From positions 6,088,501 through 6,152,500 of the forward strand of contig JAGUCH010000002.1 in the NCBI GenBank assembly GCA_019096065.1: DNA of 64,000 nt, given 5' to 3'. Source of the stretch: Paracyclopina nana. Its lineage: Eukaryota; Arthropoda; Copepoda; Cyclopoida; Cyclopettidae. Below, in pieces: positions 1 through 64,000 of the stretch (its first letter is position 1; each line of letters begins with the position of its first letter). Below the pieces are notes generated by a model that ran no database searches, was not told the DNA's origin, and saw nothing but the letters and a program-made list of their open reading frames with translations. The position numbers and the translations under genes are program-made.

Positions 1-169
1 TAAGTGTTTTTAGGCGGAACGTGCACTGAAAAATTCGAAAGTAAATGCAGAGTTATATTTGCTCCGCTCTTAAATAGTTAAAAAGTAAAGCATCAATGCC
101 AATCCCGATCTGCGCCATCTGGCGTCTCGTGTGTGTGTCAGCACCTCCAGCAAAACACCTGTTTTTCAG

Positions 170-359
170 CACTTCTGAAATTGACCGGGCAAAATCGAGG
201 CTGAGGATCTACTTGAACACCCTGGGCATGCTCGCAGTTTTGTTTGCAGCAGCCTACTACATCAGATGGGGCAAACTACGCCAAATTAAGGGCGAAACGC
301 TGGAAAATACCAATTTGGCCAAGAAGCAAGCATTGAAGGATGCCGAGGCGACTAACTAA
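170..359 (+). CDS. FAM162-like small membrane protein, C-terminal exon (partial)
   Basis: This is the last coding exon; upstream exons lie outside the window. It opens after a pyrimidine-rich acceptor (CTGTTTTTCAG, ending 169) and encodes about 63 residues: a charged start (EIDRAKSRLR), one hydrophobic segment (LGMLAVLFAAAYYI) and a basic tail with NLAKKQ. The spacing of the membrane segment and the NLAKK motif resemble the C-terminus of FAM162 (UPF0389) proteins, which have one transmembrane segment and, in vertebrates, a mitochondrial link. A poly(A) signal AATAAA follows at about 482. The in-frame Met at 96 precedes the acceptor and is probably intronic. The family call rests on short similarity only. 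Confidence 0.55.
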
Positions 360-508
360 CATGATCACTGCAAACGCAGGCCTTTCCCTTGTTTTCTTAA
401 ATTGCATTTTGAGTTTTACATTGAGGTGACAGTTTATAATAGGTACTCGTGTACTTGCATACTTTACAATATTCTCTTCAGAAATAAAGTACAGACATGC
501 GCCATGGA

Positions 509-3500
509 CTAATGCCAATTTTTAAACCTGTGACAAGCCTCAGTCCACCTTTTGTACTTCTGTAATCTTGATTTTGATTGGCTTATGTCTGGGTAGAAAA
601 TCTTCGACACCCTGCGTAGGTTAGCAATATCTTTGCTTTTTGATGTCCAAATGCCTTAAAATCAGAAAGGAAGATCGATCATTAATTGATTTGCATTGCC
701 TACTAAGCAATATCGGATTAAAACCCAACGCCGCCCATTAAATACGCAATTTTTGGTGTTGCTCAGGTACCTAATAGAGCCGCGAAAGCTTTTAAAACTG
801 GACAGCCCCGAGTGCTACATTACAGGGAAAGAAGCAAGTAAGACAACATCACGCGCGTCGGGGTCTGTATAAATATAGATTCGTTAGATGACTTAGATGA
901 TCATCTTTATCATCTATACCATTTTTGGACCAAATACAGATGATTTTTGCCTATCTTCTTTTGGAACACCAATCTCCTGGGCTTACAAGATGTATAAATA
1001 TAGATGATTTTTTGCTGTCATCTATATTTGGACTAACTTAGATGATAGCAACCTTAAAGCTAATATTAAGCTGGACCCATAATTTTTAAAAAATATGTTC
1101 CACATGCTAATCGACTAAACTAGTATTTATTAAACGGGATATACTAAAATGTGCGACATGCGCGACATACGCGACAAGCGCGACATGCGCAGCAAACTAC
1201 TAAAATGCGCGACATGCGCGACTACTAAAATGCGCGACAAGCACCACAGGTTACTAAAATGCAAAAAATAATGTTTTGTTACCACTTCTTGAATGCTTTT
1301 TCATAAATATTACATTGATGTGGCTCACTCTGCACTGTTCACTTAAAGTAACGGCCGAATTTATGGTGTAGTTTTTTATCAGAGAGGAGATAAAACAATG
1401 CAAAAAATACTACGTAAGACTTGAAAAAAAATACAATGTTAGACTTAAAAATACAATTATCATTTTCTCTTTTTTTTGTCTGTTATTGTACAGTCTGTAC
1501 TCTGTCCTTTCAATATTGGACGGTGTGGGAATCTAAACTTTGGGTTACATAATCAAGAAATAATGGACTTAATTAATCTCATTGGAAAGCTTGAGTCTTT
1601 TCCCATCTTTTTTGTCAAAATAGAAAAAAAAATACTTTAAATTCCGTCAAAAAATAAAAAAGGTGTCCAAATGTTCAAGCTTTCCACCTTTACCCATTAT
1701 GCCTCGAAATTCATAAATTCATAACTTTTGGCTACAGCACTGTCAAATTTTGAACGGACAGACTGCATATAATTCTTACATTAATAATGGATTAATAATC
1801 CAAGTACTTTTGGTTGTCCCATAATTATGTAGTCGCGCATGTCGCGCATTTTAGTATATCCCGTATTAAACTAACATTTTAAAATGCTTTTCCAAATTAC
1901 TACTGAGCTTGATGAGTGAGCCCAAAAGAACGAACTTTTAAACTACTTTTTTGCAATAAAAATCAAGTGAAATATTGAACTTGTGGCCCAACATTTTTCA
2001 AGATTTTTTGGCCTATAAAATTAAAGCTATTATTTTATTATTTGATAATAAGTAATTCTTGGATTTTTGTTACCATAAAATGAAAAGTAATTATAATTGT
2101 TCTGAATTTTTGTAAGTACAGATTTTAAAAGAGTAAAAAATGTATTTAAGGAGCAATATTTCAAAAGCCATCATATTTGCTTGAGCTTGGTCAAAGTCTA
2201 AAATCATCTATATTTGTTCCAATTATAGATGGCTGATTAAGAAATCGTCAATATTTTTACCGCACTTGAGCACAGGTAAATAACAGTCCAAATATATAGG
2301 TGAGGATTGCCAAAAATCATTTGAAAACGGTTCAAATATACTAGATGACAAAGATGATCATCTAAGCCATCTAGATCATCTAAGGCATCTATATTTATAC
2401 AGAGCGCGCGCGTCATTCATCAAAACTTACCACTTTGCAGCCCTGCAACAAAAGCAGCTCCAAATGCCGAGCTCTCTACATCATCAAACCTTTCGATAGT
2501 TCTACCAGTCAACGTTGCAATGAGCTGTGCAATGAAGTCATTGTTAGCCACGCCTCCATCAATCAGAATGCTATCACTTGTGAGAGAATGAGGACTTTCT
2601 GTTTCCATTATTTCCAACAGCTGCTGCATGCCAAATGCAATGGACTCCAAAACGGCTCTCAACATTTGAGAGGATGTGGTATGAGGGGTGAGTCCAATAA
2701 AGCCTGCAGTTGCATTGGGATCGTTGATGGGAGCCTGCAGCCCTCCAAATCCAGGAATGAAAAACAGGTCTGAATCTGGGGCATTTTCAGCCAACCTACT
2801 CGATTCAGCGGGGCTTTGAAACATACCTGCGGTTGATAGTCGAATTATTATCAGAGACTTAGTGCATTGAAAGTGTAATAGGTTATCACCCATGCTTTGA
2901 GACCACATTATAACAGAGCTAGTGTCATGTAAAGCACCTTCAGCAAGATATACCAGATCATCGCCAATTCTCCATCCAACTAGAGGCACCTACATAAAAG
3001 TATCACGTCGTATATTATGCACTCTCTTTATACTCTTGAAAAAGCCGTTTTACAAGTCCTTTGATGCTTGCATGAATGTCCTTGCCAGTGTTTGCATCAA
3101 GGAAGGATCCAGATCCCAAGCTCATTTTCAGTTGACCAGGCTGGAAACATCCGAGACCAAATACCGATGCGGATTGATCAGCAATCATGCATTTTATAGG
3201 GATTTCTGCTCCAAAGAGCTCAATTGATGTTGCCCCAAAATGATCACCAGCATCGTCCACCACAGTGGGCATGATTTCAATAGGAATGCCCAAGAAAAAA
3301 GATATCTCAAGAATCTGTATCTGTGCCATTTGGTAATATTATCAAAATCTACATTACAAAGCATTTTGATCAGTTGTTGAAAGCAGTTGCTAAGAATCAT
3401 AAATATTGAAATTCTTCAGATATCTTTTTACCGAATGCTTCAAATGCCCAAGGCGCCCAATCAAGTGAAAAGGGATCGTAGAGGCCTTCAAAAAGTTGCT

Positions 3501-4305
3501 CTTGGTGAGAACCGTGAATATCATTAAAAGATGTTTTACCCGTTGCAGCTGCATTGGATGTGGTAGATAAGTGTAGCTTTTTTTCACCAGACAATTTGTG
3601 TAGCAACCAACATTCCAAGGTGCCGAATTTCACGTTCTTTTTTGACTCAGGATTTTTTAGTGCAGCCATCAAGTCAGGAATATTTTGTAAGCACCATAAC
3701 AGTCTCATGTTAACCATCTTATTCTGTAGCTTCATGATACTTCCCACCATGAACTTTTTATGCCTTGTAATCAGATGGAGCAGTTTCGCACCAAATCTGA
3801 TGGCCTGTAAATTAATAACTCAATGGAATTATACAGCCAATTTGAAGACCAAAAGATTATGCCTTCATGGTAATGCTGCTATCCCATTCCTTAACCAAAG
3901 CATCAGCCCTCAAGTCCTTCCAAGTAACGAAGTTATGGTAAGGTTTTCCACTTTCTGCATTCCAGGTAATGAATGTGGCTCTTTGAGTGCTGATTCCCAT
4001 GCAAGTGACCATGCATGCTGTGATTTGAGCAGATGTCAGGGCATCTTGTATCACCTTCACAACAGAAGACCATAGCTTTTCTGGCTCAATTTCGGCCCAT
4101 CCTGGCTCGGGTCGGATCAACGTCACCTATTCAATAAATATGCACTATTAAGGACGCCTACAAGACGCAGGTACGAAAGGACAGACATGACAGGTATTCT
4201 TTTTACCTTGTCAATGGCTTGACCGCAAATCTCCCCATTTTGGTTGTAAATGAAAGCTCTGATGGTTGTGGTACCAACATCCAAGCTAAGGACGAATTTG
4301 CTCAT
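509..4305 (-). CDS. GK5: Glycerol kinase 5-like FGGY kinase (7 exons)
   Basis: FGGY-family carbohydrate kinase that would use ATP to phosphorylate glycerol or a related polyol. Exons on the minus strand: 4207-4305, 3863-4126, about 3432/3439-3804, 3054-3314, 2890-2989, 2431-2826 and 509-654; about 543 residues, close to the usual GK5 length. The N-terminus has the FGGY phosphate motif (LSLDVGTTT); later come the ADP-binding-type run DGGVANNDF (here DGGVANND) and a C-terminal LRRVSKIFYP block. The final exon is too short for a simple ORF search but reads in phase from an acceptor at 655. Two junctions are unusual: intron 2 needs a GC donor (AAG|GCATAA at 3862), and the intron 3 donor cannot be fixed, because GT at 3431 is out of phase while a GC donor at 3438 would be in phase. 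The last intron carries nested transposons. Confidence 0.88.
1134..1864. mobile_element. Nested inverted-repeat element with GCGCGACATG subterminal repeats
   Basis: The termini ACGGGATATACTAAAATG (left) and their reverse complement (right, ending CCCGT) are near-perfect and are followed by repeats of GCGACATGCGCGACAT. ATTAA flanks both sides (1129-1133, 1865-1869); TATTAAA can also be read as the duplication. It sits inside the 860-2406 element, so it inserted later. No coding capacity is visible. I cannot assign a superfamily. Confidence 0.7.
1491..1765. mobile_element. Tc1/mariner-like MITE, copy 1 (innermost)
   Basis: It begins CAGTCTGTACTCTGTCC after TA and ends GGACAGACTG, an inverted repeat. 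Its interior is clearly related to the copy at 40736-41118 (shared blocks include TTGGACGGT, ATCTAAAC, GGAAAG.TTGAG.CTTTT.CCATCTTT and TTCAAGCTTTCCA). The TA before the left end fits Tc1/mariner insertion; the right-hand TA appears mutated to CA. It lies inside the 1134-1864 element. Confidence 0.7.
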
Positions 4306-4811
4306 TTTGGTGCACGCACTGCTTGTGTCTTATCACTCAAGGGTCGATCGAGATATCTCGGCATGCGAGCAGCAAAGTACACATAAAACCTGTACATACA
4401 TACTTGCTTGCAAGCTCAAGGCTCAACAAGGAAGCAACAACTGGATGTTATATGTTTGTGGGCTCGCGGAATTTTAAGGGACCTCGCCAAACCTTTCTCC
4501 TGAATATTAAAATATTAAAAAAAGATTAGGAAAATGCTTCGACTCTCACCCCTAATTCAAACCAGCTAATGAAAAAATGAAATAAAATGTGCACTATGTA
4601 TGCATATGGATGATTTACAACAAGGGTCACGCTAGGCTAAGGCCACTACTTTTAATGATTCATTTAATAGTGCTTGACTACCTTATTGCTCCTAAGCCAC
4701 ATTTTATGCATCGTTCACCAGAATTCAGCGTCATTTTTCTCTAATATCTAAGAAAGGCCTGGCTTCTAAGTCTGTGGGCTGAAAGTAACACTCACACTCG
4801 TTACTTTTTTA
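4306..4811. other. Intergenic, GK5 promoter side
   Basis: This stretch lies between the GK5 start codon and the 3' end of the ORF at 4812-5345. It should contain the GK5 promoter and 5' UTR. No TATA box or conserved coding sequence was seen. Confidence 0.4.
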
Positions 4812-5345
4812 TTAGCGCATGATTTTGGGCTTGTAACAACGAATGCAAGTAGTGCAGCTGTGTGATGCCTTAATGCTATTTTTGTAGTCCGGCACTGAAA
4901 AGTCCGGGTACTTCTCGTCCTTTTTCGCTGGTGGCTGTTGCTTTTTGATCACCATGGTTTTGGGTGTCATTTCGTAAATGTCTTCCTCTCGTTCCCTTTG
5001 CTCCCTGCACGGTATGTATAAGAAAGTTGTGCCCGAATCCAACGACTCCAAAGAACCATACGAGGACACAATGGGCTGCTTTGCCTCCTGCACAAAATTG
5101 CACACTGAACTTTTGCGACAAGCCACTCTCGGCAAGAAATGGTAGCTTGCAATTTTCTCCAGCCTCTTGTAAGTCACCCTCTGTCCTATTGGACCATCAT
5201 CGGTGTCATCATCCAAAGCCAGCAAGCTTTTGGAGGAGCTACCAAAATGCTGCACATAGTTTTTCCTCGCGTTGAATTTATGCTCGACTTCGTGTTGAAG
5301 GTTTGCCTTATTTTTGAAATAATGTGGCAGTGATGAAGTATCCAT
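4812..5345 (-). CDS. Hypothetical protein, 177 aa
   Basis: A single uninterrupted ORF that I do not recognise. The ATG at 5345 lies in a plausible context and the stop is at 4812. The protein is mostly hydrophilic and looks disordered, with an acidic patch (LDDDTDDGP), a charged run (REQREREEDIYEM), a Lys/Pro/Gln stretch (VIKKQQPPAKKDEK) and a Cys-rich tail (CTTCIRCYKPK) with three closely spaced cysteines. No signal peptide or membrane segment is visible. Its length, absence of internal stops and isolation from other genes argue for a real gene, but overlapping shorter ORFs on both strands weaken the case. No function is proposed. Confidence 0.5.
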   Translation of the reverse strand: MDTSSLPHYFKNKANLQHEVEHKFNARKNYVQHFGSSSKSLLALDDDTDDGPIGQRVTYKRLEKIASYHFLPRVACRKSSVCNFVQEAKQPIVSSYGSLESLDSGTTFLYIPCREQREREEDIYEMTPKTMVIKKQQPPAKKDEKYPDFSVPDYKNSIKASHSCTTCIRCYKPKIMR

Positions 5346-6693
5346 TATGACTGCAGTAAAAGTTCAGACATCCATGAAATGCTCTACGCTGGCCCCTGAC
5401 ATCTGCATCTTATGATACAAAAAATGATAATGCTCCGTCTCGAGAGTTCTTACTTCCCGTCAACCATAAGGTTTTGTGAGGGTTAAAATAGATCAGTTAG
5501 GAATGCGTAGATGAGCGGGGCCATTGGTAATTTGCAGCTACGGTAGCATCACAAAATTCAGAGTTGTGCTTCAATGAACCTTGAAGAATTGGATGATTTT
5601 TAAGCGCACATCCGTCCTGATGACATGATTTGCACCATCAAGTAAAACTGCGCTGAAAGTTCATGAAATTTCTTTTCCAAGGACAATTTTTCAGAAGCTC
5701 GAAAAACAATTCAACCATCACAATGAGATCACACTAATATGAATAATTTAATAGATGTTGTTGAAATGTGAACGCTTTTGAGGAACCAGTTTACTATATT
5801 TATGGCACCCTCATTCACTCGCAAAGGCAATTCTGATCCAATTTGTTCTTTCCAAGGATTCATGCCTAGACACAGGAAGCTTCAGAAGGCAGAGGATACA
5901 GAGTGATGTTTTTTATTCATCTCAATTCATGAGAATATGGCAACATGAGAATATCTTGGATTATTTCGATAAGTAAAGCCCATCTTTTCAATAAGTAAGC
6001 ACTTTTGTCACATTTATAGTATAGAGTAGCATATAGCAAAGCAGAGCATATAAAGCGATCATGATGAGAGAGGGGTGAGAAAATTAATGGAAGACTCTAA
6101 CATTACAAAGGAAACGCGCAGACTTGCTGCCAATCTTTGAAAAAATTAGTATAATAGGAACTTTTGCGTCGTCAAGTTAAACAATGAATTGCAATGAGAT
6201 TTCTTACCAAAACATAGGAGAAGACGTAAAAGTTATTTGGTAGAAAAATACTTGTTTGCCCAAGAAGGCTTCAGCAACTGAAAATGTCTAAGCTTGAAAT
6301 CTTGGTTGACTGGGGATCAAAGGGGAAAAACAGCAAGTTTTACAGCTCAAAAAAGAAGGAACTATCGTTTGGTTATGATACGTCAATGGCACGATATAGG
6401 TATCAATCTCAAGCAATGCTCCTCACCTGGAACATCTCACTGAAAAAGCCTAGACAGTTTTATGCCAATGCTTTTTTGTATTGAAACATCGATCCTAGAA
6501 GAGTGTACATCCTTACGCAGACACAGTTTTCTGTTGCTGAACCCTTCTTGGATATTTTAAGCGAGAAGCAGGGATTACGGCCCGAGAGGAGCAAGACACG
6601 GGAAAGACAGCTTTACAATGTGTTACAAAACAAAGGACTACTACAAGGTAATGAAGGATACCTTGGGTAAGTGGCATTAAAAGCGAACGTATT
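5346..6693. other. Intergenic / 3' UTR region
   Basis: AT-rich sequence between the hypothetical ORF and the stop codon of the BTB-homeodomain gene. The right-hand part (roughly 6490-6693) is probably 3' UTR of that gene. Short ORFs here (for example 6284-6484, plus strand) have no recognisable features. No repeat or RNA gene was identified. Confidence 0.4.
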
Positions 6694-8558
6694 TTATGAG
6701 GACAAGTCCCCAGGGTCTATCGACCCCAAGTTTCCTGGGGGAGCATGAGGTGGAAACAGAGAGTGTTGCTGCACATTTTGCTGATACATTTGCTGCTCAA
6801 CAGCCTCAGCCTCGCGTTTCTTTTTTTGCCTGCGATTCTGAAACCAAACCTTGATCTGATGTTCAGGTATGTTGGTGAGCTGGGACAACTTGCGCTTGCG
6901 CTCACCATCGATGTACTCATTTGCACGGAAAAAGTTCTCCAGCTGTTGAATCTGGTCTGATGTGTACACCGATCGAGGCTTTCGAAGCCCCGATCCATCC
7001 CCTGTCACGCTGCCACCTGGACTCCCTATGCTCGACCCAGAAAATCCCGGCTGAGCTGCCATACCGCTCGACGTTCCTCCACCAGAACCAGAGTTCACGG
7101 AACCTGGACCATTCCCATGACTGCCCGAGGGAGTTGCCATCAGACCTGGATTGATCCCAAAGTGACGCCAGAATTCTGCCATGAAACCATTGGTAGAATG
7201 AAGAGGTTATGGTATGAATTAGTGCATGCTTATGTACCTTTAGCTGCAGAGGGGTCAATGAGGGAAGCAGCTGCCATGCTCAGAAAAGATCCTGGATTGA
7301 GATTAGGTGAGTTTGATCCTCCTCCGCCTCCCATGGCTTGCTTGTCGTTTGTGGGATTGCTAGAGTCACTGTAGCAGTTGTCGTCAAGGTCATCATCAAC
7401 GGCAGCATTCTCGTGATGCTCAGACTTCACCGGGCCGGAGCCTTTTTCTTTTTGGTCAGGATTATTCTTGAGCGAAACATCTTTCATGCTTCCGCTATCC
7501 CTACGAGGCCTCTTCCTCGATTGGGTGTTGCTACAAATTGATATCATTAATGCAAAAAAACCACACATCACCGTAACATCATAAAATTTTCCGTAAAACG
7601 GATTAAATATTGAAGTATTATAGTGCGCATTTGTAAAAGTTTTGCACAGAAAACATAAACGATTGAAAAAGCATTCACAGCAATCCCTTGCTCATTTGAT
7701 TCTTAGTAAAAACAGAGAAACGTATCAACTTGAATTTCTATTTATAGCGCTTATAGATTGATGGATCCTTATTCTCAAAGTGCTCTTTCGCATATTTTAC
7801 ACAAACACGCTTTTCATTGAACTAACCCTGAGTTTGAGGGACTTTTCGGAGGCTGAGGCGTGGTGGACCTCGACGGCTGCCCAGAGCTCTCATTTTGGCA
7901 CAGTCCTCTAACTCTGAACTTTTCTGCCACAGCCAAAAAGTTTTGGATGTTGGCCTGCTTCACTCGCACTTCGCCATTGTACATGAAGTCCAAGATGTTG
8001 AGCATATCGTCATAGGAGACATCCCACAAGACAATCACCGGGTTGGGCGCCGGATTGGCCCTCAAAAGTTTCCGGAAGAAGAAAGAGCAGGCGCTTAAGA
8101 TGAGTTTGTGCGCTTGGAGCTGACGCCCATCAATGGCCAAAGTGACATCAAAGAAGTCCTCTTCGTGCCGAAGATCTGACAATGTGGCCATGACATTGTC
8201 CTGAAACAAGAACATAGACGCTTTATCTTCAGAAGAGCTATACTGTTTATGTGACAAGTGTTTAGCCACAGATAAGTCAGAAGTTCACATTGCTTAGCTA
8301 TCACCAAAATGGAATCAAATCTAGCAATTACAACAACGACACAGCAATGATAAAGAAGATTTTCCTAGCCGAAAATTGCTTGCTAACAACAAAGCATTGT
8401 TTTTATGCGGAGAAATAATTGTTGAAGTAAATAATGTAAATCGGTAATTCTAACAGTTTCGTGCTTACCGTAAAATCGTTCCATTTTAAGCAGAACAGTT
8501 CTTCTGGATCTTTGTCAGCGGCAAATCCGCCTCCACTAAAGTTTTCGTTAGCCGCCAT
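6694..8558 (-). CDS. BTB-homeodomain transcription factor (4 exons)
   Basis: Exons: 8469-8558, 7827-8200, 7238-7530 and 6694-7175; all three junctions have GT-AG signals and keep phase, giving 412 residues. Residues about 20-130 form a lola/tramtrack-type BTB (POZ) dimerisation domain: FCLKWNDFT at the exon 1 end, then LSDLRHEEDFFDVTLA and AHKLILSACS. A Ser/Pro linker, a basic motif (SRKRPRRD) and Gly/Ser-rich sequence follow. Residues about 315-375 form a homeodomain with helix 3 IKVWFQNRRQKKKR (Trp48, Phe49, Gln50, Asn51, Arg53), then a Gln-rich tail. It should be a nuclear sequence-specific factor. BTB proteins of this group normally end in zinc fingers or helix-turn-helix domains; a homeodomain end is unusual. 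It may be one isoform of a gene with other 3' exons. Confidence 0.85.
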
Positions 8559-9185
8559 AGTCAGCTCATGCCCATTAAGTTTCTATCATTGATCAAGCTT
8601 AGGTGTTGATTTTTCTAAGGCTGCTGCTGTTGCTGCCCAGTTTGCCTCACTTCAATAACAAACACAGCGTTACCAGTCTCCTAAGGCCAAAAGTAAATAA
8701 AAAATCGCACGAAAAGTCTCGCAAATAAACATATCAAAAAATAGAATCAATTTAAAATAACCTAAATCAAAATAAGTTTGACAGTCCATGCTTAAGATTT
8801 GGTTTTATTTTGGTGAAAAACTGCTAACCTCACTTTTGCCGGTTAGATTGTCTGGTAGCTTTTTTATTCTCACTTCAAAACCGAGCTAGTTAAAATGAGC
8901 CTCTGCGTGAAAAGACTAAAAAAACCATTATTAATTAAAGACTAATTTTGCTATGATAGTTATCAGAGTTTCAAAAAAAGCCTTTTTTCATGTCAGTGTT
9001 AATTGAAAAATGCAGACAAATTTGGCAAAGAGATAGCGAATCAAAGGGTATCAAAGGTTCGACATAGTTTTTCGATGCAGAGCACATTCGATTTGGTGAC
9101 TTTGGTCATTCAGTTTTGGAGAAAAGCAAACACGGAAATTAACAGAAGTTGCTTAGCTGTCTTGTCGAATATTAAAAGCGTGAAA
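8559..9185. other. Divergent promoter region, BTB-homeodomain gene / MED25
   Basis: Between two divergent start codons (8558 minus, 9186 plus). It is AT-rich, with no TATA box in a convincing position on either side. It holds both 5' UTRs; the plus-strand frame stays open from 9003 to the MED25 ATG but has no domain similarity before Met 9186. Confidence 0.5.
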
Positions 9186-11764
9186 ATGCCGGGGGTCATG
9201 TGCGACTTCAATGAGCATCCTGCCATCAAGGATGTGGTCTTTGTTGTCGAGGATAACGTCCATTTGGCCACAAACATAGACTCACTCATCAGCAATTATC
9301 TAGTGCAGGCCTTAGAGCACTTCAACGAAGGACCGCACACAACCGTTGAAAGATGTTGGGCTTCCCTGGAGTGCTCCAGCACATTCGCTCTCGTCAAGTT
9401 CAAGTCGTCCGATGCCAGGTAACGTCGATAATTTCAATTGCTCCACCACCTATGTCACAAATTCTACTTGGTAGGCCTGGACTTTTGACCACCTGTCAAG
9501 GGCCTTTCACGAGTGCCAAGATCTTCTTCAACGCTTTGGAGAATGTCCAATTCATCGGTGGCCAAGGGGAGTCGAAATCTTGCGGAGCGGACGGTTTGGC
9601 CAACGCCTTGCGAGTTTTTGATAATCTGTCGAAGAAAAGGCAGAACTACTTGAAACCCAACGCTAGCATTTCAAGATACATCATTCTGATTGCCAACTCG
9701 ATTTTCTACGACATGCCAGTACAAGATGTTCGCGATTACATAGGGATGTTCGTGGACGATGTTGTGAAAGAGATTGCTGACCGCGGCATTTTCTTGAGCG
9801 TCATTGCTCCTCGAAAAATACCTCAACTGATCCGAATGTTTTCCATGACTGGTAAGTAGCCTACTCAATTTCCGTATCGTGCATATTAGCTAATTCTTCC
9901 CATAACAAATGGGTCCTTTTGGGGTGTCATTTGATTCCAGAATTTTCTTTCTCATTCCAAGATGAGTCTCATTCTACTATTTCATTGTCTGATGGACTAG
10001 TTGTTAAAGTTGTTAAAATCATTTCTTTGCTAGGTGGAGATGTTCAAAAGCACAAAGAAAGTGTCAATTACGCAAAAGATGGATCTACGCTGGTCCTTCT
10101 AAATGGGTTTGAACTGCAGAAGCATCCTTTTGTGAGCAAATCTGCCATGTTAAGCAATGCTCAAACTTCCGCAGCAGCAGCGCCTCAGCAGCAACAACAA
10201 CAGCCTCAGCAACAGCCTCAGCAACAACAACAAGCTCCTGTTATGAGGCAGATGAATCCAATTCAGATGCAACAACAACAACAGTTGCAGCAGCAGCAGA
10301 GAATGCAAATGATGCAACAGCAGCAGCAACAGCAATGGAACCCTCAGCAGCAGCAACAACAAAATATGACTTCCCAACAATCGGACATACTAAAAAGTAG
10401 GCTAAATCAGCAACAGCAGCAACTTCAACAGCACCAGCAACAACAGCAGCAGCAAAAGCCCACTGGCAGTGACAACCCGACGTTGAAAGGCCTGCTAAAT
10501 CACCCTCCACAGGGCATGATGATCAACAACCCGAGAGCTCAGGTCCCCCAACAGCAAATCGGGAACAGAATGCCTACTCTAGAAGCACAACTAGCGAGGC
10601 CGCCAACAAATCCCAGTGCTTCCGGCCAAATTCAGCCTCAACAGCAAAAGAGTAGCGTTGAAATATGGAAAGGCGAGTTGTCTTGGAAAAATCCCAAATC
10701 AGATTCAAATCAGGAACAGGCCGTGCACAGTGTGGTTTGTACAGTCACTTCTAGCGTAAATGAGAGCCAAGAGCCCATTGTGAGATCTGAAAATTGGCCG
10801 CAAAAGCTAATAATGCAGCTGATTCCCAAGTCTCTCGTTCAGCAAATCGGCGGAACGTCCAGCAAATACTTCAACCATGCACCGTCTGTTCTTTTCCATT
10901 TGTCTGACGGACCCTCGAAAGACGCATTGACGAAAGTGTTAACTCAGGGGTACGCGGGTTGTGTTCATTTCCAAAGCGACAAGGATAAAAAGTGCGACAT
11001 CAAGGTGCTCATTTTGCTGTATAGTCCTGAAAAGAACACTTATTTGGGTTTCATTCCTAATGAGCAACTGCAATTTGTGGACTGCATTCGAAAAGTGATA
11101 CAGCAGCAAAAAGAACAGCAAAGAGCAGCGGTCACAAATGTTGGAAGCATGCAGCAACAACAACAGCAACCTTCAGGGGGCATGATGTCTCAAGGACAGC
11201 TTCAGGTCACTAATCCTTTGGGCATGCAGGGAGGAACCATGTCAATGGCGTCAAATGGTAAGCTACCTATGATCTCATTTAAAAGTTATGGTAGTCTTTT
11301 AGGTAGTCAAAAAATTAATTAATTAGGTGTTTTAAGTAAGGACAACACGAATTAGTTCGGTTACTTAATATAATTGTGAAACTGATCACCTTCAAATTTA
11401 TTGATTTAGTTGGGATGCATGGAGCCGGAATGGGTAATCCCATGATGACCGCTAACCAAAATCCTCAAATGCAGCGAATGCAAATGCAGCAACAACAGAT
11501 GAATCCTAATATGCAGCAGCAGAGGATGATGAGACCGGGAGTCAATGTTCAAGGCGGCATGAGACAAGTTTATGTAAGTTGCAACCTTAATCCTAAAATC
11601 GGCCATTTTTCCTAATTGGTACTGTTTAGCAACAGCAACCCCAATTTCAACAGCAGCGCATGTCAGGTGGAGCCATGATGGGTGGAATGGGGCAGCAGCA
11701 AATGGGTGGACAACAACAGCCTCGTCCTCAAGGCGGAGATACTTTGAGAAACATGCTTGGTTGA
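9186..11764 (+). CDS. MED25: Mediator complex subunit 25 (5 exons)
   Basis: Exons: 9186-9418, 9475-9851, 10034-11257, 11410-11573 and 11630-11764; 710 residues, all junctions in phase. The protein opens with a von Willebrand A-type domain (DVVFVVEDNVHLATNIDSL; GGQGESKSCGADGLANAL; DRGIFLSVIAPRKIPQL), which anchors MED25 to Mediator. A long Gln-rich linker follows, then the ACID/PTOV activator-binding domain (IWKGELSWK; NWPQKLIMQLIP; GYAGCVHF; YLGFIP) and a Gln/Met/Gly-rich tail. Met 9186 was chosen because the upstream in-frame residues match nothing in the family. MED25 links DNA-bound activators to RNA polymerase II. A poly(A) signal AATAAA lies just after the stop (about 11770). Confidence 0.93.
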
Positions 11765-12102
11765 AAACAAATAAAATGCAGTAACTGTAACTGACAATAC
11801 AAGAAAACCTTATTTACACTGAAATTATAGCCTTAATCTTTCCATAAAAGATTGGCAATATTAAAATTGCTTACCATCTGAGGCCAAGCCATTTGCAAGA
11901 TGTTGATCAAGTACTACGCAAAAATGAGACAGCTTCAATTTTGTTTTCACCTTTGATGCTCTATTTGTGTGTTCGAATAGGGCAACCAAGATACTGTATT
12001 AGTTCAGTATTTTAGGCATCTTTACATTGAAAGCAGTGATGGAATGTTAAAGAGCTTTAACAGATAAGTGTGAAAACAATTGCTATGCAAATAATAGATG
12101 AT
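11765..12102. other. Convergent 3' UTRs of MED25 and actin
   Basis: About 340 bp between two stop codons. It contains the MED25 poly(A) signal near 11770 and probably the actin 3' UTR on the right. Nothing else was seen. Confidence 0.5.
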
Positions 12103-13326
<1,224 letters not shown>

Positions 13327-13390
13327 CTAAAAGGTCTGAAGACTCAAAGAGCTTGTAGACAAGTGTCCTAAGCATTGGGGCATGCTTAGA

Positions 13391-13518
13391 GCTTTTATAC
13401 TCACCGATAAGCTTTGTTGGGGACAAGCCAACAATCATGCACATTACCACATATGGAGTGAAAGTCAAGCAAAAGAAAGTCATGACATCAGGTCAGGTCA
13501 AAGCATGACCATTTATGG
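13391..13518 (-). promoter_or_regulatory. Actin promoter: TATA box and CArG box
   Basis: On the minus strand TATAAAAG occurs at 13392-13399, about 95 bp upstream of the actin start codon. A perfect CArG box, CCATTTATGG, lies about 110 bp further upstream (13509-13518); CC(A/T)6GG is the binding site of serum response factor, the classical regulator of muscle actin genes. A near match, CCACATATGG, lies at about 13447-13456. Their spacing suggests a compact muscle promoter. Confidence 0.7.
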
Positions 13519-14173
13519 GCATGACAACTATAGTCTTAAGCCTGCTTTCTAACCTAAAAGAGAGTAGTGCAGGACGTCGTATTTATAGCATCACCATTAG
13601 GTTTTGTCAATAGCAAGCCCACGCTTCTCAGCAATTACTTACATCTATGAAATTGCTGGCAGTTTCCAGTCATTTAAGTTTCACAAAAATGCTTTAATGT
13701 TTGGTATCATATGGGCTAAACTTAATCAGGATTTTGTGCTTTGTCTCCGCTTTTATTGAGGATCAAATGAAATCTACGTGTACAAACAAATGAATTAACA
13801 TATTCAAAAAATTTGTAACGAGATATTACACCTTTGGATTGGACGGCAAACCACTTGCCTAATATACGTTTGTGTTTTTTTCTCATTTTTAGAAGCCTGC
13901 CGCGAACTAAGACAAGCGGGATTGGCGGTGAATTGATTTTCTCAGGAAGGCGCTAAAACCCATCTCATACGCAAATCCTACGCGACGCCCGTGCGTATTT
14001 TTCTCAATTAAGCGATGAACGAATGCAGTTGGCATATTTTCAAGTCATGAAAGCTTTAATGCAAAAGCGCACAATAACACCGACAAACCAATATGCTGCG
14101 TGCAACAAAAATAAGTGGATCGATTCAGCGTCAAGAGTATATTGGTATATGCATAAAACAATTAATCATCTCA
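13519..14173. other. Intergenic, actin upstream / zinc-finger gene 3' end
   Basis: AT-rich sequence upstream of the actin promoter that also holds the 3' UTR of the most distal zinc-finger terminal exon. A second TATA-like run (TATTTATAG, about 13580) is present but its use is unknown. No coding sequence was recognised. Confidence 0.4.
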
Positions 14174-14397
14174 TTATCGTTTGATTCGCCCCTTGGCTCT
14201 TTCTGCCCACGCCTCGGGATGATGAATCCTCTGATGCTTCTGGAGCGACTTTTTGTCCGTGTACTGGTTTCCACAGAGCGAACAAGTCTCCTTGATTTTC
14301 AAGTGCACCACCTTGACATGCCTCTTGAGCACAATGAGATGCTTGAAACTGTCTCCGCAAGTGGAGCACTTGTACGGCCTCTCGCCCATGTGGTCGA
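14174..14397 (-). CDS. Alternative terminal exon 6 of the gag/zinc-finger gene
   Basis: Acceptor TTTTCTAG; begins VDHMGERPY in phase. It is the most divergent copy: two fingers (CSTCGDSF...HVKVVH and CSLCGNQY...HQRIHH) and a basic tail ending KGRIKR. Stop at 14174. Confidence 0.8.
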
Positions 14398-17300
14398 CTA
14401 GAAAATATGGTGAATAATTAGTGCTTGGCTGTCTGCAGCCTCTTGTGGCCCTCATGAATGGTTCGCACGTGTCTTTTGACGCCATGACTGTCGGAGAACA
14501 CATTGCCACAAATGTGGCATCGGTAAGTGACTCCCATGTGCACTTTCTTTTCATGTCTCACCATCGAGTCTCTGTTCCTGAAGGGCAGCCCGCAGGATTT
14601 GCACTTGAACGGTGACTCGCCCATATGTTTGACTGCAAATTAGTACAGAGAGTCAAATTCGGTCCAAACTTCCGTGGCTGGACCCTTGACTCCCTCTGTC
14701 TCCGTGTCAGTCCCGACGAAAGCACCACATATTATTCAAATAGAGAGCAGCAGCAACAGAGGAGGAGGAGGAGAAAAGGGTCCAGATAGAGTGGCAGTAG
14801 TTTCAAGAGTTAAGCAAGCGTTAAATAGAAGTGAAAGAACTGGACTGGACATGCTTGCCTTTTTGTCGTACAAGTGGAATTATGTATTTCTTTATGCTGA
14901 ATGGAGGCCATGACACACATTAGGGGTTTTCACTTTTTTCAGCGGGTTTCTTTTTTTTCGACTGAGACTTCTTTTCATGGCCAAGGTGAATGGTATTCAC
15001 GTGTCTTTTGACAGTTTTGCTGCTCGAGTACATGTTGCCACAGATGTAACATCGGTAAGTGACGCCCTCGTGGACTTTCTTTTCGTGCTCCACCATGGAG
15101 TCTCTATTTTTGAAGGCCTGTCCACAGGATTTGCATTTGAACGGCGACTCGCCCATGTGTTTGACTGCAAATTAGTATAGTAGAGAGTCAAATTCGTTCA
15201 TAGTTGAGATGAACTCATCATGACTCCCGTGATCTCTGACTGTCAGTCCAAAATCACCCCAATAATAGCAGAAAAGGAACAGAGGAGAAAAGCAGAACAT
15301 TTGAAAGAGCTGGACTGATCATGCTTGCTACCAAAGAGTGCACACCAGCGCCACTCATTAGTCATCTTTAGAGGGTTTTTTCTTCTTGTAGTTCTGAGGC
15401 TTCTTATGGTGGCCCAAGTGAATGGTGCGAACGTGGTACGTGACTGACCAGGCGCTCGAATAATTGTTTCCGCAGATGTAGCACTTGTAAGTGACTCCCA
15501 TATGCACCTTCTTCTCGTGCCTCACCATGGTCTCTCTGTTGTTGAATTTCTCGCCGCAGGTTTTGCACTTGAATGGCGACTCACCCATGTGTTTGACTGC
15601 AAATGAGGAGATGAAGTTTGTAATCTTTGTTGGCCTTAAAAGCAACAAAAGATCCTAGCCTCTCTAACAGATAACAACAGCGAGCGTCTCAAGCCTTCTT
15701 CTTTTGCAGCCTCTTGCAGCCTTCGTGGATGTTCCGTATGTGTCTTCGCAGGCAGCGGTCGTCAGAGTACATGTTTCCACAAATGTAGCATCGATAGGTG
15801 ACTCCCATGTGCACTTTCTTCTCGTGCCTCACCATCGAGTCTCTGTTTCTGAAGGGGGCCCCGCAGGTTCTGCACCTGAACGGCATCTCGTCCATGTGTT
15901 TGACTGCAAATTAGTATAGCAAAGTCTCAGCCCTTGTTGTTCGATCACACAAAACAAAATTAAAGGGAGGGATAATATAGGGAAATGAATGATAAAGTAG
16001 AGAGTAGATTAACAACAGCTAATGGCTCTTGCTAGTTGTTTTCTTTGGCCTTTTCACACCCTCGTGAACTTGGCGGACATGTCTTCTCACGTGATTCCTG
16101 TCGCTAAACCAATGACCACACACGTGGCATTGGTACTTGATGCCCATATGATCAATGCGTTCATGCCTTCGCCGAGTGAACATCGTCCCAAAGGCGAGGC
16201 TACAGTGGCTGCACTTGAAAGGCTTCTCACCCATGTGCTTGACTGCAACAAAGGCTGAGATGGTCAAGACCCAGAGCTGGACCCATGACTCTTTCAAATC
16301 TTCTCTCCTCTTCAGATACATTTCAAGTCTTCGATTAGGCACTCGCATTTTCCGCTCATCTCATTACACAGGCGTTTTTGAAGGTTTAAAAGTAGAAAGA
16401 AATAGTTGTGTGAGAGTGAAGGGTCCAGCTCTTTCGAAAATTAAATAGAAAAGGAAGCATAACTCAAGGGGGAAAGGATGGAAAAAAGAAAATCAAGTTG
16501 CAAACAAAAAGAGATCATACTCAAGAAGAATTAGTATCAATCAGACAGATTTTTAAAATTGACCACTTGCATGATCTCTGTTTGCAGAGCAACAACCGCG
16601 GAGCCAAAATTAGAGAAACCCAGCACAGTTTTAGCTATGGTTGGATGAATTACCTCTGACATGCCTCTCCATGACATTCTTGCGATAGAAGTGAGCATCA
16701 CAGAGGTTGCAGGTAAACCTTCGCTTCTTCTCGTGGGTCCGCTCGATATGCTCCTTGAGATTATGGTTGAGCGTTGTCTTGTAGCCGCAAATATGGCACA
16801 CTTTAAGGTCACTTTCTTTCGGATGGCAGTTGCGCACATGCTCCTGCAAGCCTTTCTGCAATGCATGAGCATAATCACATTGGTCGCACTTCCACGGTTT
16901 CTTCGTCTCATGCTTGTACATGATGTGCTGTTGGACATGCTTGTAGTACTGCAAGAGAAAAAAGTAATTGAGTACCATGGTTATTGCTTTGCTCGATGTT
17001 TCCATATACCTCTCCGCAATGTGGACACAGTCCACCCTCTTTTTTACCGATTTTGGGAAGCTCATCGGACTCTGAAGGCATTGGCAATTCAATTTTGACT
17101 CTTTTCCTGTATACCCCCTTTCTTTTCTGTTTGGCACTGCTCAATGGTACGGCCTTCTCGTCATCGCTCGCGTCAGACAGCTCCTCCAATGTTTCCATCG
17201 GGTTGTACTCCACGTGGGTGGCCACGTGCACATAATACTCAGGATCATTCATGAACACCTGATCGCAGTGGTCACAGAAAAACGGCTCCTGTGGGTGAAA

Positions 17301-20300
17301 GGTCCTCATGTGGACTCTCATGGCAGCCTTGTCCACGCCCACATCGTACCCGCAAATGCGACACTTCTTGGCAATATCGACCTCTGGCATTTGCCCATGT
17401 ATCATTTGCTGGTGGATTCTCAACTCGTCAAACCTCATAAATTGAACTTGGCACATGCGACATCCGTGTTGAGTGTCAATGCTTACATTGTGCTCGGACT
17501 CAAATTCAAGGCCAGAAGTGTCGAGGCCATAAATCTTGGCTACCAGCATGTCAATCTCATTGATTTTGGCACGGTTGCGAATCTTAATTTCTGTAGGGCT
17601 TTTCAGCTGATTCTTCACATAGTGCGTGAGGCTCACCAACGTGGGGAAATTACCTCCCACAGCATTGCCGACAAGTAGAACGTTGCTCCAGGCATAAAAC
17701 TGTCTTTTATGTCCACCATGATCTTCATCCCGGAGGGCAGGCAAGTTTCTTAGCATCTCTTCCAGCACAGCCATTTGACCACCAGTTGTTAGCCTCGATA
17801 CGGGAATCTCCTCGTGCTTGATGTTCGTGCCTATATCATCAAAATTTAGGTCTCCCGTGTCAATGCTGTAAATGGTAAACATAAGCTTGTCCAAAGCCCC
17901 TATAGAGCTTGGATCCTTATTCAGCTTAGCCAAGGCCCTGGATTTCCAGTGGCTGATGGATTCCCTCATGGAGCCAATGTTGTCATAGAAAGCCCCATTG
18001 CCTTGAGCAATTCGGAAGACTTTCCTCCAACCGTTCAACTGATCAGTTTCACTTTCACTGAAAATGAGGCCGTGATGGCGAATCATGGCCTTGGCAATGA
18101 CCAATTTAATGGCTTCTGGAACGGACATGGAAGCTGCTGTCTCTGATTTTGAATTATTTTGAGGTGGGATCCAGGATTGGTCACAAGAGTCCTCCATAAC
18201 TTCTTCCTTGATGCTATTAGGATCAAAAATCTGCAAAAGATGCTCTTCCCAGGGTTCAAGATCTATGCCGTCATTAAGGCTTCTTTTCGCTTGTTCCCGC
18301 CATTCTCGCACCATTTTCATGAGCTTTGAATGGTTCTCGACTTTGACGCCTTCTTCGATCGCAACATTCAAGGTTTTTTGCCATACAGCAATCCTATATG
18401 AAAATCCCCCATAAAATCTAGCAATCACAATTACTTGAAGCTGATAATATACCTGTCGTTATCCCATCTGTTACGTTTGCTGGTAGCTACAATATCCTTA
18501 TGGTCATTCAAAGTATCCAATATAGCCATTCGGGCTTTGACTGAAATATCCGCTGTCAGCTTGTGCCACAAGTTGTCATCCTCAAACACATCATCGCCAT
18601 CATCCTCAGATGGGTCTTCATTGGCCTCCAAACCAAAAAATTCAAGTAGTATCTTTTCACAGGCTATGAGGGGAATGTTGCTTATGATTCTTTGCTGGAC
18701 CTTCAGCCTCCAAGTCAAAAACGTCATGAAGAGCTTAGATGGGCTATCACAGTTGATACCGAAGGCCTGCGCTATTTTCAGGGCTAAAGTCCAGAAGAGA
18801 GCCTTGTCAACCTGCATGAGATGCTTGAACTCCATTAGGTCCGTGATTATTGACACCTGCTGTTCTTCAGATACGTCGAGGATGTCATCCTGAACAGACT
18901 CGCTAAAATCAAAATCGGATGCCTTCTTCACGATGGCCAAATCAAGAATTGTGGCTTCAAATTGAGTTAAGTAGTCGTTGTTGGTGATTCTTTTATGCCA
19001 AGCCTCAAATATCCAGGCAAAAAAAGCTCTTTGCAGCAGTTGTGGTCGAGGGCAAATGGCGTCTTCTGTTGCCTCCAAGTTTTCCACCCAAAAGGCTGCA
19101 ATGTCCCGAAAGTTAGAGCCAAAGACAAGGTCATGCTTGGACGCGACTGAGTTGGCCAGATGATTTTTGGCTGACATTGGAACAAAAATTTGCAAAATCT
19201 TGTGATCGAAGGCCGAAGTGTCTTCAATTAGAGAAAGAAGATCAGCGTCAACAGAATCTCCAAAATCTATGCCAAGATTCTCCACAAGGCTTGATTCATT
19301 TGCGTCCAATGATATGGAGAACTCTTGCTTTTTCAATACCTTCAATTTCCATCTTTTGGCCATTTTGAACAAAGACAAAGGGTCATCCGTGATATGATTG
19401 ACTTTGCTCAATATCTCGGTAAATGTAGACATTTTCGATTTAGAATCTCCATTGAAGCTCGCTTCTTTGATCAGTGGCAGAAGTGCATGTTTATCTTGAA
19501 CAGAGAGATCGTGCTGTCCTAAAGAAATTTCTAGGATCATCCTGTCGCTAGGTCGAAGTTGATATTGTCCTTTCTTCATCTTTTCCAATAATTCTTCTTT
19601 CCACATAGTATAAATCAAAGCCATCTGGGGCCCGTTTGCATCCAATGCGTCCCAAAACCTTCGCTGTTCATGTTCGAGTCCAAAATGCAGTATTGCTTGA
19701 TTCTGAAAAATCTGATTCAGCAATGCCGTCTTGATATTCTCGGGAATTGCTGCTGCCTTTTCGAAGCCTGTTTTGAGATTTTCAATGACAGGCCCAGCCT
19801 CAGGCCAAGTCATGAATGCTCTTTTACAATTGATGGCCTCAATATTCAATCCAGATAAGACTTTTGACCAGAAGACTTTTTTGTATGGCTCCTTAGCCCT
19901 TTGGCACAGCACAGTAGGATTAATCTCAATAGCTGAAACAATTTTGGCCCTGGAAGCCTCATCAATATTGACATCCTCCACATCTTCCTCAAATTCTTCC
20001 CTTTCTATTGCGTTTGGCAACCTAAGGTCGTAGAGATCAAAAAGTAGTTTTTCAGCCTTGGTCTTAGGACTTTGGCCATCCTTGAGCATTCTCTGAACTC
20101 GATACTTCCACTGCTTGACCAGGTACTTGAGCTTTTGAGTTGTCACATTTGCAACCTTAAATTGAATTGCCACATTGGTGGCTTTTTCCCACATGTCCTT
20201 GTCTACTACGTGGTCGCTTCTTTTCAGCCTGAGAAGCTCTTTGATGATGGCAATCTTGGCTTCTGGAGAGAAATGAGTGCAACCGGGGATCTTGTTTACA

Positions 20301-21883
20301 ACCTGGGGCGGGCAGCCATTTTCCATGTTAGCGAAAGGAGCTGCCGCATTCTTGTCGATATTGTAAGCATGGTACATGAGCCTTTGAAGGGAAGTAACTG
20401 GACCTCCAAGTTTAACAGCCGTGTGGAAAGCCTTGGCTTGCCAAAACCTTATCAGCTCCTTCATCTTCTTAATGCTCAAGTTTTTCACCCCAATCCTAGC
20501 ATGAACTTCACGCCATGCGGACTCTTTTTCGTAAACAGACCCATGGTTCATACCTAAAGGTCCCCTGTGCTTGGCTAATTCGTGCAGTATTTCCAGCCTT
20601 GTTTCATGGTTGATGCAGCCAAGACCACTATCCTGGTCTTTCTCTTCTTCATCCTCGTCCATGGACTCTTCTTTAACTTCGCCAAGAATATCATCTTCCA
20701 CAGCTTCTACCATAGGCTCTTCTATATCGAATATTTGATAGATCAGCCGATCTGATTCGGTCAAGGTCTCGTCAGGGTTATCCTTTTTCTTCATCGATCT
20801 CATTTTCCAAATGCGAAAGGCACCCCTTAGAGCACTAGCTGATCCAACAGAGTTAAGCTTTGACTCGAGGGAGTTGTACAAGTTACGCCACAGCTCTTTT
20901 TTCTCCTTTTCTTGACCACGCGAGGCAACAATGTCCTTGTGGACCAACAGCTTCTTCAAGATTATCACTCTTAAGTCAGCAGGCATAGACATGGAGTTTG
21001 ACGACCTCACAGGACTTTCACGGCGAGGACGGCCTCTGCCACGTTTGGCAGGCTTTGCGTAATCCTCATCGCTTAAATCTTCCTCCTCGCTTGTCGAAGA
21101 AGACTCGTCTAAGTCGTTTTCCTCATACTCATACTCCTCTTCTTCTTCCTCTTCATTGTTGTCGAAAACTTCTTCTTGTGCAGTAGGTAAAGATGGGTAA
21201 TCTTCTAGCTGAGCAGATTCATCCTGGCCCAAGAGATCCCATATCAATTTGTCACAACTGGACATCTTAACATCAACTACATTATGTTTTGCCTGTATGG
21301 CTAAATTTTTCCAGGACCCAAAAACCTCCCTGAGATGAAGAGCACTTCGAAATGCCACGCCCACTGATTGCGCAAACACAAACACCTTTTCCCAGAGATC
21401 TGCCTTCTCTCCCTCATGTCCTGTGGGAGCCATAAGAACTGCTTTATGGTTCAGAAGCTCGATGAGTATGGCGATTTTCGCTTCCTCCGACACCCTAATG
21501 TCAGGCTTTTCAACCACGTTGACTTGCACATGCAACTTGTCATGAAGACTGGGCATGTCATCGTCATCTTCATCGTTTTCATTGATCCGGGATTCTTGCT
21601 TGATATTTTTCGCCACCTCAGTAGATTTAGCAATTTCAAGTGCTTGATTCAATGATAAGTTGTCTGGTGAGCTAAGCAGCTTTGATTGGATCTCCTTGCT
21701 CCGAATGCCAACGACGAGTCGATCTCGGACAAGCTCACTACCTTTGTCATCAAACTGACACTTGGCCGACAATTTTTGGAGACTGGCGACAAAGTCGTCA
21801 AGGCTTTCACTGGCTTCTTGCTCGCGAGAGTTGAATAAGAACCGCTCGTAAATAATGCCCCGGCCCTCGTTATACGGCGCCAT
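14174..21883 (-). CDS. Gag-derived N-terminus / tandem-module / C2H2 zinc-finger protein with six alternative terminal exons
   Basis: Common exons: 18453-21883, 17010-18393 and 16654-16948, then one of six terminal exons; about 1,780 residues. Residues 1-95 match the capsid C-terminal part of Ty3/gypsy Gag (YERFLFNSREQ; LDDFVASLQKLSAKCQF; ELVRDRLVVGI; NLSLNQALEIAKSTE). About 12 degenerate modules of 75-100 residues follow, each with a pattern like EAKIAILIELLNHK...LWEKV...W+K, possibly helical and MADF/SANT-like but not assigned. Acidic stretches and a basic AT-hook-like run (KRGRGRPRRE) lie between the first modules. Exons 2-3 add about seven C2H2 fingers, one split by an intron (CPHCGE|YYKHVQQH). 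It is probably a nuclear DNA-binding regulator. The ATG at 21883 follows a possible acceptor (CAATTCAG), so an upstream exon may exist. Confidence 0.85.
14418..14632 (-). CDS. Alternative terminal exon 5 of the gag/zinc-finger gene
   Basis: Acceptor TTTGCAG; begins VKHMGESPF in phase. Two fingers (CKSCGLPF...HEKKVH and CHICGNVF...HVRTIH), a short basic tail and stop at 14418. About 290 bp of non-coding sequence separates it from exon 4. Confidence 0.8.
14920..15164 (-). CDS. Alternative terminal exon 4 of the gag/zinc-finger gene
   Basis: Acceptor TTTGCAG; begins VKHMGESPF in phase. Two fingers (CKSCGQAF...HEKKVH and CYICGNMY...HVNTIH), a Lys-rich tail and stop at 14920. Confidence 0.8.
15358..15596 (-). 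CDS. Alternative terminal exon 3 of the gag/zinc-finger gene
   Basis: Acceptor ATTTGCAG; begins VKHMGESPF in phase. Two fingers (CKTCGEKF...HEKKVH and CYICGNNY...HVRTIH), tail NYKKKKPSKDD and stop at 15358. Confidence 0.8.
15689..15903 (-). CDS. Alternative terminal exon 2 of the gag/zinc-finger gene
   Basis: Acceptor TTTGCAG; begins VKHMDEMPF in phase with the common donor. Two fingers (CRTCGAPF...HEKKVH and CYICGNMY...HIRNIH), a Lys-rich tail and stop at 15689. Confidence 0.8.
16019..16242 (-). CDS. Alternative terminal exon 1 of the gag/zinc-finger gene
   Basis: Follows acceptor TTTGTTGCAG and joins the common donor at 16654 in phase (G|TC gives Val-Lys-His-Met-Gly-Glu). Two C2H2 fingers (CSHCSLAF...HERIDH and CHVCGHWF...HVRQVH), a basic tail and its own stop at 16019. 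Confidence 0.8.
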
Positions 21884-22562
21884 CTGAATTGACGAAAAGT
21901 TTTCTGTTTAAAATGGTCACATTTCAGCCAAGCTTATATTACCGTAAGTTCAAGGCATCACAATCGTGCAACAACCCTTTAACCGAAGAAGAAACACTTT
22001 TCGTCCATTTTGCGGCTTAGATTTCAAGCAAACTGCAAAAGAGCGAGTCGGTGAGCGCTGCAGTCGCAGCTCTCTTCAACTCTTTCTCAGTCGGCTAGAG
22101 GTTGTTTGATAAAGAAAAACGACAAAAAAGGCCTAAAAGCGCCAAATAGCTGAAAAGCGTGTGAAGCTTATCTTTCTGGCTTTCCTCGCTTAGGTTCGCT
22201 CGAGGCAAAGTTCCGTTACCTAAAAGAGAACTACTTTGTGTACCATTTGTGCTTAAACGGATACTGAGCCCATTTTCAGTGTACGCGAAAACAAAGATTG
22301 AGTGTGAGGAGGGTAAATTCGAATAAATTTTCCGTCAAATACGCAAAAACTTATCAATTGACATCCTTATCATAGCATTACAATGCCCACTTGTGATGAA
22401 ACATGGGACGGATTGGGTAGGGAAAGAATTTATGATCGTTTTGACATCAAAAGTGTAATACTCATTTTAGAACTTATTTATTGAGGAATAACAACTAGCT
22501 AACAAAGATGATATTGCGTTAACCCGTTTGCAAAAAAGCTCAATTAATGGCAGCTGTCCAAT
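21884..22562. other. 5' flank of the gag/zinc-finger gene and 3' flank of NMNAT
   Basis: About 680 bp. On the minus strand upstream of 21883 there is a possible 5' UTR intron (donor-like ACG|GTAATA near 21943, acceptor CAATTCAG at 21884) and a short upstream ORF that would start near 22005. The right end is NMNAT 3' UTR. No other coding sequence is seen. Confidence 0.4.
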
Positions 22563-24221
22563 TTAGAGAAATGACTCCTTGTCACTGATGACCTTTACTC
22601 CTTTTGGAGTAATTTCAAAGTGAACTGGGGTGGGACTTCTGGACCCGGTTGTAGTACAGCTACAATCCTCTGAACACTCTCCCTCATCTTCTTCATTTAC
22701 ATTCTCTGGAGGAATACTTGAATCACTTTGTACATGTTGGGAAGAAGGTGGAGCAACAAGATCAGTATCTACAGCCTCTAAAGGGTCAATAAAGTCAAAC
22801 GGTTCAACCATGCAGTTATGGTCAGATTTAACAATTGTCATGCTGTCCAGAGGCAGAGGAGGAAACAAGGGGTTGTTGTCAATCAGTTGGTCACATGCAG
22901 ACAAAATATCAAGTTTGGTTTCGTACTCACTTTTAATTCAGCGCAAAAGTATAAATAATTTTTAAGTCTCTCTGAGCACCACTCTACAAAACACGGACGG
23001 CCTTACTTGGACCCTGAAGCCTCATGATCCTGAGGGGCAGGTTTATACAAATGATTCGACTCGATGTACTCAATCACTGGATCCGGAACAACAAATCGAA
23101 TTGATTCACCTCTCTTCACAGCTTTACGAATCCGGGTAGAGCTAATGTCATTGGGAATTCGCTCAGTGACTAGATGGATGTTTTCCTGCACACATTCAAA
23201 AGCATAATCAGCAAACGCAGCACATAAACTTAAAACAAATTTGGTTCTACTGGTTCCAAGTTCTGTAAAAGGCTAACTAATGTACTTACTCTGAATGCGT
23301 GGAGAATGTCATGGTCGTAAATATATCTTTCAGGATTACTACCCTCCCTTGAGATGACAACAAGACCATACTCTTTTGCTATGGTGAGGATCTGAAATGA
23401 ATAATCAATGGGGCATTGAGAGGAAGGGCAGAGTGACCACTTACATCCTCATCCTTCCACAACCCAGGAACGCTGAACGTTTCCAAGAGGTCTCCCCCAC
23501 ACAGCAAAAGTAGCCTAGGAAGCTCACCATCAAAACTTGCCTCGTCAGGCAGCCAATGAGGCTTATGGCCATTTTGAGCAATCTGCGGAATGGATCCATG
23601 ATATCATTTGCGATAATGATAAAAAATCATGCTACTCTTACTTGATTTCTGTATTCATCGAGCACAGCTCTGGTTCGCACCCATTTTTCTTGTTCCACTT
23701 CCCATGTGGAGCATTTGACAAAGTTGTAATTACTGGCAGCCAACTCGACCATTTTGACCCTGTGCTCCGCAGGAAGAAGATCTTTTTTGGCGTAGGCATC
23801 ATTCACGGGGCTGATAACTCCTCCAAGAACAGTGATGCCTTTGGAAGCCAAGTGATCTTTTGCCAGCTCTGCAATTTATCAGAATGTTTCCAGCTCAAAT
23901 CACATAAGGTAAAGCACATAGATCGCGAAGTAAAAGCTGGGTCATGCACAGTTATTAGCGATATATGTCACGACATGGCCTCGAGTAAACATTCTCATTG
24001 AAATGTTTCCAAAGATGACCGATTTCAAATTGAGTTTGGTGTCATGACATTCTAGTGTACCGAGCACTATCATGCATATGTGCGCAAGTTGATGCAAATG
24101 CACATAGGCGGGAACGACAGCAGTTTCTAATGAAGTAAAACTTACCAAATAGCCTCAAATGCATATTTGTCGGTGGGTTAAAACTGCCGCATGCCAAGAG
24201 TAAAGCTTTGTATGGAGCCAT
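22563..24221 (-). CDS. NMNAT: Nicotinamide mononucleotide adenylyltransferase (6 exons, alternative C-terminus)
   Basis: Makes NAD+ from NMN and ATP. Exons: 24146-24221, 23642-23868, 23445-23582, 23290-23391, 23007-23185 and 22563-22929; 362 residues for the long form, phase kept throughout. The nucleotidyltransferase signature is near the N-terminus ([11 protein letters not shown]) and the second ATP motif is [20 protein letters not shown] and [11 protein letters not shown] are family blocks. The exon 5 donor (CCAA|GTAAGG) overlaps an in-frame TAA, so an unspliced transcript ends at 23003 after GSK, while the spliced one adds about 122 acidic, Ser/Pro-rich residues. Drosophila Nmnat is also known to make isoforms with different C-termini and locations. 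The gene is divergent from H3.3 over 259 bp. Confidence 0.92.
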
Positions 24222-24381
24222 AGTGAAGAAGATTGTTCGCCTTTAAATATTATATTCCGTCAACTCGTCGTGTGTCAACACGTAAAATCAATAACAGTAG
24301 CAGTAACGCCGCCGCTAAACTCGCTGGCTCGCTAAAAAATCTACTTGTTTCTCAGCAAAGCTGAGTGTCGAGTGTGGCTGA

Positions 24382-24955
<574 letters not shown>

Positions 24956-25382
24956 GATGTAGTATTTATGTACGACTGTACCCTGTACCGATCTCCCACA
25001 AATCTCTGTGTACGAACACCGTTTTTATTCTTCCGGATTATTCTTCAGTTAGTAGAACAATAGATCTGGATTGCTATTACTGCCAACTTATTACTACATT
25101 TTTACTGCTCCAGTAAATTACCTAACGTACAAAGAAAAAACTTGAAATAAACATGATGGTCCTTTTTCCTTAAAAAGCTAAGCTCATTACTTCATTGATT
25201 TTTGGGAAAATGGTTTGAAATCACACTTTGAAATCACCCCCACTTGTTAAGAGAACTTTAAGTACGCGGGTTGTGCTGCTGTGCTGTAGATATAATTCTG
25301 AAAAATTCTACATGATATTGTGGAATTCCAGTTGGTATTATTATTCTGAAGATCAGTCCATCAGCATTCATCACATAGTGTT
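24956..25382. other. Convergent 3' UTRs of H3.3 and PRMT5
   Basis: Contains the H3.3 poly(A) signal near 25145 and the PRMT5 3' end on the right. No other feature was seen. Confidence 0.5.
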
Positions 25383-28300
25383 TTAGAGCCCAATGGTATA
25401 TGATCTCCCGTTAGGATTGTGAATAGGAACAGAGACTGGCTTTGTTATACACCATTCGTACCACACTTGCTTGGCATTATTGAGCCTCCAAAAATGCAAC
25501 TCAACTTCAGCACCCTTGCTTAGCTTAATGGGAGCCCTCAGGGGAATGAATATTGCAAACCAACTAAACATTCCTGAAAAATGAGATTGTAAAAGGCTTT
25601 CGAAGAAATAGCACTAAAAGCAAGTAATTTACCAGGCGAATGAGTGGAAGGGTTAATGCTTATCATAACATCCTTGTACAAAGTGCACTCAAAGTAGCCT
25701 CCAAATCCGTGGAGTTCGCTGTCCATATTGATTTTGAAGGTTTTTACCTCATATCTAGAACATTGGGAGAAACTAATGAAAAGTAATTGCTAGCATGTTA
25801 TCAACGAATTCTCATACCTAGTTGTATCAATGGCTCCTTTGTAAGGATGCTCGAATGTAAAGAGAGGTTGAGGCTCGGCTAATTCTGTTCTGTTTTGCAA
25901 ATGCACCACATATGGAGTCTCAAAATGGCAGTTGGGATTTTTCTCTGGATCAGCCGATCCCCTCACTTCCTGGTATAGCTTTGGAGACTGCAGTGGTCCC
26001 ACAAAAGAGGTGTAAGAGCTTGGTATGCTGATAGCATCTTCTTTGAACAAATGTTGCGCATCATAAAGGCACTCCGGACTAAGCTCATTGTCACCGAAGG
26101 AGCCAAGAAGCTCAGAAACCACAATATCAGCTCTAGTTCCGTTTGATTTCCATTCTCTCATGTCAGAAAAGACAACTTCGACTTTGTCCCCCCATTCTTC
26201 ATCTTTCCTGGTCAAGAGGGTGACCACTGCATTAGTGTTCTTTTCGACAGCAATCACTTTGATTTTTCTTCCGCTCAATTCGGCAGCCTAAGAGATACAA
26301 AAGTCAATCGTAAGTAATTTAAAGTAGGCTTTCCACATGCAGGATTTGTACTTGAGGTGATTATAATAAACTTTATATGATGGAAAGTAATTTTCGCATG
26401 TATAATTCAGTTTACCAATTCGTCTCAGTTCATATAACTACACATATATAAAGGCTCTGACGTTTTACTTTATCAAGTGACACACATTATAAAGTATTTT
26501 ATAAGGTGTGTTGCTACTCTGTTTGACCAGATATTGTCCAAGAAGTAAATCCCATTGCAGAAAAAAGGAGAAAAAATGCCTTGCATGGGGATTGAACCCT
26601 GATCATCTAGATTAGGAATCCGACGCTCTACTGACTGAGCTACCAATACAGATAGAAAAAATTGTTGTTAGAATCCCTTTTTATTCTTCTTCTAAGCTGA
26701 GCTAAGTTCAGCAGAGGAGTAGAGTCTCTATCAGAGATACCAGACAAAACTTGATCTAACACATCTTTTAGCTTCAAAAAGTGCCAAATTCAAAATGCAC
26801 ACTTTTTAAGTGATTCATTAACACTTTCAACTACTCTTGCACTAGTGAAGGCCTCTCGACCCAAGCCCTCAAAGTAATGGATCAAATGCTAAGTCAAGAT
26901 TGCCTAGTCTGGTAACTTCATTAACATTTGAAAATTACTTTCCATCATATAAAATCGTATATATATGTAAACAAATTACAAAACATGCTGACAAAATATC
27001 TGAGCTCATTTTGTAAGTAAAAATCTTGTAGCATTACTTGGCTCTCGCAAGCTCGAGCCCGCAAAGTTGCCACTCGATTTTTACTTTACAAAATTTGCTC
27101 AGCTGTTTTATTAGCTTGTTTTATAAATTGTTTACATATATAAATAGATATAATTACGCTAAGGGAAGAGAATTATTATTGATTAAGACGCGCCTCAACA
27201 ATCCCTTGAGCAGTAGCACAGAAACTGTTGCAGGACAAGCTCCTGGAGGATGAGAGGACTCGAATCCAGGATCGAGAACGATGAGAAGCTTCAACCGATA
27301 ACCTTACTACAACCTTATTGATCAAGGCTGCAAATAAAGACAAGTTATACACGAATTCAAAATGGATACTTAGAATTGATAAAGATGATTTTGACAAGTA
27401 CAAAGTAGTGTATTATTCGGTTTTCGGTAAGCAAGTGAAGTACAATATTCTCAGCGTAATACAAGAAAAGTTGGGTGCTCAGTGCTGCGCAGCGAGGATC
27501 GAAGGAAGAGGTCGAGCCGTAACATTTCTCCCCCCAACGACCTCCATTCGGCCTCCGAGGTCGTTCCCAGATCAGCGAATGATACATTGAGTATCGTTGC
27601 GAGCGAGGGCGGTAAGATACAGCCTGCCATCGTCCAACACGTCCTCGAGGGCAGAGGTCTTGCGCACTACGACCTCGAACCGTCCACTCTCATTCTTTCT
27701 CCAAGACCAATCCAATCCCGTCAGCATGCCCATCGCATAATAATTAAGAGGGGCGCAGAGCACAAAATCGTTGAAAAGCGTGAGGTAAGAAAACCTGAGG
27801 TGATCCGAGGCCGTGTGGCCGTTGCCGTCGCACGTGGAGCACCTTTCGAGCATCAAGGGGCAGACAGCAATAACGTGCTCAGTGGATCCACAAGGAGGGT
27901 AGATGTACCTTCGCTTGGCCTTCATACAGGGCAGGACGGGCTCAGGAGGAGGTACTGGCTCCAAAGGCAGCACAGTGGCCTCTACGCCGACGTCGAGCAT
28001 CTCCTCGCTCCCATCATCACCCTTTTCTTCCTGCGGTTGATCATTGGCAATGGTGATCTGGAGCGTACGCATCAGCAGTCTCGCATCTCCCCCCGTTTCG
28101 GGGAGAGTCTTCTTTTCTTGGCTAGGAGCGTCAGCCTCTACTCCTTCTTCATGTTCAAGGGAGTCATCTCCCGCGCCAGCGGGGTCCAAAAAGTGGGACG
28201 AGGAGCCACACAAATGGCAGTGCTCCGGGAAGGCTGCGCCCAATGCCAGAGCACTATTGAGCAGGTCATCGAAATCAACCTTATGATAGGGGACGCCCTC

Positions 28301-31300
28301 AAAATAAGCATCCAGGTCTGCCCTGAGGGCTGGAGAGGCTGCGAACGGATCAGGTTTGTACAGATTACAAATGAAGGAGGCCCTGACAACTTTAGGGTTG
28401 TTAACCGTCTCGGTTCCTTCTCGGTAGAGCATGTAGGCTACTCCAGGCTTGTCGTTATCTTCGTCCATAAACTCCTTGAATCCAAATGGCCTCGTATTGG
28501 CCTCGGTTTTAGACTGGAAATCTGCTGCGCTGTGCCGACCTTTCAGGAGGGCCAAAATGTAAGCCACATACCTGTTGGCGTCGGCTTGCTCCTCACAATT
28601 GAATATGTCCATCAATCTTGCCGCCAGCCTGGTGATGAGGACCATTGGGAGCGCCACCGTGTGGAAGACATAATAAATAAGCCCTCCATGCCACTTATTC
28701 ATGGATTTGGAGAAATCAGCTCTTGGCAAGCTGATCTCCAAGACGTCATTGTCGATCTTCACGTCTGGTCGATCCTGAACATCTTGTCGGGGAGCCTTTC
28801 GCCGGTCGAACTTGTTTTCCTTCTCGTCCTCGATGGATTTCCCATGGAAGACTCTGATCGTGCAGGGCAACTTCAGCCTCTGGGAAGCATAAGCTTGACC
28901 ATTCTTCACCATGTGTGGCTGCAGCCCCGGCTGCGGGTACATGAAGGCAACCAAGTTGCTGGCCTCGCAGGCGCTGGTGACAGTGACATGTATCAGATGG
29001 AGTCTTCTGACATGATCACCAACGTTCCATTGGATCTTGTAAATACGAGGATCGGCCAGAATGTCGGCAATGCATTGAGGGACATGCATGCCTAACACGG
29101 GTTCGCCTATGCCCCCAAAATTGATGGTGAAGACCACAGAGACCCCATTTGGGGCCATAATAGTAAGAGTGGTGAAGGCCTCTTTGGGCACTCTTACCTG
29201 CCCAAACTTGGCTGACCGATAGGCGGCAGTTGTCCAGGACGTGGTGTGGAAGGTCAAGACATTCCTCTTGCGGATGGAGTGGAAAAACTCGTCGGCTTCA
29301 AGACTCTTTCTCACCATCGGCCAGTCACTTTTGAGGTCAACGTTGACCATGTTGCGCTGCCCATCGACATATCGAAGATCCCAAGGTGCCTGGAGGGCTT
29401 TGGCATCCTTTCGTGCCATGTAAAGAGGATACCACTCCTGATAAAGATGGTCGGGTCTGAAATGCGGCAGTTCTTCTCCAGGGAAGAGACGAGGGGGCAG
29501 CTTCGATGAGCACCACAATCTAGGGCAGGGGCCGACCTCGTTTCGAGCGGCTCCTTCTAAAAAGGGCGTGACAGACTCGCAAAGGGTGGGGACATACTTT
29601 ACAGGTATTGGGACTGGACTGGGCTTGATTTGGACGGGGACGGCCCCTCCAAAGGGTGCCAGAGTGAGCTCGAACGACCTAGTGGTCCAGTCATTTCGAC
29701 TTACCATCGGAGCAGTCCCAAAGGCCATGAGTTCTAGGTCTTGAAGCCACGATCTTGCCTTATAGTTTTCCATCGCCGGAAAGCAGGCCATCAATTGAGA
29801 GATGTCTTGCCAGGAGTCATCATCATCAGCTTCTGCTTGTTGACTCACAGCCTGGACCCTGACGGCGGCCAAAGCCTTGAACAGCTCGGTGTACTTGCTG
29901 AGCGAGAGCTTGGCGGAGTCCTTGGTGGTGCAATTGGGCAGTCTCAAGGATATCCCAGTCCTGGAGAAATCAGGGGCGGTGGCAGACATGGCTAGGATTT
30001 CAGGGTGGTGCGCGGTCATGATCTCGAACACAGTCATGTTTCCTGCGGCAATACAGGCCAGTCTCATGGCATCGTTGGTGAGCGTCAACATCCTGGAGCT
30101 CCTCCTCTGACTCTCATTTCGAGGATCAGTCGCCCTTCTTGGTCCAAAATTGAGCTCGTCACCCAGAATTGCAATCCTGGGGTCCATGTAGAGAAGTTGT
30201 CTCATTGGCTCAGAGTACGTTCTGAAGTGGCGATAGAAAAGTACTCGATCAAAGTGCCACTTGTTCTTGAAACGTGAGATGACATCAGCTAGCTCTTCTT
30301 CGAACGCGTTTTCGGGATAGTCACTGATTCGAATTTCCTCCTCTGCAGTAGGCCTGGGAAGCTTGGAGAAGTGAGCCCAAGTTGTTGGAGTAGTGTTGAA
30401 CTTGGGCAAGTATTTCTCCGAGGTCCTCCTTATCGGGGCAGGAATTCGAGCGTCAAAGTTGGGCGCTTCAGTGGAGTGGTTGGAGAGTTCTTTCGGCACT
30501 TTCCCTTCTTCAGCTGCAGCTGCGGCCACTCCAGGATCTTCTCGGATAGCATCGACGCTTCTTTGCCTCTCGACTAGGACCGCCCCAGCACTGTTGGCTG
30601 CGTGCTTGGCTTTTCTTTTTTCTCTGAGGGCAGAGAGGGTCGCCACCCTCTTTTGGACTTCCTCCCACTCGGCCTCTACAGACGAATAATCTTCGGCTCG
30701 TCCCACGCTTCTCTCCAAATCCTTTCGGCGTTCATGCTCCCGGCGATAGTCTTTCGAATTTCTCGAGGAACTACGGCGGCGATCGGGGGATTCACGAGCT
30801 TCCTGCACAACGACGTTCCTACGGGGAGAATTTCGTTTAGGTGGTGACTTGGATCTCGAGCGCGTTTCGCGACTGCGTCGGTCAGCGTTTCGCTGATAGG
30901 AGCCTCGGGAGTCTCTTCTTTTCCTAGAATCGGGTCTTTCAGGTGAACGATACCTTTTTTGGCGATGTGCTCTTCCAGAGCTCGGGTGCGAACCCTCCGA
31001 GTTTCTCGGGGGTGAGGTCCACTCCTCTTCTGGGCGGTGGTGCAATTCCAGCTCGGGGGAATCTTCTCGGCGCGATCTAGACATGATTTTCTTATTCACT
31101 TTAATTATAGGTGGAAGCGGAAGGTTGAATGTTTACAAAACCGGCTGAGCTGCGTGGTGTAACGTCAGCTGTCCTTCCGTTTAGGTTTTGTGGAGCAGCG
31201 GAAATAGAACTTTTGTTCCGCTGCTAATAGGTTGCGAGTTGTGATTTATTTATTTGCGTTGTTTTTGTTCTTGGCCTCGGATTTGTACGCCAATTTTATT

Positions 31301-34300
31301 TTTCTTCTCTATTGCTTCCAGGTTCTTCTTCACCTTGGACATTACTTTGCCAGCTGAATCGTCTTTTGGCAATGTCGCGATGTCCTCCTCATTTATAGGT
31401 TGATCGAATGAGTTGTCCTCTGGAGCTTCTTCCACCACATCTATGGGGACGAGCCTACTGACTGGCCGGGTGAGCGTAACTCTTAATTTCTTTTTTCTGG
31501 GTTGTATGACAACTTTTACTCTTCGCACCGTGCCATCGATGCTCTTTTCGAGCTCGACTACTTTACCTTTTCGCCAGGTATTTCTTTTAGAGTTTTCTTC
31601 CACCAGCAACACCAGTTGTCCGACCTTCAGCTCTTTTTGGGCCTCTCTCCACTTTGGGAGGCGATGGACTTGATAAATCCATTGCGGCAGCCACCAATCC
31701 CAAACTTCCTGTAAGTATTTTTCCATCATTGCGAACCGGTGTGGGAGGGTCTTGATCTTTTCTGGGTCTATTGTTGGAAGCAACTCCCCTGGGGGCCCTT
31801 GGGTTAGGAAGTGGCTTGGCGTTAGTATCTCTCCATCCATTTCGGCTATTGGTCTGGAGTTAACTATTCCTGCTGCCTTTGCGGTTAACGTATTGAACTC
31901 GTCAGTGTGGAAAGAGTACTTTCTAAATTTTGCGAACATGGCCCTTTTCCATAGTTTTATGGCGCTTTCTCCAAGTCCGTTGAAGTTGGGGCCGTATGGT
32001 GGGGAGAATGTCCAATTTTTGACCCCTATATCCTCCCCCCATCTTCTCAACGACTCCCAGTTGAGAGATGCAATCTGGTCCAATAGTTCTTCATGTCGGT
32101 AATCTTTCCACAGGTCCTTCACTGCCTTTACGAAGCTGCTCTGATTGTCGGATCGTATGGATTTGGGCGTTCCTCTGACTGCTGTGAACCTTGTGAGCGC
32201 ATTTATGACAGATTCGGTCTTGACATCTTCTACTGTCTCGGCGTGGATTGCCTTGGTGTGCCTACATATGATGATCAGCACCCAGCGTTTAACTGTAGAT
32301 CTGCCTTGTATAACTTCAAAGGGGCCAGCGAAGTCGATTGCCACATGCTTGAACGGAAGAATTTCTTGCAGTGAGACTGCGTTTGGTGGAAGATTGGCCA
32401 TTTTGGGTTGGATTGGGGCTCGTTTTTTGTGTTGGCACACGATGCATTTTGCCACAACCTTTTCGGTGAGTCGACTTCCATTAATTACCCAGTATTGACT
32501 TCTTACAGTGTTTAACAAGGATCTTTTGCCTCCTCCGTGCCCAATTTGCTCGTGGTACATATTCAATATTTTTTGAGTGGCTGCAGTGGGTGGCAGGATG
32601 ATTCTGGACCTGGCGAGCCATTTGACTCCTAAGTTTTCAGTGCGGCCTTCCGTTCGAAGTTCTCCCAGCTTGCCCACGACGACATTCAGTCCAGCCAATT
32701 GGCTTTTCTTGGGGAAGTGGCCATACTTCAATAGATGATCGATTTCGCCTGCAAAATATTTTTGTTGATCCACTGCGATCGCGAGGATTTCAGCTCTTTC
32801 TATAGCGGGACTTGGCGTTGTAAGTGGCTTTGCCAATTTGTTGTTTTTTCGATTTTTTGCTTTTTCCAGGCACTTGTGGACGTACGTGAGCACATACCCC
32901 ATGATTCTGGTTTGCTTCTTGTGGTCGGAGTAATTGATTTCGTGATCGCCCAAGTTGCTGTTCCTCAGCCTGAGGATGGTTCCTCTAAGCTCTTTCAGCT
33001 GGGCGGTGAGGACGACGTGTTCCTCATTAGGATCTGCCATGTGGGTGGTAAGTATTGTCTTTTCTTCTTCAGTAATATTACTTGGAAGTAAGTCATCGTC
33101 AGTTGTTTCAGGTTGCCATATTGGGTACTCGTCTGGGTCTAATGTCAGCCAATCGGGGCCTTTCGCCCATATTGGCATGAGCTGCAAGTCTTTGGCAGTG
33201 GCTCCTCGTGTTGGAATATCTGCAGAATTCTCCTTTCCTGGAACGTGGGACCAAGTGAAGAGCTGGGTTAGGGCGTGAATCTCGCTGACTCTTCTTCCTA
33301 CAAATACCTTCCAGGCGGACCCAGGTTTGCATATCCAAGTAAGAACACATTTCGAGTCGGTGAAAAAGAAGACACGACGGTAAGAATTGGTTAGGGTTTT
33401 TATTATTCTTTTTGACAGACGTGCTCCCAATAAAGCTCCCATAAGTTCTAATTCTGGAATGGATCTTCTTTCTGCCAGGGGGGCCAGCCTCCTCCTGGAC
33501 ATCAACAGGTTGCAATCCACGGTGCCGTTCTCATATTCGACCCTGATGTAGGCACAGGCAGCGTAGGCCTTTTCTGACGCGTCGGAGAAGATGATTAGGT
33601 CTTGGGTTTTGCAGGCTCCCTTTCTGATGGCTCTGGGGAACTTGACCCCCTGCAAGTCGGACAGTGAGTCAATTGTGGCTTTCCAGTTGTTCAGAATCTC
33701 ATCTACCTCAGCGCTTTTTAGTCCTACTAAGTCGGTGTCCCAATCAATGTGTAGGACCAGCTTCATGGCGCACATTTGTTGCATTGCTAGCCTCAAGGGT
33801 AAAGTGATGGGGTCAACCAAGCCTAAGGGGTCAAATATTTTGGCGGCCACAGAAGCTAGCTTTCTCATGGTGATGATTCCTTCTCTTTTCGAGGAAAGAT
33901 CGGGAACTTCGAAGAATATTTCATCCCTTTTGAAGTTGATGGCAAGTCCCAGTGCTTTGGTCTTCACATCCACGTTGGGCGTGGCCGTCCATGAGGGGTC
34001 GAGTTTTTCTTCTGCCAAGTCCTTAAGAGCTTCTGGGTGGCTGCTCATCCATTTTCTCAGGGGCAAATGTGCTGGCTCCATCAAATCATTGCATTGCTTT
34101 ACAATTTCTCTGGCCTCATCAACCGTTTCGGCAGTGGTAATAAGATCGTCCATGTAGATATCTCTTAGGATGGCCTTGGAAGCTAGTGGAAATTGGTTCT
34201 CGTTTGTTAAGGCATGATGTTGAAGGGCAAAAATGGCCATGCAAGGTGAGGCTCGTGCTCCGAAGATGAGTGTGATGGGCTCGTAGTATTTTCCTTCCCA

Positions 34301-37300
34301 TAAGAACCTGAAGTATTTTCTATGTTCTTCTGGGATGAGGAACTGGCGAAACATCTTTTGAATGTCCGCAACCACTGCCACTGGCTTGTCCCTGAGCCTG
34401 AGGAGTACATCCAGAAGCTCCGCTAACAAATTTGGTCCCTCTAGCTGAGCGTCATTTAGACTTTGCCCGTTTGCTCCTTTTCTACTGCCATCATACACTA
34501 CTCGTAGTGGAGTCGTGCTCTTATCAGGCCTGTCCACTGTCAGCCAGTTGAGGTAGAATCCTTTCCATATGTCTTCCACGTTAGGGTTGATCTCACGTAC
34601 AAATCCTCTTTCCACATCCTTTCGGATTTCTTCTGTGGCCTTTGCGTGCATTTCAGGGTTTTTCTTTTTTAATCTGGCTTCGAAAGCCTCCGTGGCTGGC
34701 TTCACCTCTTTCAGGTTACATATTAGCTTTTCTGGCTGGCCTTCTTTCCAAGTTACGGGGACTTGATATCTGCCAGTACTGTCTCTCGTGATTCCTTTTT
34801 TCAGCGTATCCAGGGCGTACTGCTGATTTTTATTGAGTCTTGGTAGGTGCTCCTCCCCCCCTTTGATCCCCACAAGATCAAAGTTCCACAGTGACTGGAG
34901 CACTTTTGTTGGGTCCATTGAGAAATAGAATTTGTCGTCTTCTTCTAAGGCAATGCTTGCCATTAGTTTCATGGCCTCTTCATGTTTCTTTGGCTTTTCG
35001 CCGTAGACGCACACTTTTCCCAGTTTCGTTTCGAATATATAGGGCTTGCCTTTTTGTGTTTCTGGCCTTTTTGGGATCATCCAGTCGAAGTGCTCTATTC
35101 CAATTATAATATCGATGGATCCAGGCTGCACATAGTCTGGAAAGGTTTCGTGTAGCAGTTCTGGGAATTGTTCCGCTAGATCCTTTGGAAGTGTAGGTCT
35201 GACTCCGTCAATCAAGGTCTCAGATGTGCTCACCACTATGACTTCTTCGTCTTTTGGGTTGATTGTGCTCCTTAGCAGGACTGGAGCCAGGGAGGACTGA
35301 ATTCTCTTGGTACTGTCCAGAGTTCGGATTAGTTGATTTTGATTTATTCTTTCAAGGCCCAGATGATTAGCTATTGCAGCTCGCAAGAAGGTTCCTTCCG
35401 CCCCTGTATCGAGCAGAGCGTTGACCTTTATTTGAAGATGTGGCTTCTTCGGATTGGCTAAGATGACCGGGGCTACTTGATAGGTGATTTTCTTCAGTGA
35501 TTTTGGCATAGGGATGTTGTTGTGGGCTATCAGGGTGTCTTCAGGGTCATATGTTGCTATTGACATCACATTGGAACCCGATGGGCTATTGGTGTAGTTT
35601 TCCTGATTATTCTCGGTTCTGGTTTTGGGCCCACTGATTGTAGATTTGTCAGGCAAGTTGTTTGGGTTGCCTCGATCATTTCGATCTCGTGGCTTTCCCA
35701 GGTCGTCATCGTCCGGATTTCTCATTTCCACTTCAAGCCCCCTGCAAAGCAAAGTGTGATGAGACTTTTTGCTGCAGGTTCTGCACGACCAATCCAGTTC
35801 GCACTTGGCTCTGGAATGTCTGCCCATGAGGCATCTGAAGCAAGTTCTAGACTTTTTGACGAAGCTTCTTCTATCACTTAGATTCATTTTTTTGAACGGA
35901 GCACATCTCCAGAGGGGGTGCTTTTCATTGACGCACATGGGGCATGAAGTGTACGGGTTGAGATGCGGGCCCATCGTGGCTAGCAAGGTGACTGGTTCTT
36001 CATCTTCATCGCTGAAATCGCTTTCGCTTGAGTTGACGCCAGACGTGGCGAGGACTTGAGCTCCATCGGAGTAACACATGACTGAGGCCAACTGCTTTCT
36101 TGGGGGCCTGAACTCATTTCGAGCGGCCATTGGAGCAGCGGCTTTCTTTTCGTGCTGGCTAAAACGAAGGCTGTTCCTTTGATGAATTCTTTGAAGCTGC
36201 TTGCTGCACCATCTGTCGAACATCTCAAACGTGAATTGCTCCTCGCAAGTGTCTTGATATACCTCAAACGCCACCCTCGTTTGTGGATTGAAGTGTAGCC
36301 TTGCCAAGACATTGCCATAGTGGGTCCTCAGTGTTGATCCTGATATGTTGGAAAGATGAATCCTGACTTTGTTCACGGCGGCTCTGACACTGTTGATATT
36401 CTCGGCATCGGTGTTGTCAATGACTTTTATCTTTTCCAAGTCTGCGAAGGCATAATTGATTTGTCGATCTATATTGCCGTACTCATTTTCTAGTGCCAGT
36501 AGGCTGGCCTTGTAGCCAGTCTCATTTCGAGGATATATATGAATGGTTTGGTACGCAGGACCAGGCTTCCCTTTATTATAAGTGGATTGAATGAGGCGAG
36601 CTTGTTTTTCTTGGATGGTTATATTTGGATTATCATGTACAAGGTATTTGAAATCATCGATGAAGGACTGATACTCGACCGGATTTCTTCCATCGAATGT
36701 GGGGACTTCAATGGCCGACAACTTGATATTCCTGTAGCGAGTGTCCGTGGAGGTTGAGTAAGATGGGCTCGGCCTCGGTCCTGGCAGGTAGTATTGCTGC
36801 GGCCAAAATGAGTTCGCCTGATGTCCTCGATCATTAGGGGGTCCAGCATCGTTGCCAGAGTTGCCAGGGGGACCAGATGGACCAGGTGGGCCCGGAGGAC
36901 CAGGTGGGCCGTGTGGAGGCCCCGAGGGTGGACCCGAAGGCTGACCTGATGGTGGTGGGCCTGACGGAGGCTGTGGTTGCCCTGGTGCATCTGGAGGTTG
37001 ACCAGGCGGGCCGGAGTATCCTCTGGACGAACTTGATTGTGGAGGCTCTTGCGTTCCAGCACTCTCACCCATGGGCCTCATTGTTGAGACTTGAGCTGCA
37101 TATGTGTTGTCAGGCAGAGTGGCGAATGCTTGCAACGGTGCATTTGGAGGCAGTCCTCTGGAGTAAGTATTTGCAGAGACGGAGCTTCCAGAGTAATTTT
37201 GCTGCCCTCTTTCGAACAAGTCGGGGAAATTTGGAGTACCTGACGTTGAGCTCGCCCAATCACGCTGCGGCTCTGCTGCGGTGGGCCCTGGAGGTGGTCT

Positions 37301-40300
37301 GGAGGGGTTGAAATCTCTTGGTAGGGGGTAAGTTGGTGACTTTCCCATTGAAGACGGTTGAGAAAAGGACCCGGCGTTTCGCCTAGCCTGTTCTCTTACA
37401 GCTACTTCGGTTCTGGCGACAGTGATTTGATGAAGAATGTCGCTTATTTCATTAGAGAATTCAGAGTCGTACGTAGAAATGTGGACATCCGGATTGAATT
37501 GAGCAATTTGTGAGATTAGTGCAACACGGGCTTTATTCATTGATACAAGGCGTGATTGTAATCTGACTAACTCGTTGACGTCAGGCATTTCGCCTTTAAG
37601 CAGAGATTTGACATCTTGAACCGATTGAAGGAGTTCCGCCCTGAGGACTAGGTATTCTTGGTTATGATTGTCTTCTCGGTTTGACTGGGGACCATGGTCC
37701 TCACTATCACTGTCCGCTGGGCTCAGGATCCTGTCGAGAGAGGCCATATCCATCTGCAGCACTCTGATCCTCACTTGATCCGCCAGTTGGGAAATTGACG
37801 AGGCATAGCGTATGGAAAGCGTCTCTAATACCTTGGAGGCTTCCGAGGTGGAGGCTGCCTTGTAAGCATTTAGGGCATCTTGGAGCTCGACCAGCTTGCT
37901 TTCCCCTGCGGTTAGACAATTAGTTAACTCATGAAGACGTGAATCACTTGCCTGCAGCAACCCTTTCGTGTCCTCCAAATAATTCCTGACATGTCTGGCC
38001 TTTAGCTCAAACTCTGCCTGAAGTCTTCTTGTCTCCTGTAGCTTCGCGAGCTCACTGGCAACAGTGGCAGCTTCAACTGCCCGCAGGGGAATCTGGGGAG
38101 GCGGAGGCGAGGGCGTGGCCTTGTCTCCTCCAGTGGCTGCAGAGTTGGCGGCATCACTTGGATTTTCGACCTCAGATTGAGGTTGTTCAGTCAAGGTGAT
38201 GGTCGACATGTTGACACCTGCATTGAAACTTTCAGAACAAACCGTCAGGTAGAGCTCCTCCTGGCTATCACTGCTGAGGGTCTCTAACTCCTCGAAGTTT
38301 TCCTCCTCTCCACTAGCGTGAGGGGGCTGATCTTCAGGTTCTGGAAGCGGCGGGCTTATCACTATTTCAGGTACAACACAATGAGTAGAGCTCCCAGTTT
38401 CTTCATGAGCTACTACTTGGGGGATGACGTCTGGCTGGCCTACAATCTCTCGATATTGTTGAAGGACCCGTTCGCTTTCTTCTAGGAGGGACTTGGAAAG
38501 ATCGCCATCGGAATTGCTAGTCAGCTGCAGAATTTCTCTGTAACTGATGTCGGCGATCTGAAGTTGCTCTTGAGCCTTTTTAGTCAGTTCTTGAATTGCT
38601 GCCTTTGTTTGCTTGGCAGTAGTTTCTGGTGACAACGCAGGTTCTCCTCGGATACGGCTGCTGACTCTCACGGGCTTTTCGCCAGAGGAGTGGGCTGATC
38701 GGGACCTCTTCTTCGAGTTTTGCGTCGTTTTCTTTTTGGGCGGCATCAGCTGACTGGCTGCTTCTGAATTCTCGCATTTCGCGGAAAATTCATAGTCTCT
38801 CTCGTTGTTATTGCCAGGTTCGAAGGCGGGGCTTCAGCATTTCGCTTAGCCAGACTTTGAATCCCGGGTCGCGGCACCAAAACTGTTGCAGGACAAGCTC
38901 CTGGAGGATGAGAGGACTCGAATCCAGGATCGAGAACGATGAGAAGCTTCAACCGATAACCTTACTACAACCTTATTGATCAAGGCTGCAAATAAAGACA
39001 AGTTATACACGAATTCAAAATGGATACTTAGAATTGATAAAGATGATTTTGACAAGTACAAAGTAGTGTATTATTCGGTTTTCGGTAAGCAAGTGAAGTA
39101 CAATATTCTCAGCGTAATACAAGAAAAGTTGGGTGCTCAGTGCTGCGCAGCGAGGATCGAAGGAAGAGGTCGAGCCGTAACAGAAACACGGAAGCACAAA
39201 AATATGGACAGTACGGAACTGAACTATTTTGGCTGCATTTGAAACAGTAAAATCAGAATTCAAGCAACACGGAAGGCAGAGCACATTGACCTGGTAGAGT
39301 TCTTTACCCAAACTCTCTCAACCACCCAAAAGTCATACATATTCTAAAAGCTTTATTTCATGGGGACTCGCATGGTGTTAATTTTAAAATCCTGGCCTAT
39401 GGCAACACAAAATTTTGAAAAACTTCTAGCTCAGTACCACTTTGTTTTATTGCCATCATGCATTTCATTAACCCCTAAAAAATTGTGAGATCTAACTTCT
39501 TTAATTTCATAAGCAAGTTGCTAGGATGACCAGGAAAAGAGATACAGAGGGACAATTTTTCAAGAAGCAAAACACTCGTAACAATTTAATATAAAGTTTG
39601 GCACTCCATATCTTCTTTCCTGACCTTTCTAGCCTTTTGCTTATGAAATAAAAAAAAAGTTAGCCCTCTTGATTTTATGAGGGGTGTTTGCAGCTCAATT
39701 AAGCGAAAAAAAGTACGCCGAAGAGAGCTAGAGGTTTTTTTAGATTTTATATGATGGAAAGCAATTTTCGCATGCATAATTCAGTTTATCAATTCGTCTC
39801 AGTTCATATAACTACACATAAAAGATTTTGCATCACTTAAAGAGTGGACAAGCTATTTTGCGATCTCAGCGCGTAGACTGAAATTTTATTAGCGTGGGTC
39901 GGAATTAAGATTTTGATGAAACGAGCCTACTTATTTGGGCCAAAAAATAGCTTGTTTTCGATAAAACAATGACTTAATTTCTTTAATGGAATGGGAGCAA
40001 ATAATTAAAAATAGTCATAGTAGGGCAACTCCTAACGCAAGCTTTCATTTTCACAATTTCAATCGCATTTTTGTTAAAAGTTCTGAAAAAAAAATTGCTT
40101 GGCTCAGTTGGTCAAACCTTTCCTGGAGCAGCATCATCTCGTCGGAATAAATAAGTTATTATCACTCAACTACACTTTAACAGCTATTAGCGCAGAAAAT
40201 CGCTGAGCACGGGCTGGCTTTTTCGACCCACAAAATTGAACGTCCGCTCTTTAAGTGATGCAAAATCTTTTCTACACATACATAACTACACATATAAAAG

Positions 40301-43300
40301 CTCTGACATTTTACTTTATCAAGTGACACACATTATAAAGTATTTTATAAAGTAGCTTCAAAAAGTACCAAATTCAAAATACACACTTTTTAAGTGATTG
40401 ATTAACGCTTTCAGCTACTCTTGGACTACTGAGGGCCTCTCAACCCAAGCCCTCAAAGTAATGGATCAAATGCTAAGTCAAGATTGCCTGGTCTGGTAAC
40501 TTCATTAACATTTGAAAATTACTTTCCATCATATAAAATCGTATATATATGTAAACAAATTATAAAACAAGCTTACAGAATGTCTGAGCTCATTTTACAA
40601 AGTAAAAATCTCGTAGCATTACTTGGCTCTCGCAAGCTCAAGCCTGCAAGGTTGCCACTCGATTTTTACTTCACAAAATTTGCTCAGCTATTTTATTAGC
40701 TTGTTTTATAAATTGTTTACATATACAGTCTGACCGTTCAAAATTGGACGGTACGGTAATCTAAACATTTTGTCACATATTCAAAAAATACAGGACTTTT
40801 AAATCATATAGTTGGAAAGATTGAGCCTTTTTCCATCTTTATTGTAAAAATAGAAAAAATCAATGTAAATGGGGAAAAGCCGAGAAAGTTCAATTTTCCC
40901 CTAGGCAACTCAGAAAATTTTCAAGAAAAAAAAACTGATGCATCATTTATTTTTTGCTGTCTCGCAGAATTCACAATAATATTTTTCATTTTGTCAGAAA
41001 ACAAAAAAGATGTCCAAAGGTTCAAGCTTTCCAACGATACCCATTAAGCCTCAAAATTCATGAAATCATAACACAAACTTTTGATTCCTGCACCGTCCAA
41101 TTTTGAACGGTCAGACGGTATAAATAGATATTATGTTATGAGGAGGGATAGGCCAGGATTTTAAAACTACCACCAAACGAACCCTTGGGACATAAACTTT
41201 CAGAAAATATATACGTTTAGGGGTGGTTGACGAAGTCTAGGTTAGGTTTTCTCTCAAGTGAATGTGAGAGTGTAATCCTAATACTATCAGCTACTTTTCT
41301 TAAATCAATTATTTTAATTGACACAATGTTGCCCAAAAACAGCTAAGTCAGCCTTTAGATCCGCTTAAATATTCTAAGCAAACTTAGCTTTGAAATAATT
41401 TTTACCTCCACAAGTTGCTGTAATGTAACATTAACTGCCTTGACACCCAGGTAAAATGAAAAACACCAATTTTTCTTGTCACCTCCAATTTCTTACGATT
41501 TTTTTACTTAGGTGGTACGGAAGTTAATGTTACATAACGACATAAACTCAACCTGGATAAAACAAAGGAGTGCTAACACGTTACAATAACTTTCAGAAAA
41601 CTTGGGAAAATTCTGGTAGGGTAAATGCTGATGGGCTCCTACTATTTGACCGACACATTTCATCATGTCGTAAATAAATGTCCGACACATTTGGTATAGT
41701 TGCAAAATGACCGACACAATTATAGCGATGGGTGCATTTTTTGCCCGACACATTTGGTATATCTGTAAAATGACCGACACATTTTTGGTGACAGGTGCAT
41801 TTTTTGACCGACACAATTGGTATAGTTGCAAAATGACCGACACATTTTTGGTGTACATTTTCTAACATACACATTAAACAAAGTTGCAAGACTGAAATGG
41901 CTTTGAAAATTGTTAAATGCTCAAAATAAAAGTCAAAAATGAAGCTATCATAAGCCCATTTCCAACTACAAAATAAGTATAGTACTATAAGTATGATAAA
42001 CCAGTATACAGTAGTAAGGTGCATCTGAGTGAACCATACTATACCATACTATTTTAAGTTCAAGTGAGGTGTCCATTTTCATTTTTGGAACTGGGCTATT
42101 ATTATTCTATGGGATGTTTCCTTTTTGAAAGACAATTGTGACAATATTTTTAGTTGCCATTGTCAATAATACTTTTTGCAAATTAAAATGGCTGACTGGT
42201 GCTAACAATTAGGTCGGACATTTTACATCTAGGTCGTGTCGGGACATTTAACATTCTATTTGTCGGACATTCCACAATTATGACAAATCTGTCGGACAAA
42301 AAACGCAGTAGATGTCGATCATTTTTCTAGGCATGTCGGACATTTTACAACTTGATTTTCGGACAAAAAAAGTTCCCCCCAATGCTGATAAGTGAGCAAA
42401 CTGGATTAGGGTTCTTGCAACAACTTTTCATTTTATAAGTTTGAAAACAATTAACAGAGCTCATGAGACTGAGTGAATATGTAAATGCAGTTTTTTTGCT
42501 ACCTCCACACAACTATCATATCCCCGCTAGGTAGCCTAGGTTTTCAAATTTTTCCCCGACCTAAATGCGTGCTATTTTTTACCTTTAGAGAAGCTTGCAC
42601 AAGTGGACCTCTTCCAGCTCCAAGGACCATGACAACGACTGTTGTCTCACCAACCACAGAATCATCAACTCTGTCTAAAAGGGCTCTGTAAATAGCCCTT
42701 TGATACTCGGTATATTTCACAGGATCCTTTTCAAAGACGTCATAGGTTCCTGAATCAAGGTTGTCCATCAAAGGCTGAAGAGGGACCTGCAAAAAATCTT
42801 CATATCCCAGAGCATACTTCTTTAAAGGGTCCGTGAGGAAATTGCTCTCTTCCTGCTTCACCAAATGGTCCATGTACTGTTGAAACAGATGCATGTCGTG
42901 CCCCATATTCCTTCCTTCAATGATGAATTGAACTCGGAGTGGAGAAAATGCCCGAACAGTGACTTGAAGACTCCTCGGCAATACTGGATATCCTTTTTTG
43001 TTCACCAAGAAGAGGCTATAAAAGAGTGGGTTTTTTTAGAGTATGTTTTACTCTCTCATTTTGCATTTAATTGCGATTGAAAGCAATCTTGATGTTTAAG
43101 TAAAAATGTGGCTTAATTGGTAGCATAAATCAAGTTTTGTTACAGTAACAAAAATACCTGGTCGATATGATAAGGCATTTCACTGGCTCACCCAACCACC
43201 TTTTCAGCCTCAGCTCATCTGGTGGATCTTTGTTCAAGACAATTGCCAAATTAAGCTTCTTCTCCATGTTGGCATTGCCACGAAAATTATTCCACCAAGT

Positions 43301-43826
43301 CCAGGGATCAGAGTCAGCCTTGCTGGGTTGGTTAATGGGAACTCGAATCCAAATTTGTGGGCCCGTCGAGCCCCTCAGCATAAAACTGTATATCATACGG
43401 GACAAATTGACATTGTTCGGCCCATTCAGGGTTAATAAGACGGCAGGAAGACCTAAGTGAAATAAAACATTAGGAAAAACTTTGCATAAAGCTTGATTTA
43501 GCAAGACCTAAGTGAGCCACAAAGTTGAGTTCATTCTGCAAAGAATCTTCTGCAGCTCTCCTGATGGTAGTGTCCATGCTATCTAGGCTCAAATGCCTGG
43601 ACAAAGCGCCAACGATGACAGAATTCCACTCTGAATGAGAGAGCAGCAAATCAGAGCGGGTAAATGCATAATTTCTGTTCGGAAAATCGGTCGAGATCCT
43701 GAATCTTGGATGGACAATTGGACAGACCAAAAATTCGTAGCCACATTGAGTCGCAACTTCCAAGTCAGATTGAATATCAGAGGGACAATTGACGCTCAGT
43801 CCACATGAAGCTCCCGACCTTGCCAT
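25383..43826 (-). CDS. PRMT5: Protein arginine N-methyltransferase 5 (6 exons, one 16.3 kb intron)
   Basis: Type II arginine methyltransferase that makes symmetric dimethylarginine on Sm proteins and histones, normally with MEP50. Exons: 43508-43826, 43158-43452, 42583-43015, 25818-26287, 25633-25754 and 25383-25573; exactly 610 codons, all phases consistent. The N-terminal TIM barrel ([28 protein letters not shown]) is followed by the Rossmann domain with SAM motif I VLGAGRGP, the double-Glu loop [14 protein letters not shown] and the characteristic C-terminus GRSYTIGL. The intron 26288-42582 splits [21 protein letters not shown] within the catalytic domain and carries a full retrotransposon in the same orientation plus DNA transposons. 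All six exons are intact, so the gene appears functional. Confidence 0.95.
26372..26953. mobile_element. MITE with 24-bp inverted termini, left copy (PRMT5 intron)
   Basis: The ends are inverted copies of TTTATATGATGGAAAGTAAT. A related copy in the same orientation lies at 39745-40538. Compared with that copy, this one has an extra block of about 264 bp (about 26505-26768) that contains a tRNA-like sequence. No coding capacity. Confidence 0.7.
26577..26648 (-). tRNA. tRNA-like sequence, probably pseudogene or SINE-derived
   Basis: On the minus strand it has a good A box (TAGCTCAGTCAG), a B box (GGTTCAATCC), a seven-base loop TTCCTAA with CCT in anticodon position (Arg), and a run of six T directly downstream. 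The acceptor and anticodon stems pair poorly, so it is unlikely to be a working tRNA. It lies within an insertion in a MITE. Confidence 0.45.
26959..27142. mobile_element. Short palindromic MITE, left copy
   Basis: Inverted termini TATATATGTAAACAAATT / TTGTTTACATATATA, about 184 bp. A close relative occurs at 40542-40735, again directly after the copy of the 26372-26953 MITE, so the two may be parts of one composite repeat. Confidence 0.6.
27226..27524 (-). repeat. 3' LTR of the Pao/BEL element
   Basis: Same 299-bp sequence as 38884-39182, preceded on the element's strand by the polypurine tract and followed by the GAAAC target duplication. Confidence 0.92.
27525..27535 (-). other. Polypurine tract of the retrotransposon
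   Basis: GGGGGGAGAAA directly before the 3' LTR on the element's strand, the expected plus-strand primer. Confidence 0.75.
27572..31099 (-). CDS. Extra retrotransposon ORF, 1,175 aa, function unknown
   Basis: This ORF lies 150 bp after gag-pol, in the position where env sits in errantivirus-like elements, but no signal peptide, membrane segment or fusion-protein feature is visible. The first 130 residues are Arg/Ser-rich like splicing-factor SR domains ([15 protein letters not shown]). The middle (residues about 570-720) has a pattern loosely like DEDD 3'-5' exonucleases ([20 protein letters not shown]), without a catalytic set I can confirm. The C-terminal part has two Cys/His clusters resembling zinc knuckles (CHLCGSSSH about 970; CSTCDGNGH about 1085). 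Met 31084 (MSRSRRED) is an alternative start. It could be an RNA-binding accessory protein. I know no Pao/BEL element with such an ORF. Confidence 0.8.
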   Translation of the reverse strand: MNKKIMSRSRREDSPELELHHRPEEEWTSPPRNSEGSHPSSGRAHRQKRYRSPERPDSRKRRDSRGSYQRNADRRSRETRSRSKSPPKRNSPRRNVVVQEARESPDRRRSSSRNSKDYRREHERRKDLERSVGRAEDYSSVEAEWEEVQKRVATLSALREKRKAKHAANSAGAVLVERQRSVDAIREDPGVAAAAAEEGKVPKELSNHSTEAPNFDARIPAPIRRTSEKYLPKFNTTPTTWAHFSKLPRPTAEEEIRISDYPENAFEEELADVISRFKNKWHFDRVLFYRHFRTYSEPMRQLLYMDPRIAILGDELNFGPRRATDPRNESQRRSSRMLTLTNDAMRLACIAAGNMTVFEIMTAHHPEILAMSATAPDFSRTGISLRLPNCTTKDSAKLSLSKYTELFKALAAVRVQAVSQQAEADDDDSWQDISQLMACFPAMENYKARSWLQDLELMAFGTAPMVSRNDWTTRSFELTLAPFGGAVPVQIKPSPVPIPVKYVPTLCESVTPFLEGAARNEVGPCPRLWCSSKLPPRLFPGEELPHFRPDHLYQEWYPLYMARKDAKALQAPWDLRYVDGQRNMVNVDLKSDWPMVRKSLEADEFFHSIRKRNVLTFHTTSWTTAAYRSAKFGQVRVPKEAFTTLTIMAPNGVSVVFTINFGGIGEPVLGMHVPQCIADILADPRIYKIQWNVGDHVRRLHLIHVTVTSACEASNLVAFMYPQPGLQPHMVKNGQAYASQRLKLPCTIRVFHGKSIEDEKENKFDRRKAPRQDVQDRPDVKIDNDVLEISLPRADFSKSMNKWHGGLIYYVFHTVALPMVLITRLAARLMDIFNCEEQADANRYVAYILALLKGRHSAADFQSKTEANTRPFGFKEFMDEDNDKPGVAYMLYREGTETVNNPKVVRASFICNLYKPDPFAASPALRADLDAYFEGVPYHKVDFDDLLNSALALGAAFPEHCHLCGSSSHFLDPAGAGDDSLEHEEGVEADAPSQEKKTLPETGGDARLLMRTLQITIANDQPQEEKGDDGSEEMLDVGVEATVLPLEPVPPPEPVLPCMKAKRRYIYPPCGSTEHVIAVCPLMLERCSTCDGNGHTASDHLRFSYLTLFNDFVLCAPLNYYAMGMLTGLDWSWRKNESGRFEVVVRKTSALEDVLDDGRLYLTALARNDTQCIIR
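31250..38746 (-). CDS. Pao/BEL Gag-Pol polyprotein, 2,498 aa
   Basis: One open frame. It has a basic N-terminus ([17 protein letters not shown]), coiled-coil-rich Gag, a Pro/Gly-rich linker (residues about 580-630), a Gag core, and Cys/His knuckles near residues 940-1000 ([28 protein letters not shown]). An aspartic protease follows at about 1110 ([12 protein letters not shown]), reverse transcriptase with YMDD at about 1530, RNase H (about 1720-1800; [18 protein letters not shown]), an HHCC-type zinc region and an integrase core (IDFAGPF about 2140; SDNQSSF about 2200; [11 protein letters not shown] about 2260). All catalytic blocks look intact. The start lies about 110 bases after the primer-binding site. 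Confidence 0.93.
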   Translation of the reverse strand: MPPKKKTTQNSKKRSRSAHSSGEKPVRVSSRIRGEPALSPETTAKQTKAAIQELTKKAQEQLQIADISYREILQLTSNSDGDLSKSLLEESERVLQQYREIVGQPDVIPQVVAHEETGSSTHCVVPEIVISPPLPEPEDQPPHASGEEENFEELETLSSDSQEELYLTVCSESFNAGVNMSTITLTEQPQSEVENPSDAANSAATGGDKATPSPPPPQIPLRAVEAATVASELAKLQETRRLQAEFELKARHVRNYLEDTKGLLQASDSRLHELTNCLTAGESKLVELQDALNAYKAASTSEASKVLETLSIRYASSISQLADQVRIRVLQMDMASLDRILSPADSDSEDHGPQSNREDNHNQEYLVLRAELLQSVQDVKSLLKGEMPDVNELVRLQSRLVSMNKARVALISQIAQFNPDVHISTYDSEFSNEISDILHQITVARTEVAVREQARRNAGSFSQPSSMGKSPTYPLPRDFNPSRPPPGPTAAEPQRDWASSTSGTPNFPDLFERGQQNYSGSSVSANTYSRGLPPNAPLQAFATLPDNTYAAQVSTMRPMGESAGTQEPPQSSSSRGYSGPPGQPPDAPGQPQPPSGPPPSGQPSGPPSGPPHGPPGPPGPPGPSGPPGNSGNDAGPPNDRGHQANSFWPQQYYLPGPRPSPSYSTSTDTRYRNIKLSAIEVPTFDGRNPVEYQSFIDDFKYLVHDNPNITIQEKQARLIQSTYNKGKPGPAYQTIHIYPRNETGYKASLLALENEYGNIDRQINYAFADLEKIKVIDNTDAENINSVRAAVNKVRIHLSNISGSTLRTHYGNVLARLHFNPQTRVAFEVYQDTCEEQFTFEMFDRWCSKQLQRIHQRNSLRFSQHEKKAAAPMAARNEFRPPRKQLASVMCYSDGAQVLATSGVNSSESDFSDEDEEPVTLLATMGPHLNPYTSCPMCVNEKHPLWRCAPFKKMNLSDRRSFVKKSRTCFRCLMGRHSRAKCELDWSCRTCSKKSHHTLLCRGLEVEMRNPDDDDLGKPRDRNDRGNPNNLPDKSTISGPKTRTENNQENYTNSPSGSNVMSIATYDPEDTLIAHNNIPMPKSLKKITYQVAPVILANPKKPHLQIKVNALLDTGAEGTFLRAAIANHLGLERINQNQLIRTLDSTKRIQSSLAPVLLRSTINPKDEEVIVVSTSETLIDGVRPTLPKDLAEQFPELLHETFPDYVQPGSIDIIIGIEHFDWMIPKRPETQKGKPYIFETKLGKVCVYGEKPKKHEEAMKLMASIALEEDDKFYFSMDPTKVLQSLWNFDLVGIKGGEEHLPRLNKNQQYALDTLKKGITRDSTGRYQVPVTWKEGQPEKLICNLKEVKPATEAFEARLKKKNPEMHAKATEEIRKDVERGFVREINPNVEDIWKGFYLNWLTVDRPDKSTTPLRVVYDGSRKGANGQSLNDAQLEGPNLLAELLDVLLRLRDKPVAVVADIQKMFRQFLIPEEHRKYFRFLWEGKYYEPITLIFGARASPCMAIFALQHHALTNENQFPLASKAILRDIYMDDLITTAETVDEAREIVKQCNDLMEPAHLPLRKWMSSHPEALKDLAEEKLDPSWTATPNVDVKTKALGLAINFKRDEIFFEVPDLSSKREGIITMRKLASVAAKIFDPLGLVDPITLPLRLAMQQMCAMKLVLHIDWDTDLVGLKSAEVDEILNNWKATIDSLSDLQGVKFPRAIRKGACKTQDLIIFSDASEKAYAACAYIRVEYENGTVDCNLLMSRRRLAPLAERRSIPELELMGALLGARLSKRIIKTLTNSYRRVFFFTDSKCVLTWICKPGSAWKVFVGRRVSEIHALTQLFTWSHVPGKENSADIPTRGATAKDLQLMPIWAKGPDWLTLDPDEYPIWQPETTDDDLLPSNITEEEKTILTTHMADPNEEHVVLTAQLKELRGTILRLRNSNLGDHEINYSDHKKQTRIMGYVLTYVHKCLEKAKNRKNNKLAKPLTTPSPAIERAEILAIAVDQQKYFAGEIDHLLKYGHFPKKSQLAGLNVVVGKLGELRTEGRTENLGVKWLARSRIILPPTAATQKILNMYHEQIGHGGGKRSLLNTVRSQYWVINGSRLTEKVVAKCIVCQHKKRAPIQPKMANLPPNAVSLQEILPFKHVAIDFAGPFEVIQGRSTVKRWVLIIICRHTKAIHAETVEDVKTESVINALTRFTAVRGTPKSIRSDNQSSFVKAVKDLWKDYRHEELLDQIASLNWESLRRWGEDIGVKNWTFSPPYGPNFNGLGESAIKLWKRAMFAKFRKYSFHTDEFNTLTAKAAGIVNSRPIAEMDGEILTPSHFLTQGPPGELLPTIDPEKIKTLPHRFAMMEKYLQEVWDWWLPQWIYQVHRLPKWREAQKELKVGQLVLLVEENSKRNTWRKGKVVELEKSIDGTVRRVKVVIQPRKKKLRVTLTRPVSRLVPIDVVEEAPEDNSFDQPINEEDIATLPKDDSAGKVMSKVKKNLEAIEKKNKIGVQIRGQEQKQRK
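38859..38879 (-). other. Primer-binding site of the retrotransposon
   Basis: On the element's strand TGGTGCCGCGACCCGGGATT starts 4 bases after the 5' LTR. It is complementary to a tRNA 3' end finishing ...GCACCA. I could not assign the tRNA species. Confidence 0.7.
38884..39182 (-). repeat. 5' LTR of the Pao/BEL element
   Basis: Begins TGTTACGG and ends CAACA when read on the element's strand (TG...CA termini). I see no difference from the other LTR over 299 bp. Confidence 0.92.
39745..40538. mobile_element. MITE with TTTTATATGATGGAAAG termini, right copy
   Basis: Same family and orientation as 26372-26953. It is split by a 453-bp hAT-like MITE (39819-40271). The segments on either side match the left copy closely. 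Confidence 0.7.
39819..40271. mobile_element. hAT-like MITE, 453 bp
   Basis: Inverted termini AAAAGATTTTGCATCACTTA (extending to AAAGAG.GGAC) and an 8-bp direct repeat CTACACAT on both sides (39811-39818, 40272-40279). It interrupts the MITE at 39745-40538. No ORF. Confidence 0.85.
40542..40735. mobile_element. Short palindromic MITE, right copy
   Basis: Relative of 26959-27142 with the same inverted termini. Its right end is interrupted at a TA by the Tc1/mariner-like MITE that follows: TATAAATAGATA, which continues the left copy, reappears after that insertion at 41119. Confidence 0.6.
40736..41118. mobile_element. Tc1/mariner-like MITE, copy 2
   Basis: Begins CAGTCTGACCGTTCAAAATT after TA and ends with the inverted copy (...AATTTTGAACGGTCAGACGG) before TA. 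Comparison with the left MITE copy near 27142 reveals the empty site and confirms a TA duplication. It is related to the copy at 1491-1765. No ORF. Confidence 0.85.
41233..41632. other. PRMT5 intron, unassigned 400 bp
   Basis: AT-rich intron sequence between two transposons; no coding sequence or repeat was recognised. AATGCTGAT at its right end (41624-41632) is the target duplication of the next element. Confidence 0.35.
41633..42380. mobile_element. Element with many GACCGACA subterminal repeats and 9-bp target duplication
   Basis: The left arm has at least seven copies of CCGACACAATT/CCGACACATTT and the right arm has inverted copies (TGTCGGACATT). A 9-bp direct repeat AATGCTGAT flanks it (41624-41632, 42381-42389), the size typical of Mutator-like elements. 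Termini are GGGCTCC... and ...TTCCCCCC. No transposase. Confidence 0.65.
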
Positions 43827-44482
43827 AGTTCCTTTTGAAACCGTTTGAAAAAGACTTGGCCGAGAAGTTTTCGCGCACGCGAACAAAATACGAATGTTTA
43901 CAGCCACAAGAAAATAAGTAACACTCGATTGTGGACTTTTTTATCCAACAAAGCTTTTGCAAAAAATGCCACAATTGATTTAATATTAAATGAATGAATT
44001 GAACTTAGCGAGTTTTGTGCTTATCTATAATGGGCTTTTGGCAAAGATTGATGAATCCAATATGCAATAGCTCGTCCTGATTCAAAGAATTACCGAGATT
44101 AAAAATATCACTTCTCAAATGAAAAATATGGAAAATCTGGAAACGCTCTGAGGAGGCAGAAAACAATAACAAAGAATCTCGGTCTGAAAGAAATTGGCTG
44201 TTGAAACAAGGTCAAGCTCTGACTATGATCATATAGCCCGTGGGAGTCGGAAGATCGCTTTCAAAACTGCTGGTAAGGATTCAGCCATGAATCGAAGCAC
44301 TTTATGAGCTTATTACGGCCATTTTTGGTGTAAAGTAGTCGAGCAATTTTTCATTCGATGAATTTTTACGTGAATATTTTGCCGCTTATTACATTAGACA
44401 TTGAAAAGATTATGTTTGTTTAAAAACTTAATGTACTGTCTATGTTATCGCTCTTGAAGTGTAACTTCAACTTTTCAGTGAG
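43827..44482. other. Divergent promoter region, PRMT5 / COP1
   Basis: Between the PRMT5 (minus) and COP1 (plus) start codons. The PRMT5 frame stays open upstream to a Met at 43907, but family similarity starts after 43826. No TATA box was seen. The sequence is otherwise unassigned. Confidence 0.45.
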
Positions 44483-46443
44483 ATGGCGTCTGGAAACCCC
44501 TCAGGAGGCTCGGGGAAGAGAAAACGGGCTTACCCTACCGGATATGGCAATTCAGGTCCCTTGTTGTCTGGAGTGTCTCCTTCTATAGAGGATAAAGACA
44601 ATGATTTTGTCTGTCCCATTTGCTTCAACCTCATTAAAGAGGCTCACATGACAAAATGCGGCCATACATATTGCTACGAATGCATATTGAAGTGTTTTGA
44701 AACAAGCTCCAGGTGTCCAAAATGCAACTTTGATCTGGAAAACAGGCAAAATGACATTTTTCCAAACTTTTTGCTGAATGAGTTGGTAGCTAAGCACCAG
44801 CTTAAGATGAAAAGCATTTCAAAGTCTAACATCAGTGGGTAAGTTACATGCATTACCTATTCTCAAAAGAGTGAACAATAGTTTTCCATTTCAGTCATGT
44901 TGAGGGTGGCTCTGCTATGTTGGGAAAGATATTTGACCCTTCCTCCAAACTTACCCTGACTGAATGTGAAACCATGATGAGAGTTCTGTCAGAGAAAAAA
45001 GAGGAACTGCTAAATCAATCTCTTATGGTTGAGTACAAGCTCTTGAGAGACTTCTTGACCCAGCTGAAGAGAATCAAGGATGATGAACTGATAAGACTGA
45101 AAAGGGAGACTTCTGTGATCCAAGAAGATCTGAACATGGTAGATAACCTTTTAGAGAACTTGAAAACGGTCAAAATTGAAGATGAGACGTGCAAAAGTGA
45201 GAATAATCAAGCCATAGTTCCAAGCTTGGTTCATGCTGAGGGATTCAATTTGTACAAGAAGAAAGAAGAGAGCCTAGAAACCTTGATGGAAGTGAGAAGG
45301 AAGCACATGACGCGACACTTTGATGACCTGACCAATTGCTACTTCAGCAATAGAGTTCAAAAGGTTCTTTTTCCTCCAGAGGCGGGCATGAATCCGGCCG
45401 ACCAGGATGAAAACGAAGGATTTTTTGAGTTCTCCTCCAGTCTCAACAACTTCACGAGGTATTCGGGCCTGAGACACTTGGCAACTTTGAGCTACACTAC
45501 AGACATGTTCAACAATGCCAGTATCGTTAGTTCCATCGAATTCGACAAAGATCAAGAACTCTTTGCCATCGCTGGAGTGACGAAGAGGATCAAAGTGTAC
45601 AACTACAATACTGTCTTGAAAGACACGGTGGATATTCACTATCCTTGCATTGAAATGGTTTGTGGGTCCAAGATCAGTTGCGTGGCGTGGAGTGCTTTCC
45701 ACCAGAGCACTTTGGCATCCAGTGACTATGATTGCTCAGTCATCGTGTGGGATGCGCTCACTGCATCCAAGATGATGACTTTCCAAGAGCACGAGAAGCG
45801 ATGCTGGTCAGTTGACTTCAACCAAGTGAACACCAAACTCTTGGCATCTGGATCGGATGACACCAAAGTCAAGCTTTGGTCCACAGACATTCCTCACTCT
45901 GTGGCAAGCCTGGAAGCGAAAGCCAATGTTTGTTGCGTCAAGTTCAATCCCAATAGCTCTTATCACTTGGCGTTCGGGTCAGCAGACCATTGCGTGCACT
46001 ACTACGACCTGAGGCATACCAAGCAGCCACTGAATATTTTCAAAGGGCACAAAAAGGCCGTTTCTTATGTGAAGTTCCTCAACAAGGACACCCTCGTTTC
46101 TGCCTCAACTGACTCGCAGCTCAAGTTGTGGAACGTGAACAACAAGCATTGCCTTCGGTCATTTGTGGGCCATGTCAATGAGAAAAATTTTGTGGGCCTG
46201 GCCACTAATGGCGACTACGTCACTTGTGGCTCCGAAAACAATGGACTCTACGTGTATTACAAGGGCCTTTCCAAGCCTCTTTTCAATTACAAGTTCGAAC
46301 CCGTGAGAACCTTATTGGACCGAGACGTCAGAAGGGAAGAGGACTCAAATGAGTTCGTGTCCGCTGTCTGTTGGCGGCAGCAGTGTCCAGTAATTGTAGC
46401 TGCCAATTCCCAGGGCACCATCAAAATTCTAGAACTCAACTAA
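44483..46443 (+). CDS. COP1: E3 ubiquitin ligase COP1 (2 exons)
   Basis: Exons 44483-44838 and 44895-46443 encode 634 residues. Domains in order: a basic Gly/Ser-rich N-terminus; a RING finger at about 43-81 (CPICFNLIKEAHMTKCGHTYC...CPKC); a coiled coil at about 145-240; and a seven-bladed WD40 propeller to the C-terminus (SSDYDCSVIVWDALT; ASGSDDTKVKLWS; FGSADHCVHYYDLR; VSASTDSQLKLWN). This is the COP1/RFWD2 order; the propeller binds VP-motif substrates and the RING directs ubiquitination, typically of bZIP and ETS factors. It is slightly shorter than mammalian COP1 (731) because of a shorter N-terminus. Confidence 0.95.
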
Positions 46444-46660
46444 GGTTTCCTGAATTGCTATTCTTTTTACGGATACACTTATGCAGTTAGCACCAATTAT
46501 CACGAAATGCATAAGTGAAAATTCTTCTTACCTCATTGATAAAAGCTTACTTTTGTAACGAAGCCTGCTAGTGTTACCAATCTGTGAGAGTAGCCTACTT
46601 GTTTGCGTTTTGGGAGCATGAGATAGTCGATAGCGCGCTATTGAAGCGAAGGCTACGAAA

Positions 46661-47089
46661 ATGGTTAGATGTGGTGCCTTCATTTTAGCCCTTTTTGCCA
46701 TCGCACAGGCCCAAGCCTGTTTTATTACAGATTGTCCTCCACATTACTACAAAAGGTCTGGCGATTTAAATGAGAATTTCAATTACCCAGAGGTAATCTT
46801 AGACACAAAATCGTTAAATAGCTAGCATGAATTTCCTTGGTAGTGCCCACAATGTGGACCCTCAAAAGGAGATTTTCACTGCTTCGGACCCAATTTATGT
46901 TGCTCTCAGCAAGAAGGTTGCATTTCCAACGCTGAAGCTTTAAGGCCGTGTGCATACGAGGCATTGCAGTCTTTGCCCTGCAGGACTGAGGCCCTGACTT
47001 GCGCGGAAAATGCTGGATTTTGTGCCTCGGTTGGTATGTGCTGCAACACTTCCGGCCATTGCAAAGTTCACCAAGACTGTCTGTATTAA
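46661..47089 (+). CDS. Oxytocin/vasopressin-like peptide-neurophysin precursor (2 exons)
   Basis: Exons 46661-46792 and 46844-47089 encode 125 residues. A signal peptide (residues 1-19, ending AQAQA) is followed directly by CFITDCPPHYY and a Lys-Arg cleavage site, then a 12-residue spacer and neurophysin. Neurophysin has the full set of 14 cysteines (for example CPQCGP, CFGPNLCC, MCC) and carries the hormone through the secretory pathway. The cyclic part resembles crustacean CFITNCPPG-amide peptides, but Asn5 is Asp and the Gly-Lys-Arg amidation signal is replaced by His-Tyr-Tyr-Lys-Arg, so the product should be an 11-residue peptide with a free C-terminus. The intron separates peptide from neurophysin. 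Its stop is 60 bp from the EDEM stop (convergent). Confidence 0.92.
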
Positions 47090-47150
47090 ATAACTACTTT
47101 AATAATTATCAATATTATGCAACAAGCAAAATTGTGATCACAGTATCTTT

Positions 47151-49069
47151 TCACGATAGCTCAGCCCCAAGCTGATTGAATATTTGAGCCAGATAATCTC
47201 CTTCGAGTGGAAGTCCCCAATTTTTCCCAGGACGGTTGAGACAATCCTGTTGCTTTGTCTCATTGTGCTTGATGCTTAAGCTGACTGGATTGACAGGCTC
47301 AAAGTCCTCCCCCCACGCTTTTTGCCTCAGCTTTGGCCTGATGGGGAAAACATGGCCTTCGGTGGTGAAAATGTACTGATCTGCCATCTTGTTCAGAGGA
47401 TTGGCAAAGTCAAACAAGAGATAAAGATACTTGCAGGTTTCGGACAAGAAAAATGACTCTTGTCTGTCCTCCAAGATTTTGGTCTCGACATCATGGACTG
47501 TGGCATAGCCGCATTTAGATTTTGTGAACTGGTTCAAGTTAGTCAGGATTTCTCTGCCCACGTGAAGGTAAAAAGGGTTCTTGGTAGCCTGGAAAAGAAG
47601 GTATGTTGATTCGATAAACTCGGGCCGCAGTGGGTAGAATTTGACGTCGGGGGCGTTGAGGTGCCAATTGAACCGTTCTGGCAAGCAGCCATACTTTTTC
47701 CATATTGCAAAATACAAGGCATGGTGACAAATAGCTTCTTCTATGTCACCATACAGTACTTGAACTCCGGGAAAGGCTGCTTGTAAAGAGTCTATCCAAT
47801 TATTCATCACATTCCCATTAGTTAGATCTACATTGACATAGAATGGGTGCGGCCCTTGGCCTTGATTGCATTGAGCCCTGCCCTTTCGCATGAGGCGCTT
47901 GACATCTGCATAAATCTGGTCAAACATTTCCAGATCGGGTTTCTCACCAAAGAGAACATGAGCCTTGAGTAAATATTCATAGAACGAATCCATCCCAGCT
48001 CCAAGACCTGACATCTGAAACAAAAAGCCAACCATGCATGCGTTCATAGTTTGAATACGTACAGTAATATTCAAGCAAGTTACATTAGTCACCCATTGGC
48101 CAGTGTGGATATTGACAACATTGCCAAAAAGTCCAGTGGTGTTAGTTCTTCTGGACCAAATGGACTGAACTGCTCTTCTTGCAAGTAGCTCATAGACAGG
48201 ATCTCCTAGAAGCCTACTCAAGGTGCCAAATTCAAGCAAAAGGCTACCAGCTCCAGCAGAACACGATTCATTGTAGGAATTAGGAGGAACTCCATTTTGA
48301 AGGTTCACCCTATAAATCAATTGCGAAAAATAAACTTGCATTAACTTGTTAATTCCTAAAGTGGAGCCACCTGGGATGAGGAATTCCAGTAGGAGTCTTA
48401 TCAAATGCCAATATTAATCTGTCAGCCAAGTCGTGAGCAAGAGTCAGTAAGTCACCCATATACCAATCTGGAGTCATATTGTGAAACGGCCCCTGGACAT
48501 CCTCCATCAGGAGGTGAGCTGATAGCAGGCCACCCAAAACTCTGATGTTGGCCTCGAAAATTTGGACAGTATTGGGCTTATCAAACGATACATGATCTAG
48601 GACAAGTTTCACAGCCTTTTGAAACTCAGTCTTGTTGCCCATGACAGCCAACGTGTCAAGAACGTCCACCAATGTTAGTGAATAGTCCCCTAGCACATCA
48701 TTGATATTGATATTGGAAGGATTATCGTGGTCAGGCCCTCGGCCGGTGCAATGGATGGGATCAAGCTCGTCTTTAGGAAATGCAAACTTCATGTAAGAAT
48801 CGTAGCCAAAGGTGAACATTCTCCTTGTTTCTTCTAACATTTCCAATCTGAGATCCTCGGAAAAATGCGCATATTTCCCCATCCATGACTCTCTAAAAAG
48901 AAAGTAATTCACATCTCCCAAAAAATACATAGAGATATCGAAGGTAATTTTGTCACCCATAAATCTGGAAGATGTGAGGAATTTTTGCAAGAATGAAGGT
49001 AATGTTCATCAATGAGGAGCAAATGAAGAGAGTCAGGAGGAAATTCCTCTTGGCCTTTATGGCCACCAT
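47151..49069 (-). CDS. ER degradation-enhancing alpha-mannosidase-like protein (EDEM1-like, 4 exons)
   Basis: Exons: 48957-49069, 48371-48892, 48093-48309 and 47151-48014; 571 residues, phases consistent. The N-terminus has a basic start and a hydrophobic signal-anchor ([19 protein letters not shown]). The remainder is a GH47 (alpha/alpha)7 barrel with family blocks [93 protein letters not shown] and [12 protein letters not shown]. EDEMs trim mannose from misfolded glycoproteins in the ER and send them to ERAD. Similarity is greatest to EDEM1. Acidic catalytic residues lie in conserved blocks and appear kept. Confidence 0.93.
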
Positions 49070-50572
49070 CTTGAACAAGTCACTTCACTACTTTTTTCAT
49101 CGCATGGCACCAAAAGAAGCCACGTTACATTATTGGAAATGATTACATAGCAATTGGTTGTCAAAAAACAAAAATATAACACATCACACTAAATGATCAG
49201 AAAGTAAGTCACTCCTGACATTGGATTAGCCCCAAAATGGAAACATTCGAACTAACGGCGCATTATGCTGGACAATTCTTCTGACGTAATTTATATCTTT
49301 ACACGCTGCAATTTTTTAGGTACCAAGCACCATTAGTGGAAAAACATTTATTTAAAAGATCAACAGTTGAACCTGCCTAAAATTTAGATGCTCAAGCTCA
49401 AGAGCAAATTGAATGCACAGCAATTTGATAAGTTTATCACAGAATGCTAAATTACCTCAACTAGGGGCGAGTATCCTTTAAGTAAAATCTCCAACAACTG
49501 CCTTTTAGGTCTGGAATAAGGTTTGAAAGGTTGATTTGTTCAACGTTTATACAAAATACCGCACACAAACGCACCGCAACTCACACTACTAAATACCGCA
49601 CACTACAAATACCGCACACAGCAAAAAAAAATGCAAATCAGACCTCCAATTTCTAATGAATCAGTTTTTCTCATTATTTTTTTCCGCAAGGTGGGATTTT
49701 AATGTAATTTGACCATATTTTGCCAATAATTTCAATTTTTCAGCAAATTTCAGGCTGGCTTGTGGGCTGGCTTGTGGGCAAGCCAATGCATAAATCTAAG
49801 GTGTTTGCAGAATGGCATTGCTTAAAAAAAGTGGCCAAATAATATGAAAAGTTGGCTCTTTTTGGCCTTATTATATTTCCAACTATTCCAAACACTTTTT
49901 ATGCATGGGTCAAGTTCGCTCACGCTATCATGACGTCATGTTCACTGAGCGGACCTCCCAAAACAGTAAAAATGGCCGATTCGCTTTTTTTTTTCAAGAA
50001 TGTTTTAAGAATTATGTCGCTGCTTTTTTTCAAGCAAGTATTCACTTTGTGTGCGGTATTTAGTATTTACATACTAAATACCGCACACACTTAAAAAACA
50101 GCAAAAAATGGCTATCAGGATTCACACATTATTATATGTATTCATGCTTACTAGTGTGTCTAGTCACCAAAAAAATAATTAGTGTTTTCCTCCAGCCAGT
50201 TTCACGAGTTCATTTATAACATAAAAATACCCATCTTGAAAAATACATAATATAATATAAAAGTAGTGTGCGGTATTTAGTAGTGTGCATTGCGTTGCGT
50301 TTGTGTACGGTATTTAGTATGTACCTTCCCCCAGCCAGTTTCATAAGCTCATTGATGTAATATAATATAAAAAGTAGTGTGCGGTATTTTGTAGTTTGCG
50401 ATATTTAGTAGTGTGAGTTGCGTTGCGTTAGTGTGCGGTGTTTAGTATGTACCTTTGTTCAAGATGGGTCAATTTAAGGGCCTGTCCATGCGTTAAACAA
50501 AGCTCCATTCATTAATGAGGCTTCTTTTATTCATAATAGTCTTTGAATCATAAAACTTAGGCAAATAAAAAG
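49070..50572. other. Intergenic EDEM promoter side / APC7 3' side
   Basis: Holds the EDEM 5' region (49070-49500, AT-rich, no clear TATA), the 910-bp transposon (49544-50453) and the APC7 3' UTR. No other gene was recognised. Confidence 0.45.
49544..50453. mobile_element. Mutator-like (9-bp TSD) inverted-repeat element, 910 bp
   Basis: The terminal inverted repeat is about 50 bp: the left end continues into CCGCACACAAACGCACCGCA and CTCACACTACTAAATA, and the right end is its inverse. TACTAAATACCGCACAC repeats occur in both arms. A 9-bp direct repeat TTTGTTCAA flanks it (49535-49543, 50454-50462), as for Mutator-like elements. No ORF of transposase size. It lies between EDEM and APC7. Confidence 0.85.
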
Positions 50573-53485
50573 CTAAAAACTGACGTTGGATGAGGCTAAG
50601 TTTAGGTCACCATCGGACCAGACGGCCTCTGTTTCACTTTCTTCAAGGTCAGCCTCGTCAGAATTCATTTCCTCCATCTCAAGATCTTCAAATGCGGTTA
50701 CGTTCACTTGATTGGACGACATTTTGTCAGAGTCATGTTCCATTTTGTTGAGGCCATTCTGTGCAGTCTGGTTTTGAGGCTCAAGGTTAAGGGCAGCACT
50801 ATAGTGATCCATGGCCTTTTCATTGTCATGGATTTTGACCAGCAAATCGCCCATCATCTGGTGAAGCTTTCCTGAAAAAATTAAATGAAAAATAGTGATT
50901 TGTCTGAATGACAAATGATTCACATAGATCAATCAAACAAGACACTCTAACTTTTGAGAATCTATGCGCATTTCAAAACGGGCATAAGTTTTGCATCTTA
51001 AATATCAGCAAAGAACGAAACGCACAGCATCTACAGAAACAACAAAATCAGAAGCATAAAACTGTACATCCAAATGTTTAGCTCAATTCTGTCTGCACGC
51101 GTATGCCCTGTTCATGTAAGGATGTCTATTTTTCAATATGAACAAGGCATCAGTAATGCATTATTAACTGTCGAAGGTTCAGAATTGGAGATAGTGAATC
51201 TACTCTTGAGACTACTTTTAAATCATATGACAAAGTTGAATTCGTGATTCTTGTTTGCGAAGGGAAAACCATCTCATCTCTAAATTGAGAGTCTTTTGCT
51301 AAAGGTAAAAAGAGAATAAGTTAGCTGGGCAAAAGGTAATTCAGCCAAAGACTAGCTAACTGCCTAACTCACCAAAGCAAAAGATAGCAGAGCGTATGTT
51401 TTCTGTGCCAAGGCCTACACCGCTGAAATTTCAAAGTTTACTGGGCAAACTGTTTGGCACTTTTAAAAACCTTATCAAATTTAGCCATCCCAAATCCTGC
51501 AAAGCTACTAAACTAAGTACTTTTTATGCTTCATTTGGTTGTTTTTTTAAAAATCCTGGCCTATGGCTTCCCATATCATATAATTTTCAAAAACGTCTAG
51601 CACCTACAGTTTAATATTTTTTGAGATTATCAAATTCAATGACCCCTCTGTAAAATGCACTCAAATTGAGATATTTGCTATCAAACTTATTATGCAAAAT
51701 TAACCAAGTTGGTAGTAGTCAACTTTTAGCATGGCTATATCTCCGTTTCTCTTCATCCTAGCGATTTCACTAGCAAATAACATTTTAGTGGGGCTCATGG
51801 AAGCTAACTACCCCTACAAATGAACCGTTTTTGCGCTAAACTCTTTAAAAAAATTATATTTTATTATTCTATTGGAAGCGATAGGCCAAGATTTTTATTT
51901 TATCTTCAAATGAACCCTTAGGACACTCGCATTCAGAAAATATATCATTCTTGGGTGTTGTAAATAGTTAGGGTCAGGTCCTTTGCCAAGTCAATGAGCC
52001 CCGCCCACCGAAAAGCCCACACAAATTAAATTCCGTTATAAAAATATTCTTACCTGTTGACTGTGTTTTTAGAGCTTTAGAAAGCAAATCGATGGCCTTT
52101 TCAGTTTCTTTTTCTTGATCATGGATTTCAGCCAATAAATAAATGGCTGGCAGATAGGATGGGTCCGACGTGAGAGCCTTCTCCAGTAATGCTTTAGCCT
52201 TGGCACTGGACATGTTAAGGGGGTCCTTTGCCAAGACAGTGGCAAATAATGTCAAAGCCCTCTGAGAGTTTAGCAATTGCTTGCAAGCAGTTGTAGCCAC
52301 TGAGATCGCCTCTCTATGCCTTGATTGGGCCAAGTAGCAATCCACAAGGCCTTTGTGTGTTTCATATCTATAGGGTGCGATCGAGACAGCCTCCCTAAAA
52401 TGGTCCATGGCGTAAGGCAAGTTTTTCATATCCAGCAACAGATTTCCTTTGAGAAGGAGAGCTTCAACTGATTTGGATTGCAGCATGCAAGCTTTCTGGC
52501 CAAAATACATAGCTTTGGAGCCTTTCTTGTTGGCGTAACAAAAGTATCCCATAGCAATCCATGGCTCCGGTGCTTCGTCCGAAATATTCATTAATTTGGT
52601 AGCGAGTTGTTCGAGTTCTTTGAGTTTTCTGTCCTTGGCCAGCAAAACAGCGAGAACGTCCATGCCAGGTAAATGGTTGGGATCAAGCCTATGCACTCTA
52701 TGTAGAGTCAAGGTGGCAGCCGGAAAATTGCCAGAATAATGATAGGCTAAGCCCAAAGTAACCAATACATGGGTGTTGTTTCTCAATGCTGGAATGCTCT
52801 CTTCGAGATGCTTCAAGTTCTGTATGGAGGCGGGGTAATCGTGAGCAGCAAAGGCAGAGAACCCCTGAATCCATGCGTTGGCCCACTCTGCAGTGTTGTC
52901 AATCATCAGTTCGCTAACTTCTCGAGGTTTGACTTCCAACTCCATGAGGGCTTGAGCAGCTTCTAAAGACATTGGACAGGCCTTGAGGACTTCTTTAAGG
53001 CAGGCAATAGCAGGTCTCTCGGTGGCAGCCACTTTGTAGAGCTTGCCCAGAGCTAGGTTGCATTTCACAGACCTTTGTTTTGCTGGAATGCTTTGCAGAA
53101 TGTTCACCGCCAAATTGAACTGATTAGTGTTCAAGTAACAAAGATGTAGCTTATACTTGACTTCAACGTCAGACGAATTACGGACTAATTTCTCGCATTC
53201 AATAGTGCTTTCCGTGGTGACAGGAACATTATTAGCGGCTTCGGACTTCTTGATGAGTTTCAGCTGTTTTACGAGTTGGACAATTTCTTTATAGAGCAAC
53301 TCGGCCTTTTTGTACATTTTGCACTCGAGAAAGGCGTCGGCAACCATGACCAACAAGTAGCATCTTTTTCGCCCGACCTTTTCAGATTCCATATCAGGAC
53401 TGTTCACAGTCAAGGCGTAGGGAGCTGCGTGGACAATGCTGCTCCATAGTTCATTGTCGTACATCAGCTTTAACTGATCAAACAT
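50573..53485 (-). CDS. ANAPC7: Anaphase-promoting complex subunit 7 (2 exons)
   Basis: Exons 52054-53485 and 50573-50871 encode 576 residues. The start MFDQLKLMYDNELWSSIV and a tandem series of TPR-like helical repeats (for example LVTLGLAYHYSGNFPAATLT; EALLLKGNLLLDMKNLPYAM; LHQMMGDLLVKIHDNEKAMDHY) followed by an acidic Asp/Glu/Ser tail match APC7. In the APC/C ubiquitin ligase APC7 sits on the TPR arm. The single intron (50872-52053, 1.18 kb) contains an inverted-repeat element. Divergent from RpS13. Confidence 0.92.
51530..51920. mobile_element. Inverted-repeat element in APC7 intron
   Basis: TTTAAAAATCCTGGCCTATGG (from about 51546) and its inverse near 51885-51905 (ATAGGCCAAGATTTTTA), with neighbouring TTCATTTG/CAAATGAA extending the inverted repeat. 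Related to the degraded ends at 39318 and 41232. Exact borders and target duplication were not identified. Confidence 0.5.
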
Positions 53486-54532
<1,047 letters not shown>

Positions 54533-55084
54533 GTCTTGCTGAAGCAAATAAAGAAGGCTCTTAACTCAGGAGATTTCCGGTCTTGATTCAAGGCTGGAGT
54601 CTACCCGTAGTACGTCATTCGATGGCTGTGATAGGGAAACTTAGCTGTGATATCTACTTAAACCTCAATCTATTGCCTTTTTCATTCTCTGAACCGTGAA
54701 ACTCGAGGCTTGCCAAGCTCTTGAGCTATTAGCATTTCATGGTTTGCACTCTCCAGCGCTGCATGCCGGCTGGTATCGGTATGAGCCTTTTAGCGTAAGT
54801 AGGTGTCGAACTATCGGGGTAGTTCCCGAAATCGGCCTTGCGTAGGCCGTTGGTTTTTGTTACATATTAAATCTTGGCCGAGCATTGACTGGGTAGTAGC
54901 TTTTTTAGGCGCTTTTGAAGCATTCTTGGCGTTTTGCAGCGTCAGTAGCTCTGTCAGCTGTTGTAGGGTTTTGTTACTTTATTAGCGAGAGCTGCTAGCA
55001 CTGAATAGTCTGAATTGGAAATGTCAACAACAAGAACGTAGAAGTCGGTTAATAAGCAGTTGGTGACAATACAAAGCGCTCAAG
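54533..55084. other. Intergenic RpS13 / VPS33B
   Basis: Contains an AATAAA shortly after the RpS13 stop (about 54547) and the VPS33B promoter/5' UTR. I looked for snoRNA boxes and snRNA-like folds and saw none that hold up. Confidence 0.4.
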
Positions 55085-56830
55085 ATGATGGGTGCCGAGA
55101 TTGACGTGGGTGCCCTAGCGCAGCTGTCTTCTGAAAATTTGCGTGTTCTTCTACGAAAAATTCCTGGTACCAAGGACTTGATAATTGAACCGCCACTGAT
55201 ACCAGCATTGGACAAAATCGCTGGGATGACTATGATCAAGTCTTGCGGGGTTGACCGAGTATTCAAGCTGGAGCAGCGATGGCCGGACGCCTCCGCCGCA
55301 TCCACCAAAGTTTACTTTGTCAATGCCACCTTTGATAAGGCCAAGATCATTCTGGAGCATTTGCAAGTGAGCGCTAATGTCCAGAAAGGTCTCATTTTTC
55401 ATGTGATTTTCTACCCTCGAGTGCTGAAGGAAGTCGACATCCTTCTGGAAGAGGAAGGTGCATATGGGAAAATCACTGTGCACGATTACCTGTGGGAGCT
55501 CATCCCCTTGGACTATGACCTCCTCAGCCTAGAATTAAGTCATTTCTTCAGTTCAACTTTCAGGGACGAGGAGACAGCCCTGCTGCCTGCTGTGGCCAAC
55601 AGCCTTCTTGGCATTCAGACACTATTTGGCCGCGTGAAAAATCGAGTTGCCATCGGCAAGCACTCGGTCACTGTGCTCGATCAGCTGGACCTTCTAGAGA
55701 CCTGCCAACCTGTGCCTGTGGCGAGCAGAGATATTTCCACCCTCATCGTCGTTGACAGGAGTGCAGATTATGCTTCAGTGTTGCTCTCGCCCCTCATTTA
55801 CGAGGCTTTACTCAATGAAGTTTTCAAGAATGTGTGTGGCACCATTGACTTGGACGAACGCGTCACCAAAGGCGATCACGTGAAGCTCCAGCTCAGCTCC
55901 AAAGACAAAATGTTTGCCAAAATCCGAGCCCAGCATTTCACCAATATCTTCCAATCTTTGAGCTCTTATGCCAAGCAATTGAAGCAGCAACAGTCCAAGG
56001 CTGCAAACATGAGCATCAACGAGATGAAGGCTTTTGTGCAAAAAGAGTTGAAGGAGATGCAGAATCAGTCCAAGGCTGTGGCACTCCACATAGGAGCGTG
56101 TGAGGTGATCAACCAGGAGCAAGGCCCAGTCTATGAGTACACTCTTCCGCTGGAACATGCCATTGTGGGGGGTGGGGGGTGCTACAAAGAAACGCTTGCA
56201 TACTTGGAAGAGGCCATGGCTCAAATGAAGCCCATGACTATGGTGCTGAGGCTGATGTGCTTGCTAAGTGTTTGCAACAATGGCCTAGGATCTGGCGACT
56301 ACGAGAGGCTCAAGCATCACTTTGTGCAGACTTATGGCTTTGATAAGCTCATGGCTTTTCATAGATTGAAGAAAATGGGCCTTTTGACTCCCAGAGAAGC
56401 TTTGGTTGCCCTTAAGGCTAGTGTGCAAGGCAAAGATGGAGGGCCTAGTTTCCAGCAAGTTGCGAAAAAGCTTGGACTCAACACTAATCAAAATCAGAGC
56501 GTTGTTGCGAGCAGCCAAATGCAAGAGGATGTGTCGTATGTGTTCAATGGAGCGTACACGCCCCTTATGTGCAAGATAGCTAAAGATGCGTTGACGTCAA
56601 AAGCTCAGTTGGAGGAGGATCTCAAAGAGCTCAAAATCAAGCATAGAGTCGTTATGTCCAATGACAATTCATGCTCAGGAAAAGTTGTCCTCGTCTACTT
56701 CATTGGGGGATACACATTCTCCGAGGTCACCGCCTTTAGACACCTACAGACAATTTTAGGCAATCAGTTCATAATCGCTGGAACTTCGAGCATCAATGGC
56801 AAATCGATGATGGAAGAAATCTTGCGATAA
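55085..56830 (+). CDS. VPS33B: VPS33B, Sec1/Munc18-family vesicle fusion protein
   Basis: Single-exon 581-residue SM protein. N-terminal blocks IPGTKDLIIEPPLIPALDKIA and VDILLEEEGAYG, central IPLDYDLLSLELSHFF and TLIVVDRSADYASVLLSPL, and C-terminal DVSYVFNGAYTPL and VYFIGGYTFSEVTAFRHLQ follow VPS33B more closely than VPS33A (for example PGTKDL against PGKKDL of VPS33B). VPS33B works with VIPAR/VIPAS39 in endosomal and lysosomal SNARE assembly. The protein has about 35 fewer residues than mammalian VPS33B, mainly in the region before YVFNGAY. The absence of introns is notable but many neighbours also have few. Confidence 0.88.
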   Translation: MMGAEIDVGALAQLSSENLRVLLRKIPGTKDLIIEPPLIPALDKIAGMTMIKSCGVDRVFKLEQRWPDASAASTKVYFVNATFDKAKIILEHLQVSANVQKGLIFHVIFYPRVLKEVDILLEEEGAYGKITVHDYLWELIPLDYDLLSLELSHFFSSTFRDEETALLPAVANSLLGIQTLFGRVKNRVAIGKHSVTVLDQLDLLETCQPVPVASRDISTLIVVDRSADYASVLLSPLIYEALLNEVFKNVCGTIDLDERVTKGDHVKLQLSSKDKMFAKIRAQHFTNIFQSLSSYAKQLKQQQSKAANMSINEMKAFVQKELKEMQNQSKAVALHIGACEVINQEQGPVYEYTLPLEHAIVGGGGCYKETLAYLEEAMAQMKPMTMVLRLMCLLSVCNNGLGSGDYERLKHHFVQTYGFDKLMAFHRLKKMGLLTPREALVALKASVQGKDGGPSFQQVAKKLGLNTNQNQSVVASSQMQEDVSYVFNGAYTPLMCKIAKDALTSKAQLEEDLKELKIKHRVVMSNDNSCSGKVVLVYFIGGYTFSEVTAFRHLQTILGNQFIIAGTSSINGKSMMEEILR

Positions 56831-56950
56831 CTTATAACGATATGAAACTTTTTCACACTTCTATAATGCAATTGATGCTTAAAAGTGATAAATCTATTCA
56901 TATAGTAGCTTCAAAGGTAGATACCAGACACAGTATGCAGGAATGAATTG

Positions 56951-57610
56951 TTACACTTTTGAGCGTTTTCCATTGGACAGAATCCTCTGCCTCAGTTGAG
57001 TTAAGTATCGAGTCCATCGAGCATTTCGCTCTGCTTGGTCTTGGAACCAGCTCGGATGGCATAGGCCCTCACTCTCCATCTGCTCAATCACCCTGGCTGC
57101 TGTGTCAAACGAGGCCTTTTCAGCTGCAGTCCCAAACTCAAACACGTCCGAGGGGCCCTTGTTGGAGGTACCCAAAAAGGCTTTTTGAGTGAACCCAGAA
57201 CCTTCAATTTCAGCTATTGTCCGATTCCGTCGCACAACATCTGCCTCAGTTTCCGGCTTGTTATCCAGCTCGATTTTAGGGCCCGGCAAAGGAGAAGGAG
57301 AACGCTCAACGGATCCACCGGGTCCCTTACTCCTAGAGTTTGATCTTGAACGACTCGACGAGTCTCTTTGACGTCTCCGTCTGTCTCGTGATCTCGACCT
57401 CGATCTTCTTTTGCTCTTTTTGCCGCTTCTCCTTCGCCTGTCACGGCTGGAGCTTCTATCGCGTCGGTAAGACCTTTCCCAACTAGATTCGCGTGACCGT
57501 TTCCTCGAGCCACTTTTCTTCGATTTTTTGTGCCTGTGCCGTGAAGACGATCTGGATGAACCAGAAGATTCGACCGAAGTCGATCTCGACCGTGGCATTT
57601 CGTCTGACAA
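56951..57610 (-). CDS. Arg/Ser-rich protein, RSRC1-like
   Basis: 219 residues, one exon. The first 105 residues are an SR/RS domain (SRSTSVESSGSSRSSSRHR; RRSRSRSRDRRRR). The rest is a conserved-looking region: RTIAEIEGSGFTQKAF, then EGLCHPSWFQDQAERNARWTR and LTQLRQRIL. The tail has the same order as the RSRC1 (SRrp53) C-terminus (EIEASGF-type block, then a HPxxFxxxxxxxxxWxxxLxxLRQ block). RSRC1 takes part in 3' splice-site choice. The call is from pattern memory, so the family is likely but not certain. Confidence 0.65.
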   Translation of the reverse strand: MSDEMPRSRSTSVESSGSSRSSSRHRHKKSKKSGSRKRSRESSWERSYRRDRSSSRDRRRRSGKKSKRRSRSRSRDRRRRQRDSSSRSRSNSRSKGPGGSVERSPSPLPGPKIELDNKPETEADVVRRNRTIAEIEGSGFTQKAFLGTSNKGPSDVFEFGTAAEKASFDTAARVIEQMESEGLCHPSWFQDQAERNARWTRYLTQLRQRILSNGKRSKV

Positions 57611-57784
57611 GACTACTTCAATCGCTATTCACATTATTAGATCACGTTTGTTGTTGTCTGTGAGAATGACCAAACTCGAGTTAAGAGCGCAACAATTTAG
57701 CGGAAAAAAGTACTCACGCAACCGCTCTGGACTTTTTTTGAAGTTGAACGTTCATCAGCTTTATTCAATACACCCACGTGTATT

Positions 57785-58438
57785 TTAGACCTTAAAAATA
57801 TAATAGTGTCCGCCGAAACTGCGGACGTGACGCAAGCTTCCATCTACGTTGAAGTTCCTCTTCTCTGCGCGCAAGGCTTCCAAGTAGACAGCCAAGGTTT
57901 TCTCCGCATCTCCTATGGCGGAATTGTCTTTGCACCTCCTGTTCCTCTCGGCCACGAAGTACGTGTACATGCGATCGAGGCTGTACTCTTTGAGTTGAAA
58001 GTTGTCCTTCAACGCCTTTCGGACTTCGAGGAATCCGCCAACATTTAACGGGAAGTGAAGGTGCAAACGGTTGATGATGTTTGTGAGTAGCATGATCTCC
58101 GAGTCGCGAAAGGTGACCAGGAAAACTCTCTCCAGATCGCAGCCGGCGATCCAATGAAAGAAATCCTCCAGGGCTCGAACGGCCTTGCTCCAAGGGACTT
58201 GATTGGTACCGTGCATAAACTTGGGACGGCGTGCGTCATAAAAGAACTTGACAAAGAGGTCGGATTTAAGGCAGACATCTCCGCTGATGGGCTGGCTCGG
58301 TAGGATGTACCGATTGAAAGTTCTGTGCCTCAAGTTGCCGAATCCTCTGGCAGAGATTTGCACCAACTCGGCATCGCTGGAGCAATACCTGGAAGGCGTG
58401 AGCGAGAAGAAAATGTAGCCCCTGGTGCTTCCTCCCAT
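57785..58438 (-). CDS. DnaQ/PML-exonuclease-like protein lacking catalytic acidic residues
   Basis: 217 residues, one exon. The start resembles an exonuclease of the DEDDh (DnaQ-like) fold: GYIFFSLTP...AELVQISARG...FNRYILPSQPIS...AVRALEDFFHWIAGC...VFLVTFRDSEIMLLTNII. In active members the first motif is FDxET; here it is FSLTP, and the second Asp (HNxxFD) is replaced (TFRDSE). It is therefore probably a structural or binding version of the fold, like the exonuclease-like domains of PML-type proteins and Maelstrom. The alternative start at 58462 adds MLIAYRIK. It lies 174 bp downstream of and in tandem with the RSRC1-like gene's 5' end. Confidence 0.6.
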   Translation of the reverse strand: MGGSTRGYIFFSLTPSRYCSSDAELVQISARGFGNLRHRTFNRYILPSQPISGDVCLKSDLFVKFFYDARRPKFMHGTNQVPWSKAVRALEDFFHWIAGCDLERVFLVTFRDSEIMLLTNIINRLHLHFPLNVGGFLEVRKALKDNFQLKEYSLDRMYTYFVAERNRRCKDNSAIGDAEKTLAVYLEALRAEKRNFNVDGSLRHVRSFGGHYYIFKV

Positions 58439-58667
58439 CTTGATGCGGTAAGCAATCAGCAATGAATATAGAGAATTAAGGTGTAGTGCTGAGACTACAG
58501 AGAATGCTCAGAATTGCTCAACTTCTTCTATTACAAGATGCATTAATACAGGGTGGGTCGCATAAAATCCGTGCAGAATAAATAGGATTCTCAAAGTAGA
58601 CAGGATCATTGAGTCCATTCTAAGCAGATTTGCTCAAAATAATAGGGCTATAGATATTATGGGCCAT

Positions 58668-59306
58668 TTAGAATGGAGCGCCGAAACCAGGATGAGGCAC
58701 AGGAGCACCATGTATTGGGGGAGCTACGGGATGACCATGACCGTATGAAACTCGAACATAAGTGGGCTCATGATGGTAGGGCTCTGGATGATAAGGTTCG
58801 TGGTGATAGGGCTCCGGATGGTAAGGTTCACGGTGATAGGGCTCTGGATGGTAAGGCTCTGGGTGATAGGGCTCTGGGTGATAGGGCTCTGGGTGATACG
58901 GGTCACGGTGATAGGGCTCACGCATGTAAGGCTCTGGGTGATAAGGGCCGGCATGAATTGGCTCTCGGTGGTACGGCTCTCTGTGATAGGGCTCACGAAG
59001 AAAAGGCTCTCGGTGATGAGGTTCACGATGATAAGGGTCAGCATGATAGGGCTCGCGGAGATAAGGATTCACATGAAAGGGCTCGCGGAGATGATGAGGC
59101 AAGTGGGGCTCTGGGTGAAATGGCTCTAGATGATGCGGTCCTCCCTCAAATCCTGGATGAGGTCCTAGGTGCTCCTCAGCATGGGGAAAACCCATGGCCA
59201 CGCCTGGGGAGCCCTCGCCATGAACTTCTCCGAAAAATCCCAATGAATCGGCCAAAGCACATTGGCAGAACGTTGCCAAAAAGGCAACAACAATACAAAT
59301 CTTCAT
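58668..59306 (-). CDS. Secreted His/Pro/Tyr-rich repeat protein
   Basis: 212 residues. Met 59306 starts a clear signal peptide (MKICIVVAFLATFCQCALA). After about 60 residues the protein is built of about 25 five-residue repeats of the type (P/R)EPYH, with variants REPFH and HEPYH, followed by a Gly/Pro/His tail (PPIHGAPVPHPGFGAPF). No cysteines occur in the mature part. Such repeats are typical of arthropod cuticle, adhesive or silk-associated proteins; His and Tyr could allow metal binding or cross-linking. A plus-strand frame of 211 codons across it is a by-product of the repeat. Confidence 0.8.
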   Translation of the reverse strand: MKICIVVAFLATFCQCALADSLGFFGEVHGEGSPGVAMGFPHAEEHLGPHPGFEGGPHHLEPFHPEPHLPHHLREPFHVNPYLREPYHADPYHREPHHREPFLREPYHREPYHREPIHAGPYHPEPYMREPYHRDPYHPEPYHPEPYHPEPYHPEPYHREPYHPEPYHHEPYHPEPYHHEPTYVRVSYGHGHPVAPPIHGAPVPHPGFGAPF

Positions 59307-59372
59307 GATGAATTGTGTCACTTGGTCCGAGTACGCACGGAGATTAACACGCTGACGCACCAACGCATCACA

Positions 59373-59380
59373 CTTATATA
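59373..59380 (-). promoter_or_regulatory. TATA box of the secreted repeat protein gene
   Basis: TATATAAG on the minus strand, about 67 bp before the chosen start codon, consistent with a short 5' UTR. Confidence 0.6.
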
Positions 59381-62300
59381 CGCAAAACTACGCGTACTAT
59401 ACGTTGCTAACTCATGAACGTGTTGTTGCGGTGCGGTCCGTAATTTTGAAGCTATGATATGAACAGAAGAACATTCTGCTATTTGGAGCTACTTGCTGGG
59501 CGACAACCTAACCTCGAGTAGCTATAGTAGCTTGTGGTGAACTCCAACTTTGCATCAATCAATTAATATACTCTCAGCACACGTTGGATATTCATGAAAT
59601 GTCGGCGTATATTTGTATGATGGTGCCCACAGAAAACAACGCTATGGAAAGCAATAAGGTTAACGGTACACTGCTTTAGATGCAATTCTTCCTGAGCATT
59701 TTAGCTTTTCATGGATTGTAAATTAACAATGTGAGAAAGCTACTTACAGATCTAACAAAGCGCTGTCTCAATTATCCTAAAGTGATGGTAAAATAAATCT
59801 TATAAAATTGAAATGTGAAGATGCTCACTGTGGCTTTAGTCTTAACACTATTCATGGTGATGTTTGCATTTGACATTTAGTCTATCTCCTATATAGGCCA
59901 GCATATTATATTATACTTATTAGAACTACAGAAAAGAAACCGTCAAGGTAGGAAGTGATCTCTGAAATTACCTCTGTCACTCTGCTCGGTGCAATGCCCT
60001 TCAAACAGCATGGCTTCAAGCGCCAATAATAAGTGATTGGTCCAAGTTTAGTTTTTTTTTGAGGACACGATCTAAAAATGCACAAACAATTCAATATGAA
60101 GACCACATGCTCGTGGGCCAAAGTGCATGCTATTAACTGGCAAAGTAATAAAATAATCATATGCCAATTCAGTACAGCAGGATCACCGACTACAAAACTG
60201 ACTGTAACACTAGCCAGCATTGCACTTTATTCACATGCTTTTTCAAAAATCACATCCTTTATGTTAGATCTTTCTTTCGCACCTTTAAAAATTAATGCTG
60301 GCCATAATTTGATGAAGGTAAACTATCTTGATCTTGGCAATCACACGGCAAAGAAGCTACGCTAATGACAGCTATCATTGCAAAACCACGCGCTTAATTT
60401 GTACACTGTCATTAATAACTTTTTACACCAAGAGGATGGCTTGTTTTAGTAAAATGCCTGAAATTCCCTTATCTACACACAATAATGACAAATGATGTGT
60501 CACCTTTTTTATCCCAAAAAATTATTCGAGCCAAGCCGATCTAGGCGAATCAACACATATATTGTTTCCATGGTTAGTTGCCTAAATGCTAACTTTTGCG
60601 CCGCATCATGCACATTTAGTATTCTAGTGACATCTAAAGCATCATAAAGTGTTTGGACAACCGAAATTGGATGGTTTTTGTAGTTCTATGTAAAATGCGG
60701 TTTGTGTGTGAGTACGCAGGCACACAAAGTCAAAAAGGAAGCTATTGGAAGATATCAAAAATTTGGGACGACCAAGATGATCTATAGTTGGTTTACAGTG
60801 CAGTGGATGCTCTAATTATCACAGCATTGCATTGGCCAGCGTTGTTGTTGTTTTTAGCTCCTTCCATGACATTTTTATACTCCTCAAAGCTGATGTCGAC
60901 TCTGAGAGGCATCGCCATGTGGATATTAAGCGAGCCAATGTGGCCTTTTGATTTGTTTTTCAAAATTACGGAACATCACAAGCGATGACATATATATAGA
61001 GGACATAACCACGTTTGTAATTCGTATCAGTTCGTAACAGCGTCCTGAGGTGCAATATCATTTATTTTCCGATTTACAATTCTGTTTTTAAAAGTCTCAG
61101 GAGATTAACTGGGGAACGCCATACTTCATTGATTGCGAGTTCCTTGTTTCTCAAATGTCTCTAGAAAGAGGTTGACCAGGACCCTGATAGAATTGGTTGA
61201 AATTGTGCACAGTGCATATTAGCTCGGTGATCTAAAAATAGCATCAACAAACCAAGTTTTTTGCTAACATTTCCAACTACGCATAATGATGGCAATTAGT
61301 CCAGTTCGGTCTGCTAATTTGTTTCAGGCGTCAACCGTGCAAAGGGATTCTTAAAATAAATAATTACAAAAGCCCACATGACTCTTAAGAGATTGACGCG
61401 AACTCGTGAGGTGATGCCTCATTACAAAAAATAGCCAATAAAATGAATTTCAAAGTAGGAAATGGATTGAGAACTTTTTGACAGCCATTCTAATTAATGA
61501 TTGTCCAGTGAGTAAAGATGCGTTTTAAAGGTTAAAAAATTGTTGCAGCATAACTATAACAGACATACCATCAACCAATGAAGCTCTCATTATGAAATAA
61601 AATGTGGCTAAGATGTGCAACATTTCCTTTGAGGTTTTATCTTGTGCCCATTTATTCTTACTACGGTAAAATCACTGCTGATAAAACGATGAAGAACTCT
61701 TCCTTATTTTCCGAATTTCAACCCAAGCCAAGCGAGCGTGATAATCACCGATGGGCTATTATCGGAAATAGCGGCGAATCCTGGTCCAAAAATCCAATGT
61801 TCTAAAAGGGGTTCAAAATGAATTTCAGTCCTTTCTAATCCTTCGAGCAGGCCATACGATGGAAAGAAATCAGGAAAACTACGACATTTTAGACGTTATC
61901 AGCATCTTCACCACCTTCATAGGAATCTTTTGCGGCCACAGATTGACCAAACTTTATCAGCTGTACAAAAGGATTCAGAGAGTTGACGCTCAAGAGAGGC
62001 ATTACCAAGAATTGCAAGAGAATTGGATAATTTACAGAAGACGCGGGTGAAAAAACTTGATTGACGCTTCTTAGCAAAAAAATACGTACTCACTTTACCT
62101 GTCAATAAAAATATATTGATGTATCAAGTATCAAGAGGATTTTGTTGATATATGACTATTTCTCTGCGTAAGGGCTAATGCATCATGACCTTTTGAATTT
62201 CTCCCTTGACCAACATTAGAATTTGAATTTTAGTTGAACTTGAATTTTAGAAAATGAGAGAATACCAAAAGAGTGCATTTCCGGTGTCCACGTGGGCTAG

Positions 62301-62639
62301 CTAAAAACATCGCCTTACATAAAAGGCTTCTTTTTTCAATAACGCTAGCTTGCACATGCTTAGATTACCAGATAAAGCAAATTCTATTGCGGTCAAATTT
62401 GGCGCTTTTCGGCAATGCACGGACAATTAAATTTCTTGTTGTGAGTCAGCGAGGGCTTCACGACAGGAAAACTACTGCTTATTTGCAACAAAACAAAGTT
62501 GCGAGCAGTCAAAACTTTCACATTTTTCAAGTCCAAGTCTTGAGTGCTCGGCCCGATTTTTGGCCCTAAAATACGGCCTGAATTCTGAATCATTCGCCAG
62601 TCTTCTCTTTTCTCATCCTTGGTCAGTATTTAAGTGACA
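59381..62639. other. Gene-poor 3.3 kb stretch
   Basis: AT-rich sequence between the repeat-protein gene and PAIP1. It contains only short unrelated ORFs; the most gene-like is 61859-62050. No tRNA, transposon ends or tandem repeats were recognised. The last 100-200 bp should contain the PAIP1 promoter and 5' UTR. Confidence 0.4.
61859..62050 (+). CDS. Possible small protein, 63 aa
   Basis: Starts MERNQENYDILDVISIFTTF, with one hydrophobic stretch (VISIFTTFIGIFCG), then a basic, charged tail (LYQLYKRIQRVDAQERHYQ). The amino acid make-up is protein-like, with AATAAA about 55 bp after the stop. No family is recognised, and it could be an exon of a larger gene or chance. Confidence 0.3.
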   Translation: MERNQENYDILDVISIFTTFIGIFCGHRLTKLYQLYKRIQRVDAQERHYQELQENWIIYRRRG

Positions 62640-64000
62640 ATGTCCGCTGGTCGAGGTCGCAACCCCAACATGAGTGAGTAGCTTCTTTCTAATACGCATT
62701 TATCACTTGGTGCAGTTTTTCGCTTGAATAGTTTTCCGCTTTAAATGTGTTCAATTGAAGGACTCCTTATTCTCTGTTTGCTGTCATTCAGGACAACAGC
62801 CTCAAGACTACCAAAACAGTCGTCGTGAGCTTCGCCGACCCATGGGCGGTGGTGACGAGGAACTGGCCCGAGGCATGGGCCGCATGGACCCCTTCGGATA
62901 CGGAGGCCAGTATGGTGGCAACAACAGTGGGAGATATGGTCAATTTGAGCCGCCAAGACCTGCCCCAAATGCTGACGGCTGGTCGTCCGGCGATGATTTC
63001 ATGGCTTGGAACGAGCAGCAGCAATTCAATAACAGAACGCCGGCTCAGAGCCGCCTTCAGTTCAACCAGCAACAATTCCAGCAGCAACAACAACAACAGC
63101 AGCAAAGGCAGTTTCAACAGTGGGGAGGTCAGGCCCCTTCAGGGCAGTCGTGGAACATTGGTGCCTCGGAGTTCGTGCCAAAGTAATTGCTTACAATCTT
63201 CTTTTTCTCCGAACAGTGACTAGAGCTAGGAAATGAAACTAGAGCTTATGAGATAGCTGGTAGCGACATCATGTGGAATCATATGTCACCAGCCATTTTT
63301 GTAACTGCTTATGCTCATTTAAGGTCCAACTTGAGCATCTCTGCAGAAGAGTTCGTTCCCAGGACTATGGCAAGAAACACGAGTCAATGGGCATATCAAC
63401 AGCAGCAGCAGGCTCCGGACTACTCAACTCAACCGTATGGATACCAACCTCACCAGGAGCAACCTCAGCCTCAAGGAGGAGGAAACTATGGTTATAACAG
63501 CCACCCAAGGGAACATCATCATCAGTATATGCCATCGGAGATGAGCTCCGGGCCACCAATGTCGATGGGAGCAGAATCTGGCGCGGCCGCCTCTCTGTAT
63601 GATCCTGTCGAGGCCTTGTCGGACGCCATTGCCACCATTGTTTTCATGCCGTCAAAGTTTGACCGGACAACCTTCCACCTCGCGGAGAAGTTCAACGCTT
63701 CAATCCATGACTCGAGATCGCTATCGGACCTCGTCGAGGCTCTGGTTGAACAATGCTTGCAAGAGGAGCAATTCCATTGCTTGGCTGGGCGCATGTGTTC
63801 GTACATGGCTCAAAATGTCAAGGTGGAGCACGATGGATGCTCCTTTAAAAGCCTCCTGATTCAAAAGTAAGTTACATTGGTGACTTTGCATTTTATGACA
63901 ATTGCTATCCTTCGTTTGCTTAGGTGTGAGTCATTAGCAAGTCAAATGGAAGATTTGGCCAAAAGCGACGAAAAGAGAATGATTGCTTTCACCACCATAC
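62640..64000 (+). CDS. PAIP1: Polyadenylate-binding protein-interacting protein 1 (5' part, truncated by window end)
   Basis: Exons 62640-62673, 62792-63182, 63324-63866 and 63924 onwards; phases agree and the coding sequence runs off the window. The N-terminus is Gly/Arg-rich (MSAGRGRNPN), then Gln-rich. Two PAM2-like motifs, which bind the MLLE domain of poly(A)-binding protein, occur in neighbouring exons: WNIGASEFVPK and NLSISAEEFVPR. The start of the MIF4G domain follows (PVEALSDAIATIVFMPSKF; EKFNASIHDSRSL; CLAGRMCSYMAQN). PAIP1 links PABP to eIF4A/eIF3 and stimulates translation. Confidence 0.85.

Follow-up and report, generated by a model that had tools for sequence, protein, structure and literature searches.

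How can one gene carry six different ends, each encoding its own pair of C2H2 zinc fingers, and how would one of them be picked? The question is raised by a minus-strand gene on contig C2, found in the 64-kb stretch of DNA that was analysed as a whole and is called the window here; the genome examined comprises 92 Mb in ten contigs. The neighbours of the gene are an NMNAT-like gene, recognised by eye from a cytidylyltransferase exon, and an actin gene, also recognised by eye. Elsewhere in the window, the minus strand holds an open frame of 1186 aa (27572-31132) for which no Pfam match was obtained up to E 1. Exon A of the gene (18453..21883; this and all features of the gene given below lie on the minus strand), defined by its open frame and splice, encodes the head and a series of ~75-aa LW..W repeats that are Myb/SANT-like, and shows 37-47% identity to eight relatives. 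Exon B (17010..18393) encodes the last repeats and the first C2H2 fingers, and the constant exon (16654..16948) encodes C2H2 fingers and closes with the phase-1 donor GAG/GTAATT. The introns measure 59 nt between A and B, 61 nt between B and the constant exon, and 411 nt between the constant exon and copy 1 of the alternative ends.

The preliminary description had called the protein Gag-headed, and this holds up as plausible, on weak matches. The first ~99 aa from a conserved Met (21586..21883) look Gag capsid-like by pattern. In a trimmed alignment of eight heads 22 columns including the Met are invariant, and the Met is also invariant in the untrimmed alignment of nine proteins, in which P0001 and P0010 have a few residues ahead of it. 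The head is 35% identical to that of locus L051 (E 1.7e-4) and matches the Gag of loci L055 and L056 weakly, in the expected place, with 9.3 bits (i-E 0.014, small set) and 5.5 bits, respectively. Of the 26 Pfam families, the 25 listed include no Gag family, and a PDB search with the head returned only DciF, which is not a Gag, at E 0.53 and 0.62. As for the repeats, Pfam Myb_DNA-bind_5 was matched in two of nine family members, with a best E of 0.032. L051 (G000:C3, minus, ~6730-4840) itself has a short Gag-like head followed by C2H2 exons, with no LW..W repeats in the stretch read. Two open frames on the minus strand of C7, of 547 aa (L055, G000:C7 ~6273600) and 560 aa (L056, ~6276238), match Pfam Retrotrans_gag with 39 and 27.7 bits and continue in frame into many C2H2 fingers, so fusions of Gag with fingers do exist in this genome. 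In vertebrates the SCAN domain is fused to C2H2 finger proteins, which the L055 and L056 fusions resemble. One paper proposes that the SCAN domain came from a retrotransposon Gag (PMC11011659), as may hold for the head described here. Unlike the SCAN proteins, however, the present gene combines a weak head match with an exchangeable finger end, and its origin is presumably independent.

The six ends follow the constant exon in a row, each running from its acceptor (the higher coordinate) to its stop (the lower): copy 1 at 16019..16242, copy 2 at 15689..15903, copy 3 at 15358..15596, copy 4 at 14920..15164, copy 5 at 14418..14632 and copy 6 at 14174..14397, with stop-to-next-exon spacers of 115, 92, 193, 287 and 20 nt. 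As had been claimed from the sequence, all six AG acceptors are in phase with the common donor 16654, and translation confirms that every copy opens with V(K/D)HM(G/D)E, continues through two C2H2 fingers and ends in a stop of its own; lengths of the form 2+3n were computed for copies 2-6, and copy 1 comes to 224 nt by its coordinates. The motif RHEKKVH had been attributed to five copies, which is wrong: only copies 2, 3 and 5 carry it unaltered, its counterparts being EHEKKVH in copy 4, RHERIDH in copy 1 and RHVKVVH in copy 6. The junction itself falls within a finger. The final finger of the constant exon, C-x2-C-x12-H-x4-H, receives its last His, the fourth zinc ligand, from the alternative exon, and all six copies place this His in the same register after ...MERHVR/V. 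Each copy thus makes sense after donor 16654, since the His of its opening V-x-H is the ligand that the last constant finger lacks.

Proteins of relatives show the same junction. The first query gave 15 proteins, of which eight (P0001-P0007 and P0010) were read as orthologs, all of them from ena, lgn or ncbi listings and none from nr or UniRef, and seven were general finger proteins; a second set of six held three with copy-6-type ends (P0016-P0018) and three general ones, and from a third set of 31 proteins 18 were read, P0017 among them. In P0018 the constant exon is joined at the same junction to a copy-6-type end, in P0022 and P0024 it is joined to copy-1-like ends (VNHMGEKPF.. and VRHMGEKPC..), and P0049 holds a free copy-1-like end following intron-like sequence. 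Each joined protein shows the junction with a single end. The closest copy to the end of P0022 is copy 1 (34 of 66 residues identical), and none of the relatives' proteins read yielded an individual ortholog of any of copies 1-5. Over its matched part the constant exon is 96-99% identical in P0025-P0030, and read-through of its donor into HVRG in P0001, P0025, P0026 and P0027 is consistent with the same donor. The intron between exon B and the constant exon is supported by P0022, which is continuous at CPHCGE/SYKHV, together with the gene predictions of relatives, which pass into unlike sequence directly past CPHCGE. Because P0022 also lacks this intron, it looks RNA-derived; as for the junction with the ends, P0018 and P0024 could come from species that have lost the intron there. 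The label 'merc' of P0022 and P0024 we take to denote the Marine Eukaryotic Reference Catalogue, built from ocean metatranscriptomes. The literature confirms that such a catalogue exists and that a larger collection containing it has metagenomes and metatranscriptomes.

These observations suggest the following explanation, which as a whole we consider likely. One host gene would produce a presumably nuclear protein of 1,774-1,784 aa, composed of the Gag-like head, the Myb/SANT-like repeats, the constant C2H2 fingers and one of six ends. Donor 16654 would be spliced to any single one of the six downstream acceptors; the chosen end would complete the last constant finger, add two fingers and stop, while the remainder of the array would become 3' UTR, all forms having a common 3' end beyond copy 6. 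The old default end would be copy 6; tandem duplication in the intron preceding it would have multiplied copies 1-5, which would have been kept because each second finger reads different DNA. For copies 1, 4 and 5 at least, the choice would probably be aided by selectors that compete for one docking site in the intron, their pairing with it looping out the intervening copies. The use of all six ends as alternatives in this species is very likely, as judged from the sequence.

The part of this explanation that concerns the switch itself begins with a candidate docking site, GAAAGAGCTGGACCCTTCACTCTC, at 16412..16435, distinguished by its complementarity and the controls on it, by not being a dispersed repeat, and by the relative P0025. 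For copies 2-5 the spacer ahead of each copy, and for copy 1 the final 150 nt of the intron that separates it from the constant exon, were compared with the first 261 nt of that same intron. The exact complements to the segment 16442-16419 measure 12, 5, 5, 13 and 11 nt for copies 1-5, and the sum of the best three, 36, compares with a shuffled mean of 22.5 and maxima of 27 when the spacers and 30 when the intron were shuffled (0 of 400 in each case). Duplex energies of the 24-nt site are -32.1, -28.2 and -30.6 kcal/mol for copies 1, 4 and 5, each unmatched in 300 shuffles, and the selectors of copies 2 and 3 are not significant, with -12.5 (69/300) and -16.8 (34/300). The candidate selectors lie at 16272..16293 for copy 1 (the -32.1 kcal/mol duplex; a 12-nt exact complement), at 15303..15315 for copy 4 (a 13-nt exact complement of the docking site) and, for copy 5, at 14833..14845 (5a; 12 Watson-Crick pairs and one G-U) and 14675..14695 (5b; the -30.6 kcal/mol duplex). 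Three of the five spacers tested, those of copies 1-5, thus carry a candidate selector. As the docking site was found by looking, the corrected tests weigh most: in a duplex test corrected for the best of all segments, copies 4 and 5 together were matched in 0 of 120 shuffles, this pair having been picked after looking, and copies 2-5 jointly in 6 of 120. No docking site was found in the constant exon, in the 3' region, in exon copies 1, 4 or 6, or for spacers 2 and 3 alone, and local hairpins in spacers 2-5 were unremarkable (z -1.06 to 1.56). As a sequence feature, one candidate docking site (16435-16412) is present between the constant and the first variable exon. That docking-selector pairing acts as the switch of end choice is a reading to which we would give an even chance.

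An alternative, which we hold as a tentative possibility falling somewhat below even, is that an old inverted duplication or a mobile element left the complementarity behind as a by-product with no role in splicing. The spacers are related by duplication, and selectors 4 and 5 are for this reason not independent; copies 2 and 3 show no complementarity; and PMC6071210 reports a proposal that duplication of one stem arm, a partial stem-loop duplication, gives rise to docking-selector sites and would make such patterns. Against this, the 208-bp piece of the intron matches nowhere else in the genome, and the 13-mer occurs nine times in 92 Mb, compared with two for its reversed control, two of the nine being located here in opposite directions. 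(When two mismatches are allowed, the five matches to the 13-mer in the window are unremarkable, 10 of 100 shuffles reaching that number.) Moreover, a 27-nt block containing the copy 4 selector is identical at 24 of 27 positions to a block before copy 5 (shuffled maximum 20) despite differences at 56% of synonymous sites between these copies. The by-product reading also has to accommodate P0025, whose constant exon equals that of P0024 by eye and whose intron read-through holds the word SKELDP, into which TCGAAAGAGCTGGACCCT at 16437-16420 translates in frame 0. In a test chosen after the match had been seen, 38 of 20,000 shuffles of the residues and 10 of 3,000 shuffles of the intron gave P0025 a shared word at least six residues long. 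The best ungapped match of the P0025 tail to the intron adjoins the docking site and is not on it (36 of 1000 shuffles). Of eight intron read-through tails among the relatives two were too short, and five of the six scored were reached by 75-764 of 1000 shuffles. No SKELDP-like word occurs in P0023, whose 54-nt intron is too small for an array.

Pairing as the proposed switch has a known counterpart in the exon 6 cluster of Dscam1, for which PMC8042237 describes a docking site and complementary elements upstream of the variable exons that compete for it. Unlike the internal exons of Dscam1, those considered here are terminal and have their own stops, candidate selectors precede three copies only, and the product is a finger protein rather than a cell-surface receptor. 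Among open-licence PMC papers, docking-selector pairing was not found for lola or for last exons. The preliminary description of the locus contained neither the intron pairing nor the Myb/SANT-like repeats, which are additions to it.

In loci of the lola/mod(mdg4) type, each end is marked by a 3' UTR and a poly(A) site of its own. The preliminary description had likened the present array to these loci for their joining of one N-terminus to alternative DNA-binding ends; the comparison stands for the product and probably fails for the build of the 3' end. As far as the letters tell, several alternative coding 3' ends here likewise fit the phase of a single shared donor. In lola of Drosophila and in mod(mdg4) a common N-terminal part is combined with many alternative C-termini, those of lola mostly with two C2H2 fingers (PMC5127561), and lola follows the same product logic of one N-terminus with many paired C2H2 ends (PMC5127561, PMC11426971). 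Unlike those genes, the present one has the Gag-like head and the Myb/SANT-like repeats instead of a BTB domain, no BTB being listed by Pfam in its exons or in its relatives; its constant fingers precede the variable ones, with the junction inside a finger; and the 3' end is probably shared. A BTB exon of Tramtrack-like appearance does occur in the window (7814-8284, minus, 89 bits), as a separate gene ~6 kb 3' of the array, past the actin gene; one study did not find the Tramtrack-type BTB outside arthropods (PMC11426971), so the gene examined here is probably that of an arthropod.

A rival reading takes the ends as separate terminal exons with their own poly(A) sites, chosen by polyadenylation or trans-splicing. 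From the donor to the last stop, however, there is no AATAAA or ATTAAA, the only ones between 16660 and 13000 being ATTAAA at 14060 and 13698 and AATAAA at 13757, all 3' of copy 6, where a likely shared 3' end is placed (13693..14060). Non-canonical poly(A)-like words are present (AAGAAA at seven places, AATACA at 14888, AATAGA at 15108 and CATAAA at 14896, the last following copy 4), and such signals are possible. Copy 5 can nevertheless hardly own a poly(A) site, because the exon of copy 6 begins only 20 nt past its stop, so that the acceptor region of copy 6 extends into the end of copy 5. We therefore judge a lola-type build improbable. The missing canonical signals and the short spacer argue instead for acceptor choice with a common 3' end, which is probable for all forms.

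The array is real, old and under constraint. A profile of the six copies, searched in six frames of the 64-kb window, recovered the copies at 104.8-134.3 bits, the next-best places being the constant fingers of the same gene (24.8 and 19.3 bits), and no decayed extra copies were found there. When copy 5 was used as a query against the whole genome, with 150 of 1051 candidates scored, copies 1-4 reached 66.0-108.6 bits; no scored place beyond the array exceeded 46.7 bits, and copy 6 itself came to only 41.5 bits. The tandem duplication proposed for the array fits copies 1-5. Copy 6, whose match to copy 5 is no better than that of unrelated, ordinary C2H2 finger pairs, may thus have a separate origin. 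Of the 134 listed matches to the constant exon, the three that scored best beyond the window, on C4, C2 and C3 with 37-41% identity, were examined, and the stretches read around them contained ordinary multi-finger genes and no similar arrays. Finger searches also gave many matches in a very large C2H2 cluster at G000:C5 ~6.8-7.6 Mb, with equal-scoring units ~2.8 kb apart at 7.099-7.111 Mb. Another dense tandem cluster of C2H2 open frames occupies L043-L050 (G000:C2:2480000-2559999), many of them with an N-terminal pattern like NPWxVxxLxxFxFFCCPEC that looks like a common N-terminal finger module.

Copy 6 had been called the most diverged, which is true against the other copies, yet between species it is the strongly conserved one. 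Ends of its type were found in P0016 (66/71 identical), P0017 (61/74), P0018 (59/74), P0023 (62/74) and P0045 (54/63). In a tree, copy 6 and these five ends form one group with support 100/100, apart from all others; among the remaining ends only copies 3 and 4 are well supported as a pair, and P0022, P0049 and P0031 sit on long, unsure branches. In P0023 the constant exon is followed by the 54-nt intron (our own count), read through in frame, and then by a copy-6-type end, with no array. Copy 6 is the conserved and probably the original end.

It might then be supposed that copy 6 alone is used and that duplication in the intron left copies 1-5 behind as relics, as the conservation of copy 6 in the proteins of five relatives and the arrayless P0023 would allow. 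The relic reading is very improbable in view of the selection on these copies: dN/dS is 0.11-0.26 at dS 0.94-2.34 in eight of the ten pairs among copies 1-5, the other two being saturated, and 0.19-0.41 in four of the five pairs with copy 6, the fifth being saturated. In addition, the acceptors are intact, copy-1-like ends are joined in relatives, and the frames are open; evolving neutrally, a frame as long as these would escape stops with a probability of ~0.10 at 0.5 substitutions per site. Serial splicing of the copies into one longer finger array was rejected and can scarcely be correct, since, for all that the exons are phase-compatible and a good phase-1 GT stands near the start of copies 1 and 3 and after the second finger in copies 1 and 4, every copy ends in a stop, no such GT follows the second finger in copies 2, 3, 5 and 6, and the gap from copy 5 to copy 6 would be only ~20 nt. 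The interchangeable ends on one N-terminus, as originally described, are well supported by the anatomy, the selection pattern and the joined proteins of relatives.

Copies 1-5 are old and constrained, except at the DNA-contact positions of the second finger. Contacts were taken as positions -1, 2, 3 and 6 of each finger. In copies 1-6 the second-finger contacts read DNHR, DRCR, SWSY, SKTR, DHGR and DKSK, and those of the first finger TFTR, NDSR, NETR, NDSE, NDSR and HIVR. Among copies 2-5, pN equals pS at the second-finger contacts (0.64 and 0.64), compared with a pN of 0.21 and a pS of 0.74 at the first-finger contacts and 0.15 and 0.60 at positions contacting in neither finger; with copy 1 added, the values are 0.60 and 0.53 at the second-finger contacts and 0.22 and 0.67 at non-contact positions. 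In a test of contact variability, p was 0.009 for the four columns of the second finger, compared with 0.38 in the first finger. We infer that the isoforms would differ in their DNA target, and with the divergence concentrated at the contact residues of one finger, such target differences are directly testable.

Taken more broadly, the gene may be an independent, non-BTB counterpart of lola: a transcription factor headed by a domesticated Gag, from a group of probably planktonic arthropods, in which Dscam-type pairing picks terminal exons that share a 3' end. We put this forward tentatively, as having slightly less than an even chance. The array is small (2.5 kb), and the docking hypothesis accordingly fits into one minigene. 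If true, a Dscam-type RNA-pairing selector can govern terminal exons; target switching by alternative ends, best known from insect BTB genes, would have arisen a further time, on a protein unrelated to them; and several DNA targets could be read by a single gene.
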